A DNA stretch of 64,000 nt from assembly GCF_029962835.1 (NCBI RefSeq), contig NC_080584.1:78148862-78212861 (forward strand). The letters are read 5' to 3'. The notes beneath the pieces were generated by a model that had not been told where the DNA came from, did not search any database, and saw only the letters and a list, made by a program, of their open reading frames with translations. Shown piece by piece: positions 1 through 64,000 of this stretch (positions within the stretch are counted from its first letter, which is position 1; each line of letters begins with the position of its first letter). Source of the stretch: Magnolia sinica (taxonomy: Eukaryota; Streptophyta; Magnoliopsida; Magnoliales; Magnoliaceae). The position numbers and the translations under genes are program-made.

Positions 1-210
1 CCGTTCATTCGGGTCTGTATGACTTTATCAATGGATTTGGATGGAAATAAACATTACGGTTGGCATTAATGTGGTCATATGAAGTTTTTCACGGGGGATG
101 TTCAATCACCACTGTTTCCTATGATATGGTCCCTGCAAAAACGGATGGACGGAGTGGACATATCATTAAGGTGGGCCCCACCGTGAGAGTAACAGTAGGT
201 GTTACCCACG
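1..210. repeat. MITE of the GGGCCCACC family, right part only
   Basis: The sequence matches the right half of the MITEs seen elsewhere in this window: a stretch like 'catccaaatccattgataaag' read in reverse, then 'ggatggacggagtgga', then 'gtgggccccaccgtgag'. The left half lies outside the window. The next MITE starts right at its end, so one element appears to have landed in or beside the other. Confidence 0.6.
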
Positions 211-722
211 GGATACGGATTGGCTACTCTCCGGCCACCGGCCCGGTGGCTGGTGGTCGGTGCTCTGTGGGCCCCACCATGGTGTATGTGTTTCATCCAC
301 GCCGGTCATCTATTTTTTCAGATTATTTTAGTGCTCGATCCAAAACCTGAGATATAAGTCTTAGGTGGACCACACCACAGGAAACAATAGTGATTGGATA
401 TCCACCATTAAAATCCTCCTAAGTCCTACTGTACTGTTTAGTTGACATCCAATGTGTTGATTAGATCATACAGACCTATACGAAGGTAAAAAAATAAAGA
501 TCAGCTCGATCCAAAACTTTTATGGCCCCAAAAAGTTTTTAATTGTCAACGTTCAATCGATGCTCTTTCCTGTAATGTGGTTCACTTGAGATTGGGATAT
601 ACCTCAGTTTTAGTCTCATACCATAAAATGATCTAGAAAAATAGATGGACGGCATGAATGAAACACATACATCATGGTGTAGCCCACAGAGCACCGATTG
701 GGGGAGTAGCCAATACGTTTCC
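211..722. repeat. Mutator-type MITE with long TIRs and 9-bp TSD
   Basis: The left end 'ggatacggattggctactc' pairs with the right end 'gagtagccaatacgtttcc' as an inverted repeat. The match continues inward through 'tgctctgtgggcccc' and 'gtatgtgtttcatcca'. The 9-bp flanks ttacccacg (202-210) and ttaaccagg (723-731) agree at 7 of 9 bases, which fits the 9-bp target duplication of Mutator-like elements. It has no coding capacity. The interior keeps the family phrases 'ggtggaccacaccacaggaa' and 'gatccaaaacttttatggcc'. Confidence 0.8.
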
Positions 723-1115
723 TTAACCAGGTAACACCTGGTCTCCTTTCGTCATCCAACGCAAAATCCGAGTTCCATTTTCCCCTATGGTTGTTCACAT
801 CCTAACGTTTGCCGCCGCTCATTAGGGTTAACATGCTAAATAGCCAATGATCGGAACCGTCCATGTTGTGGAATCAAAGCTATAAATATCACATTTGTAA
901 AAATACCCTGAAAAGATGATTTCTACCTTTGTCATTTATTAATGAATTTGATATAGTAATATGAAAGTTTTTACGGATAGATTTCAACTGTAAAAATCAA
1001 GGGCTGGGATCATCAAATGAAGAGTAATTATGTGAAAATATCATACTAATGGTATTAAATTGAATGTGGACGGTTTTAATTAGCAGACCATCTCATCATG
1101 AGCGCCACAGCGAGC
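723..1115. other. Non-coding stretch upstream of the EF-hand gene
   Basis: AT-rich sequence with no open frame of note and no recognised repeat. It holds the distal promoter region of the EF-hand gene. Confidence 0.5.
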
Positions 1116-1142
1116 CGCGACATACACTAAGAGTATGTCGCG
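1116..1142. promoter_or_regulatory. Perfect 10-bp inverted repeat upstream of EF-hand gene
   Basis: The arms cgcgacatac (1116-1125) and gtatgtcgcg (1133-1142) are exact inverted copies around a 7-base centre. The repeat is GC/CpG-rich in an AT-rich setting and lies about 200 bases upstream of the TATA box. It could be a dimer-type protein binding site. Whether it does anything is inference. Confidence 0.4.
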
Positions 1143-1342
1143 ACAGAGATTAAACGAACTCGTAAAACTACGTGCAGCTTCTGCGAAAGAGAGGGAGAGC
1201 TTCCTCCAATCAAGGCCCACGAAATCACCATTTATAAACATGAAAGAGGACGGAAGCACCCTCCAGCTTCTTATCTGTATCTTGGTTGGCAAAAAACAGG
1301 GCTCCTTCCTCGAACTTCTTTCACCTATTTCCATTCCTCCCT

Positions 1343-1349
1343 TATATAA
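1343..1349 (+). promoter_or_regulatory. TATA box for the EF-hand gene
   Basis: TATATAA lies 61 bases before the ATG at 1410, in a pyrimidine-rich setting. That would give a transcription start near 1375 and a short leader of about 35 bases, which suits a small plant intron-less gene. Confidence 0.6.
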
Positions 1350-1409
1350 CATGAACTCTTCTCCAATCCATCCCACCATTCATTTCCTTGCGTCCAATAC
1401 CACCCAAAA

Positions 1410-1709
1410 ATGGCTGAAAGTGGGTCCCACTTCATTGACTTCTTGCCATCGATGGCGGAGATGTTGGGAGCGGAGCAGTTCATGGGGGAGCTTTGCAATG
1501 GGTTCCGTTTGCTGATGGATGGTCAGACGGGCCTGATCACGTTCGAGAGCCTGAAACGGAATTCAGCTCGCTTGGGGTTACATGGATTGCAAGATGATGA
1601 TGTTTTGAGCATGTTGAGGGAGGGGGATTTGGATGGAGATGGGGCATTGAATCAGATGGAGTTTTGCATCCTGATGTTTAGATTGAGCCCGGATTTAATG
1701 GCTAGATGA
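1410..1709 (+). CDS. PBP1/KIC-like single EF-hand calcium-binding protein
   Basis: A 99-residue intact frame. Residues 10-36 (DFLPSMAEMLG...ELCNGF), 43-51 (ITFESLKRN) and 71-97 match the small plant calcium sensors PBP1 (PINOID-binding protein 1) and KIC (a regulator of the kinesin-like KCBP) as I remember them. The one canonical EF-hand loop is residues 73-84, DLDGDGALNQME, with D, D, D, N and E at positions 1, 3, 5, 9 and 12. The tail RLSPDLM is a family signature. Known relatives run to about 125-135 residues, so this protein lacks part of the C-terminus; the stop follows MAR. By family, it binds calcium and modulates a protein kinase or kinesin partner in the cytosol. The start was chosen because the ATG follows a good TATA box and leads straight into the conserved region. 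It is intron-less, like its relatives. PBP1 versus KIC orthology is not settled. Confidence 0.88.
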   Translation: MAESGSHFIDFLPSMAEMLGAEQFMGELCNGFRLLMDGQTGLITFESLKRNSARLGLHGLQDDDVLSMLREGDLDGDGALNQMEFCILMFRLSPDLMAR

Positions 1710-1929
1710 AGACGAATATTTGATGGGCCTGTTATTTAAGGTCCTTTGATGGTTTTATTCACTAACTTGTTTAATGGCAAAGGTGGCATTATTTTGTTAT
1801 GGGTTTCTTTTTTCTTTTTCAAATACATGTCTTCTTTTGGTAAGATTTAAAAGCAAAATTCTTGTACAAATTTTATGTAGTTAAATGCGTACGTGTAGCC
1901 TGTTGGGCGCCGCTGCCACGCGTTGGGCA

Positions 1930-3440
1930 TGGAATCAACCTTGGAATGAATCAAGCAAGAAAATAGAGAGATGAAAATTGAGTAATCATAGAGAAAACAC
2001 TGTGATTTTACTTGAAAAAACTCTTTTGGAAAAAAAACCACAGCACCAAGTGACAAATTCACTATGAAACTAGAATTATAAGATATGGATAACTTACAAG
2101 TCTGCAAACCTTCGCTTCCAAAGGTGAATTCCTCTCCCAAAACCCTAGTTCTCTCTAGCAAAATGTTTTCCTTATCCTAATTCTGCATATAAAAAGATTT
2201 ATATAACCTGAATCCGTAATTAGAAACAAAACCATACACTTACCTGAAGTTACACGCACTGTCGAACGATCTTTTGATTGACCGAGTCTAATCAATGAAT
2301 CTTCGATCGAATCAACTCAATACTTTCGATCGATCGATGATTCTTAAAAGTGTCAAGAGACCAAACTTGATTTTTTTTCAAATTTGCTTGATCGATCAAG
2401 CCTTAATGTTTTTTTTCAATCAAACATGTCTAAATCTGTCTAGATACTAAAGTCATATATTCAAGATTTTCTCAATCAATCGACTAGGCTATTGATGGAT
2501 CGAAGACCCTGAATTTCATCAAATTGGAAGCACTTTGATCAATAATCTCCACCGTGTCTTTAATTTAAAGTCTTCACTAATCCACGTTGTTATCCCCATC
2601 TCTAATCTTGATCATAGTTTCACAATCGCTTCATGTGGACACTCCATCTTCATTCATCCATCGCTAAGCTCAGAGAAGTCAAGTAAAACCTGAAATTCTC
2701 TGTATGAACCACTTTTATAAAGCATGTTCATCAGATTCTCACTAGTGTGAATCTTCTCAAGAGTACGTAACACTGCCTTTCTTTAGCATCTATCGGATAA
2801 AGTGATGATGCTCATCAATGTGTTTAGTCTCAGAATGGTAAATCGAGTTTTTCTCCAAATTAATTGTACTTTTGATGTCACAATGTATAGGCATGACTTC
2901 CTACTAAAGCCTTAAGTCATTCATCATTCATCTCAACCAAACTCTTCCTTGAATTCTTCTATTACTAACATATACTCAGCTTCAATTATGTAAAGAGCAC
3001 TCACAGACTGAAGCTTCTACATCTAATTTATCACTCCACTAACTAACATAAATAAGTAATTAGAAGTCACCCTTCTGTTATCCACATTACCAACATAATC
3101 GATGTTCATATAACCAACTAGTTTCTCCTCAGATTTACTGAATGACAAGATGTAGTTGGTCGCACCTTGTATATAATGAAGTAGCCATTTCACTGCCTCT
3201 TAATGTTGCTTGCTGGGGTTTGACATGTATCTACTTACAACACACCCACTGCATGTGAAATATCAAGTCTTGTATAGACCATGGTGTACATAAGACTACT
3301 ACTTACACTTGAGTAGAGCACATGAGACACATAATGCTTTGATGCGGATATAGAGTAATCACTTTTAACTCATTTGATGCATATGAAGTTTCTTCAAATG
3401 CGGCAATAGTTGGCTTCATAGACCAATCCTCTAATATGGT
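1930..3440 (-). mobile_element. Copia relic with one LTR and 3' pol end
   Basis: Roughly 1930-2546 resembles the LTR of the Copia element at 36.9-40.8 kb. Both have the 'ggaaaaaaaccacagcacc...' type segment, a run of TCGA-rich palindromic words, and then 'aatctccaccgtgtctt' just inside. From about 2560 to 3440 the reverse strand gives scattered matches to the reverse transcriptase end and RNase H of Copia pol, for example around 3140-3240. The rest of the element is missing. The copy is old and heavily broken. Confidence 0.6.
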
Positions 3441-4199
3441 AATAATCGGTTAACATGGATAATTCTGAAAGGGGGTAAAAATTGGTTTGAGTAGGAAATT
3501 CTTTAATATAGTGATCAAGTTGCCACACGAACATCCAATCCGGTCTTAGTTTCAGTTAATTCGAACTCTACAACGAAGGAATCCCACTGCTTAGTTGGGT
3601 TGATTGAAACGAGTGCATCGAGATCTAACGAAGGTTTGATTGCAACTGTTACCCCAACTGGCCAACCATTCTTATTCTGTCCAATTAAACGTAATGGACG
3701 AAACCTTCCTTTGTAGAACTTTGCTTAAGTCACATTTGAATTTAAGGTGTATGGTCATTTTTTTACCTGGACGATTTTTTGCTTTGGGCCCACTCTACAA
3801 TACCAGAGATTGATGCATCGATGACGAAATGCACTTGTTAGAGTGAATCCAATCCCTCCCAAGGAGCGCATTGTAGTTTGTATTTGGCTCGATGATGAAA
3901 ACCGTTGTTAGGACCCTTGAAGTCCTTACTTATAGATCAACATTAAGTATCCCTTTCATGTTGGTAACCACTCTTGCAAATCTCAAAACTACAATTTCAG
4001 TGGGTAACAAGTCCTTAGCTATCTTGTATAGCTTCCTGATTGTCGCCATTGACATGATGTTGATTGTAGCTCCATTGTCGACCATGATGCAGGGCATGGG
4101 ATATTTGTCCATATATGTGGCCATGTAGAGAGGTTTAAGGTGCTTAGTAAGTGCATCTAGCAGACTTGTGAAGACTATCTGATGTCCAGCATCTTGTCC

Positions 4200-5690
4200 A
4201 TATGTGTGGCCACGGGTGGTGGGTTGATTGCTGGAGCTATTGTGGGGCTAATTCCACATCATCTGTTGAATGCCACGGTCAGTGACTTCAACCCCCAATC
4301 CGGTAAATGGAGACTATCCGATGTCTAGCATATCATCCCTCCATCAGCAATGCAGTCCATTTTAGTTAGTGCAGTTATGCTTTCAAGCAGAGCAGATAGG
4401 CTGATCTGGGACTTATCGACCTCAGAAAAATTCACTCTAAAATCTGCATGGAATGGGACCAGGCAGCTTCAACCTAATATACATTAGACCAAGTGGATCT
4501 GGAATAAATTCCCCCCCCCCCCCGAAAGTGGCGATTTTCATTTGGAAAACCATCCATAGAGTTGTCGCAGTAGACATAGCGGTGCAGAGGTTTGATGTCT
4601 CATTAGCGTCAAGATGTGAATGCTACAGATTATATCTCAGGCTTCAATAGCCATATCGGAATCCCACAACTGCTGCTTAGCGTGGATCAGGAATCTTGGC
4701 CAATGGCTCAGCCAATCCTGATGTCAATATCCAGAGATATTCGCATAATAGGGGTCAGCAGCCCTGCCATGATCCTGGCCATCCTCTTGATGCTGAGGAC
4801 TTAGACCACCTGTTTTCTCTCAACAGCATTGCAAGAAAGGGCTGGAGCTATTTCAATCAACTGTTTGATATCCCTCAAATCCACAATCAATCTATTCTTC
4901 AGAGAATTCAATAATGGACTTCGAAGGCTAGTAAAAAATCAAGAATCTCCTTTTTTAATTGGCCTCATTCCCTGCTGCATCATCTGGGAGACATGGCTCA
5001 GCAGAAATGCTATCCAATTTGAGGGCCATATAATGTCAGAAAATCTCATCATCTCCAAAGTTTCTCACTGGCTGAGAGAGATCGGCTCTTCCATTCTCGA
5101 CTTGGACAAGTATTCTATGGCAGAAAGCATCATTCTCCAGGCTCTGATGATCAATAGATCCAACCTTCATTCTGCAGGTAAACTCATCATAGTTAGATGG
5201 ACAAAGCCCCCAAAAGATAGGTTGAAATTAAATATCGATGGTTCATCGAGAGGCAACCCAGGAGAGAGTGGAGGAGGGAGTGTATGCAAGGATCACCTAT
5301 GCAGGATCATCATCGCTTACCATAGATACTATGGGTCAGCTTCAAACACGGTTGTAGAAGCTCAGGCCATGTTAGATGGGCTGAACATTTGCTCCAATCT
5401 GGGCCTCGCCAATATCATTGTGGAAACTGATTCCAAGCTCATTGCGAATGCGACGGAGGATTCGTTAGCCCCCAATCCTTGGAATATCTGGTACAGATTG
5501 AGAGATATCCAGCTTAAAAGGCGGGGCTTTAACCTCATATTCAACTTAAAATGCAGAATGAACTATTCCGCCAACTTCTCCTTCAATTGTCTCAATCTAG
5601 AGAGATTGGTCATGGATACTTACTGCTTGACTCGATGGAATTGCATGTGGAAGATTTCTTCCATCTTGGCCCAAGTTTGAATAGTATTCA
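4200..5690 (+). mobile_element. L1-type LINE, 5'-truncated 3' end (LINE A)
   Basis: About 4270-4650 gives a degraded zf-RVT region, for example KVAIFIWKTIHR and DRLIWDLSTS, with a 15-base C run near 4508. This is followed by an RNase H domain. It sits in the middle of the Gypsy relic, so it inserted later. The 5' part with endonuclease and reverse transcriptase is absent, as usual for LINEs. I could not fix the exact ends or a target duplication. Confidence 0.7.
4829..5680 (+). pseudogene. LINE A RNase H domain frame
   Basis: A 283-codon frame. Residues 51-69 (IIWETWLSRNAIQFEGHIM) are the usual linker between zf-RVT and RNase H in plant LINEs. RNase H acid residues are visible at D137 (NIDGSSRGNPG), E178 (VVEAQA) and D201 (ETDSKL). 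The fourth catalytic region is lost, because the end diverges after about residue 235. The first 30 residues are probably out of frame with the original polyprotein. The product would belong to the LINE ORF2 tail and is unlikely to work alone. Confidence 0.7.
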
Positions 5691-5960
5691 CCGATAATTT
5701 AATATACCATGTAAGCGCAATGCTTGTGAATGAGTTCCTGAATAGTCGGAGCTTCAGGAAATCATTTCAGAATGCTTTGCCCATTGCATGGTGAATTGGC
5801 CTATGTGCTGAATTGTTGAGGTTTCATTATCCCCTAAGAATAAGGTGAACTCAAGGAATCTAAACGCTCTAAGGAATTTATGGTATCGGTCGATCCACAT
5901 AGGGTATGATATTTTATAGGTCGGTTAAGGCAATCGTCGGTCGTTTGGTTGGATGTACTC
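5690..5960. other. Unassigned sequence after LINE A
   Basis: No frame or repeat could be assigned. It probably contains the LINE A 3' end and the return into the Gypsy relic. Confidence 0.3.
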
Positions 5961-8900
5961 TTAGATAAGACATATTACATCATCATGGCCAAGTGGTCGT
6001 TGGAGGACTGACTGATGTTGCAAAGTTGAATATATTAATGGATGGCCAGGGTTAAAGTCCTGTGTCGCATACGGTGCATCCATAAGGAGTGGTGCAATCA
6101 GTGGATGTCCATCGAGTGCATCAACCTTTTGGTAGCCATTATGAGGAAAAGGCAAAATGTGGGGATACCCCATGAGTGCCTTTGTCTTACAAGGCTCTTG
6201 GTATATCGGGGCCAAGGTTGAGGGTTGCCCCTCAAGCGTCGTGGTCATATATGGTTCTTGGTAGACCAAGTCCGCAATCGAGGGCTGCTCCCGGAGTGTT
6301 TTGGTCATATATCAGCCACTAGATGACTAGGGCACAACCGAAGGTTGCCCTACAAGTGTTTGTACCTTGTATTACCCTTGATACGAGGCTTGCATAACTT
6401 GGGGTTGTCCCCGACGGTATGTGGCCCTCTGGAATCCATTATAGTTAACTGATCCATTTTAGGGCTTCCCCCTGAGTAGGTTGGTCGTTAGGCCATGTAA
6501 TAATGGCAAAGTAGCTGTCTGGCTAACAGGGTTAATAGAGTCGACTAGGATGTGACTCCCAGTAGTGTGGTAACTTTGCTAGCCAAGACGTTGTGACTCG
6601 TCATCACTGCGACTATCTTGTTCTTCCTCTACCACCAATGAGGGCAATAGAGGATGGGTGGCTCACTTTGGCTAGCTTTGTTCGAGAGCTCAGCTGCTTG
6701 TTCTGCCTCATGTCCACTATGATGGAGAATGGGAGAACATCTATCAATAGCTTTAAGTTCCCAAAGATGACTCTCAACATTTCTCTCACTTATCTTAGAT
6801 AGTGACCAGGCATTCGTAGTGATCTATTGTATACTCTTTGTAAACTGATCGACGAATGTAGCAAAATTACTCAGGTCATGTTGGGAGGATGTTCTTGTAT
6901 CAACATTGTTTATAGGCTCATAATGTTGAGTCGGGTCTTGTTAGTTTTCACAGCATCAGTCATAAAACTAGCCTTTTTCAATTTTAATGGTATCTCTTTT
7001 AGATCGAGAAATACGCACACTCAATGGGTCCCACTGTGCACCCTACAAAAGGGTGTTGCCCTCAATTCAGCTAGTCAGGGTTGCTCGTGCGATCAAGGTC
7101 CTAGATCGATTGTACGTGTGCATCTATAATTGCGTAGGCATATTAGAGTCTGCCTAACTAAAGGTTTTCTTTGTTTGGCTGAACTTTTGGTGCCTCCCCG
7201 TGCTGAGATGGGTAGATTGGAGACTGGGTTGGGATCTAAGGTCCTCCATACTCAGGCAATTTATGCAAGGGTAAGGGTTAGCCCTCACGAATGAGTTCTT
7301 TTTGCCTTATGCTGATAGATGCAAGATTAGCCAACTTAAAGACTTTTTATTACACCAGTATTTTCCCATGGTATTTCTCAATCAGAATGGAAGATTTGTT
7401 CAAAAAAGGAAATATAAGCTAGGATGAACATGATCAATTTTATTTATATCTTGGCCATGCTACCACCGTTAGGTTTTACAACCATCTATAAATAAAAAGC
7501 GAAAAACAAGATAAGTGTTTGATGTGCCTATTAAAATAGATGATTAGGCAGTTGGTCAACAGTATATTGTTGTAAATGTCTGAAATTTGAAAACAACTGG
7601 TCTGTTGATGCCATCAATAGACAATTCAATGCCATCGAGCAAACATTGATGCCATCGACGGATGCTTGATGCCATTTGAAAATTTTGAAAAATCCATGTT
7701 TTATCATTGGAAAGTTTTGGAACTTTCTCGATGCCATCGACAATTTGTCGATGCCAAAGAAATACCATCGAAGGTTCCATCGAGCATACATGCAAAACTG
7801 CGTAAGTGCGGGATTTGTTTCCTATTTGGATTATAACTCTCATGCACGCTATATATATGGGTGTAATCGAGATTTAAGAGTATTATGGGCTTTCTAATTC
7901 ATAGTAGGGTTTTAAGGGCATAGCTTGGGGAGATTCGTGGGTTGTTCGAATCGGATAATCTCTATCTCTTGTAAATTTTTTTACTTTCACAGTGCATTAT
8001 TGTTACTTTATGTTGTGGTTTATTCTCGTAAGGGTTTTTCCACATTAAATCCAGTTTTTTGTGTTTGAAATTGGTTGTGTGATTGGAGTACTTTACTTGA
8101 TTAAACTCTCTATGCTTTTACAGTTCCCCAACAAATGGTTTCAAAGAATTCGTTGGGAAGCAGTTTGAATTTGAAAGAATAGTATCAATGGCTTCTAATC
8201 TAAAATTTAATATTAAAAAGTATTTTGAAAAAAATAATTTTAAAATATGGAAGGTCAAGATGACTAGTCTCCTAGTTCAACAAGGATTGGACAATACTTT
8301 CCTTGAGAACCAGTTAGAATCTATGACAAATGATGAATGGAACAAGATGGATAAGAAAGAGAGAACATCTATCCAATTGTGCCTAATGGATGAAGTCCTC
8401 CATAACATCATGAGAGAGAAAACAACAGCAAGTATATTGACAAAATTATAGAACATCTATGTGCAGAAATCTCTTGAAAATCACTTGTACTTAAAGCTTC
8501 AATTGTTCAATCTAAAGATGACAAAAGGAATTGATGTTGAGGCCTACATTAGTAAATTTAATAAGTTAATATAAAATTGCTGAATGTGGAGGAAACGGTG
8601 AAAGATGAGGATCATGCATGCATTCTGTCACATTCTTTTCTGGCTTCATATGAGTTATTTGAAGACTTATTGTGCACTGGTAGATCCACCATTAGCGTTA
8701 AGACCATTATCTCAACCCTTCAGTCGAAGGTGATTAGAAAGAAAAGCGGTGACATGAGTGCTTCTACAGATGCACTGTTTTGAGTGGACGGAATTCTAAG
8801 CGGGATAATGGATACTCACGATTAAGATCCAAATCTAAGGGCAAGGGCAAAGGGAAGTTGAAGTGTTGGAACTGTGGGATGTCTAGGCACAATAAAAAGG

Positions 8901-10730
8901 ATTGCACAAATCTTAAAGCAAAAAAAGAGAAATCAAGGGGTTCTTTTAAGGAGGCCAACATGGTGAAATCTAATGAGGAGATGAACGATAGTGACATGCT
9001 CACTGCATCAAAATTTGAATACTTCGATGGTGAATGTATTTTAGATATGGGGACTTTATACCACATAACCCCTCATTAGAGTTGATTCACCAGTTATAGT
9101 GAGTGTGATAGTGGCCAGGTCTTTATGGGTAATGATAATGCCTATAAAGTTGTTGGTGTTGGATTGGTGCACATCAAGATATTTGATGGTATGGAGCATA
9201 CCTTAATTGACATGAGTCACGTTCCTGAGTTGAAGAAGAGCCCGATATCTCATAGAGCACTCGATGTGAGGCGTTTGGGTGTAAATTCATCGATTTTAAT
9301 CGTGTCCTTAAAGTTTTAAAAGGGGTACTCATAGTCATAAAAGCATAAAGGAACCATCACCTTTTGATTGGGAGTATGTCATCTAGTGGAGTTGTGGCGT
9401 CTGTAACAAATGTCATGTCTGTAGGTATGTGGCATATATGTCTGGGCCACATGAGCAAGTAAGGTATGAAGGTACTTTCTGACAGTTGTTTAATTATAGT
9501 TTTTAAAGGCTTTTATTTTAGTATATGTGAGCATTGTATATATGGTAAATAATTTAAGTTGTCTTTTAAATTTGGTAAACACGTATATAAGGGGTTCTTG
9601 ATTATATACATTTTGATGTATGCGGGTTGGCGCCTGTGGTTTCCGGTGGAGGGTCATAATGGTTTGTCATGCTCATTGACAACTATTCCAGGAAAGTGTA
9701 TACTTATTTTAGGAAAAATAAATTTGATGTTTTCATCAACTTTAAGCAATGGAAGGCAATGATTGAAAATAACTAGGGCAAAAAGTGAAGGTACTAAGGA
9801 TAGATAATGGTGGTGAATTCACTTCAAGAGAATTCAATCAATATTGTAAGGATGAAGGAATCATGAGGCACAACATAGTGTGGCACATGCCAGAGCCAAA
9901 TAGTATAGCCGATCAAATAAATTGGACTCTCTTCGAGAGGGACCGAGGCATGATTAGTAATGCCAGATTGGGCAAGAAACTGTGAACTAATTAAGGCCGT
10001 TAACATGGCTTATTACTTAGTGAATCGGTCCCCTTCTATAGTTATTAATTATAAAATTTCTAAAGAAGTGTAAAGTGGTCAGCAAGTAGATTACTAGGAA
10101 CTGAGTGTGTTTGGTTGTGATGCTTACACTCATATACCATTAGTTGAGAGAGATAAGCCAGACCAAATAGCAAAGAAGTACATCCTTATCAACTAGGGTG
10201 GTGGTCTGAAGGGGTAGAGGTATGATTGAGTCACATAGAAAATCAACCTAAGTCGTGAAGTCAATTCGATGAGGAATCCTTGTTTCATAAAAATGAGAAC
10301 GAGGAACCAAAAAAGTTAATTGCGGACATTTAAATGGACACAAATGATACTCGGGCTGATATAGAGACGCAGACAAAGTTATAAGAATAGATGGAGCAGC
10401 TACCTGTGAGAAGGAATCCACTATGGGTTGGAGGTTACCAGCAAGATACATGGATGACTCAGACATCGCATTTTCACTCTACTCTTAAGGAAGATCTTGA
10501 TGAGTCTGATGCTAAAAAGGGAAAAGCAGCGATAGAGATGAGATGGACTCCTTATACAAGAATGAGATGTGGAAGTTGGTGAAGCTTCTTATTGGCTATA
10601 AAGTGATTAGGTACAAGTGGATGTTCAAGAAGAAACATAACAGTTACAAGGCAAGGTTGGTAGCAAAATGATACGCTTAAAGAGAATGCGTCGATTTCAC
10701 TGAGATATTCAGATTGGTGGTGAAACAAGT

Positions 10731-10746
10731 GTGTGTGTGTGTGTGT
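10731..10746. repeat. (GT)n microsatellite
   Basis: A short run of GT repeats in the Copia reverse-transcriptase region, just before the CACTA element. Confidence 0.8.
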
Positions 10747-10939
10747 ACATATATCAGATTCATGTTGGCACTAGTTGCCTAATACGATCTTGAGTTAGAG
10801 CAGATGGATATGAACACTACTAAAAAAACGATCAAAGGCTACGGACTATTCTGGTTTTTAGCTACGGCTATAAACCATAGTTCACTTGCTACAGCTTAAA
10901 ACTGTAGCTAAAACTGTCCAAACCATAGCTAATGCTAAC

Positions 10940-11300
10940 TCCGTCAGGCATACGTACAACCTTAGATACCCCATAGGGGACTCTACGGGGCCCATTAAAA
11001 TGTGTGGTCTCCATCTAATATGTCTATCCATTTTTTAAGAGTATTTTAGGGCAAAAGGAAGTAGATCGAAAGCTCAAGTGGACCACATAGTAGGAAAGAG
11101 TAGAGATTAATCCATTGATCGATGGTGTGGTTCAATTAGACCTTTGATTTGCCAAGATGTTGGGTTCATTCCCTATAAAAAAAATTACAAAATTAATGGA
11201 CGGAGTGGATATATCGATTGCATCAAGATGGACCCCACAAAGCCCTTGACGAGGCCGTCCGTCCAGATCCCGTGAAATGTGAATCATGGAGGGGTTGTTA
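10940..11300. repeat. MITE-like piece in CACTA left subterminal region
   Basis: It contains the family phrases 'ggggcccattaaaatgtgtgg', 'aatggacggagtggata' and 'aagtggaccacatag' on both sides of a centre, like the GGGCCCACC MITEs. Ends and target duplication are unclear. It interrupts the string of 'gctacgg' subterminal repeats. Confidence 0.5.
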
Positions 11301-11464
11301 CGGATTGTGTAATGGCTACGGTCATATTGACTTTTAGCTATGGTTAAAAACCATAGCAGGACCATAGCAGGTGAAAATGCAGAAAATCGCGCTGCCTTTT
11401 TCTTTTCCCCCTCTCATGAAACATTCATTTCCCTCCACTCAACCCTATTCCCTCTCATGTCCGT

Positions 11465-11566
11465 CCCTTTCTCTCTCTCTCTCAATCTCCTGTGCCCCTC
11501 TTCTCTATCTCTCTCAATCTCAATCTCATGCGTCCCTTTTCTCTATCTCTCTTAATCTCCTGCACC

Positions 11567-11604
<38 letters not shown>

Positions 11605-11635
11605 CTCCCGCACCCCTTTTCTCTCTCACTCCAGA
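11465..11635. repeat. CT-rich microsatellite / polypyrimidine tract
   Basis: Repeated (CT)n and 'ctctctcaatctc' blocks, including an uninterrupted (CT)n run near 11570-11600. A 'cttg|gtaagc' donor-like site follows at 11666-11671. This resembles a plant 5' leader and could be the leader of the chimeric transcript. That is inference. Confidence 0.6.
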
Positions 11636-12124
11636 AGACATCTCGGCAGCAAATTCAGAACTTGGTAAGCTTCTAATATGAGCTTTTTTTCCTTTTAGAT
11701 TTGTATATGTGGATCTTTCTGATTACTTCCCCTGCAAACTTAGAATGTAGGGGAAGCCGAAATGTGGAGTTCCGATTGCCGGTGGTCTGGCACTTCACAT
11801 TGAAAGAACTGCAGTCTGGCTGACATGAAAGAACTACATTCTGCCAATGTTCATTCCTTTGCTATCTTTGGTGCCAATCATCAACCAGTTCCTTCAAGAA
11901 TGATCTAAAGGTACTCGATGATATTACTGGCAGTAAGGAGAATGGTAGATTACTTCAGCGTGATCCTCATGCTAATGGTTGTTGCTTTGCAGGCATTCGC
12001 ATGTTTTTTCTTCTGCCCATTCGGAATCTGATCTGCTGAAGGCATCTGAAGTACTGAAAAGAGTTGTCTGTGCTCTCAGATTAGAGTGACAGGTTCTTGT
12101 CTGATCTTTCTTAACAACGATTCT

Positions 12125-12166
12125 TGTGTGTGTGTGTGTGTACACACACACACACACACACACACA
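12125..12166. repeat. GT/CA dinucleotide palindrome
   Basis: A (TG)n run is followed directly by 'tacacac' and a (CA)n run. Each strand can fold into a long dinucleotide hairpin or adopt Z-DNA. It lies inside the CACTA element. Confidence 0.85.
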
Positions 12167-13402
12167 CTGTAATCTATACTGTATGACGTCTGTTTTGCGA
12201 AAGACAGATAATCTTTTTGGCGATTGCTGCTTATGGCTAGTATATGGAATCTGTGGAAGGAAAGTAATGCGTGGTGCTTCGATGACATGGCTGCTTATGG
12301 CTAGATGTTATCTTTTCTTGAAGCTTGATTATTTAATTTTTTGATGCTCAAAACATCTCATACCAGCTTTTTGGCTGCGTGTGGATGCACAAGTAAATTA
12401 AATTGCAAACATTCATTTTAGTCAAGATAAACTGATAATGTATCCTACTATCTATATTGAGGAAGAAGAAGCCTCTCCTCCCATGCTGCTAAATTTCTTT
12501 CAAGCTTAACCTGATGAGAATGCAACTGCTATTTACTACTTACAATTTAGTATGATAGTGCATCCAAATGCACCTTTCTAACTCCATGTTTCGTTGTTTC
12601 CCAACACGTTTCTTGGTGATTCAGACATGGGTTGCCAGAAATTAGATCCAAAATGGGATGTGATGTGATGTGATGATATGAACTGATTGGATGCTGTCTT
12701 TTCTTAATGAGTGTGGGCCCCTACCAATAGTCCCAAATAGACCATGTCTCTTTGGTTATGCTGTCTTTTGTTAATTATTTTTATGATGTTTGTCCTAAAA
12801 AAAAGTAGTAGGTAGACTATGGACAAGAAACATTGTCCTTATCTTTTTCACTAAACTTTTACTTTAGGGAAGGATACAACATTGTATTGCTTTGCTTGGG
12901 TCCACATGCTAAGATGGTCGGATGGGAACCACCCTTGTTTTGGGTTCCATCCTTTACCATTGAAAATATTTTCAAAGATCTCCAGCAACAATGGAGGCAA
13001 AACTGATTCTTTCTTAATTAGAGCCTTAATTGCTAAATTAGGCATGCCATTTTAACTTCCAATTAAGTTCAATCCACTGAATTCTTGAAACATTTAGAGA
13101 AACACAGTTCAATCCCACTAAAATGACCATGAAATTATTATAGAAAGAAGTAAAAAAAAAAACCCCAAGAAATAGCATTTTCACTTTAATTCCCATCCTA
13201 CTAAAAGTTCAAGTTCTAAAATATAGCAGCATTTTCAGTATTATCGTTGTACCTATCAATGTTAGGTTGAGATGAAGGAAGAATTAACTATAAATAGGTT
13301 ATGCAATTCATTAAGAGGTCCATTTCATTACAAGTTATTCACTTCTATCAGTGGTTCAAAATTAGCTATGTTCAAAATTGGGTTCTGCTCCATAAGCGCT
13401 GG

Positions 13403-13742
13403 TATGCTGATAGATTGCATTTTAGGTATGAAAAAGGGCTTTACGGATGCTAGCAGTTTTCTAGGACATTTAGAACCCTTTTATGTTAATAGATGGAGAA
13501 AGGTAGTGGATAACGTGTTTGTTTACAATAAGAGAATATGAGATGTAGGAATTTATGGTGTCAACTACTAGTGCATGCACATGATGACCTTAATTATGTG
13601 TTTGAATGTCATAGATTTAATGATCCATGTTGATAAATTGCATTTTAGGTATGAAAGGGCTTTATGGCTGCTAGCAGTTTTCCAGGACATGTAGAACCTT
13701 TTACTTTAATAGATGGTGAAAGGTGATAGATAACTTGTTTGT
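13403..13742. repeat. Imperfect direct duplication of about 120 bp
   Basis: 13403-13528 and 13628-13742 are diverged direct copies, sharing 'gattgcattttaggtatgaa', 'gctagcagttttc' and 'aggacat.tagaacc'. About 100 bases separate them. The source sequence is not recognised. Confidence 0.75.
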
Positions 13743-14199
13743 TTATGGTAGGAACTAAGCATAGTTATCAGTGTCAACATTTTATCCCATTGATAAACTG
13801 ACATATTTGTTACTTATAAAAAAATGCATATTTAGTAGCTTTTAATATCTTGTACTATTGAAATAACGTTTTGGGTGCATCATCTGGGTTTTAAGTCTTC
13901 AAAATCTATTTTCATGGCAACAAAGGAACTTTTGCCTTGGATAACTTGTTGTGCTTGTATGGATGCTAATAGATGATCTTTTTTCATTGTGCATTGATAA
14001 CAACAATGAACCATTTCTGACTAGCATTTTAGCTAAGTATTTCAAACCTCTTTGGTGTTTTAGTTGGTTTCAAATCAAGATCATAGATGCATATGTTTAG
14101 AATTAGATTCCTGAATGGGTGAAAAATACTTATTAATTTTTTTTTTTTGGGTAAGGTGCAGGTTCAAAGGAACCTTTGGTTAATCGAGTTTCGCCTATA

Positions 14200-14412
14200 A
14201 TGGATAGGGAGTGGATAACACTAAGTTTTCTGGACCCATGTTTTATTTCTAGAATGAGAAGTTTTTTAAAGTTTGCACGAGATCACCTTCCTGGTAGAGA
14301 AACCATTTTTTGTCCATGCACCACTTGCAGATGTGCACGTTTACAGATTTCTTATAATGATTTGGAAATACATCTAATGAAAAATGGATTCGATCCAAGA
14401 AATAGGGTTTAG
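14200..14412 (+). pseudogene. CACTA transposase-associated domain fragment
   Basis: The frame begins MDREWITLSF and runs through FLKFARDHLPG, CPCTTCRCARL and HLMKNGFDPR. This is the N-terminal transposase-associated domain of plant CACTA proteins (a CPC..C cluster and HL...GF). The frame ends after 71 residues. The following DNA still reads as the usual HGEH continuation past that stop. No TNP2 transposase domain follows. A upstream in-frame ATG at 14176 would add eight residues; MDREW is the normal domain start. A truncated remnant that by itself could at most bind a partner or DNA. Confidence 0.78.
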
Positions 14413-14558
14413 AACATGCATGGTGAGCATGTATCACTTAAGTGTACTAAACGTGCATGTTGTTTTTATTGCTTCCTTCCCAATGGAAGGTCTTAATTAC
14501 ATGATGAACTTCTATTGTTTTGCAAATGCAGATAACTATTTGATTTGATTTACTGTAG

Positions 14559-14669
14559 AAAAGGATTAAGATGACATTAAGTTTGGGGTTGAAAATAAAG
14601 TAGACTTTTATGTTGTTTCCTTTGTCAAAGATGCGAAAGTGGTCCACGAATTGAAGGATTATCTCCGAA
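14559..14669 (+). pseudogene. Captured pyruvate kinase exon fragment, part 1
   Basis: Translation gives DDIKFGVENKVDFYVVSF, then VKDAKVVHELKDYLRS. This is the well-conserved stretch of plastid-type plant pyruvate kinase (KDW.DIKFGV.NKVDFYAVSFVKDA). The tryptophan expected after KD is a stop codon (TAA), so this piece is not a working exon in that frame. A 'tactgtag' acceptor precedes it and 'gtaaat' follows at 14669, so exon borders appear to have been kept. It lies inside the CACTA element in the same direction as the other fragments. Confidence 0.85.
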
Positions 14670-14786
14670 GTAAATACTCAGTACAAATATCTGTTTTTGA
14701 TGGTTGTATAATTAAATTTTGAATGTCATTTTTGGTTTGGTTAAACATTTTATGTGTTGTTAATGTCCTATGCTATGGTTTCTGCA

Positions 14787-14876
14787 GGCTGTGGTGCAGA
14801 TATACATGTAACTGTTAAAATTGAAAGTGTAGACTCCATACCAAATCTGCATTCTATCATTTCTGCATCTGATGGG
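14787..14876 (+). pseudogene. Captured pyruvate kinase exon fragment, part 2
   Basis: Translation gives GCGADIHVTVKIESVDSI, then PNLHSIISASDG, matching the next exon of plastid pyruvate kinase (ADIHVIVKIESADSIPNLHSIITASDG). The piece is bounded by a 'tttctgcag' acceptor ending at 14786 and a 'gtaatc' donor at 14877. The frame is open throughout. In the parent enzyme this segment includes the lysine and glutamate (VKIES) of the active-site barrel. The rest of the enzyme is absent. Confidence 0.88.
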
Positions 14877-15489
14877 GTAATCAACTTAATCATTCCATTG
14901 CCAATCTTAAAAAATGCTGCTAAGTTCAACTTGTTGATTTATCCTTGCACATCTCTGAGACTTGAAATGTTTTGACATTGCTGTTTAGTTCAACACATTG
15001 ATTTAACTTCTTAACAGTTGAACCTCTTTATCATATTTTATAATTCTCAACTACTGCAGCTTGCATCTAACATGTCTCATGTCCTATTCTTCTTCCTTTT
15101 AAAGAGTCAACTTTAGCTCTCTTTATTGGCCAATACCCAAGTGTTGGAAAATTTTTCTTTATTTTCTTTGATAGCCAAGAGTCAACTTTCTTGAAATATA
15201 CACACAGATTACACCCTTATCGACATATCTGTGGATTGAAATTCTTTACCTATCCAAATATTGTGCATTCGATGGTACATTAATATCTGTTTGAGTCAAT
15301 GTGTGTTGCATGTAGATTTTCTGAGTATGGAGCGTCATACACACCCTGAGTATCATATATCTCCTCAAAAGTGAAATAGAGAAATGATCCACTACTATCA
15401 AAGCAAAATAACTTATATTACTCTTAGTTGCACTGGGTCACTTTGACAACACAATTCATCGATCTAAGCTGTTCATTTGATCAATCACA

Positions 15490-15623
15490 GATTCAATGAG
15501 CTACTATGCAAAAATCACAACTACGAACCTTGCTGGGAACAAAACTCTAGTTATGCCTGTGCCTGCATTTAACGTCATCAATGGAGGATCACAATTTTAC
15601 GAACCTTGCTGGGAACAGAACTC
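15490..15623 (+). pseudogene. Captured enolase exon fragment
   Basis: In-frame translation from 15496 reads MSYYAKITTTNLAGNKTLVM, then PVPAFNVINGGS. The NLAGNKTLV.PVPAFNVINGGS string is diagnostic of enolase (2-phosphoglycerate dehydratase). The expected HAGNKLAMQEF continuation is missing. Instead a 25-base piece of the exon is repeated (about 15519-15545 and 15597-15623), followed by a 'gtatgc' donor. It lies inside the CACTA element, on the same strand as the pyruvate kinase pieces. Confidence 0.85.
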
Positions 15624-16462
15624 GGTATGCATCTTCTTCTTCTTTTCTTTTTCTTTTTTTTCTTTTTATTTTTTTGTTTTTAATTTTAATCCCGAAATGG
15701 TTTCACTATCAACCTGAATTTTGGTTGGGTTGGGTTACGTTGCATATAGAGGAAGTGCAAAGACAGGGTTGCGTTCCACACAACAATGTTAGGAGATTTT
15801 CTATACATTAAATATCATTGAAAATCCTTTTGCAGATTTTCTAAGAAACAATGGAAGTTGTTGTTCCAAACTGACAGTTGTTGTTTAAATATATCTTAAT
15901 ACTATTGTTGTATAGAACAATGGTAGCAGATTTTTGAAGTGTGTGGAACAGTTGTTGGGGTATGAAGGGTTTACTTGAATAGTTGGTGAAGGGTTTTGCA
16001 GATTTTCAGAGAGAGATTTGAGTTCAGCTTTGTTCTTTTGCTCTTTTTTCTTGAATTTGAGGTTGGGAGTTTGGAATTTCACGTCCTCGGGGAGAGCGAT
16101 GGATTTCAATGTGATCGTTAGTCTTTCTTCATGAACTGGAAGTGGGTATTTGGAATTATAGTTTTCTTTTTTTCCAACAGAGATTTGAATTTTAGATGTG
16201 TTGCTCTTTCCATGTGAATCTGATTTTCTTCTAACATCTTTCTTACTGTAGATGGGTGTTAAGAAGCCTCAAATCATGGAAAATTCTGTCACGATCTTGT
16301 CGAATGCAGGTCTTGGGATGGCCATGTTCCAAGTGCGTCCATTGCATTTTCAGCTCAATCTTCAAAACACACACAAACACATTTTCAGCCTCTTACGTAT
16401 AATGTCATAACATTCAATTTCTTCCATTTTGTATGATGAAATTGATTTTCAGTCATGTGCAG

Positions 16463-16622
16463 TAAGCTTTCGGATCAAAGCGAAGCCGAGAATAGGGTGT
16501 TAGTTGATGGCAAATTGATAACCAGTAGAGGCACATCCATGGAGTTTTCGCTTGCGATTGTTGAGAAGCTATTTGGCTGCGAGAAGGCATTAGATTCTGC
16601 TGCTAATGAGAACTTTAAATAG
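16463..16622 (+). pseudogene. Captured DJ-1/PfpI-family last exon
   Basis: An acceptor 'gtgcag' leads into SKLSDQSEAENRVLVDGK, then LITSRGTSMEFSLAIVEKLF, and a stop at 16620-16622. This is the C-terminal exon of plant DJ-1 homologues (RVVVDG.LITSRGPGTSMEFALAIVEKLFG.EKA). The family Gly-Pro after SRG is missing. An upstream piece at about 16250-16310 (MGVKKPQIMENSVTILSNA) ends in an exon-like 'gaatgcag' but I do not recognise it. This is the fourth host-derived piece on the same strand of the CACTA element. Confidence 0.82.
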
Positions 16623-16825
16623 ACATATAACTATTATGTTGGCATTGTACTTTTGTGAATGGAAATGAATGATTTTATATGATTGAATGAATGAATGATT
16701 TTGTTTGATTGAATGAATGAATGATTTAGCCATAAAGTATTTATGTATTTTAGCTTATATGAGTTATCAGGGTGTACTACAATGGTAAGAACTGCCATTA
16801 TTATCTAATTTTTAAAATTAAAATA

Positions 16826-17300
16826 GGCATTAGCTACGGATATTAACCGTAGCCCTTTAGCTGAAAACCGTAGCTTTTGCTAATTTCAGCCTTTTGCTAC
16901 GGTTCTCATTGTACTTTTAGCTATAGATATAATCTATACCTGTATATAATTTAGAGCTATGGAAAATATTGCTATGGATTTAATCCATACCTATCGTTTC
17001 TATAGCTACAGCTATTCACCGTAGCTGTTTATCTGAAAACCATAGCTGTTGCTGATTTAAGCCTATTGCTACGGTTCTCACTCTACTTTTAGCTACAGAT
17101 ATAATCCGTAGCTGTAAATACTTTAGCGCTATAGAAGCAATGGCTACGGATTTAATCCGTATCCATTGTTTATATGGCTACGGATAAAGATTTTAGACCT
17201 ATGGCTACGACACCAATGGCTACGGTCGTGCTACGGACTTTAACTGTAGCCATAGGCCTTTAGCTACGGTTTTTATCCGTAGCCTTTGCCCAGTTTTCTG
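16826..17300. repeat. CACTA right subterminal repeat array
   Basis: About a dozen copies of 'gctacgg' or 'ccgtagc' with variants occur in both directions, spaced about 15-60 bases apart. They match the left-end copies at about 10839-10935 and 11310-11375. By family knowledge such arrays bind the CACTA transposase accessory protein. Confidence 0.8.
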
Positions 17301-18426
17301 GTAGTGAAAGATTGCCTTCCTGCATGGAGAATTGACAAAATATATCTACATGAAGAAACCAAAATGCTACAAAGTACAAAGGGTAGAGAACAAGATTTGT
17401 AGGTTAAAAAAACCCAAAACAATCACCTAGGCAATGGTATAAAAAGTTTAATTCATTCATGGTAAGTCAGACGTTCACTAGGGTGAATATGATAATTATG
17501 TTTATTACAAGACCTGAGCGATGAAAAATTCGTTATCCTGATTTTGTATATCAATGACATGCTTATCGCCAGTCACAACATGTATTAGATCGATTTACTG
17601 AAGACTTAATTATTAGAGACATTCAAAATGAAAGATCTGTGGGTTACAAAGAAGGTTCACAGCATTGATATACACAAAGATAAGAAGAGGAGCAAGCTTT
17701 GGTTATCTCGGGAAGAATATCTTGAGAAGATATTGATTAAGTATGGGATGAATAAGTAAAGCTGGTCAGCATTCCTCATTCCTCACGTGACACACTTTAA
17801 GCTTTCTTCAGAACATTGTTCTAAAACCGATGAAGAAAAGTATGTTATGTCTCATGTGCCTTGTTCGACTGTGGTTAACTGCTTGATGTATGCTAGACCA
17901 GATATTTTACATGCAATTGGTGTTGTTAGCAGTTACATGTCTAACCCCAGCAAGCAACACTGGGAACCGATGAAATCGCTACTTCAATACATCCGAGGTA
18001 AGTAAGACTACGTCTTATCTTTTGAGAAATTATGGGCCAAGTTAGTAAGTTATATGGATTCTGATTACTCATGCAGTGTGGATAGTAGAAGGTTGACTTC
18101 TGGTTACTCGTTTGTTCTAGCAGGTGGAGCGATTAGCTGGATGTCAAAGCTTCAATCATGGTAGCTCTTTCCACAACCAAAGTTGAGTACATTGCGCTGA
18201 TCGAGGCATTTAAGGAAGGCATTTGATTGAGGGGGATGGTAAATCAGTTAGGTCTTCAGTAAGAGGTTGCTCCAGTCAATCATGACAGCGAGAGTGCGAT
18301 CAATTTATCTAAAAATTCTGTTAATCACTCACATACTAAACAAATTGATGTACATCACTATTTTATCCGACAAGTACTCGAGGAAATAATACACGTCACA
18401 TCTTAAAGCTAAAGAAGTATCTTTAA

Positions 18427-19160
18427 ATGCATTTTCAAACTAAAGATTTAGGGTTGCTTTGCTATTTCTTGAGGATTGAAGTCGCTAGATCGATGTTTGG
18501 GATTAACCTATCTCAAATGAAGTATCTTCTTGATTTACTAAAGGAGACTGGTATGCTTAGATGTAGGTCAGTTGATACACCCATAGAAACTAATGGGAAA
18601 TTATTAGATGATCAGGGTAAGTTATTTGATGACCTAGGTAGATTCAGGAGGATGGTTGGGAAATTGATATTTTCTTCTCCTTTTTTCTTTTTACACATGC
18701 ACTCACACCCCCCCACACACTAACACACTTACACCAAAGTGGGTTTTCACCACAATGTGTACTTGAACCCATGATCGCATGTTGAAAACCTTGTAAGTGT
18801 ACTACTGAGGCATGAGTAAGGACCCAATTGGGAAATTGATATATGGTACTATATACTACATTTTTCATGCATGGTGAATGTGTGTGTGTGTGTGTGTGAG
18901 TCAAGAGTTCCTCATTAAGAGGCAATTCTTAGTATTCTCATACATTTTAAGAAAGCTCTTGGCCAAGGGATCTTATATTTTGTTGATTGTCATCTTTAGG
19001 TAGAGGCATTTGCAAATGCCCACTAGGCATGATTCATTATAAATTTATAAATAGGTGATCTATTTCAGGATATTGTACCGTTGTTAGTAGAAATTTTAGT
19101 TACCTGGAAGAAGAAGCAAAAGGTGGTTGCACATTCCAATACAGAAGTTGAGTACAAAGC
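18427..19160 (+). mobile_element. Copia pol fragment (RT end and RNase H)
   Basis: About 18427-18655 encodes a reverse transcriptase end (TKDLGLLCYFLRIEVA, then a D-T-P-I segment). About 19070-19160 encodes part of RNase H (VTWKKKKQKVVAHSNTEVEY). It is a different copy from the element ending at 18420 and is split by a SINE. No LTR is assigned. Old and broken. Confidence 0.7.
18671..18827 (-). mobile_element. tRNA-derived SINE with 15-bp TSD
   Basis: Exact 15-base direct repeats 'ttgggaaattgatat' flank the insert (18656-18670 and 18828-18842). Read on the reverse strand, the body starts near 'gggtccttactcatgcctca', includes a box-B-like 'gggttcaagtacac', and ends in an A/G-rich tail next to the duplication. 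This layout, together with the roughly 157-bp length, is that of a plant pol III SINE. Box A is less clear. It inserted into the Copia fragment. Confidence 0.82.
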
Positions 19161-20004
19161 TGAAAAAGATGAGCGGGGGGGGGGGGGGGTTGAATAAGAT
19201 TATGCCAAATAAAAATTAAAGACCTGAAATAATAAATAAATTAGAAAACTCAATCGCACTAGTATTGAAAAATTGATTCAAACTGGTTCGTAGGACAACC
19301 TACACCCAAAACAAAGTTTAGGCAGGACAACCTTATTTCATGAATGTTTGTAAGAATCAAGATCTCAAATCAAGCAAGAGAAAATAAAGCTATTTATTAC
19401 AAACATTTACCACTTTTGTATAAATAAAATTACAATCATTCTCCACAAATGCAAAAAGTAAACATTTACCACAACACCAAGAGTTATAGTGGTTTGGTGT
19501 GTACAACAATTGTTCTTAAACAGCCACACCTACTCCACTCCTAATAATTAATCCTATCCATGTGATATTGACTTTCATTAAAAATAAGGTTTTCATAGGG
19601 TCACCTTAAAACCTAATACAATTGTGATTTTTCTGAGATTTTCTGGATATCTTAGAAAAATCAGCAAATGAGATTTTCTGGCTATCTCAATAAAACCAAA
19701 ATACAAAAGATATAATATATTTATCTTCATCTTGAAGACATATCGCTTGATGTAGCCTGTAGAACCGCTTCTCTTGAAGTAAATTATTCAATGTTCAATA
19801 ATATAAACAAAGGTTATAGGTTCTAGATTGATTTTAAATCGATTCAAACCAAAGACTACCTGTTTGAATTCCTAAAGATCTCAAAGAAGAGTATTTACTC
19901 TATTTATAAAATAAGATTCATAAAATAGGATATCAAGGAATTAAAACCAAAAAGCTATTAAAGAAATATTAAAAATACCATGCAATAGCTTAATAATAAT
20001 GGGG

Positions 20005-20056
<52 letters not shown>

Positions 20057-20900
20057 ATGTAGGCTTTTTTCAGCTTGAATTGATAATTTCGGATGAAGAG
20101 AAAGCCTCTATTTATAGGTAGAAAAGTTATTGCTTCAACTCATCTAAGACTTTCTTCAACTCGTCTAAGGTCTAATAAATTTTCAAATTTTGAGCACGAT
20201 CGAATAAAACAGAACTTCGACTGGTCAAGGGCCCTACTTGACTGGTCGAGGGCCCTGTTCGACTAGTCGAGCATGGGCTTCGACTAGTTGAGGGTGCCAG
20301 ATTTTAGTTGCTAGACTTCGAGGCGAGCAACCCTCAACTGGTCGAAGGCCTCTCTTCGACCGGTCGAAGAAGTAACGGAAAAATCCGTTTATTTGAGTTT
20401 AAATTGGTCAAAGATTTCTTAGACTGGTCAAGCCACGGTTTAGAGTAGTCAATCTTAAGCGTAGACTAGTTGAAATTTAGCATATAATAAGTATAAAAAC
20501 CTATTTAAGTTTATGTTTTGAAAAAAACCTAAGCCTACAGTCTTTTTAGGGTCTGTAATACTTGAAAAGACTGAACATTTAAGTAGTTTGAACTTTTCAG
20601 AACTTGTTCTTCTACTTGAATCTTCAATAAAGCTTGAAGTTGAAGATGAAGCTTTATCTTCTACTAGAAGTATAGTAGAAGTTGAACTCACTTATCTTGA
20701 ACTTCAGTAGAGTTTTGAACTTAGTAGATTTTGAACTTTCTTGACCTGAAGTAAAGTCTTAAAATTTCTATCTTGATCCACATTAGGCGGACTACTCTAT
20801 AAGATATTTTGTTTAAACGAAATTTGACAAACAAAAGTGTGCTTTATACAATATAGCACTTACAAAATCCATAGACAATGTTATTTGTGAACTGTTATTG
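19161..20900. other. LTR-like non-coding region
   Basis: No coding frame. It has a G-run near 19169-19182, long A/T-rich stretches, a (TC)n run, and at about 20210-20460 a cluster of TCGACTAGTCGA-like palindromes like those in the LTRs at 36.9-37.6 kb. It is probably the LTR or LTRs of an old retrotransposon, but I could not find paired ends. Confidence 0.4.
20008..20054. repeat. (TC)n microsatellite
   Basis: About 23 uninterrupted TC units followed by 'ttgatgtaggc'. Confidence 0.9.
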
Positions 20901-21190
20901 CTCGAATCCTTATTATAAAAACTTCATTTATTCGAAAGTAGTCCTCCTATTCTCAAAAATAATTTTTTTTTAAACAAGAAAAGTAAAATGGACTGCATTT
21001 TTAGAATTTTGATCGTTGACTGTTGACTATTCATTGGACCATCATTAACTGAATAATTAGGTCCAGTGTGAAGTTTTTTTGGATTGTGATATATGCAGAT
21101 AGGCCCAATCGATTTGGAAAGTTAGGATGGAATTACATATACGCCAGGTGTACAGTAGCCTTCATTATATTATCTGTATTAGCAACGACG
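20900..21190. other. Non-coding, unassigned
   Basis: AT-rich sequence in which I see no gene or clear repeat. Confidence 0.3.
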
Positions 21191-21269
21191 GCAGTGGGAT
21201 GGGATTCGGTCAAGTCAGGCTAATGCCAAGTTGATCATGCCATTACCATGGGCCGTCTTAATGTATGTG

Positions 21270-21324
<55 letters not shown>

Positions 21325-21620
21325 GCTGTCCATTCGTTTTACCAGATTATTTTAGGACGAGCTAAAAAATAAAACAGATCCAAATATCAGGTAAAACACA
21401 GCACAATAGTGATTGAGTACTTTTGAAGGCTACAAAAGGTTTGGATTTAGCTGATTTACATTTTCCTTTCATCCAGATCTATGTGACCTTATCAACCAGT
21501 TAGATGGCAATGAATAAACATTATGGTGGGTCCTAGAAAGTTTTTAATGATGACAAATAAATATCAAGGTGGGCCCAACGGTCATGGCCTGACCATACTT
21601 GATGTTACCCTGATGTGAAC
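21190..21620. repeat. GGGCCCACC-family MITE with TA-repeat expansion
   Basis: Left side: 'catgggccgtcttaatgtatgtgttctat'-type phrase, then 'gtccattcgttttaccaga'. Right side: 'atatcaaggtgggcccaac'. Between them are the usual internal phrases, including 'gatctatgtgaccttatcaa'. The ends are diverged, so TIR limits are approximate. A (TA)n run at 21272-21320 has expanded in its left arm. Confidence 0.6.
21272..21320. repeat. (TA)n microsatellite
   Basis: About 23 TA units inside the MITE left arm. Confidence 0.9.
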
Positions 21621-21704
21621 GAATTCACTTCCACTGGCAACCGAAGTTATTTAACTTTCATATAAAAGAATATATGCAGTGCAGTAGGCTTCAAGGTCAC
21701 GGTC

Positions 21705-22780
21705 TTGCATATGGAAATGGATAATAATTATATTCTTCCAGAGTATGTATGCTCGTCTTATGTGCCACATATTAGGTTCTTTCACCTTCTCTCACGTAAA
21801 GGGGTCCATATAGCAGTGTTTTTCCTTGGCCGCTATAAAAGGAAAGGCAAAAAAGAAATCTTTCTTTTTCTTTTTCTTTTTCTTTTTCTTTTATTCTTTT
21901 CCTCATTGGGGCAAGAAAAGAGGAAGCGTAGGATAGATCTCTTTTTCACCAAGAAGAAAGCCAGCTCGTGCTCAATCCATATAGCATAACAGGGCTTGGG
22001 CCAGGCCAGGCTAGCAGCATTCAGCGGGACACTCGATGTCCAGGTCTAAGTCTGAGGAAATTGACTGGGACTGGGCCCAGCCGACTCACCTAGGCTGGCC
22101 CAATAATTTATAAAATTTTCTTTTCCCCACTGAAATATTTCTAACCTAATCAAGGATAACAATGGCTTATCCGTGGTACATAAGACATTCATGTATGAAA
22201 CGGGGTTGGGCCGGGCTGGGCTAGGTTCTGTTGAGCTAAAATGAATTGGGCTAGGGCCAACTCATCCCAGACATTGACCATTCATGCATTCAAGCACAAG
22301 CCTGGCATAGGTCCAACCCAACCAAATATGGGTTGGTGCAGGTATATTGTCCGGCCTAGTGCCACTCTTAATTGCACACTCTCTAGTATCCTACAACTCT
22401 CTTGTCTCGCTCATGAAAAAAAAAAAAAAAAGCAAAAGGAAAAAAGACAAGAAAAAAGAAAAGGGAGAGAAACGGAAGACTGTTTATTTGTCATTCATCC
22501 ATGTCTTTCTTTTGTGCTAACGGATTAGGTGCATCTATCCAGTGTGATCTTTTTTACTTTGTGCCATATATTTCACATGTACAGTGGCTCAGCATATTAT
22601 TGCAATGGTAGACCGTTGGTTTTGCGTGGATCATAAACCTCTTTCGAAATCACTGAGAGAAGGTTGTGGTAGTGTGCATGCATACGGATGGTTATACTCT
22701 TCCAGGCTATCCATCCTCTTCTCGTTCAATACATGTTAGGTTCTTTCTCCTCCTCTTACGCAAAGGCGTCCACAGGAGGG
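21705..22780. repeat. Diverged direct duplication of a promoter-like segment
   Basis: About 21705-21810 and 22680-22780 share order and sequence: 'cttccag', 'atgttaggttctttc' or its variant, and 'cacgtaaaggggtcca' / 'tacgcaaaggcgtcca'. Each copy is followed within about 50 bases by a TATAAAA-type box. Between the copies lie a (TTTTTC)n run at about 21860-21890, a poly-A tract near 22420, and unassigned DNA. No gene was recognised behind either copy. Confidence 0.55.
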
Positions 22781-22932
22781 AACATTTTATAAAAGAAGAG
22801 TCTAGCATGCTGCTTGGTGGGCCAGCATGATTCTTGGCTTGGAAAATCTTCTAAGTGGGACCCACATGATGGACAGCTTGGATATCACTCTAACATGCCA
22901 TGATTGGAGGCATGTGGAGGGGATTGCAGCTC

Positions 22933-22939
22933 TATATAA
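22933..22939 (+). promoter_or_regulatory. Possible TATA box without recognised gene
   Basis: TATATAA in 'cagctctatataaggatc'. The next 90 bases look like a plant leader ('atcacagagagagaag') and a possible donor 'gggtatgc' lies at about 23046. No protein-coding region downstream was recognised. It may start a non-coding transcript or mark a lost gene. Confidence 0.3.
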
Positions 22940-23109
22940 GGATCTTCCGTTTTTGGTTTTTCTCTACCAGAATCACAGAGAGAGAAGTTTGTATTTTGAT
23001 TCTTGCAAAGACTTTTGTATCTGTCAAACGACCTTAATTAGCTCCGGGTATGCTCTTCCCTTACTCCAAATTTTCTCTTCATTTTCCTTCTTATTCGTCT
23101 TCCCATCTA

Positions 23110-24640
23110 CGTGACATCGCATGATCCAGCATGGCCTGCATGTATGGTGATCGCCAGAGCTTTCCATTACTTGGTTTCTCACCTTGTAGATGCTAGGCAA
23201 CTTATCAGGTGGGCCATGACTTACAAAACAAATGAGCCGCTGGATATTGGCAATATTTTTAACAGGCCATCTACCTATTTCTACTATCTAGGACAAATAA
23301 CCTGTTGATGAGCTAGATTACTGTGGCGGATCAGTTACAATGTGGGACCTACCTGATGGACAGCTTGGTTCATGCACACATTTGAGCCAGTGACACATGT
23401 ATGGGCTAAGCAAAACACAGAAAGCTCTCATAGCACAAAGTTTGAGAACACAATAGTTGCATGGATTTTGTTGCCATTTACATCACCTATATGTATATGT
23501 ACCATCCATTGGGTCAGTTCACTGTCCTTTCACAACAGTTGAAACATTACAGCAAAAGAATGGTCTTAAACATCTGTGAGTGAACCTATCTTGTATGAAT
23601 GATCTGACCATCCATTTTGTATGCAACCGACTGGAAGGTTTGGATCACTTGGCAGGTGTGATTTTTCAGGGATCCTAGAAATAGTGGACCTAACAAACAG
23701 TCCATACAGGTGATGTGGACGCCCACTGTCCAAATGAAACTACATGCATGGAAGGTTCCCTTTCACTTAGCCATGTTGATCATTGCTCTAATATTAGATA
23801 ATCACATGGTTTGAAGGGATCCCATGGAACTAGTTGTAACTGATACATTAATTGAACCGTTTTGTTCATTGAATTTCACATGCTCATGAGATGTATGAAG
23901 TGGGACGTGCAAGATTTGGTGGCCCTATGTGGGTGGACCATTTGAATGAACATTGGATGAAATTAAATAAAGGTCCGAATAATCTATGCTTAGAAATTGT
24001 TGGTAGTAAATATTATCCTATTTCCTAACCATCTATGATAAAGGATTCATGGGCAAAACGACAATGAGATGAAAATTTTCATAGGAAAAAGGTATTTACT
24101 TGAGAACTCTGTTGATAGAAGTTACTTGTTGACATTGTCGGTACTTCGTTAATTGACGTTAGTTGGTTGTTGACATTGTTGGTAGATAGTGATTATTTTT
24201 CTTTGGTTTTGTATTGTCTTTTTGAAAGCTCATGTGCTATCAAAATAGCTATTGAATGTAAACTTAAGCATGTCCTGATGTAAAGCATTTTTCTAGTTTT
24301 TTAATGTGTTGGGTGTCTTGTGCATAAATACCTTGCATTTGTATAGGGGTATAATGGCATTCCTCTTACCATGTTTAGATAAATCTTTTTTTATATCCAT
24401 ACATCAATCCCCCAATCTTTTATAAAAAGAATATCTATTGAATGGATATATATGTTTTCGAACTAGTTGATGTAAATCAGGTCACATGGAAGGGTGTTGT
24501 GCAAATCATGTCCACCTGTATGCAATGCTTTAGTATGGATAGTTTATGTTTCAAAAATCATTCTATGTGATAATGCTACCCATTTGATTGGCCATTAAGG
24601 TGATGGCGAAAAATATAAATAATTAAAAGGTGAGAGCACA
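23110..24640. other. Non-coding stretch, partly repeat-like
   Basis: Phrases such as 'caggtgggccatgac' and 'gggacctacctgatggacag' recall the GGGCCCACC repeats, but I found no paired ends. No coding frame is supported. Confidence 0.3.
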
Positions 24641-25480
24641 CCAGCTATAATTGTATTATGAAAAGAGGCATGTACAAGCACTCCATGCCGGACAATTCCT
24701 AGGTCCACTAACTCTATGAAGAAAACCGACATGCAATTCTATACATCTCACACTTCCTCAAAAATTAAAAATAAACAAAAAATACAATCCTAATATACAG
24801 ATGTTGCCAAGTCCCACATGATTCAGTAAGAGATGACCTTTAAACACCCCTGGATTACCTCCTTGCTAGAGTACATTCTATGACATCCCCCTGTATTGCC
24901 CAACCCTACAAGCCCATCCATAACCACATTGTTCTCACAATAAATGAGACGCAACTTGGACAACATCTTTCCAAAAAATTCTCTAATTTCCACCCAGAGA
25001 TACCATACACGCCACGATATGTATTTCTCTTTATTTAGGCATTTCACAAGAATTTTCGAGTCACTCTCCACATGCACTTGGTGCAAACTTATTTTTTCGC
25101 AACTTCTTGACCATCAAGCATGTCCCCTGCTTCCACGATCATGCTTGAACCCTAAATGTAGTAGTTCGAAAATTGAAGATCTCCTAACCATAGTGATTCC
25201 TACAAACACCCCTGCCACCACTCTCTCCTAGATTTTTCCTTGACAACCTATTTACATTTAGCGTCACCCATCCTAATTTTGGCTTCTCCCACTTGGGTGC
25301 CATTATCCCATAAATGAGCTGCCTCCTTGTGAGAATTTCCAATAACTTTAAGAAAAGGGCATCCGAGAATAAATCCTCCTTTTTAGAGGATTGCCAACCC
25401 CTAAATTTCTAATCCATCCATTTACTTTCTTCATAATGCATCTTCAGTCACCCACTTCTCATTACCTTTCATTGCATTTC
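24640..25480 (-). mobile_element. L1-type LINE 3' end, degraded (LINE C)
   Basis: On the reverse strand a frame at 25086-24823 reads HVESDSKILVKCLNKE, then WRVWYLWVEIREF and NNVVMDGLVGLGN. This is the second half of a LINE RNase H: the ESDS acidic site and the NVV.DGL last site. The first half, toward 25350, is broken up. It belongs to the same general group as LINEs A, B and D. The ends are approximate. Confidence 0.6.
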
Positions 25481-25616
25481 TATTAGAATATTTGAAATGT
25501 AAAAGAATATAAAAGTTTAAAGAAAATCATTTTAGATTTTAGTCCTATGATTCTAATTTAGATATTATGAAGTTTCTATAAAAGGAAAAAACAACTAATA
25601 TAGCTACAATTACCAT

Positions 25617-26638
25617 AGCTAGCGAGGTGTGTCTCCATTTTTCCCGCATCTTTGACATTCCCTACATCCCTAACCAATCCATCCATCAAAGGATTTCCTA
25701 CTGGTTCTTGAGGGCGGCCCGAACCTCTCGCATTAAGCAGCTCTTGGGCCTCACCCCCTCTTTCATTTGTTAGGAGTTATGGCTTAGTCGTAACGACTCC
25801 AGATTTGAAGGGACCATCATGTCTAGCAGGAAAATCATCTCCAAAGTTACTAAATGGATCTAGGAAGTTGGCATCCACTTGCCAAATAGCGATGCTCCCT
25901 CCCTCAGCAATGCGGCTATTCTTCAGGCTCTCCATATAGCCAAATCCAGCCCTGCTCATCCTGAGAGACCGATGATAGTTAAATGGAATAGACCTCCTTC
26001 CAGCTGGCTCAAGCTAAATGTGGATGGATCTTCTCGTGGCAATCCGGGGGCCAGTGGAGGGGGTGGCGCTTGTAGAGACTCCAAGGGCAGTCTTATTTTC
26101 GCATTTCACAGACACTATGGCATTGCAATGAACACGAGTGTGGAAGCTCAAGCCATGCTTGATGGCATAGTCTTATGTTTGAATCTGGAGCTTTCTTTCA
26201 TTCAGGTGGAATCAGACTCGAAAATGGTGGTCGACGTAGCGTTGAATCTATTGGCTCAATGCCCGTGGAACCTTTGGTACAGGATGGGGCTGATCCACCA
26301 CCTTTCTAGCCTGCTCAACCTCAGGTTTCTCCACACCTACTGTCAGGGTAATTCAGTTGCCAACGCATTGGCTAGACTAGCAAGTGAAGGTCACGCCAAC
26401 CAATTCTTTCTCTCCCAGGATGGGCTTCCTAGGAGCATCAGGGGATCTCTGTTCCTCGATAACACCGGTCTTGGCAACCTTAGATAGCACTATTGGTTAG
26501 CGGATCTTATGTATAGCTTGTGTGTGCAGATATGATAAGCTCAGCCCAATCCTTTTTGTTGGGGCCGACCTGAATGGCTGTAACCTTTTCCTATGAATAG
26601 AAGAATTCCTGTTTGTTTTTTTTTTTTTTTTTTTAAAG
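25617..26638 (+). mobile_element. 5'-truncated LINE with 14-bp TSD and poly-T tail (LINE B)
   Basis: Exact 14-base repeats 'gctacaattaccat' flank the element at 25603-25616 and 26639-26652, which fixes both ends. It contains only the tail of ORF2: a zf-RVT remnant with ELWLSRNDSRFEG-like residues near 25775-25805, then RNase H. The coding strand ends in a run of about 20 T followed by 'aaag'. A poly-A end would be usual for plant L1 elements, so a coding-strand poly-T end is odd. Confidence 0.88.
25879..26487 (+). pseudogene. LINE B RNase H domain frame
   Basis: A 202-codon open frame. RNase H residues: D49 (NVDGSSRGNPG), E89 (SVEAQA), D113 (ESDSKM). The fourth site reads SVANALARLAS, so the usual Asp of the N..AD.LA motif is Asn163. 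The real polyprotein frame begins upstream, so the ATG at 25879 is only an internal Met. It is well preserved compared with LINE A, which suggests it is younger. Without a reverse transcriptase the copy cannot move by itself. Confidence 0.75.
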
Positions 26639-26848
26639 GCTACAATTACCATGATCAAATCAGTGACAAACTATCAAGTTGTCATGTCGGTCATCCAACA
26701 AGAAGGTCTCTATTTGATCTACCTTAGCAAAAAGAGAATATGAAATGCAAAACATTAACCGTAGAGTAGGGCTAAGGAGATGCACAAAGCCAACTAAGGT
26801 GGACTTTACATGTGTAAAATGTGTAATGTAATGGAGTGAAGGAGAGAA

Positions 26849-26850
<2 letters not shown>

Positions 26851-26892
<42 letters not shown>
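26851..26892. repeat. (TC)n microsatellite
   Basis: About 20 TC units. Confidence 0.9.
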
Positions 26893-26894
<2 letters not shown>

Positions 26895-27899
26895 ATGTGA
26901 TGCCCAATGGAGCATGAACATCTATGGCTTTCTCTCTCTCTAAACTCTTTAGGATAAGATCTATTTATAAAGAATTTGGATTTCAAGAAGAAATACTACG
27001 TACTACGATACTTTACCACCCTATATTCGTTCATACGGTCCATTACATTGGACGTATATGATCTTGCCTTACTATTTATTAAATATTTAATCTAATCCCT
27101 CCACTGTGACAGTTATCTACCATTGATCAAACTCTATGCAAATTAAGTGATAGACCATACAATCTAATCAATCAGAGTATCATTAAGTGTAATCAATTTT
27201 TTTAACAATTAAAAGAGTAGTCTAACAATTAAAAATGTTATAAAAGCTTTTGAGTGTTAGACCAATTAGAGAAACCACTTGATGATATTTGATCTCTAAG
27301 ATATAATTCATAATAGTTCATTAGAAACCAATGAATCCTTTGTTGAGCCATGTGAGCTTCAACCAAACCTAATGTATATAACCAGCTACACTCACTTTTG
27401 TTAGCAATAAGATGACCTCATAAAGTGAACTAAAGTACATGTAGTAAAAACCTTGAACTTCTCACATGTTCATAGGTCTAAGGATTATTCAAATATAGTA
27501 TATCCACAAGTCGATTATAGTCCAAGCATGATGGGCCTCCCAGTCTAGAGAGTTAAATTGATCCGCCAATGTAAGTGTCCAATAAGTCCAACACTAGGAG
27601 CTTATTTCAATGGCACACTCAAACTCCAATGTGGGATAGGGAGAAAGCAACCTACTCACCATAGAACCCGATGGTGGAGACCTTTCATTCTAGGTCGTCA
27701 CTAGTGCCCTTACATAACCACATATAATAACAACCACGGGTCTGTCCTTTAACCTACAAGGTAGTGATTGAATTATTGGAGCTAATGCCCTAAAAAACCA
27801 ATGTACACTCTAATCCACTAGTCATGTGGATGAGACAGGATCCATCTCAGCCATTAGTCTAGATGACCATTGGTCCTTTTTTTTTTTTTAAAGGAACCA

Positions 27900-27901
<2 letters not shown>

Positions 27902-27938
<37 letters not shown>
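27902..27938. repeat. (GT)n microsatellite
   Basis: About 18 GT units next to a poly-T tract. Confidence 0.9.
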
Positions 27939-27941
<3 letters not shown>

Positions 27942-28059
27942 TCAAAAGGAGCTGTACACTGAATGGATGGGCTTGCTGGTAAAAAAGGAGAAGTAGGCCC
28001 AAATAAGAAGTTGAAGCAACAAAAGCCCATTACATCTCATGTAAGTACCCTAATCCTAC

Positions 28060-30733
28060 TTTGTCCAAGAAGAGAAGTCTTCTGATGACCGGGGGGAGAT
28101 CAGACGAGGTTCGGAAGACTCAGTGAGCCTGACTGCTATTACCCCTCCTAGCAAGCCCATCAGAAACCACATTGGCTTCTCTAGGGGTGTAGGAAATACA
28201 GAAATCCATAATGGCCTTGAGGGCCTTAATTCTGACCCACCAATACCACAGGCCCCAGGAGAGGGTGCTCTGATTATTCATGGCATCAACCATCACTTTG
28301 GAGTCGCTGACTAACTCCACCTTCATGAAGCCCTGCTCCTTGCAGCAAGAAAGCCCTTCCCAAATCACCTTAGCTTCAACCCAACTATTTGAGTCGAAGC
28401 CATAACCCGAAGAGAAGGCAAAGATGAAAGCCCCGTCGCAGCCTCTAACAACCCCACCACCTCTTGAGCTGCCTAGATTTCCTAGGGCAGATCCGTCAAC
28501 ATTAACCTTGATATGTCCTTGGGGAGGGGTGGTCCATTTGACCACACGGACCTGCTTCGGGCTAGCAGCCTTCCTAGAGAGGCCCAAACATTTCATGGCA
28601 AAAGCAGAGGAGCGACGAACCACATGCGGGAGGGGGAGGAGGACCGTGAGTCTCTAGATCCAGTTGGACACTTTGGAAATAACCCATTAAGGTGAGAGCA
28701 CTGTCTCCTCCATGCGGGCTGCATTCCTGGCCAACCAGAGTTCCTAGAAAATGAGGGATAGGGTTAGCCCTTTAAGGGAGAGCAACTGATCAGACCCCGA
28801 AGCTATGGCCCACCAGGAGGTGGCACACCGAAAGGCGGAGCAACGCACGTGAGCTGGGGCACCAAAACAAGACCTAAAAAAATCTCACACCTTTTCAGCT
28901 AGAGCACTAAAAGAGAAGACATGATCTATCAATTCTATAGAAGAAGCCTAAGAGGGACAGCAGACGCACATGGAAGCAAGGGGGATACCTTTAGCCTGCA
29001 ATTTAATGTCCATAGGAATCGCCTTCTTGATGATCTTCCAGGAGAGCAATGAAATTTTGGGGGGAAGATTTAGGTGCCATACCCACTTAGACCAGGCTAC
29101 TCTCGTCCTACTAGGATGGGAGGCACCCTAAGATGATTTGATGTTGAATTCGCCAGAGTTAGACAAAGTCCAGACCTGACGGTCGAGCATGGAGGAGGTG
29201 CAAAGGCCCTCGTCCGTAATGTGGTGCAAAACCAGTTGAGGGAGGAATTCTCGGGCCATTAAAGGATCATGTCATCTATCAGGACCCAACCAATCATGAA
29301 CCAACTGCAGATACAAGGGAGGGGGCCACGAGGACCATTCTTTGTGAGGGCCCAATCCTGACCATTCATCATCCCAGAAGTGGCAGTCGCCTCTCCTTAT
29401 TATCTAGCGAGAATATGCGATATAAGGGAATAGATGGAAAATTTTCTTCCAAAGTGGGGAGGCCGTCGATGATCTGTTGGCTTCCCCCTGATCAGCCAAA
29501 TCAACGAGGTATTTGGAGTTCATAAATTCGGCCCAGCAGCTACCCAATTTCCTGCACAAAATCATTCAAGCCATCTTTGCTCAGAAGGCCTGCATGATGC
29601 TTCTAAAATTCTTCACACCTAGCCCACCTTTGGACTTCACGGGAGAGATAGCTTTCCAATTGACCCAGTGGTAATGTTTGCGAGAGCCCTCCCAACCCCA
29701 GAAGAAATTAGTAATCGCTTTTGGAAGATCCCCAAGAATGGTCAAAGGAATATCAGTGGTTGCCATGGTATGGACCGGAATGCTAGTCAAGACATGGTTG
29801 ATAAGGGTGAGCCTACCTGCTTACGAAAGAATACGACTTTTCCAACCTGAAATTCTAGTTGTAAACTTCTCTAGGATGTGCCGGAAGTAGAGCTTGCGTG
29901 ATCTACCATTGAAAATTGGGATTCCCATATAGGTGAAGGGAGAAGATCCCAAGTTGAATCCCAGGATGTGCATTGGATAGCCCTTGCGTGGGTCACCGAT
30001 CTGCTGGAAGACAAGAAGAAAATGCTCTTATGGGTGTTGATTTTCAGGCTCGAGGCGCGCTAGAAGTGGGAAAGGAACTCTGAAAACCGTCGAAGAGAGT
30101 TGGAGGACCCGTTAGCAAGTAGAACTGTGTTGTCAACAAACAGTAGGTAGGAGACAATGGAGCAGTTCTTGAAGGTCTGAAAGGGGTGACAAGTACCAGA
30201 GTCGATCAAGCGCCTATAGCCTCTACCTAAGGCCTCAGCTCTAATGATAAAGAGAGTTGGGGAGATAAGATCTTCTTGGCAAAGCCCATGAGAGGATTTG
30301 AAGAAGCCAGAGGGGACACCATTGATAAGGATAGAAAACCAAGAATTGTTCCAACGCTTTTCAACCAGCTCAATCCATGAACCGCAGAATCTGAATTTAC
30401 CCAGAACTGCTTTGAGAAAGGCCTAGTAAAGCTTGTCGTAGGCTTTTTCCATATCGAGCTTAATAAGGATGTTCTTGCCTCTTACTTTCCTGCCGATATC
30501 CCGGAAGATCTCCTAGGCTAATGCACAATTTTCCACAATAGATCTGCCTTTGACGAACGCTCCCTGTTCAGCAAAAATGATATGTGAGAGAATGCTACCA
30601 AGCCTATTAGTAATAACTTTAGTAAAAAATCTTATAGACACAATTGCATAGACTAATAGGACAAAAATCAGAAAATTGCATAGGAGCGGGAGATTTAGGA
30701 ATCAGACATATATGGGTTCCTTCTTGAACATAT
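28060..30733 (-). mobile_element. L1-type LINE with RT, zf-RVT and RNase H (LINE D)
   Basis: This is the longest LINE copy here. On the reverse strand from about 30730 down, the reverse transcriptase reads (in several frames) ICLIPKSPAP, FRPISLCN-type, LIKLDMEKAYDK, and then a FVDNTVLLAN segment near 30130 where FADD is usual. Next come GIPIF.GRSRK and the PVKSKGGLGVKNF stretch near 29620, the zf-RVT region at about 29500-28740, and an intact RNase H frame. The endonuclease and ORF1 are missing (5' truncation near 30733). There are several frameshifts and stops in the RT part. No target duplication was found. Confidence 0.82.
28120..28623 (-). pseudogene. LINE D RNase H domain frame
   Basis: A 167-codon frame with a full set of RNase H acids: D43 (NVDGSALGN), E83 (WVEAKV), D107 (VSDSKV) and D155 (NVVSDGLARR). 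It is the best-kept RNase H of the four LINE copies. The true frame runs on from the zf-RVT region upstream, so the ATG used here is internal. Its role would be to remove RNA from the RNA/DNA hybrid during LINE copying. This copy is 5'-truncated and not autonomous. Confidence 0.75.
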
Positions 30734-32290
30734 GTTATGTCTTAGACGTATTTATTGTTACATTAGTTATTATTCATTGGATTATTTGAGAAGTACATGG
30801 CATATCTTCTACCCCTATAGAACTTAAGATTGGACATAGTGGTCATTGAACGAGGTGAGTTATATTCCATGGATCTAAGTACCCATATGAATCATGACCA
30901 ACTCAAATATTTAGTTAATGTATACAAACATTGATCTTAGAAATGTATGGTCTTCTTGTTTTAGAAAAATACTTTAGTTAGTATAAAAGGTCTCCATCAT
31001 AGGGCACCAACTTGGTGTTGGTCATTCCTTTTGCCCTTAATCTACATAGGAGTGTGAGTATGTCATGAATATGGGATCCTGGTGTGGATCCTTAGGCACT
31101 CACATTGGTGGATCGAGGTTGAAGTCAACATTAATTGATAGGGGCCCATTAGCCTAGACTATGATCATAAGATTAAGGAATTGATTATTCACATTAATTG
31201 ATTAAATCCTTAGGCTTGAGGATGTGTGAGGGTCTTAGATCTTGATTAAGCAGCTTTAATTCACTTTATAAGGCAACATAGAGGCCATTGAAAATGGGTG
31301 ATGATGGGCACGTCCATAAGAATTCATGGATTCTCATATGAGCCACTAATGGATTTACTAGTTTTACCATGAAACTTATTTAAGGCGAAATCATGATATA
31401 TCAATAATTCATCAAGTGATTTTTTAGTTGGACCCCATACTAAGAAGATTTTATCAACTTGTGGAAGGTTTTTAACAATTGAAGTTTTATTTTAATTGTT
31501 AAAATTACTTTGATCACAAATGATGATGAGCTGATTCATTTCTAAAGTTACTTTGATTACACTTGATGATCTAATGGTCCATTATATGATCAACATGGGA
31601 TCTGAATCATATATTGATGGGTTTGATTATGGAGGGATTGGATCACAAATTCGTGAATGAGAGGGGAGGACTAACATGCTACCTTCATAGTAGGGTATAC
31701 CGAAGTCCATAGGGTGGTGGAGCATTATACTGGTGGGCTTTCTTCATATGTAAATGCCCTTGATAGTGGAGGGAATAGATCACAGGTATATACATGATAG
31801 AGGTGGATTAACGAACTTTCTTTACAGTAAAGTAAATCAAAATTCGAAGGGTGGTGGAACACCATATTGAGTGCAGCGATTAAAATCATAACCCCTCTTT
31901 ATATATTAATCGTATTAAAAAGGGGAGTCACCTAAGAAAAGAGAGCTTGGATGTCCCCTTCCCATACTCCTCTCAGGACATTTGCACCTTGTCAAAGAGA
32001 AGAATGAGTGAGGGAGGGAGAGATGAAGAGATGTTCTTCCTTCATTGCTTCCACCATATTCATCTTTGCTTTATACTTCTCTTTGTGGTTGATTTAGTGG
32101 ATTGTTAACATGTTTTTATAGTTCCTATCAATGATAAAGTGTGTTCTCTCTTGGGCTCCTTCATCTGCAATAGATCAAGGAGAGACTCCTTAGTTTAGGA
32201 GATCGATATCTACAGATCTGCAAAACATAGTTATATATGCACTCACCAAATTTAGGTATGATCATGATCATCTATATATTTATTTGATTT
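30734..32290 (+). repeat. Possible long LTR, old
   Basis: It begins TGTTATGTC. Near 32288 a TTGATATCAC motif loosely resembles a tRNA-Met primer-binding site. The interior has inverted-order similarity to 26.7-28.0 kb. The length of about 1.5 kb would suit a long-LTR plant retroelement. No internal coding region was found behind it. Confidence 0.35.
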
Positions 32291-34800
32291 AGAAATTTGA
32301 TATCACTATAATTGGAGTTTCCTAAGGCAGGTTCCTTATTAAAATTATACAATATACAATTTCGTTATGTGTACCTTCATGGACCTAATAAGAATAACAT
32401 GATCCTGAGATCGATGGCCCACAACTCTCCCTTAGTCAGTGACTGGTATATTCAATCTCAAGCTCCTAAAGATGACTATAGGAATTCTTCTTCTTTAACC
32501 CATGTTCATATATATGTTTGAACTATCCCCACATATTAAATATAACATTATAATTATGACATGTCCATCTTGGACCCATGGTCGTCATGATCTATCGGTA
32601 AGTTCATTAATATTTGTTGGTGAAAATTATATGTTGTAATTGGTATATGCTTATTTAGTAGAGAGTTGTGTTAAAGGCATTTTGATGCCATGCTCGTTAT
32701 GTTAGATGAAAAATTGACCAAGTGAGAAATAACACCTTGGCCTCTTCATTAGTTATAGGGGTGTTAGCTAGAGGTGTCATTTAGTCATACTTGGTGTCAT
32801 GGGTAGATCATGAGAAGCAGTCGCATTTAATAGTCAATTAGCTAGAAAGACAAAAATTAAAAATGAAAAAAATGGATGGATCAATATATAAACACTCTAA
32901 TGGCTTGATAGCATCGTCTAATTACAGTAGTTCTTGAGAGTTTTTCAAATATTTATTTATTCATGAATGCAGGTGGTTGCTAATCACACTTGTAAAGAAA
33001 ATTACACTAGGTAGCTTTCATTAATGTTTGGGGTTCTTTTACATTCAAGGTTGTGGTATGGCAATGAGTCTTAGTTTCATATTTAAAGAAAATCTTTGAT
33101 TATAAGGTAAACCCTTGAACAAAGATGGTCATGATAGCCATGGGCGTACATAAAAAATTGTGTCATCAATGCTGTGGAGACTTATATAGCAAGAGTTGTA
33201 AAGAAGAAAGGTGGTGCCCCTTGCCTAGTGCTAACCATATGAGGGAGGTTAGTGCAAGGTCGTATAGGCTGCTTGAAGGTTGTTTGTATTTATAACCGAC
33301 TTGTTATCTAGTGGAGAACTCTATGCATAGGCACAACTAGCATTGGAGTTACTACACTTGCACACAACTCTTAATTTAACTAGTGTATGGTGTTGGTTAG
33401 AACCTAGCCTGCTAGCGAGCCTTCCCTCCTCATAGGTGCCCCAACACATGGCATAAGGCTTCCATTCAAGGGTGGTGAAAAGTTCAGGCAGATCGAGGCT
33501 CACCTCATCTAATAAGGTAGTGTCGATGCCTAAAGTTCCAATCGTCTTCTTTTTCTATCAATGTTCAGATCCAACTGTATCCTTAAGTCCAATTGTGTCC
33601 AAAGTCATTTAATGTCTATACTGCAACAATGTCCAATGTTCAACCCCTTTTAAATGAATATCTTAGGATTTTTATAGGTGTAGGTAGGCTAAAGGTTCAT
33701 TGCACCGGCTTCTTTACACCCTTGTCGGGTTTCTAGTTTTAATGTCTCTCCATTGGTTTATGATTTTGTCTTGCACGTGTCAAGAGTTTTTTTTTTCCCA
33801 ATTTTCTACTTCTTGGCATAGCAAGATGATGTCATCTTCTAGGGAATGATTATGGTGTCTATTAATATATTAAGGCTTGCTTTGGCTAAGTGTCAAAATT
33901 CATGTGTCAATAGATGCTCCCCACTACTCGATGTGATGAAGTGCTATTGGCACCTCTGGATGTCGCTGCATAGGGAGAGTGCCTAGGTGCATCATAGCAA
34001 CTAAGCATTTTTGAGCAAGCATTTTAATGACCATAAAGGTTTAGCCTTTCTCTCCAACTATGACTAAGGGCCTTGGCTCTCTGGCATTGACACTTGTGGC
34101 GGAAGGTTAGATGGCATCAACATTGTTAAGGGTTTAGGCAATGGTGAAGTGGATGACTGAGGGTATAACATGAAGGATGACACATGTGGCACTACAAACA
34201 TGGTGTGAGAGAGAGTGTCCAAGCTTGAAAGGGCTAGGAGCAGGTCCTTTTCCATGGCTCTAAGAGAGAAGAAAGTAAAAAAGCTGCTAGTGTAGGCTAC
34301 TTCTTCGTGTGGGCGACCTTTGAGCAAAGGTCCCAACTGAGTGTGAAGTAGCATTAGGGCCATCTGATGCTCCACGGAAGAAGTCACAAGCTCGAGTGAC
34401 TTATTCTAGGGCAGTGATTGTTGTATTCATATAAGCTCATGGGCCTATTCTAGCGAGGGCAGTGGTGGCGGTGCAGTCTTGAGATTCAAGGGGAAGATAC
34501 AATTTGACTCATTTTAAGGTTTTCCCTTAGGAAATGTTGCTCAATGTGAGCTTTTTTCCTCATGCTTACTTGTAAGCAATTCTTCTAACAATACTAGCTG
34601 TCGATCTTATATGTCTTCATAAAAGGGAATAGTTAAAGACCTCTCATGGGTGGTGGCCAACGTTGAGATCTCAGGGGTAAGGCTAAGGGTTGTTTTGGGT
34701 CAAAGTCAGGTCACCAAGGTACCTCATTTACCTATTCTTCTCTTCCTTGATGCTCAAGTCTTCATTTGTCTTTGGTCTTCAACTTTCAAGGGTTCAATCG
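32290..34800. other. No recognised gene or element
   Basis: AT-rich sequence with only short frames (for example 33321-33503 and 34064-34387 on the reverse strand), none resembling a known family. It may be decayed retroelement internal DNA. Confidence 0.3.
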
Positions 34801-36560
34801 ACTCCCTGATACACAGACACGTGATTGACAAACAAAGTGCACAAATAAGTGCACTAACAAGAATTAATCAATCATCAACAAATTTACAACAATAAATCAC
34901 AATTAACATGTGAATTAATAAGGGTTTAGTTAATTAAAACATCACACAAGTAGTTAGAAAAAATAATATGTAGAATTATAAGAAAACCTAATAAGAATTG
35001 TATATAAGGCTAAAGGGATTCCTCACCTTAACTTTGGATGTAAACCTTAGGTATAAATTGATGGAAGAGGCTTCTACACAAATCATGATGGCACTAAAGA
35101 TAGGGCAGAAGTTCCACACATGTGGAAGGAAGAACAAATGAAGGGGGTTTGGGTGTCCTTTTTGTGGGATGTCCTCTCTCTCTCTCTCTAACATGAGAGG
35201 TCTGGACAGGTGAGGCTGAAAATAAGGGAGGGGCATGCTACTTTGAGGAGAAGGACAAGGAGAGAGGGGCGTGCACACCTTCTCAATATGAGGTGGACGT
35301 CCACTCCTCCCAAATTCATTGGGTTACTCCAAAAGTCAATTAAGGGTTGATCTTTTCTTAATTTTAATCCATTCATGATGTTAAGTGTGAAAAGTAGAGT
35401 TGAGATACATTAATTTCTTGATGATCCACTACCTATACTGGCTAATTTGGAAAAATGGCTTGGTAGATGTCAAAATGGACTTGAACTTAATTAACGGTCC
35501 ACGCCTGATGATCAAGGTCTAAAGTTGAGAAAAATGTGTTTTCATGATAAGCAAACAATTGGAAATTTTTTTTTATTATAGTTGATCAATGGTGGGAAAT
35601 GTTTAAATCTAATATTTCACCTTTTACGCCAAAAGGTAGGAACTAGATTTTGGGTGATCGTCATTCAATAGTTTAGGGTTATAGATCGGAGTTCAAATTT
35701 TATATAATCTCATAATCATATGATATCAAGGTGTAATCAAAATTTGAGTTATAATTGATGGTAGGAAGTAGGTCAATTAAAACGTCCAGATTTGGGATGA
35801 TTTTATAAGTTTGTTTATTTCTTAAAACCTTAAGAAAATGCTTATCAAGGTGAGGCACTCATATATCACATTCGATCCATATGATGGGTGGTCCAAGTTA
35901 CTCACATGAAGGAAAATATTAAACTACGACTACTTGTGCACTTCCTCACTCGATGAACGCTAAAATTAAGAGTTAAGAGATTGACTTGGTAATTTGGTTA
36001 CTTCTAATATGATGTAAGGGCTAAAATTTGATATGTACAATTCATTTATAATATATTGGCATATGATACAATCTCAAGTTAAACGAATCATGTGAACCAT
36101 GTAATTTAGAAATCAAGGGTCTAGGTTAATGATATTTTTGTAAGCATGTTTTTAAGTAATTCTTACAAAAGAATCATTAACTAATTCATCATGGATAAAT
36201 AGTTATTTACGAAATTAGTTAAAGTTCTCGTTAACAAAGACAAATACACATAACAATCTATATATTGAATTTAGGCTAAAATAGTAACATCTGGATATTA
36301 CAATCTACCCCTTTAAAAATAAACTTTATTCCTGAAGTTTACTTAACCCGCGATGTTGTGAAGCTGATGGTATTTCTCTCTCATATCATTCTCACTCTCT
36401 CACGCCACTTCCTCTTTTCCATGGAAAGATCAGGGGAGTTCAACTAGGGGATCGTTCTTGCTACTCTTGAAATTTAAGACATGTGGTCACGATATATTTC
36501 ACATCTTTAAATATATTTGATCCATTCCAGTGTCTTATCAAATGTTAAGGTTATTACACT
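34800..36560 (-). mobile_element. Ty3/Gypsy relic: LTR-like region and 3' pol edge
   Basis: On the reverse strand, 'tgtaatatccagatg' at about 36302 resembles the TGTRAYATCC start of many Del/Tekay-type LTRs. Just outside, 36303-36420 ('ctacccctttaaaaataaac', 'cgccacttcctc') matches my memory of the sequence before the LTR in such elements. The LTR would run down to roughly 34800. A second similar edge lies at 36545-36600. There is no paired LTR, and it is old. Confidence 0.4.
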
Positions 36561-36935
36561 CCACCCCCTTTAAAAAATTTATTTTCAAAAATTGTTTCTA
36601 CAAATTTTCTAAGTTCTAGCCTAACATACTTTCACTACGCACTCTAATTCTTTCATGTCTTTATATTTGGTAACTGATTATGAAAGCATAATTAAGCTCT
36701 TACCTTCTTATCATAAATTAGTCATCTTGGGTGAAATCTATTTCTTTTATGCGCTATAATCTATAAGAAAGGGTATTATTCAGAAAGGTAGGGTAGGAAG
36801 ACTTCAAGCTTAGAATAACTATAATCCTAATCTACGAATGCATTCATCCACCTTGCGGCCATCTTAACTCATCAAATAATATCGTCGTGATTCTCAATTA
36901 AATTTTTGATCTACAAAATGAAGATATGTCTTAAT

Positions 36936-37552
36936 TGTTGAGGATTTGTGTTGCGGAATCAAACAAATCTAGATCTAGGATAACAATCCAATGGCACCAA
37001 GCACACACAAGAGAACACAGATTTAACATGGAAAACTTTTGTGGGAAAAAACCACGGCACAAAGCTACAGATCTCCACTATGAAAATAGAAATTACAAAG
37101 AGAGAGGACCTACCCGATTTGAACAACCTCGAATCTCACCCTTGCTACACTCTTTAGAAACCTTAAAATCCTTTTAAGAACCCTTGAAACTCCTTTAAAA
37201 AGCCTTAGAATACTTTAGAATAGCCCTAGGGACCCCTATTGATAGATTAGAAAACTTCACTTAAGCACCTCCTTTGGAAAAGTCTGAAAATCGCCTCAAA
37301 TTTACACAGTCCGTGCACCGACTGCGTAACCCTCGACTAGTCGAAGGAGGGCCTTAACTAGTCGAGCAACCCGCTCGACCGGTTGAACCTGACTCTCGAC
37401 TGGTCGAGCATCACGGACACCCAAAAAATGAGCTCGTTGGACTTCAAGTCGAGCGCACCTGGACTAGTCAAGCAGCTCCCTCGACCGGTCGAGCCTAACC
37501 CTTGATCGATCGAGCAACCCAAAACAGATTGGAGACATCTGTTCTGATAACA
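36936..37552 (-). repeat. Copia LTR (3' LTR of the reverse-strand element)
   Basis: About 617 bp, TGTTGAGG...GATAACA. It holds a cluster of CG-containing palindromic words (TCGACTAGTCGA, TCGACCGGTTGA and variants) at about 37325-37515. Confidence 0.88.
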
Positions 37553-40140
37553 ATCTCCACCATGTCTTCAATTTTCAATCGTGTAGTTTCTTGACGTCTT
37601 CTCTTATCTCTGCATCATATCATAGCTTCTCGTGCACACTCCTTTCTTTTATGTCATCGCCATGCCCAGAGAAGTTATACAGAACTTGAACTTCTTTTCA
37701 GGAACGATCTAGGTGAGCATGTCTGCTGGATTAAAATCCACGTGCTCGACCACCTTTGCTCATGTCTTCTCAAAAGGAAAGACGTAGTCTTCTTACCATC
37801 TCACTGCTACCCAATATTGCTTGCCGGGGTACTTGCTCACAACACTGATAGCCTGTGAAATAACTGGTCTAATCCAGACAAACCATGGCATACACTGCCA
37901 ACCACATTCGAATAAGGCTCATGAGATATCCTACTTTTACTCATCTGTTTTGGGATATATCCTGAGGAAAACTTGAGGAGAGACGCATAGGGAACGCTCT
38001 CCGGTTTTACCTGGCCCATCACATCCTTGATCAATACCTACACAAAAGGTTTTCCTCCTATGATTACCAAAGTCTACTCTTCCTTCAGTCTCAATACCGA
38101 GAACCATCTTTGCAATCCCCCGATCCTTCATCCTTAATGTCCCACTTAACCGAGTCTTCAGTATATTGATTTCAGATATGTCATAATTGGCGATCTACAT
38201 ATCATCAATTCCTGACTCACCATAAAGGAATCAAACCACTGCCTAGGCGACAGGTCAAACCACGACCTCTTGTAAAGTCTTTTCTCAACCCCTTTAACTT
38301 TGAACCGCTTTGGTTGCTTCATGTAAATCTGTTCTTCCAATTTTCCTTGCAAAAGTGCAAACTCCACATTCATCCTTCCAGCTTAAGATCACATTAGCCA
38401 ACCAGCACCAATCACGGATCTAATAGACACCTGCTATACCGTCGGCACGAATATCTCTGAGAAGCCGATAATTTCTCTCTGAGCAAAACCCATCGCCACC
38501 AACCTCGCTCTGTATCTATGTTGTATCCTCCTGAAGATCCACCTGCATCCAACCGCTCTCCGGCCCACTAGAAGCTCCACTCGCTCCCATGTGTCGGTCT
38601 GGTACAATGAGTTCATCATATCGCCCATAGTCACCTTCCACTTCTCAGCACCAGGCTCACCTAGATCCATCAGAATAGAAGACGGATCCTCCTGTGATAT
38701 TGGAGTTGTCCATGTACCTCGCTGATATCCTGCGATCATGCCGTAGTGGCTGCTCCACCTGTTCTGTATCCCTGTCCGCATGTCTTAGCCTTCCTGCCCT
38801 GCCCGCTCATGTGGCCATGCACAATATGTCACACACGTGCAGAGGTGGATTCTGCTACAGCCACTGCAGTTCCACCTTATGAAGTGCTCCAAATCAACCT
38901 GTACATGTTAGTGAGTCGTTGCGCTTTCTTGATTACTCGTGCCCCCTTAGATACCTTAAGAGCACCATTAATACCTATGAACTTGCAGCCCATTGCCTTA
39001 AGTACACCAAGAGAAATCAGATTCTTCTTCAAATCAGGAACGTGCCTGACATCAATCAAGGTACTCTCCACCCCATCAAGCATCTTGATATGCACCATAC
39101 CAACAGCTACAAGATTACAGGCAATATCATTGCCCATAAATACCTATCCACTATCGCACTCCCTGTAACTAGTGAATCAACTCCGATGAGGAGTCATGTG
39201 AAAAGATGCCCCTGTGTCTCGAATTCACTCGCTCTTACGATCATCGTATGACCATCTGATTGTAGACACAGACAAAATATTACCATCGCATTCACTCGAT
39301 CCATCTGACATGGCAGTATTAGCCTCCCTATATGAAGCCTCAGAATCTTCTCTCTTCAATTTAGGATTTTCACAATCCTTCTTCACATGTCCTTCATTCC
39401 TACAGTTCCAGCACTTTACCTTTCCTTTGTTCTTGCCCTTGGATCTGGACCTAAAACCTAAAGAACTTATACCTTATTCAGAATTCCTACCCCTTGTAAG
39501 CAGTGCCTCAGAAGATATCTCCATGTCGACGTTGAGCTTTCTCATAGTCTTCCCTTGAAGGGCAGAGATAACGGTGTCAACACTCAGGATTTTATTCGTT
39601 GAGCACATTGTGTTCTTGAATGACTCATAAGATGCTAGAAGAGAACTCAGCAACATACATGCTTGTTCTTTATCTTTCATCACTTCCTCCATATCCAGCA
39701 ATTTGCAAACTAATTTATTAAAGTTGCTGATGTGAGCCTCTAAATCTCCACCCTCTATCATCTTAAAGTTATACCACTGCCGCTTCAAGTGTAGGCGATT
39801 TTCAGAGGATTTTTTCGTATAGACATCCTCTAACTTCGCTCATAAATTAGCCGCGGTTTTCTCCCTCATGACGTTGTAGAGCACCTCATCCGTGAGACAT
39901 AAACGAATCGATGATAAAACATTCTTATCAAGAGTATTTCATTCATCATCAGTCATAGTAGACTTTCACTCCTCAAGAACACCATCTTCGCCTTGCTTAC
40001 TTAAAGAACTGATCATTTTGATCTTCCATAACTCAAAACTATTTTTCCCCGAGTACTTCTCAATATTATACCTAGTGCTTGCCATTATTATTAATCCCTC
40101 AAATTCAGATCTGTGCCCCAACGATTTCTCTAATACCACT

Positions 40141-40771
40141 TGTTAGGGATTTATGCTGCGGAATCACACAGATCTAGATCTAGGATAGCAATCCAATGGC
40201 ACCAAGCACACATAAGAGAACACAAAGATTTAACGTAGAAACTCTTACGGAAAAAAACAGGGCACAAAGCAACAGATCTCCACTATGAAAATAGAAATTA
40301 CAAAGAGAGAGGACTTACTCGATTCGAACAACCTCGAATATCACCCTTGCTACACCCTTTAGAAACCCTAAAATCCTTTTAGAAAACCTTGGAACTCCTT
40401 TAGAAAGCCTTAGAATACTTTAGAATAGCCCTGGGGACCCCTATTTATAGATTAGGAAACTCTACTTACGCACCTCCTTTGGAAAAGTCTGGAAACTGCC
40501 TTAAATTTACGCAGTCTGTGCACCGGCTGCGTAACCCTCGACTAGTCGAAGGAGGGCCTCGACTGGTTGAGCAACCCGCTCGACCGGTCGAGCTTAACCC
40601 TCGACTGGTCGAGCATTACGGATACCCAAAAAATGAGCTCGCTAGACTTCGAGTCGAGCACGCCTCGACTAGTCGAGTAGCTCCCTCAACCGGTCGAGCC
40701 TGACCGGTTGAGCTTGACTCTCGACCGGTTGAGCAACCCAAAACAAATTGGAGACATCTGTTCTGACAACA
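40141..40771 (-). repeat. Copia LTR (5' LTR of the reverse-strand element)
   Basis: About 631 bp, TGTTAGGG...GACAACA, aligning along its whole length with 36936-37552. The palindrome cluster is at about 40535-40735. Confidence 0.88.
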
Positions 40772-40776
40772 TTAAT

Positions 40777-41439
40777 ATTAGTAAAAGCACCACTCTCAAA
40801 GTTTCTAACTTAGTTAAGGATAATGACCTACCATTGAGGTCTTTTCTCTAATCTTGCACTCAAACCTAGAGATTTTCCTGTAATTGAGTAATTTAGAAGT
40901 ATAATTAGGGTTAGATAATTAACAAGGATGATTGTTTGATGTTAGAGATAACGGATCATGAGATTCAAAAGGATAGATTCGGGTTCGGTTGGATATGTAT
41001 ACGATCACTCAGATGTATGGGTGGGATGTTAATTAATAATGAGATGAATCATTAATTTTTAGCGTTAAGATTTTATTGATGTAAGAGTGGTAGAATCGAT
41101 AACTATCCATCAATATAAGGTGTGATTGATTAGTCAGGTGAGGGGATGAATACACGAGTTTGAACAATCCTAAATCTGATTGGTTAACACTTGTTTACTA
41201 AAATAAGACAATTGGATACTTTTCATTTTAACTATTCAATAAATATCAAGAAATTTAATACTTAGATAATCAAATATGTGTAATTTTGTTTCATGATATA
41301 TCAAAACTATGAGCATGATTTGGATAGTTTAGTTTCACCTTTATGCCATGTAAATGATATCTAAGCACCTGCACATCATCCATTACACTTTGTAAGAGTA
41401 TTAAAGTTTTTCAGGGGAGCCGATTAGGGTAAAACCTTA
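40777..41439. other. Non-coding, unassigned
   Basis: AT-rich and without a supported frame or element. Confidence 0.3.
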
Positions 41440-41882
41440 ATTGGTGTTACCCTTACTGTGGGGCCCACTTTGATGATATGTTGTATATCCGCCCCATTCA
41501 TATGTTTTTCCATCCCATTTTAGTTGTAGTTCCAAAAATTAAGTAGATCCAAATCTCGGGTGGACCACACCACAGGAAACAATTCTGATTGAATAACTAC
41601 CATTAAAAACATCTTATGGCCTACTACAAGCATATCCGTGAAGTTTATTTGCCATCCAACCTGTCGATAATGTCAAACAGAACTGGATGAAAGGAAAATA
41701 TAAATATGAGCTCGATCTAAAACTTTTGTGGCATAAAAGGAGTTTTAAATTGTCATTTTGTACTACTTTATACATTGGTTTAGCAGGTCTGCTAAATTTA
41801 TCTGGAAAAGCTGATGAATGGCGTGGATATAACACAATTTCATCAGAGTGGGCACACCCGAGTAAGGGTAGCACCCACTAAA
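41440..41882. repeat. GGGCCCACC-family MITE
   Basis: The left 'ggtgttacccttactgtgggg' pairs with the right 'gagtaagggtagcaccca' as a TIR. The internal phrases of the family are present. About 440 bp. Ends are set to within a few bases and no clear target duplication was seen. Confidence 0.72.
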
Positions 41883-41947
41883 TTGTTACTTGGGAAACAG
41901 CTAATCGGCTCCCATTTACTCATCATCCGGATGCCTATGATGCCTAC

Positions 41948-42539
41948 GGAAACGGATTGGCTGGTGCGCCACACACCATCAACCCAGCTGGTGGTGTGTT
42001 GAGGTCACCAAATTCTGTGGGTCCCATCATGAGGAATGTGTTATATCGAAACTGTCCTTCCACTTGGTGAGCTCGTTTAAGGCTTGTGTCAAAAATAAGA
42101 TAGATCTTAAGATCAAGTGGACCACACTGCAAAAATTAGTGGGGGATTGAACGTCTACCATTGAAACCCTTTTGGGGTCACATAAGTTTTGGATCAATGT
42201 CTGTGTGATGTTATGAACATATTGGTGACCCCACGAATGTTTGAATAGTAAGAATCATCGTCTCACTGATGCATGTGGTGTGGTCCACTTGAGATCTGGG
42301 TGTGGTCCACTTGAGATCTGGATGTGACTTATTTTTAGGATTAGGATCTAGAATGATCTCTCCAACCAGATGAACGGTGTGGATATTATAAACATATCAT
42401 CGTGGGGCTCAAATAACATTGATCTCCTTTGAACCGTTCACACAACTTGGAGCTCAAGGAGCATAACAGTCGTCTTCGCATGACACGTAGCCACACCAGT
42501 CAAGTTGGTGGTGTGTGGTACACCAGACCATCGACTGCC
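41948..42539. repeat. GGGCCCACC-family MITE, CACACACCA-type ends
   Basis: The left end 'ggaaacggattggctggtgc' pairs with the right end 'caccagaccatcgactgcc'. Both continue inward with 'cacacaccaycaacc' and its complement. About 590 bp, with a short tandem repeat 'gtggtccacttgagatctgg' at about 42280-42320. Confidence 0.75.
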
Positions 42540-42546
42540 GTGTCTA

Positions 42547-43076
42547 CACTTGACGCGGATTGTCTGCTGAAAGCATCACTGGAGCGAGTGGTTATCCACA
42601 ATGCTCTATGGCCCAGCATGGTAAATGTGTATTTTATCCAAGCTGGCCATCTATTTTTCCTGATCATCATAGGGCATGAGCCCAAAAAGAGGGAGATCTG
42701 AATCTTTAGTGGGCTACACCAAAAGAAAAAGGTGGCGATTGAATGCCTACCATTAAAAACTTCCTAAGGCTCACTGTAATATTTATTTGTCATCCAACCT
42801 GTTGATTATGTCACGCACGCCTGGATGAACAGAAAACATAAATATCGGCTTAATCCAAAACTTTTGTGGCTCCTAAGAAGTTTTTAAGGGTGAGTGTTCA
42901 ATTACCACTATTTCTTTTAGTGTGATCCATGTAAGATTTGGATATACTTCAATATTTTTCAGCTTATGTAATAAAATAGTTGTAAAAATGGATGGATGGA
43001 TAGGACACATATCATTATGCAGCTCACAGAAAAGTGTCAGTATCCAGCTCGCTATCAATAGGAAATCTGTTGTCCG
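42547..43076. repeat. GGGCCCACC-family MITE, diverged ends
   Basis: Left interior 'tatggcccagcatggtaaatg' and right interior 'gacacatatcattatgcagc' are the family's mirrored shoulders. TIRs near 'gcggattgtctgctg' and its partner are weak, so the limits are approximate. Confidence 0.6.
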
Positions 43077-43128
43077 TCTACCCTTAACGTACTGAACATT
43101 TCCATGGATCTGGGAACAACAGCATAGA

Positions 43129-43651
43129 GGACGCGGATTTCCTGCGCGCGAAAGCCTACTGCAGGATGTTCATGTGCAAGGATGCTGGGTGGGGCCCACC
43201 GTGATGTTTCTGTGAAATCTACTCTGTCAATGTGGATATGGAGATTATTTTAGAACATGAGACCAAAAGTGATGTGGATCCATATCTCAAGTGGGTTACA
43301 CGAGATGGAAAATTGGAAAAATAAATTCCTATTGTTGAAACCTTCCTGGGCTCCACCTTGATGCTTATATGCCATCCAAACCGTTTATAAGGTCAATACC
43401 ACTGGGATGAAGTGAAAACAATAAAGAAAAAGCCTGATAGAAAACTTTTATGGCCATAAGATTTTTTCAACGGTGCTCTTGAATCCCCACTGTTTCCTCT
43501 CATGTGGCCCACTTGAGTTTTTGATACACCTTATATTTTATCGCGTCCTAAAATAAGTTTGAAAAACGGATTGATGAGTGGATTTCTCACAAACATCGCA
43601 GCGAGCCCCACTCCTCATCATTGCGGAAGCTTGGGCAGGAAATCCGCGTCC
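43129..43651. repeat. Mutator-type MITE, GGACGCGGATTTCCTGC ends
   Basis: 'ggacgcggatttcctgc' at the left pairs with 'gcaggaaatccgcgtcc' at the right, a perfect 17-base TIR, then 'gggtggggcccaccgtgatg' and its partner. The 9-bp flanks cagcataga (43120-43128) and ccgcatgga (43652-43660) agree at 7 of 9. Confidence 0.82.
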
Positions 43652-43662
43652 CCGCATGGAAT

Positions 43663-44199
43663 GGAAACGGATTGGCTACTCCCCCTAACACCAGCCAATG
43701 ATTGGTGGTCACTGCTCTGTTGGCTCCACCATGATGTATGTGTTTCATCCATGTTGTCCATCTGTTTTTCTAGATCATTCTATTGTGCGATACCAAAAAT
43801 GAGGTATATACCAATCTCAACTGGACCACATTACAGGAAATAGTGTTGAATGAACGTAGATCATTGAAAACTTTTTGGGGGCCATAAAAGTTTTGTATCA
43901 AGCTGATATTTATTTTTTCTCTTCATCTGGGTCTGTATGACCTAATCAACAGATTGGATGTCAAATAAACAGTACAGTGGGCCTTATGAGGATTTTAATG
44001 GTGGATATCCAATCACTACTGTTTTCTGGTGGCGTTGTCCGCCTGAGATGTTTATCCATCTGATTTTTGGGATAATGCCATAAAATGATCTTTAAAAATA
44101 GATGAACGGAATGGATGAAACACATACATTGTGGTGGAGCTCATAGAGCACCAACCACCAGCGCCAGGCTGGTGGCAGAGGGAGTAGCCAGTCCGTTCC
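43663..44199. repeat. Mutator-type MITE with clear 9-bp TSD
   Basis: 'ggaaacggattggctactcc' at the left pairs with 'ggagtagccagtccgttcc' at the right. The 9-bp flanks gcatggaat (43654-43662) and gcatagaat (44200-44208) differ at one base. This is the best evidence in the window that the family is Mutator-like. The left target duplication overlaps that of the previous MITE, so one inserted beside the end of the other. Confidence 0.88.
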
Positions 44200-44208
44200 G
44201 CATAGAAT

Positions 44209-45857
44209 GGGAAGCGGATTGGCTGGTGTACCACACACCACCAACCTAGCTGGTGTGGGTACGGGTGGTGAGAAGACGAGCGCTGACGCCTCGAGCTCTG
44301 CGATGTATAAATTGCTCAAAGGAGATCAAAGCTACATGTGCTCCATAATGATGTATTTATTATATCCACACCATTCATCCATTTGGCGAGGTCATTTTAG
44401 ATATTGATCTAAAAAATGAGTCATATCCAAAGCTCAATGGTTCATACCACAAATAGCAGTAGGTATAATGATTCTCACCATTAAAACATTTGAAGGGACC
44501 ACCATAATATTTATTTTCCATCCAATCTATTCACAAGGTCACACAAACCTAGATGAAGACCAAAAACAAATATCATATTGATCTAAAATTTCTATGGCTT
44601 GGTAGATGTTCAATCTCCCACTACTTTTTTACATTATGGTCCATAGAGGTGGGCACCAGACGACTCGATCAAGATAACTCGAGTCATCCAACTCGTTTAG
44701 ATCCATCTGGACCTGAACCAAATGGGTGAGTCGATTCGAACCAAGTAGGATTTACCCAATCCAAACTCAAGCCAAGTTGAATTCGAGTTACCTAGTAACT
44801 TGACCCGACTCGATCTGAAACCCGAATCTCTAACCCTACCCGTTGCACCCTACCCCGACACAATCCCAAAATCTCTCCCTCATCCTCCTTATCTTCCAAG
44901 TTCGGCCTCTCTCTCTCCCTTCCTTCCTCACCCTCCTCATCTTCCAAGCTCAGCCTCTCTCTCTCTCTCCCTCCCTCATTCTCCTCATCTTTCAAGATCG
45001 TCAACCACCCACCACCATCACCTTCCTCATCCTCCTCTATCTCCTCTCCACTCTCATAGTCTCTCCCTCCCTCATCTCTCAATCCAACTCGGTGCCAATT
45101 CGACCTGACTCGGTATTTCTAATCAGATTGAACTTAGTCCGGATCAGTCCATGCTAGACCGGACTCAGATCGAGTCAGGTATGGTGGACTTAGTATCGAG
45201 ACAGATTGAGTTTGGGTCAGGCCTATTTCAAAACCGGATCGAGTTGAGTCAGCCCTAACTTGGTCCGACTCGACTCGATGCTCGGCTCTAATGGTCCTCT
45301 TGATCTTTGGATTTGTCTTATTTTTCGGCTCAAGCCTTATAACGAGCTCACCAAGTGAATGAACAGTTTGTATATAACTCATATCTCATGATGGACCCAC
45401 AAAACTTGGTGACATCAGCACACCAGCCTTACAACCAGTTCACCAAGGGATTGAACGTCTACCATTGAAACACTTTTTAAGGGTCACAAAAATTTAAATC
45501 AATATGATATTTATATTTTCCTCTTCATCTAAGTTTGTCCAGCCTTATGAACAGATTGGATGCAAAATAAACGTTATGATGGTCCCTACAAATGTTTTAA
45601 TGATGAGAATCATTCTCCACTACTATATGTGGTGTGGTCCACTTGAGCTTTGGATGATAATTTTTTGGATCAAGATCAATAATGATTTTTCCAAATGAAT
45701 GAACGGTTTGGAATTTAAAACATTATTTTCTGGCCATGTAACTTTGATCTAGCTGCTTTGAAGTGTTCCTACAACAGAGAGCTCAAGGAGCTCTTGGCAC
45801 GAAAGGGTACCCACACCAGCTAGGTTGGTGATGTGTGGTGCACCAGCTAATCCGCCT
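44209..45857. repeat. Composite GGGCCCACC-type MITE region holding a hAT MITE
   Basis: The left end 'aagcggattggctggtgtacc' pairs with the right end 'ggtgcaccagctaatccgcc', and both carry 'cacacaccaccaacctagct' or its complement. Part of the length is the hAT insertion at 44644-45290. The remaining interior has the family phrase 'ggattgaacgtctaccattg' and could be two nested copies. Confidence 0.65.
44644..45290. mobile_element. hAT-type MITE inside the MITE
   Basis: It starts TAGAGGTGGGC and ends GCTCGGCTCTA, short hAT-like inverted ends. The flanking 8-mers atggtcca (44636-44643) and atggtcct (45291-45298) differ at one base, as expected for an 8-bp hAT duplication. The interior is rich in 'gactcgag' / 'gagtcg' words and a CTC-rich tract. 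The frames across the CT tract are low-complexity and not genes. Confidence 0.8.
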
Positions 45858-46074
45858 CCAGCTATGTGAGGCCACATAATGTGTTTGACATCCTAACGGG
45901 TTTGCTTGACCAATAACGATCACCTCTCCATTAAATCAAACTAATTCAATCATCAGGTGGGCCACACCATAAAAACAGTGGAAAACCATCCAAAATACTC
46001 CAAATTAATGTGGTGCAAACCTGAATATTGGATTATCCTTGTTTTTCCGTTGGTGATCACTACGGTGTGGCCGT
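45858..46074. other. Short non-coding gap between MITEs
   Basis: It contains 'catcaggtgggccacaccat' and other family-like phrases and may be a decayed MITE. Confidence 0.35.
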
Positions 46075-46500
46075 TTTTCCTTCTAGGCAAGGCTCTGTAG
46101 GGCCCAACGTAATGTGTTGGTTTTATCTACGTTGTTTTCCCATTTTTATTTTTCATATCATTTTAATACATTAGGCTAAAAATGTGGAAGATTCAATGCT
46201 TCCGGCGGTAATATAATGTTGGTCAATGTTAAAACCTTTTTAGAACCTGTTGTAATATTTATTTGTCATTTAAACTATTCATAAGTTCATAGGCCTAGAT
46301 AAGAGAAAACACAAATATAAGCTTGATCCAAAACTTATGCATCTCTCAAGAAGTTTTTAATGGTCAGTGTTCAATCCCCGCTTTGTGGTATACTTGAGCT
46401 TTCGATCTCGCTCATTTATTGTTTCTTACCCTGAAATGATTAGAAGGGTAAAATCCATTACATCATGATAGGCCCACAACCCCTGCCTGTACAGATTAAG
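46075..46500. repeat. GGGCCCACC-family MITE, diverged
   Basis: 'ggcaaggctctgtagggccc' on the left is mirrored by 'aggcccacaacccctgcctg' on the right, with family phrases between them. The ends are approximate. Confidence 0.6.
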
Positions 46501-47032
46501 GGAATCGGACTGCGTACTGAGTTAGTTACTCAGTACACTTTTATCGTACAGATTTGGGGCTACCGTGAATGTGTGTAAGTTATCCACGCCGTCCATCCGT
46601 TTTTCTAGCTCATTTTAGTGGTTGATCTGAAAATTGAAGAATGCCCAGAGCTCAAGTGTGCCACACCACAGGAAATGGTAGAAATAATGACTTCCAACGT
46701 TGAAACCTTGATAGGCCCACAGTGATATTTATTTGTTGTCCAACGTGTTCATAAAATCACACAGATGTGAATGAAGGGAAAACACAAATAACCGATTGAC
46801 CCAAAACTTCTGTGGCCCCAAAGAAATTTTCTACGGTAGAATTTCAATTCACATTCTTTTCCGTGGTGAGGTCCACTTGAGATTTGGATATACTTTGTTT
46901 TTGGGCTAGATCCCTCAAATTATCTCTTAAAATGGATGGACGGAGTGGATAACATATTTAAATCATGGTGGACCCGACAGAGTTTTCTTAGTACGCTTAG
47001 CGTGCTGAGTTACTCAGTACGCAATCCGCGTC
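46501..47032. repeat. GGGCCCACC-family MITE with TACTCAGTAC ends
   Basis: The left 'ggactgcgtactgagtta' and right 'actcagtacgcaatcc' are inverted copies. Next come 'gttactcagtac' in both arms and the usual core. Flanks agattaag and acattaag (46493-46500, 47033-47040) differ at one base, suggesting an 8-9 bp duplication. It ends about 420 bases before the NLR start codon. Confidence 0.78.
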
Positions 47033-47282
47033 CACATTAAGCGTTCAACGCGTTGGTGGAGGACGCGGTTCACTTCACCACATGGGCCTCGAAACTCGGC
47101 AATTAATGGTGGTGAACTCACACCCCATTACTCGTGTGTGTGGAAAATGATCACATTTCATGGGCTACCAAGTAAAATAAAAACAAAAATCGAACCGGAT
47201 CATTTCGGTTATCCGTTAGATGTACTTCTTTTCTGTATCCATCAAGTTTTCAAGAAATGGATGGATGGATGGTTGACATTTG

Positions 47283-47290
47283 TATATAAA
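47283..47290 (+). promoter_or_regulatory. Possible TATA box for the NLR-like gene
   Basis: TATATAAA lies about 170 bases before the ATG at 47453. This would give a leader of about 135 bases. A GA-rich stretch 'agcagagagagagcac' lies directly before the start codon. Confidence 0.45.
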
Positions 47291-47452
47291 AAAAAGCAAT
47301 TCTTTGTTAATATTAAGAGATCAACGAATGAATGTTTAATACTGTTTAGAGGAACTATTTCACATAAATGAAATTGATCGACTGACAGAAGGGTAAAATG
47401 CATCACTACATCTTTCAATGGGTTTCTTTTTCTTAGCAGAGAGAGAGCACGC

Positions 47453-50395
47453 ATGGCTGGTCGAGGAGGGAATGAATCTGCAGCAGCCGAGGGTGAACCG
47501 AAGAACCTTCCATCTGACATCGAAAGCGCTGGTGAAAAGCTTGTGGATTGGCTTACAAATCCCAAAGTCGCTTTTATTCGGGGGTTTGAGGGAGTGGGGA
47601 GATGGAGCATTGCCGAACATGCAATTCAAAAGTCAAAACATCTCTTCGATGTACATATACAGGTAAAGCTACTGGTAGAGGATTTTAGTCTTCAAAAGGC
47701 GCAGAAGGAAATTGCGAGCAAATTGGGGATGACGACGTCAACGGATGTTGACGGTGTTGACGAAGATGGAATAGATACCCAAGCTGCGACTGAAATCTGT
47801 ACTTATTTGATGGGGCGGAAGTTCTTGCTTGTGATAGGAGATGTGCCGAAAGATATCGATTTCAAACTTATTGGAGATCCACATCTCAGAAGGGTGTTGC
47901 AAAATGGTTCCGAGATTGTACTCGTCGGACCCAATGACTTGAAATCCAATGTGGCCATTAAGTTAGAGGACTTGTCGATGGATATGTTACGAGCAGAGGC
48001 ATCAGATATTGCTAATTGTCCTCTGATCAAGGGCAGTTTCACTCCTGACACTGTCCTGGATTGCTTCTTTTACCTCTTGCTATTCCCGGATTTCTCGATT
48101 GGTGTTCGATGGCTGAGATGGCGTTGGAGAGCTGAAGGATTTATTATCACGGAAGAGGGTGAAGAAGAGGATTTGATGATGTTCGACAAGCTGGACGCTC
48201 TGTTGAGGGAGCTTCATGTTCGTTCCATGGTCGTGTACGATAATGTAAATGTGGAAATGCCAAAATCGGTAGCTGAGAAAGCTAAATCTCTGGTGATATC
48301 GAGACAGAGAAGAGCTTCAACTCATGGTAGATTCTGGATTGAAGATGGTTCCCTACCAATGGAGGATGATGAGGTGGAAGACATTCAGAGGATGGTGGTA
48401 TTGAAAATTCCAAAACTTTCACCTCTTCCTCAAAAATGCTCCAAACTCTCCACTTTATTTCTTTCTGGAGGAGATCGTATGATCGAGATACCAGAAACCT
48501 TCTTTGAGCAAATTCAAGGCCTCCGTGTCCTCCATCTTGATGGCATTGTAAACGAATCTATGCCCAAATCTGCTTCGTGCTTGCACAATCTCAGATTTTT
48601 GAGGCTGACAAGCTGCCCTCATTTACAAACACTCCTCTCTTCATTCCAGATTTTTTACAAACTCGAGTCCCTTGAACTTTCAGGTGAACTTTATTCTATC
48701 CCATCAATACCAGATGAAATCTTTCAGCACATGAAAAATCTCCGTTATCTCCTTCTTGATGAAATGCAAGTCACTTCACTGCATTCCTCGATTTCCGTAC
48801 TGCACAACCTACGGCAGCTCTGTTTAACTAATTTCAGATATTTAGAAAGAATCCCAGATGAGTTCTTTGAGGATTTGAGGCAGCTTCGTACCCTCTACCT
48901 GCGTGGGAATTCTATGATGGAATCTCTACCATCTTCAATCTCCGAATTGGTCAATCTTAAGGAACTCATATTGGAGGATTGTTCTTCCTTAAAGATGAAT
49001 TTGCTGCCTCATTTACGAAAGCTCTCAAAACTTCAGACGCTTTGGGTTTCAAGCTCTCAGTCCGACTATTTCCAAGATTATTCTTTAGCGGCGGGAGGTG
49101 TCTTGCCAAAACTCAAACATGTTTGGATTTCCACAGAAAATACCATTCCAAGTATTTCCGTTAAAGGTGATCTAATCACAGATTCTTTAGATTTATATAT
49201 GATGAAAGGACTTGAAGTTGTTGATATTTCGAGTACCAATCTCGAAACACTGCCTGAGAATATGTCCACAGTACGCCATCTAAAGCGCCTGGACATGCTA
49301 GACATGAAGAAAATTCGCAAAATCAACTGGGATGATATCACTACTGAGCTCGAAGAGCTCAACTTTAGCCAGTGCGGAAACTGGGAATCTTTAAATGTCA
49401 ACGAACAGCCAGGAGAGAGAGGTGGGGCTCGCATAAGGGTAAGCAATTCCAAACTCTTACAATCTTTCAGCCCATCCTCAAAATTGTGGGATTCAAAATG
49501 CTTCTCTCGATTCCACATCTACATCGCTCCTTGCCAAGAAGACGAACAAGAAAGAGGTAAATCCATCCATCTCCAGAGAAAGCAATTCACATATGACAAC
49601 ATTCATTCCAAGATCCGAACAAGTGACTTACCAGATTCGGGAAGCCATTTTGACAAGTGCTTAGAGATCCGAGGAGGTCGTACGTCCCCAAGCGGTATCC
49701 ATGGTGTTCTCAGTCGTGTGGAATTACTCACTCTGCGCGACAATGCCGCGATCCAAAGATTATCAGAAATGGGTGATGTCCATAAAATGAAGGAACTGAA
49801 AGAATGTCGGATCAAGAGGTGCGAGCAGATGGAGATTTTCTTTGAAGGAGATAATGCAAGTTCCGACTGTTTAACTCGCCTTGAAAAGATTTGGATGTCG
49901 AACCTTGCAAGACTGAGGAGCCTGTGTGAGGGAACATATGCAAGCCGGAGCTTTGCACTTCTAAAGCACATACATTTGGACTATTGCCTGAGACTTGTCA
50001 CCGTCTTCTCCTCAAGTGTATTCCTACAAAGCCTGGAGACGCTCGAGATCAAAAACTGCTGTAAACTGAAGGCTGTGTTTGAAGGGGATGCTGCGGCAGA
50101 AGGCTCCCTTCAACGACTGCAAACGGTGTTTCTATGGGAGCTACCGAGGCTGGAGAGTATCTGCCATGGCACGTACTTGTCGGCATTGAAGAAGCTGCAG
50201 GTGAGGGGATGTGGGATGCTGAAGAAGCTTCCTCTTCGAGCTAGCGACATGGCTGCTGCTTCTACTTCAACTGGTGGTGGTAGAGTGGAGGTGGAAGGAG
50301 AGTCGGAATGGTGGGACCATCTCAAGTGGGAAGATAAGAGGATTCAGCACATCATCAACTTCAAAGATCCGCGCCCTTTTACAGAGCGTAGATGA
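47453..50395 (+). CDS. NLR-like protein with degenerate, shortened NB-ARC and LRRs
   Basis: A single open exon of 980 residues. The order of parts is that of a plant immune NLR, but the nucleotide-binding domain is eroded. P-loop: GFEGVGRWS at 44-52, where GMGGVGKTT is usual, so the key Lys and Thr are gone. Kinase-2: KFLLVIGDV at 123-131 instead of LLVLDDV. RNBS-B-like NGSEIVLVGP at 151-160. RNBS-D-like DCFFYLLLFPDFSI at 203-216. W.AEGFI at 225-231. The MHD position reads EMPKSV (268-273). The GLPL segment is missing, with only about 40 residues between RNBS-B and RNBS-D. About 310-960 is a long LRR array. The C-terminus WWDHLKWED followed by a Phe-Pro-type end matches RPS2/At4g27190-type CNLs. 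No coiled-coil or TIR precedes. The closed MITEs upstream may supply promoter sequence. By family it would act in pathogen recognition at the plasma membrane or in the cytosol. ATP binding looks unlikely, so it may be a sensor, decoy or decaying gene with an open frame. Confidence 0.87.
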   Translation: MAGRGGNESAAAEGEPKNLPSDIESAGEKLVDWLTNPKVAFIRGFEGVGRWSIAEHAIQKSKHLFDVHIQVKLLVEDFSLQKAQKEIASKLGMTTSTDVDGVDEDGIDTQAATEICTYLMGRKFLLVIGDVPKDIDFKLIGDPHLRRVLQNGSEIVLVGPNDLKSNVAIKLEDLSMDMLRAEASDIANCPLIKGSFTPDTVLDCFFYLLLFPDFSIGVRWLRWRWRAEGFIITEEGEEEDLMMFDKLDALLRELHVRSMVVYDNVNVEMPKSVAEKAKSLVISRQRRASTHGRFWIEDGSLPMEDDEVEDIQRMVVLKIPKLSPLPQKCSKLSTLFLSGGDRMIEIPETFFEQIQGLRVLHLDGIVNESMPKSASCLHNLRFLRLTSCPHLQTLLSSFQIFYKLESLELSGELYSIPSIPDEIFQHMKNLRYLLLDEMQVTSLHSSISVLHNLRQLCLTNFRYLERIPDEFFEDLRQLRTLYLRGNSMMESLPSSISELVNLKELILEDCSSLKMNLLPHLRKLSKLQTLWVSSSQSDYFQDYSLAAGGVLPKLKHVWISTENTIPSISVKGDLITDSLDLYMMKGLEVVDISSTNLETLPENMSTVRHLKRLDMLDMKKIRKINWDDITTELEELNFSQCGNWESLNVNEQPGERGGARIRVSNSKLLQSFSPSSKLWDSKCFSRFHIYIAPCQEDEQERGKSIHLQRKQFTYDNIHSKIRTSDLPDSGSHFDKCLEIRGGRTSPSGIHGVLSRVELLTLRDNAAIQRLSEMGDVHKMKELKECRIKRCEQMEIFFEGDNASSDCLTRLEKIWMSNLARLRSLCEGTYASRSFALLKHIHLDYCLRLVTVFSSSVFLQSLETLEIKNCCKLKAVFEGDAAAEGSLQRLQTVFLWELPRLESICHGTYLSALKKLQVRGCGMLKKLPLRASDMAAASTSTGGGRVEVEGESEWWDHLKWEDKRIQHIINFKDPRPFTERR

Positions 50396-50404
50396 TTATT
50401 CTGT

Positions 50405-51420
50405 TTTTGTGCTTGTGATGAATGGTTCAGATCCTATTTTCCTTTTCTTTCTTTTATTTTTTATTTAATTTTATTTTATTTTATTTGTGTGTGTAAAGAG
50501 GTTGTGTGCATGTTTATATTTAACTTTAATGGATAACAGGGGGTTGCAGGCGATTTCATGGCCAAGATGGACCAGAGAAGGCCTGATCAGAGGTGGAAGT
50601 CGGGCATATCCTGCAAACCAGAATGAGTCATCCGACATGCTATATATGATTTTGGATATGAGAAGCTACTTTAGCCACCCAACCCTGCTACACCAAGTTT
50701 CCCATGCCAAATTTATGAGATTCGATCAGACGGACGGTCAAAATTCCATTTTATTTTCGTTTTTACCATTTTTAATAAATTTTATTTTGGTTGTAACTCT
50801 TAGTACTCTTTGAGTTTTAGGAGTTGTGTCCAACACAGAGTGTTTAGAAAATTCAGGAGAATAACATATGGTAATAGGAAACTCACTATTTTTGGCCGAA
50901 AACCATGAGGTCCGGTAGAAATCATGACCGGTCGCGATTTAAGGGAGTTTTAGTTGTAGTTTGATTCTGAAACTTTCGTGTCACCATTTAAGAGGTTTTA
51001 AACTCGTTTTCTATCATCAATCAATCAATTTTCAAATCTCTTAGAATTTATTTCTATTTTCTTATTTTCCCTCATGGATTCGAGAAATCTCTATGGGGAG
51101 TCCAAAGATACTCCGTGAATTCAAGAGTGGTTATCCTTGAGGAAGACGGTGATCAACCTCATCACGTTCATCCCTATGTCACGGATGTGATGATGTAGAT
51201 AATTAATGTGATTGCATACTTGATGAGTGGACCGACTTGATTTTTGCAAGTGGCAAGTTGATCACTTGATTTAGCTTCAATGATTCTTTCCTTTTAGGGA
51301 GTGTGATGGATGGTTCAGATTCTGTTTGCCTTCTTTCTTTCTTTCTTTGATTTTTTTTTTATGCGCACGTGTGTGTGTGTACGTGTGGATGTGCATGTTT
51401 AGCTTTCATGGATGGACGTT
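50405..51420. repeat. Duplicated 3' flank of the NLR-like gene
   Basis: About 50405-50535 and 51296-51420 are diverged direct copies: 'gtgatgaatggttcagat' / 'gtgatggatggttcagat', a T-rich tract, 'gtgtgtgt', and 'gcatgttta.....aatggat'. A further shorter duplication links about 51190-51250 with 51417-51480. No second coding region lies upstream of the second copy. Confidence 0.65.
50820..51210. other. Retroelement-like non-coding segment
   Basis: It lies between the two 3'-flank copies. 'ccttgaggaagacggtgatc' near 51140 recalls sequence near the LTR of some plant retroelements, but no ends or coding parts were found. Confidence 0.3.
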
Positions 51421-51539
51421 GATGATATAGTTAATGTAATTGCCTACCTGATGAGTAGACCCACCTGGTTTTTGGGCGTGGCAGGGTTACGTTGATGAAC
51501 CCAAAGAATAGCCTCGGTATTATACACGTGCCACTTGGT

Positions 51540-51690
51540 TTTATAAACCCGAAGCACCAGCCAGCTAGCCGGTGTCAAAGCTCTCTGGGCCCACCAAGAT
51601 GGATCTGTTTTATCCATGCCATTCATCCATTTTTCCAAATCATTCAGGGCATAAGCCCAAAAATGAGATAGATTCAAATCTCACCCATCT
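51540..51690. repeat. Half of a GGGCCCACC-family MITE
   Basis: Only the left arm is present: 'gctctctgggcccaccaaga' through 'atccatttttccaaatcatt' and 'ataagcccaaaaatgagata'. There is no mirrored right arm. Confidence 0.6.
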
Positions 51691-51710
51691 AACAAACACA
51701 CCCTTGTTAG

Positions 51711-51837
51711 AATGGCGGACTCGAGTATATATGCTTCTTATGGTTTTGATCCAACGGCATCATCATCTTCTATGGCAAGCTATCAGTGCCAACAGCAATG
51801 GCGGACTCGAGGATATATGCTTCTTATGGTTTTGATC
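51711..51837. repeat. 86-bp tandem duplication
   Basis: 41-base segments at 51711-51751 and 51797-51837 are nearly identical ('aatggcggactcgag.atata' onward). The second follows 86 bases after the first. Confidence 0.85.
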
Positions 51838-52058
51838 TGAGTCTATGGATTGCACTAGATCACTTAGAGATTTTAAGCAACCCTCTCAGCAGCCCTTAAG
51901 AGTTAGGAAAAGCAAAGAAAGCAAGAGAAATGGTACTAAAACATTGTGCGCCTAAACTTTGGAAAAACATAACCCCACCATGCAAATCTTCACCCACCGC
52001 ACGGTTGATGTTTGTGGAAAAACAGAACCCCACGATTTGTCAACGGATGGATCCAACA

Positions 52059-54039
52059 TTGGTATCAGAGACTTGAGAGGTGCACCTTGGTTGCCTTAAA
52101 CCAGGTTTATTTATTTATTTATTTTATTATTATTATTATTAATGTTTTTGGATTAACTTGTTGAATGCTAGCTGAGGTGAATGGAATAGGCAATGGGTAG
52201 TATAAAAGATTTCTGTTTGCTTGGGAAACTTGTATGGTGATCTGGATTGTTGATCTCATGGGCCACCTCGTGGATAGGTCATATTCCCAATGATGTAGAG
52301 ATAGCATGTTTGCCCATATGATGAATTGAGATGCTTTTTTCCTGCTACATCCAGTGTAGGCCCACTTGAAGAATAACCAATATCTTACACCTGTTGCCAA
52401 AGAGTGGATAACAACTATAGAGGATGGGATCCTCTCTATGTAGGAAAATCAAGTTTGGAAACTTGTTGATCTTTGGCCTAAATGCAAGACTGTCGGAGCC
52501 AAATAAATCCTGAAAGTCAAGAGAAAGGAGGATGAAACGATAGATAAGTTCAAGGTCAGACTCGTAACCAAGGGCTACATACAAATTGAGGCCATAGATT
52601 ATGAGGAAACGTTCTCCCTAGTGGTAAGACTTGCCTCGATCCGCCTAGCTATTTTTGATTATCGTCACACATTTAGATTTGAAACTCCATCAAATGGACG
52701 TCAAGTAAGCATTTCTCAATGGAGACCTAGATGAAGAAATCTAAATGGATCAACCTACAGGCTTCAAGGTCAAAAGATGAGAGTGCAAAGTTTGCCACCA
52801 ATCATTTAGTGGTGGTATCTAATTCTATCTGTGTATGTTGATGATACTCTATTAGTCAGAAATGACGAGGAGATGATAGTCGCCACTCAAAAGTAGTTGT
52901 CCTTCACCTTTGAAATGAAGGACACGGGTGAATTATCTTTTATGCTTGGGATCAAGATCCATAGGATTCGCTATAGAAGAATTATTGGTCTCTCTCAAGA
53001 GAATTATATCAAGAGTGCTGGAGCGCTTTTGAATGCAGGATTGCAAACCCATCAACACGCCTGTTGAGAAGATACATGGACTTGTCTCAATCTCTGCCCA
53101 AAGAAGGATGTAGAAAGAGATGATATGTTGCGCATTCCATAAGAAAGTATAGTTCTTAGTCTAATATACATTATGATGTGTACTCGACTGGATATTTGTT
53201 TTGCAGTAGGGTTGGTGAGTCGCTATAAGAATAACCCAATAGTAGCTCATCATGGGGTTGTTAAAAGGATATTCTAATACCTGCGCGGGACTGCGAATTA
53301 CATGCTATGCTAACAGGGAACAAATCTTTGCCTAAAAGGATATTATGATGTAGATTGGAGTAGTGATTTAAATAAGCACAAATCTACTTCTGAATATCTA
53401 TTCTTAATGGGTGGCAGGGCTATCTCTTGAAGTAGTAAAATCCAGTCGGGTATTGCGCTTTCTACCATGGAATCAGAATATATCGTGGGTTTCTCTGCCA
53501 TTTAGGAAGCTATGAAGTTAAGGAGGTTTCTTAGGCATTTAAAATGTGTAACACATGCTGATGACTTGTCACATTGCATTGTGATAGCATAACGGTCATT
53601 GCTTATGCAAAGGATCCCAAATATCATAGCAAATCAAAACATATCCAGATCCGCCATCACTACACTTGAGATATGATGGTGAAGAAAAAAGTGGTCTGTG
53701 GCACATGTACCTGCCGGAGGGATGGTTGTTGATTTGCTTACTAAGTCAATCACTCAAGATGCTTTTCAAACTCATATTAAGAGTCTAGATTTTAGTAGGA
53801 TGTGACTCTCTGACATGGACAGTTCAATACATTTTTCTTTTTCTCAACTTATTTATATTCAGTCGTTTGTGTTTATATTAGTGGTTCTTCTATTTGTGTT
53901 TGTGGATGGACATATTATGAGCACACACATTCGCCACGCCCTTCTATGTGAGACGTGGATTGAGATACGTCACCAAGCAAATATTGTGTATCTCACACGA
54001 CAACCAACCCAACACATTGGTCTGTGAGCAGGATGAAAT
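52059..54039 (+). mobile_element. Older Copia relic hosting a younger Copia insertion
   Basis: 'tggtatcagagac' at about 52060-52072 is a good initiator-tRNA-Met primer-binding site, right after a CAACA end at 52058, so the 5' LTR lies upstream. Gag, protease and integrase are largely missing. About 52400-53780 gives reverse transcriptase (segment with YVDDTLLV near 52835-52860) and RNase H (STMESEY near 53465). At 54039 it is interrupted by the younger Copia element and seems to resume at 58701. Broken many times. Confidence 0.72.
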
Positions 54040-54330
54040 TGTTGGAGTAACAGCAACTAAATCACGATTAACACACTTCACAAATAACACACATGAAAAA
54101 CAATAAGAGTTGCTTTCTTTGGAATTGTAGGATAGCAGAGTATATTAACTTTTTTTTTTGTTGTTTATTTACACTACGTAGTAGACTATTTTATAGATAT
54201 GATGAGACACCTAACACTTGAGAGAATTAAGCAACTACTGACATGTGGCTTGACCACATCCAACTTAGTTACAACAAACAGAGAGTAAATCGTGGAATTT
54301 TAAACGTTTGAGTTTGAATTATTCTCAACA
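54040..54330 (-). repeat. Young Copia LTR (3' LTR)
   Basis: It starts TGTTGGAG and ends CTCAACA. It is nearly identical to 58409-58700. Confidence 0.95.
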
Positions 54331-57300
54331 CGCCCTCTTAATTCAAACAACCTCAACTCCGAGCATTTCTTGTAACTTGACAAATTTCTGCCAGAAAAGT
54401 GCTTTAGTGAAAATGTCTGCAATTTGATCTTCGGTATTGCAGTATTCCAACTTGATTTCTCCTTTTGCCACGAGTTCTCTTATAAAGTGATGACGTACTT
54501 CTATGTGTTTAGTCCTTGCATGAAATGCTGGATTTTTTGTCATTGTAATGGTAGATTTGTTGTCGCAGTAGATTACCGTAGCTTCTTCTTGTTTTGCCTT
54601 CAAATCGGATAAGATCCTTCTAAGCCATACTGTTTGGCAAGCGGCACTTATGGTAGCAATGTATTCGGCTTCCGAACTTGATAGTGCGGTAGTTTCTTGC
54701 TTCTTAGTCGCCCATGATATCATTCCGGATCCGAGACTAAGCGAAAATCCCGAAGTGCTTTTTCTGTCATCTGCATAACCGGCCCAATCACTATCAATAT
54801 AAATCACGAGTTTAAAATCACTCACCTTGCGATACCTGATTCCAAAGTTCAATGTGCCACGAATATATCGTAGGACTCTTTTTGTTGCTCCCATATGTTG
54901 TTTACTTGGATTTTGCATGAATCTGGAAAGAAGGCTCACTGCAAACATTATATCTGGCCTTGTATGAGTGAGATAGATCAGTCCACCAATCAAGCTTCTG
55001 TAGTCTTTTCCATTAGTTTTATCTACCCCATCTTCTAACATAAGTTTATCATTTGTATTTATGCGAGTTTTTGCAGGATTACAATTAGTCATATAAAATC
55101 TTTTTAATAAATCATGAGCATACTTTTCTTGACATACAAAAATACCATTGGAATCTTGAATAATTTTCATACCTAAAAAATAATGTAAAAGGCCCAAGTC
55201 AGTCATTTCGAATTTAGACATTATATTTTCTCTAAATTGCTTCATCAAACTTATAGAATTACCAGTATATATCATATCATCAACATACAAGCAAACTATA
55301 AGGATTTCCATACCTTGAGTTTTCACATAAAGAGTAGGTTCACTTTCACTTCTCTTAAAATTAGTATCAAGGAAGTACCTGTCGATCTTACTGTACCATG
55401 CTCTTGGAGCTTGTTTGAGTCCATACAAAGCTTTTTCCAATTTGTAAACTTTATTTTCCATCCCATTGAATTTAAATCCTCCAGGCTGTTCTACATATAC
55501 ATTTTCCTGTAACTCACCATTTAAGAAAGCTAATTTGACATCAAATTGATAAACATGCCAACTTTCTTGAGATGCTAAAGATAAAACAGTTCTAATGGTT
55601 TTTAATCGAGCAACAGGAGAAAATGTTTCAAAAAAATCAATGCCAGGAATTTGAGCTTAACCTTTTGCAACTAAACGAGCCTTATGCCTTTTCAAAGATC
55701 CATCAAGATTGAATTTGGATTTATAAATCCATTTCAGTCCAATGGCTTCTTTTCCTGGGGGCAAATCAACTAATCTCCATGTTTTATTTTTTTCAATAGC
55801 ATCAATTTCTTCCTTCATTGCATCATATCACTCTTCTTTTGTCACTGCATCTTCAAAACATGTGGGTTCTGAAGAAAAGAAGGCAAAATCACATGATTGA
55901 TAAATATCAGTAAGACTTCTTACCCTTCTTGGAGACGATTCACTTGATTCAATATGTGGTGAAGGTGGTGGATGAAACTCATTTCGTGGTACACAAGATG
56001 TGATTTCTTCATGATCAACAACCAAATGAGTATTTTCGGCACTATTGTTCCAATTCCAGGCACCATTTTCATTAAAGATAACATCACGACTAATGGTCAA
56101 AATCTTAGTTTTGGGATCATAGAGTCTATAGCCTTTTGTTTCATCGCTATAACCAATAAAAAAATATTTTTTGCTCTTATCATCTAATTTTTGTCTTTTT
56201 TGCGAAGGAATATGAGCATAGGCTATGGATTCAAAAATTCTAAGATGGCTCACATTTGGTTTTCTCCTAAACCAAGCTTCATATGGGGTTTTTCCTGTGA
56301 CAGCCTTGGTAGGAAATCAGTTTAATAAATAAACCGAAGTTGTGACGGCTTCAGCCCAAAAGGTCTTTAGTAGATCCTTTTCTTTCAGCATACACCTTCC
56401 GGTTTCAACGATTATTTGATTTTTTCATTCTGCGACCCCATTTTGTTGTGGGGTAAAGCTAGTCGTGAGTTCTCTATTTATACCCGCACTTTTGCACATC
56501 ATAAAGAATTTTTTAGAAGTAAATTCACCGCCCCAGTCAGTACGCAATTTTTTAATAGAATAGCCACTTTGTTTTTCAACAGAAGCCCGAAATTGTATGA
56601 AAAATGAAAGAGCGTCAGACTTTTTTTCAAGAAAATACACCCATGACATTCTAGTAAAGTCATCAACAAATAATAGAAAATATCTACATCCACCAAAAGA
56701 GGATATACTCATAGGACCACAGATATCAGCATGTACAAGCATCAAAGGTTCAGTTGCCCTCCAAGATTTACCCACTTGAAAGGGAGTTCTATGATGTTTT
56801 CCATATACACATGCTTCACACAACTTTCCATCATTTGTCACCATGGGTAAACCAGCAACCATTGTATTTTTATGTAGTAAATTTAGCCCACCAAAGTTTA
56901 GATGGCTATATCATTTATGCCATAGCCCCGAGGCATCCCTAGATTCAACATTAAAAGCATTGATGGTGAGGTCAGAAAATTTAAGAGGGAACATTTTAGT
57001 ATCAGTCATTTCAACTGAAACTATTAATTCCTTATTTTTCTTATTAAATATCATGCATTTATTTTCATCAAAAATAGCATAAAGTCCTCTTTTCATCAAT
57101 TGTCCCAAGCTAATTAAATTTTGAGCAATGCCAGGAACATACATAACATCATGAATAAGCTTCTTCCCAGATTTGGTGTCTATGGAAATAGTTCCCTTTC
57201 CTCGCACTTGAACTTGATTATCATCTCTCATCCGTACTTGAGACCTAATAGTCTCATCCATCTCAACAAATAATGATTTATCACCTGTCATATGGTTACT

Positions 57301-58408
57301 GCAACCACTATCTAGATACCAAACATTTTCAGTACATGCAGTAAAACATGAAAGAAATAGGCTTTCTTCATCAATTTTTTCATCATCACATTTTTCTTCA
57401 TGGAAATTTGCCCTATCTTTTGGCTTATACCAACAATCTTTTCCAGCATGCCCAATTTTTTTACAAATTGAGCAATGTGGCACATTGGAATCCTTATTTT
57501 TATACCAACAGTCTCTTTCAATATGCCCTTTCTTTTTGCACTTGTAACATTGAATAGGGGATTTACAATTACCTTGATTGGAGTTTGAGTTTCTAGAGTT
57601 GTTGTAGTGGCCTTTTCCTTTCCCTTTAAAGGATTGGTTTGACCGAGCTTCACTACCATGACCCTTTTTAAATGGGTGAGTTGCAGTGAGTTTTGTCTGC
57701 AATGCCTGCTCAACAGAATTTTCTGTGTCTTTTTATAACCTCTCTTCATAAGCTTGAAGAGATCCCATTAATTGAGTTAAAGGCAAAGTGCTTAGATCTT
57801 TAGATTCCTCTATTGCAGGAACAATGAAATCAAATTTTGAATTAAAACTCCGAAGCACCTTTTCAACAATTTTTTGTTCAGATAGGTCTTCTCCAAGAGA
57901 CCTAGCTTAATTTACTATTAAGGTGACCCGAGTGAAAAATTCTTGAACCGATTCTGAATTTTTCATCAATAAAGTTTCAAATTCACGACGGAGAAATTGT
58001 AATCTTACAATGATTACTTTACTTGACCCTTGGAATTCATTTCGAAGCAAGTCGCATGCTTCTTTAGATGTTTTAGCTCCCATTATTCTTGGGAAGATTG
58101 TGTCATCCAGAGCTTGCTGGATATATGACAGGGCCTTTGCATCTTTTTTCCTATTTTCTTTCATCTCCGCTTTTTGAGTTGCAGTCACCCTTCCTTCTTG
58201 ATCATTATACTCTGTAAAACCAGTCTCTACCAATTCCCATAAATCGTGAGACATAAATATCGTTCTCATTTTAATAGCCCAAAATGGATAATTTTCTCCT
58301 TTCAAAATGGGAACAAAATTTTGATTAATACTTACCGTACTACTTGTGGTTGCCATTACCTTTTACCTTGCTCCAGATCGCTGTGGAACTTAGCTTTGAT
58401 ACCAAATT

Positions 58409-58700
58409 TGTTGGAGTAACAGCAACTAAATCACGATTAACACACTTCACAAATAACACACATGAAAAACAATAAGAGTTGCTTTCTTTGGAATTGTAGG
58501 ATAGTAGAGTATATTAACTCTTTTTTTTTGTTGTTTATTTACACTACGTAGTAGACTATTTTATAGATATGATGAGACACCTAACACTTGAGAGAATTAA
58601 GCAACTACTGACATGTGGCTTGACCACATCCAACTTAGTTACAACAAACAGAGAGTAAATCGTGGAATTTTAAACGTTTGAGTTTGAATTATTCTCAACA
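58409..58700 (-). repeat. Young Copia LTR (5' LTR)
   Basis: It starts TGTTGGAG and ends CTCAACA. The primer-binding site lies four bases away on the internal side. Confidence 0.95.
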
Positions 58701-58705
58701 GAAAT

Positions 58706-59790
58706 ATGTGATCAATTCATATCTGCAATTGATCATACCTGCATATCGCCTTGAACTAGGTTTGAGATGAGATCCATTTTTACCGAATATGATTGTTCCC
58801 ACTAAGGTCATATGCAGCCTAAATAAGCCAAATGTGAGACTTCATTTAGGCACTTATAAGAGTGACTGTGTTGAGTGCCTCGGACTAAACGCTTTAAAAA
58901 CAACTAGGATAAGATTTGTACGGTGTAGATGTTGATGTACTCGTTTTTATGAGCTCCGCCGTAACATGCTCTACAAACAACATGTGCTAGAGACGACTAA
59001 AAACACCTACAGTTGATGGTGAGCTATCTAAATTTCTTCTCCATGTGAGAGAATTGGTGTATACGTTACCCTTGTGCCCTTATAACTGTGGACTGTGCCT
59101 TGAAGTGGAGACATAATGCTGCTACTCTAGCTTGTTTTTTAAAGACCATGTAGAAAAGCGTATAATGGAGCTAGTCTAGGAAAGCGATCAGACCAAGATG
59201 GATGGGTATGAGTGCTTCAAGAAGGTTGTCTGGTTTTGTAGCTTACAAGTTTATGTGCACAAACAAGATGAGTTCATAGCTAGCTAACGTGCTCCTCAAC
59301 ACATTTGAACACCTGGCTGCGAACAAATATGAAAATTCACTAAAGTTGAGAGTATCCTCAAGAGATTGGCGTATATTTCAGTCCGGTGTAACCAAGACGA
59401 GTCTAGGGCCGGTTAGTGTTGCGGAAAATGAGAAGTAATATGCCAATTAATGGAAACTTGGTATAATCACACTCTTATGAGGTCGTGCACTTCACTAGTC
59501 ACACTACATTTTGTGGTATGAAAATTTTTTCCACTGCTTGTAATACAGTCAACAGTTGGATTGGTACCAGACTTGTCTGAGTGGAAGATGGACGTAATGT
59601 CCTACTAGGCCCCACCCACATTTAAGATGGGATTGAATGCGAATTCAATTGTTGTAACAATTAGCCCACATTGATATAATTATAGTAATTGCCACAATTC
59701 ATCAGTAGATGGAAGGAGATTACAAGCCAGGTTGACAGCAGATGATGTGTCATTTGTTTTTGTAATTGTCCAGTTGCAGCATCATGCTGC
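58706..59790. other. Continuation of the older Copia flank, then unassigned
   Basis: The sequence after the second GAAAT probably belongs to the LTR or 3' region of the older Copia relic. I see no coding frame and could not find the matching 5' LTR sequence. Confidence 0.35.
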
Positions 59791-59799
59791 CTTGTTCTT

Positions 59800-59960
59800 T
59801 TATTTCAGTCCTGGCTGCAGTTTTGTTTCCAACAGGATGTTTGATGTCATGAAGTCATGATAGATGATTGGCCTTTCTGCTCCATGAAGAAAGGCAGGCC
59901 CTTTCGCTGCACTGAAGGCAATCTTCATTCCAGTAGACCATCGAACTGTAGCAGATGCCC
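59800..59960 (-). pseudogene. Receptor-like cytoplasmic kinase (RLCK-VII) exon fragment
   Basis: Reverse-strand translation reads ATVRWSTGMKIAFSAAKG, then PAFLHGAERPIIYHDFMTSN and ILLE. This is the catalytic-loop exon of PBS1-like kinases (W..RMKIALGAAKGLAFLHEAE.PVIYRDFKTSNILLD). The catalytic YRDFK is YHDFM here, so both the Arg before Asp and the Lys after it are changed. A 'tgttcacag' acceptor precedes it at 59961. After ILLE the match stops and the frame ends at 59800. Neighbouring exons are not present. A gene fragment, perhaps moved by a transposon. Confidence 0.75.
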
Positions 59961-60499
59961 CTGTGAACAAAGCAAACAAGAGATGAACCAAGTGTTTTAC
60001 TCGAATATGGCATTTGGCTCTACCAAGACCTTAAACTTTGATACAAAACCACATAAAAGAAACAGTACATGACCAACAACATTTTTTTAAAGGTCCAATT
60101 TAGATGGATCACCAAATAAACATAAAGAGCAAAATTTTTTCCTACGTGGCTAATTGGTGGACGTCTAATTGATAGTAGATTTTATTCCGACCTATTTACT
60201 GTGGATCCCAAAATTTTAACACAAAATACAAGGTTTCACTTTTCATTCCTTTTCATTATAGTAGATTTTTATAATTTGTGAGATAGGAATTGTTATTTAA
60301 CCAATCAAGTGTAAGAATCTGCCTTCCGAGGGGAAACAATAACTTGAAATGGCTAGGCCAAGAGCACCTTCTTAAGTAAAGGCTTTTGCAGCTGGCCGAC
60401 CAAACTGAGGATCCCAAATTGCATAAGCAATAGGTCTTACATGTGAAGGGTTTATTTACTTCGAGTTAATGAGTTCAACATGTACCATCTCTCGTTTCC

Positions 60500-60566
60500 T
60501 GTAGATCAAGGTCATCTTTGAGCAAGACATTGGCGACCTTTATGTTGCCATGTGCAATAGAAGGTA
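60500..60566 (-). pseudogene. Second protein-kinase exon fragment (LRR-RLK-like)
   Basis: Reverse-strand translation reads IAHGNIKVANVLLKDDLDLQ, matching the catalytic loop of LRR receptor kinases with a non-RD site (HGN.K..NVLL). It covers the same part of the kinase fold as the fragment at 59.8-60.0 kb but comes from a different kinase type. About 20 residues only. Confidence 0.5.
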
Positions 60567-60569
60567 AGA

Positions 60570-61280
60570 ATAAGTGCAAATACCTGAACAAAGAACAGAA
60601 AGATAACATCTCTCAGCTACAGGCATGGATACAAGGGCACGGAAATTTATTCAAGTTTTTCCGAAAAGCTATGTCAATGTTCCGTGCATTAGTACAACAG
60701 ATCAGGCATGTTCAAACAACAAGAGCAATCCAACACCGACAGCCTGGACCAACAAACAACAGATCAGCTTGCAAATGGTACACACCACTTATGTTAACTC
60801 AAATTAAACCCTATGAATTGGGAAAACAAATGCTCAGATTTTTTTGGAACAATCGTAACCACTGATTGGTGGACACTTGCTTACTAAAATAAATCAATTG
60901 TATATTTTTACAATTTTTAACCGTCCAATCAAATAAGCGCACTCATCATGCATCTATAGAAGTATGCATAATTTGAACAGTTAAATTTGAAGTAATTGTA
61001 AAAAATTTTAATAATTTATAAGTGGCTGCATATCATCCATCATGCTCGGCCGATGAACCACCACATGCACTTCCGTAAACTATTGCCCACCTGAGGAGTG
61101 AAGTAACCAAAAATTTATGGTCAAAGGCATGAAAAGCATGGCCCATGATATGGATGGCTCAGATTGAATGTACCATATTGACAGTGGTGCTTGCACGTCG
61201 ACGGAACTAATCAGCTAGACTCCCAGAACGAGCTACTCAGTGAACTTTGACCACCTCACATATCCACGTCAACAGTACGG
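60570..61280. other. Non-coding, unassigned
   Basis: AT-rich sequence without a supported frame. Family-like MITE words are few. Confidence 0.3.
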
Positions 61281-61286
61281 AAGGGG

Positions 61287-61812
61287 GCGCGGATTAGATG
61301 CTGACAAGTGACATCATCAGGCTCTGTGGACCCCACCATGATGCATGTGTTGTATCCATACCGTCCAACCATTTGTAGATATTGTTTTATGGCATGAGAA
61401 AAAGAATGAGATAGATCTAAAGTTCAAGTGGACCCACCACGGAAAACCATGGGAGCAGTCACACCAAATGTTGAAACATTTATAGGGCCCACTATGATGT
61501 ATTTTTTAGATCCAACCTATTCATAAGTTAACATAGAGATAGGTGAAGTGAAAACAAAAATATAAGCTGATCAGAAACTTCTGTGGCCCCTAAGAAGTTT
61601 TGAACGGTGGATGTCACTATCCCCAATGTTTTCTATAGTGGGGTCCAATTGAACTTTAGATCTATCTCATTATTTTTCTAATGCCATAAAATGATCTCTC
61701 CAAATGGATGGACAATATGAATACAATACATGCATCATGGTTGGTCCATAGAGCTTGGTGGCGTCACTTTGGTAGCGATTTGGCTACTGACCTCGTCAGT
61801 ATCTAATCCGAG
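61287..61812. repeat. GGGCCCACC-family MITE
   Basis: 'gcggattagatgctgac' at the left pairs with 'gtcagtatctaatccg' at the right. Cores 'ctctgtggaccccaccatga' and its mirrored 'catcatggttggtccataga' are clear. About 525 bp. Confidence 0.78.
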
Positions 61813-61828
61813 GAACGGGCACGGGCTG

Positions 61829-62311
61829 GGAACGTGGATTTCCTGCCAAAAACCTTTGGCAATGAGTTCTTGCGCTGGGAACCTAGGTGAGGCCCACCGT
61901 GATGTTTGTGAGAAATCTACTCCGTCCATCCGTTTTGTGAGCTTATGAGCAGATCTAATACTTAAGTGAGCCGAAAATGTGAAGATTGAATGTCAACAGT
62001 TGAAATATTCACGGGGCCACACAACTTTTGAATCAGGATAATATCCTTGTTTTCAATTTATCCCAGTAGGAATGACGTTATGAACAGTATAGATGGTATG
62101 TAAACATCAGTACCGTCGACTCCAAGGATGTTTCAACTGTAGGAATTTCACTACCTACCTTATCCTTTAGCACAGCCGACTTGAGCCTTGGATCCACTTC
62201 ACTCTTGGTCTAAGTCATAAAATGAGCTCACAAAACAGATGGACGAGGTGGATTTCTCACAAACATCACAATTAACCCCACCTAGGTTTCCAAGGCAGGA
62301 ACTTCCGTGGG
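61829..62311. repeat. GGGCCCACC-family MITE, AGAAATCTACTCCGTCC type
   Basis: 'gaacctaggtgaggcccac' and 'gtttgtgagaaatctactcc' are mirrored by 'ggtggatttctcacaaacat' and 'ccccacctaggtttcc'. It is the same subtype as 43129-43651. Confidence 0.78.
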
Positions 62312-63158
62312 TTGGGTACTTCACGGCTAGTCCCGAGACAAGGATAGGTTAGGGACCTAAGGGCCACTGTGATGTATGGATTTGATCTATACCGTCCATG
62401 CATTTTTCCATGTCATTTTAGGATGGGGCCACACGGGAGTGGCTCAACATTTTTGGGGGCCTTAGGCAAGTCATAAAAATGAGGCTTTTTAGTTTATTTT
62501 TAAAAAAAAATTAATAAATTTAAAATTAAACCATAAATTTGCTTCTTACCTTTTTAGAAAAATGATGTTAGAATTTAATTTTTTGAGAACTTAATTAGCA
62601 ATAAAGTAGGTAGTTGTGGTCCTAGGTTTTAGGAGAAGAATTTACCGTGAATGATACTATTATTTTGAAAAGAGACAATAGAGTTAGACTGTTATTATTG
62701 GTAGTGCTAGTTTCTAAGATTTATTTTTTATTTTCAATTTCAAATTGTAAACTAATTTTTAGATGTTCCTATTTAGTAGGCCTTTCAATAAGTTTTATTT
62801 CAAAAATTTTAAGCTTTTTATCTTCTTCTTAATTTTAATTTTGCTATAATACAAGACCTTCATAATTAAGAAATTTTAATTTTGCTATAATATATGGCTT
62901 TCATAATTAGGGGGCCTTAGGCGATTGCCTCACTTGCCTACCCCTTAGAGCTGCCCATGGGGCCACAAAAATGAGGCAAATCAAGGTTTAAGTGAATCAC
63001 CAAATGGGGATTAAACGATAATATTAAAAACTTCTTAGGTGCCATGTAAGTTTTGGATCAAGCTAACCTATGTGTTTTACCTTCACCTAGGTCTCTGTGA
63101 ACTTATGAAGGGGTCAGTCCCTATCTCGAGACCGGCAGTGCAGTACCCAATCCGCGCC
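62306..63158. repeat. GGGCCCACC-family MITE split by a hAT MITE
   Basis: 'gggttgggtacttcacggc' at the left pairs with 'gccggcagtgcagtacccaa'-type sequence at the right; 'tcccgagacaagg' and 'tatctcgaga' extend the TIR. The hAT insertion lies at 62432-62957. Part of the right arm appears deleted. Confidence 0.7.
62432..62957. mobile_element. hAT-type MITE or short element inside the MITE
   Basis: Ends 'cacgggagtggctc' and 'gagctgccca' are short inverted partners, followed inward by 'gggggccttaggcaa' and its mirrored 'ggggccttaggcgattgcct'. The flanking 8-mers tggggcca (62424-62431 and 62958-62965) are identical. The duplication could be shifted by up to three bases because the match extends. 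No transposase frame. Confidence 0.8.
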
Positions 63159-63279
63159 TCTTAAAAGATGGGGCACTAACACGTGGATGCTATCATGTGG
63201 GTGCATCCACGTCAGTTACCACATGAAGGGCATGGACTAGGTACTACCCCGCCTGTTCCAACTTAAGATATGTTGGTAT

Positions 63280-63710
63280 TTGTAGGGCCACCATGACGTA
63301 TTGATTTCATCCACACCACCCATTCATTTTATTTATTTTTTCATATTATTTTAAATTATGAGCCAAACAATAAGAAAGATCCAAGTCTCAAGTGAACCAC
63401 ACAATGGAAATTAAATTCCTACTTAAATTCCTACCATTAAAAAATTGTTGGGACCGCGGAAGTTTTGGATCAAGATGATATTTGGTTTTTCACTTCATCC
63501 AAGTGTATATGACCATATCAACATATTGGATGGCAAATAAACAACACGATAGGCCTTAAGATGGTTTCAATGGTGGTCGTCCATAGCACCGCTGCTTCCC
63601 GTGGTGTGGTTAACTTGAGCCTTGGATTAGCCTTATGTTTTGGCTAATATTCTAAAATAATATGGAAAAGTGGATGGATGGTGTGGATAAAATCCATATA
63701 TAATGGTGGC
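63280..63710. repeat. GGGCCCACC-family MITE, diverged ends
   Basis: 'gtagggccaccatgacgtat' and 'tcatccacaccacccattc' mirror 'ggatggtgtggataaaatcc' and 'ataatggtggccctt'. Left and right termini are not clear. Confidence 0.65.
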
Positions 63711-64000
63711 CCTTTAGTTGCCCCTTAAATCTCGACGGCTCCTTGTCTTATCATCTTGCCAGTCGTGATTTCGTAAAAAGTACTTCAAGCATCCTTAAAG
63801 ATCTTTAGTATGTTATATCTTTCTTTTGATATAACACATGTCTATTCTCTTTATATAACACATATCTATTCTTAATTGGCTATTTTATGAACGGTCAGAA
63901 ATAGAGAATAACATTGCCCTCCACGTCACTTTGCCTTTGGTTTAAAAGGTGAGAGCGATGTTGATTCATCGTTCGGCGTAATAAATATGACTACTCAGCC
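63711..64000. other. Window end, non-coding
   Basis: Contains two close copies of 'atataacacatgtctattct' (63831-63873, the second with one or two differences). Otherwise nothing recognised. Confidence 0.4.

Follow-up and report, generated by a model that had tools for sequence, protein, structure and literature searches.

The window, a 64,000-nucleotide stretch of the Magnolia sinica genome, contains at 10815-17306 a CACTA element nested in a Copia-type retrotransposon. Very probably, this element belongs to a high-copy CACTA (En/Spm) family and is a non-autonomous member that has undergone internal deletion; some transposase-bearing members of that family carry host exon fragments and introns between tnp2 and the 3' end. 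In our best reading, the cargo rides along passively in a Pack-CACTA-like family, as it does in the soybean element Tgm-Express1. The original prediction of a CACTA element at this position was borne out by the ends, the subterminal repeats, and the recovered empty site. The features placed in and around the element are as follows.

10812-10814, unstranded: left flanking triplet GAA; the right triplet is AAA at 17307-17309, an imperfect target-site duplication
10815-10845, plus strand: 5' terminal inverted repeat, starting CACTACTA; 31-nt arm, 81% complementary to 17276-17306
11400-11640, plus strand: CT-rich leader-like tract just inside the element's 5' end
13884-14458, plus strand: tnp2 transposase gene remnant (5' part), 94% to the transposase-bearing C9 element
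14458-14459, unstranded: deletion/fusion junction; transposase sequence up to 14458, pyruvate kinase intron from 14459
14559-14669, plus strand: plastid pyruvate kinase exon fragment 1 (PF00224; 89% to the gene on C5)
14670-14787, plus strand: captured pyruvate kinase intron, positioned as in the C5 gene by alignment
14788-14876, plus strand: plastid pyruvate kinase exon fragment 2 (Pfam when joined to exon 1; alignment to the C5 gene)
15491-15624, plus strand: enolase fragment (PDB enolase, 4.6e-6; Pfam 0.0092, below its cut-off)
16252-16332, plus strand: PIN auxin efflux carrier exon fragment (Pfam Mem_trans 0.003 on the window's own letters, below cut-off)
16453-16622, plus strand: DJ-1 terminal exon fragment with stop codon (PDB DJ-1, 5.1e-5; Pfam 0.0014, below its cut-off)
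16830-17292, unstranded: subterminal repeats GCTACGG...CCGTAGC, a 172-nt unit present twice plus shorter ones (repeat families D2-D4 and D7, inverted I1 and I6)
17276-17306, minus strand: 3' terminal inverted repeat, final letters TAGTG; sister copies have the same 3' end

The termini, CACTACTAAAAAAACGATCAAAGG... and ...CCTTTGCCCAGTTTTCTGGTAGTG, form a 31-nt inverted repeat of 81% complementarity that begins with CACTA, and the short GCTACGG/CCGTAGC repeats lie near the ends in both orientations, both as in the CACTA (En/Spm) superfamily. We directly observed these ends in other copies: the 5' ~730 bp of the element is common to the five sisters with the 5' end found, and the 5' 201 bp gave 757 first-look candidates genome-wide, 40 of which were scored (the element itself at 100%, the rest at 85-90%). 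The flanking triplets of the window copy (GAA/AAA) agree at only two of three positions. Among the six cargo-bearing copies with both ends read, this copy and c1 (ACA/AAA) have inexact triplets and the other four have exact 3-bp duplications (ATT, GAG, CAC, and GTT). An empty site was also recovered, as the joined flanks minus one triplet match uninterrupted Copia-type copies. Of 905 first-look candidates in this search, 40 were scored and 39 cross the join, the sole exception being the window itself.

Three or more host gene fragments on one strand had been predicted, and the three named, pyruvate kinase (PK; two exons and their intron), enolase, and DJ-1, were all matched in Pfam or PDB; a fourth, the PIN auxin-carrier exon at 16252-16332, had been overlooked. 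The joined PK exons matched PF00224 at 5.7e-12 in Pfam and solved PKs at 1.5e-8 in PDB. Exon 1 on its own matched at 6.4e-5, and exon 2 on its own gave no match in the domain scan. With its intron placed as in the C5 gene, this exon-intron-exon piece is host gene DNA with introns included, as in Pack-CACTA elements. An in-frame TAA at 14567-14569 interrupts PK exon 1 in the window copy only, with TGG in all eight sisters. The enolase assignment held, but homology to the gene spans just ~70 nt (15524-15593) and is followed by a partial self-repeat; of 40 scored copies, 21 have the piece at nearly full length. Splice-site-like borders are present as predicted. By eye, what looks like the natural enolase acceptor is kept in two other copies (L035 and L036) but not in the window copy. 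The PIN piece matched PDB 7wks at 1.6e-4, with a leading W from the sister frame in the peptide sent, and in the C9 copy it matched Mem_trans at 1.4e-4. The DJ-1 piece gave 343 first-look genome candidates, of which 40 were scored at 93-100%.

Alignment to candidate source genes, which had been proposed as a check, gave 88-89% identity between the cargo PK exons and those of the C5 gene (89% for exon 1) and 97% between the enolase stretch 15524-15593 and a retrocopy-like locus on C13. We do not favor the C5 gene as the direct PK donor: the introns are only 58% alike, and the exon changes between the family majority and C5 are nearly all synonymous (16 synonymous, 1 replacement). The family-majority PK exon-1 protein equals that of C5 except at one residue. 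The PK genes on C18 and C6 are 89% and 82% identical to C5's own exon-1 protein, and by this measure they look more distant from the cargo than the C5 gene does. By eye, PK exon 2 of the element has some silent states as in C5 and others as in C18.

Upstream of the cargo, the open stretch 14155-14409 on the plus strand contains a Transpos_assoc domain (PF13963, 5.3e-10 in Pfam), in agreement with the transposase-associated domain predicted there. This stretch gave 460 first-look genome candidates, 40 of which were scored at 93-100%. Only the 5' part of the transposase gene up to 14458 is left in the window copy, and a complete transposase is absent, as in non-autonomous Pack-CACTA elements. 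A scan of 15 plus-strand frames of 11559-14409 and of 5 frames further downstream on that strand detected no tnp2 domain. We observed the 14458/14459 junction directly, placing it base by base with C9 on the left and c10, c18b, and c3 on the right, and the window copy thus looks like an internal-deletion derivative.

The search for sister copies, likewise proposed, found eight that share the PK piece with the window copy (nine copies of PK exon 1), and the window cargo is therefore inherited and not private to this copy. The fragments were not gathered by the window copy; they come down from a large family that has transposase-bearing members. In six of the eight sisters, 14449/14460-17306 is a single contiguous block at 89-91%; in the remaining two, the block is interrupted by extra sequence (c6) or stops early (c3). 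An extra 2-kb stretch is common to c12b and c18a. In the copies examined, we did not encounter the pieces together outside a CACTA element, the counterexample named in the original prediction.

We counted linkage within 50 kb over listed matches only. PK exon 2 lies downstream of the Transpos_assoc stretch on the same strand at 18 of 40 listed places, the window copy included, vs 0 in each of the other three arrangement classes (0.024 expected per class). DJ-1 lies downstream on the same strand at 6 of 40 listed places, one being the window copy, with 0 in the other classes. From PK exon 2 to DJ-1, 11 pairs had the expected arrangement and 1 another; from enolase to DJ-1, the numbers were 7 and 1. 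Input comprised 45 of 63 PK rows (all but 12 for exon 1, 3 for exon 2 in gene-like loci, and 3 that were weak and distant), 38 of 40 enolase rows (all but C13 and C1:61809346), and all 40 rows each for DJ-1 and Transpos_assoc.

The C9 member (15.2 kb) encodes tnp2 (Transposase_21 PF02992, 1.6e-43; PF13963, 9.2e-15; DUF4218, 1.3e-13), the transposase type of the CACTA superfamily. Directly observed in this element are PK exon 2, enolase, PIN, TOP2-like, and DJ-1 pieces, all downstream of the transposase and on its strand. The view of transposase and cargo as probably one unit rests on the linkage counts and this layout. Two transposase-bearing places, C9 and C12:62110641-62139659, were read at both ends, and neither has a matching duplication. 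At three other such places an end was not found, and C9 alone was read through.

The copy counts (9 for PK exon 1, 21 of 40 for enolase, and 343 candidates for DJ-1) had prompted a model of stepwise layering with DJ-1 oldest and PK youngest. We dropped this model because L030-L032, the three examined enolase-bearing copies without full PK exon 1, all keep PK exon 2 and because the C9 copy has PK exon 2, enolase, PIN, and DJ-1 together. Loss by deletion fits the counts better.

Other family members add pieces of RPS3A, RPL19, TOP2-like, ELMO, and IFRD. Because of these pieces, together with PIN, the consecutive glycolytic enzymes singled out in the original prediction are not special, and we rejected a glycolysis theme. 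Several of these source genes are housekeeping genes, which would fit the accompanying guess of capture from highly expressed genes. The TOP2-like identity comes from a longer C9 frame of L035-type exons (DNA_topoisoIV, 5.6e-5, below Pfam's cut-off), which we take to be the TOP2 C-terminal part. Pfam named neither of the two L035 exons between enolase and DJ-1, nor did PDB name the one that was sent. In c12b, scanned on the plus strand only and left out of the strand count, we also noted an LRR match (4.2e-8) and a piece that by eye looks like a second exon of enolase, which Pfam did not detect.

Among alternatives to passive passengers, it is unlikely that the element is a putative source of small RNAs silencing its source genes. 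The many copies and the identity of the cargo to the C5 PK exons and, over 70 nt, to the enolase locus would suit this role, and Pack-TYPE elements have been discussed as giving rise to this kind of conflict (PMC8903248). However, at about 88% identity the PK pieces offer few perfect matches of 21 nt.

We consider it improbable that the cargo lies inside the element's transcription unit, where it would replace the 3' exons of the second (TNPA-like) product, with DJ-1 as the terminal exon and sense exons alone tolerated. In En/Spm elements, TNPA exons lie downstream of tnp2. The element pre-mRNA would then be a sense-only exon trap downstream of tnp2 that took in DJ-1 as its last exon and collected at least nine host genes, an idea of equally low probability. 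Consistent with it, DJ-1 follows 6 of the 40 listed Transpos_assoc matches, and in two-strand Pfam scans, all five additional host families with E<1e-4 (RPL19, IFRD, RPS3A, ELMO, and TOP2-like) fell on the strand of the transposase, and the opposite strand had no such family. However, 5/5 is weak on its own (about 0.03 one-sided, with the 1e-4 line chosen after the matches were seen). The scan also missed PK exon 2 and enolase at known positions, so antisense pieces may likewise go unseen; on the minus strand of the cargo block, 15 frames were scanned, short ones in part. Minus-strand matches (W02B3_4_N, 0.002; DUF3915, 2.1e-4; HTH_ParB, 3.8e-4; three weaker), including a galactokinase signature at window 15283-15417 (0.0056, below its cut-off), were set aside as chance or low complexity. 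We rated the sense-only reading lower because of this insensitivity and a weak antisense match. Against it also stand the missing continuous frame, the neutral decay of the cargo, and a captured fragment in opposite orientation described for a grapevine CACTA element (PMC2528002).

A functional chimeric gene maintained by selection is very improbable. Its borders are mostly intact (68 of 76 splice dinucleotides), the DJ-1 piece retains its stop codon, and the family-majority PK exons differ from C5 almost only synonymously. However, we directly observed neutral change among copies: 33 synonymous, 85 replacement, and 4 stop changes vs 34.3/85.2/2.6 expected, under an assumed mutation model with transition weight 3 and CpG weight 5. 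This count covered five exon pieces in 8-9 copies, window included, and was made per copy, so that a change shared by descent counts repeatedly and two of the four stop changes are one window-copy codon. It gave no sign of purifying selection among copies, and its pattern is unlike that between the family majority and C5 (Fisher p about 1e-7). The loss of splice dinucleotides was close to the neutral expectation (8 of 76 vs 5.0), and 4 of these 8 losses fall at the enolase acceptor. When the exons were joined in silico, none of the seven full copies had a continuous frame, with at least five stops in every frame. Identity among the seven copies is alike in exons and non-exons (0.93-0.95), with the PK intron (0.90) and subterminal region (0.88) as exceptions. 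A chimeric protein thus finds no support, and for the window subfamily a chimeric gene is already largely refuted.

That the pieces are chance neighbors (nested pseudogenes or repeats) has negligible probability: nesting in the Copia-type host, the interrupted c6, and the extra stretch in c12b and c18a would fit, but order, strand, and similar spacing are kept in sisters on other chromosomes, four of them with end duplications, and the empty site was recovered.

For passive passengers, we propose that the element itself gathered the fragments, most likely as in Pack-CACTA, where neighboring copies would form a hybrid element trapping the DNA between them, and that transposase supplied in trans would then spread them. 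The cargo is most likely without protein function and would undergo at most random transcription and splicing, as in Tgm-Express1. As described, Tgm-Express1 is a soybean CACTA element with exons and introns of UP, CDC2, FPK, malate dehydrogenase, and cysteine synthase fragments, inserted inside a gene intron and with demonstrated chimeric RNAs (PMC1947982). The Magnolia element likewise encloses exons and introns of several unrelated host genes, central-metabolism genes among them, within CACTA ends. The splicing machinery can use the Tgm-Express1 borders, and the Magnolia borders are likewise splice-site-like. Unlike Tgm-Express1 as described there, the Magnolia family has captured other genes, is represented here in a retrotransposon host, carries cargo also with transposase, and has hundreds of candidate copies (PMC1947982).

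The window element resembles Pack-CACTA in being a non-autonomous CACTA element with captured gene DNA. According to the cited accounts, multi-locus cargo is common in maize Pack-CACTA, and most CACTA Pack-TYPE elements of rice and maize have low copy numbers, in contrast to the hundreds of candidate copies and the same cargo in a transposase-bearing member here (PMC8903248; PMC13317346). Transposase and a captured fragment also share one element in Chenopodium Jozin, 5' of the transposase ORF (PMC8978399), and in grapevine Cactavine-5, with a PPR fragment downstream in antisense (PMC2528002), whereas the Magnolia family has several fragments downstream, those at E<1e-4 in sense. Exon shuffling by CACTA elements is likewise described in wheat, where some captured sequences show expression and purifying selection (PMC4290129), unlike the neutrally changing Magnolia cargo.

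Published accounts of CACTA elements capturing multiple host gene fragments go back to 2007 or earlier (PMC1947982). New here is a clean genome-wide case in one high-copy family, with a transposase-bearing member that has the same cargo, deletion derivatives, measurable neutral decay, and a possible strand bias. If this bias holds over more members, it would become testable whether capture or retention depends on element transcription.

The stretch under study (C12:78148862-78212861; genome searched, 1.84 Gb in 127 contigs) contains an insertion bounded by CACTA inverted repeats, with subterminal repeats GCTACGG/CCGTAGC. These ends and repeats, together with matches of its cargo to host genes, verified the original prediction of a CACTA element carrying host-gene fragments. 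The predicted pyruvate kinase, enolase and DJ-1 pieces were recovered, and a PIN carrier exon absent from that list was added.

Features of the window copy (window positions)
10815-17306: CACTA element, 6,492 bp, 36% GC
14559-14669, plus strand: plastid pyruvate kinase (PK) exon 1; strong support
14788-14876, plus strand: PK exon 2; strong support, with the intron between both exons also captured
15524-15593, plus strand: enolase piece; short, PDB match 4.6e-6, Pfam match under the curated cut-off
16252-16332, plus strand: PIN carrier exon; short, PDB match 1.6e-4 (leading W of the peptide taken from a sister frame, M in the window's own frame), Pfam match under the curated cut-off
16453-16622, plus strand: DJ-1 terminal exon; short, PDB match 5.1e-5, Pfam match under the curated cut-off

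The triplets beside the element (GAA/AAA) form an imperfect target-site duplication. When the flanks were joined minus one triplet, the join was crossed by uninterrupted Copia-type copies in 39 of 40 scored matches, with the window itself accounting for the 40th; first-look candidates numbered 905 genome-wide. The host is a decayed Copia-type retrotransposon family (window ~8000-10814 and 17307-19000), and we take the insertion point to be its reverse-transcriptase part. Within the cargo, the enolase piece partially repeats itself at 15594-15624, and a displaced string at 15700-15720 also adjoins enolase at L035, another enolase-bearing locus; together these read as a local rearrangement.

PK exon 1 had 10 matches in the genome: the window copy, a gene on contig C5 (89%) and, as the proposed search for sister copies had anticipated, eight sisters (93-98%). 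The block from 14449/14460 to the 3′ end was uninterrupted at 89-91% in six of the eight, the exceptions being c6, which carries an insertion, and c3, which ends near 15291. Within the stretches fetched, we located the 5′ end in five of the eight sisters, giving element lengths of 8,267 to 14,113 bp. Genome-wide, the 5′ end matched 757 first-look candidates. Exact target-site duplications flank c10 (ATT), c12b (GAG), c19 (CAC) and c18b (GTT), and none was observed at c1 or the window copy. The copies have about 730 bp at the 5′ end and the 3′ block in common, and the middles between them differ. One middle is common to c1 and c19, parts of another are common to c10, c18b, c18a, c6, c12b and c3, and that of the window copy was found in none of the eight sisters. 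In the c1/c19 middle, for which c1 was the copy scanned by Pfam, the plus strand encodes an exon from the RPL19 N-terminus (PF01280, 9.8e-17) and a C-terminal piece of IFRD (PF05004, 4e-6).

The Transpos_assoc stretch of the window copy (14155-14409) had 460 first-look candidates, 40 of which, including the window copy, scored at 93-100%. One relative, the 15.2-kb C9 member, contains a 427-amino-acid frame with Transpos_assoc and Transposase_21 (1.6e-43), followed by DUF4218. The same strand downstream of this transposase carries RPS3A (1.9e-26), ELMO (1.1e-8), PIN (1.4e-4) and a piece resembling TOP2 (5.6e-5, below its cut-off), as well as PK exon 2, enolase and DJ-1, which were found by DNA match rather than Pfam. 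Among the matches listed, which make all linkage counts lower bounds, same-strand PK exon 2 lay less than 50 kb downstream of Transpos_assoc in at least 18 of 40 (window copy included), with a spacing of 7.1-8.2 kb in eight of these 18 pairs; no other arrangement occurred (0.024 expected per class). Likewise, DJ-1 was downstream on the same strand in at least 6 of the 40 (window copy included) and enolase in at least 5. Among the listed matches, PK exon 2 to DJ-1 showed the expected arrangement 11 times and another once, and enolase to DJ-1 seven times and once. Against transposase and cargo moving as one unit, target-site duplications matched at neither C9 nor C12:62110641-62139659, the transposase-bearing places with both ends located (an end was not found for those on C10, C7 and C1). 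Window positions 13884-14458 are 94% identical to the C9 transposase gene; from 14459 onward the sequence instead follows the PK intron, as it does in c10, c18b and c3. Because of this switch, we read the window copy as an internal-deletion derivative.

Every one of the nine genes recognised lies in sense orientation, including the four window fragments already known to be on the plus strand. Both strands were scanned by Pfam across the middles of three copies (the window copy, c10 and c1; 77 plus and 88 minus frames of at least 40 amino acids) and across C9 member positions 6000-15260 (66 plus and 80 minus frames of at least 33 amino acids), omitting low-complexity frames and, per set, two plus frames and one minus frame spanning a fetch boundary. 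At E<1e-4, a line set after the matches were known, five host-gene families were on the plus strand (RPL19, IFRD, RPS3A, ELMO and TOP2-like) and none on the minus strand; just past it were PIN (1.4e-4, plus) and DUF3915 and HTH_ParB (2.1e-4 and 3.8e-4, minus). The scan is insensitive, since it found three of five known plus cargo frames (PK exon 1, 6.4e-5; DJ-1, 0.0014; PIN, 0.003) but neither PK exon 2 nor enolase. The 15 minus frames of the window cargo block yielded one match, a galactokinase signature (0.0056, below cut-off; window 15283-15417), which is either chance or an antisense captured piece, and the latter would count against a strand bias.

The family-majority PK exons differ from the C5 gene by 16 synonymous changes and 1 replacement (p ~1e-8 against 0.27 synonymous), almost solely synonymous, yet change among copies is neutral. 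Such divergence arose under constraint and therefore lies mostly on gene branches, so the captured exons probably came from a different PK gene, either absent from the genome or not found, and possibly a lost paralogue. A PK protein search of the genome gave 63 matches, with gene-like loci containing both exons on C5, C18 and C6; three others were weak and distant, and the remainder, checked in part, read as transposon copies.

Enolase relatives also occur elsewhere. At L037 (C13:36057200-36057700), an enolase copy 97% identical to the captured piece over 70 nt reads as intronless, with an in-frame stop, across the 501 bases examined, and is probably a processed pseudogene. A second cargo class, at L035 and L036 (the latter read as far as its enolase piece), has enolase with what reads as a natural splice acceptor; at L035, this enolase is followed by two more exon-like pieces and, ~360 bp downstream, by DJ-1. 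Identical scores for eight enolase matches of this class hint at recent spread.

The element and its cargo are ordinary in kind. Published cases include Tgm-Express1 (PMC1947982), Pack-TYPE work (PMC8903248) and examples from Chenopodium (PMC8978399), grapevine (PMC2528002) and wheat (PMC4290129), and a 2026 review citing Catoni et al. 2019 also covers the kind (PMC13317346). Judged from titles and abstract openings, and with subscription journals mostly outside coverage, no description of this gene combination was found.

Relative to the family majority, changes in the five exon pieces across eight to nine copies (window included) numbered 33 synonymous, 85 replacement and 4 stop, against 34.3, 85.2 and 2.6 expected under a neutral model; changes were tallied per copy, so that shared ones count repeatedly, and a single TAA codon in the window copy accounts for two of the four stop changes. 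Splice dinucleotides were lost at 8 of 76 positions (5.0 expected), with four of the eight losses at the enolase acceptor. None of the seven full copies has an open frame through the joined exons, and mean identity among seven copies is similar within exons and outside. Together, the neutral-like changes, splice losses, lack of an open frame and similar exon and non-exon identity argue that the captured cargo is evolving as passenger DNA.
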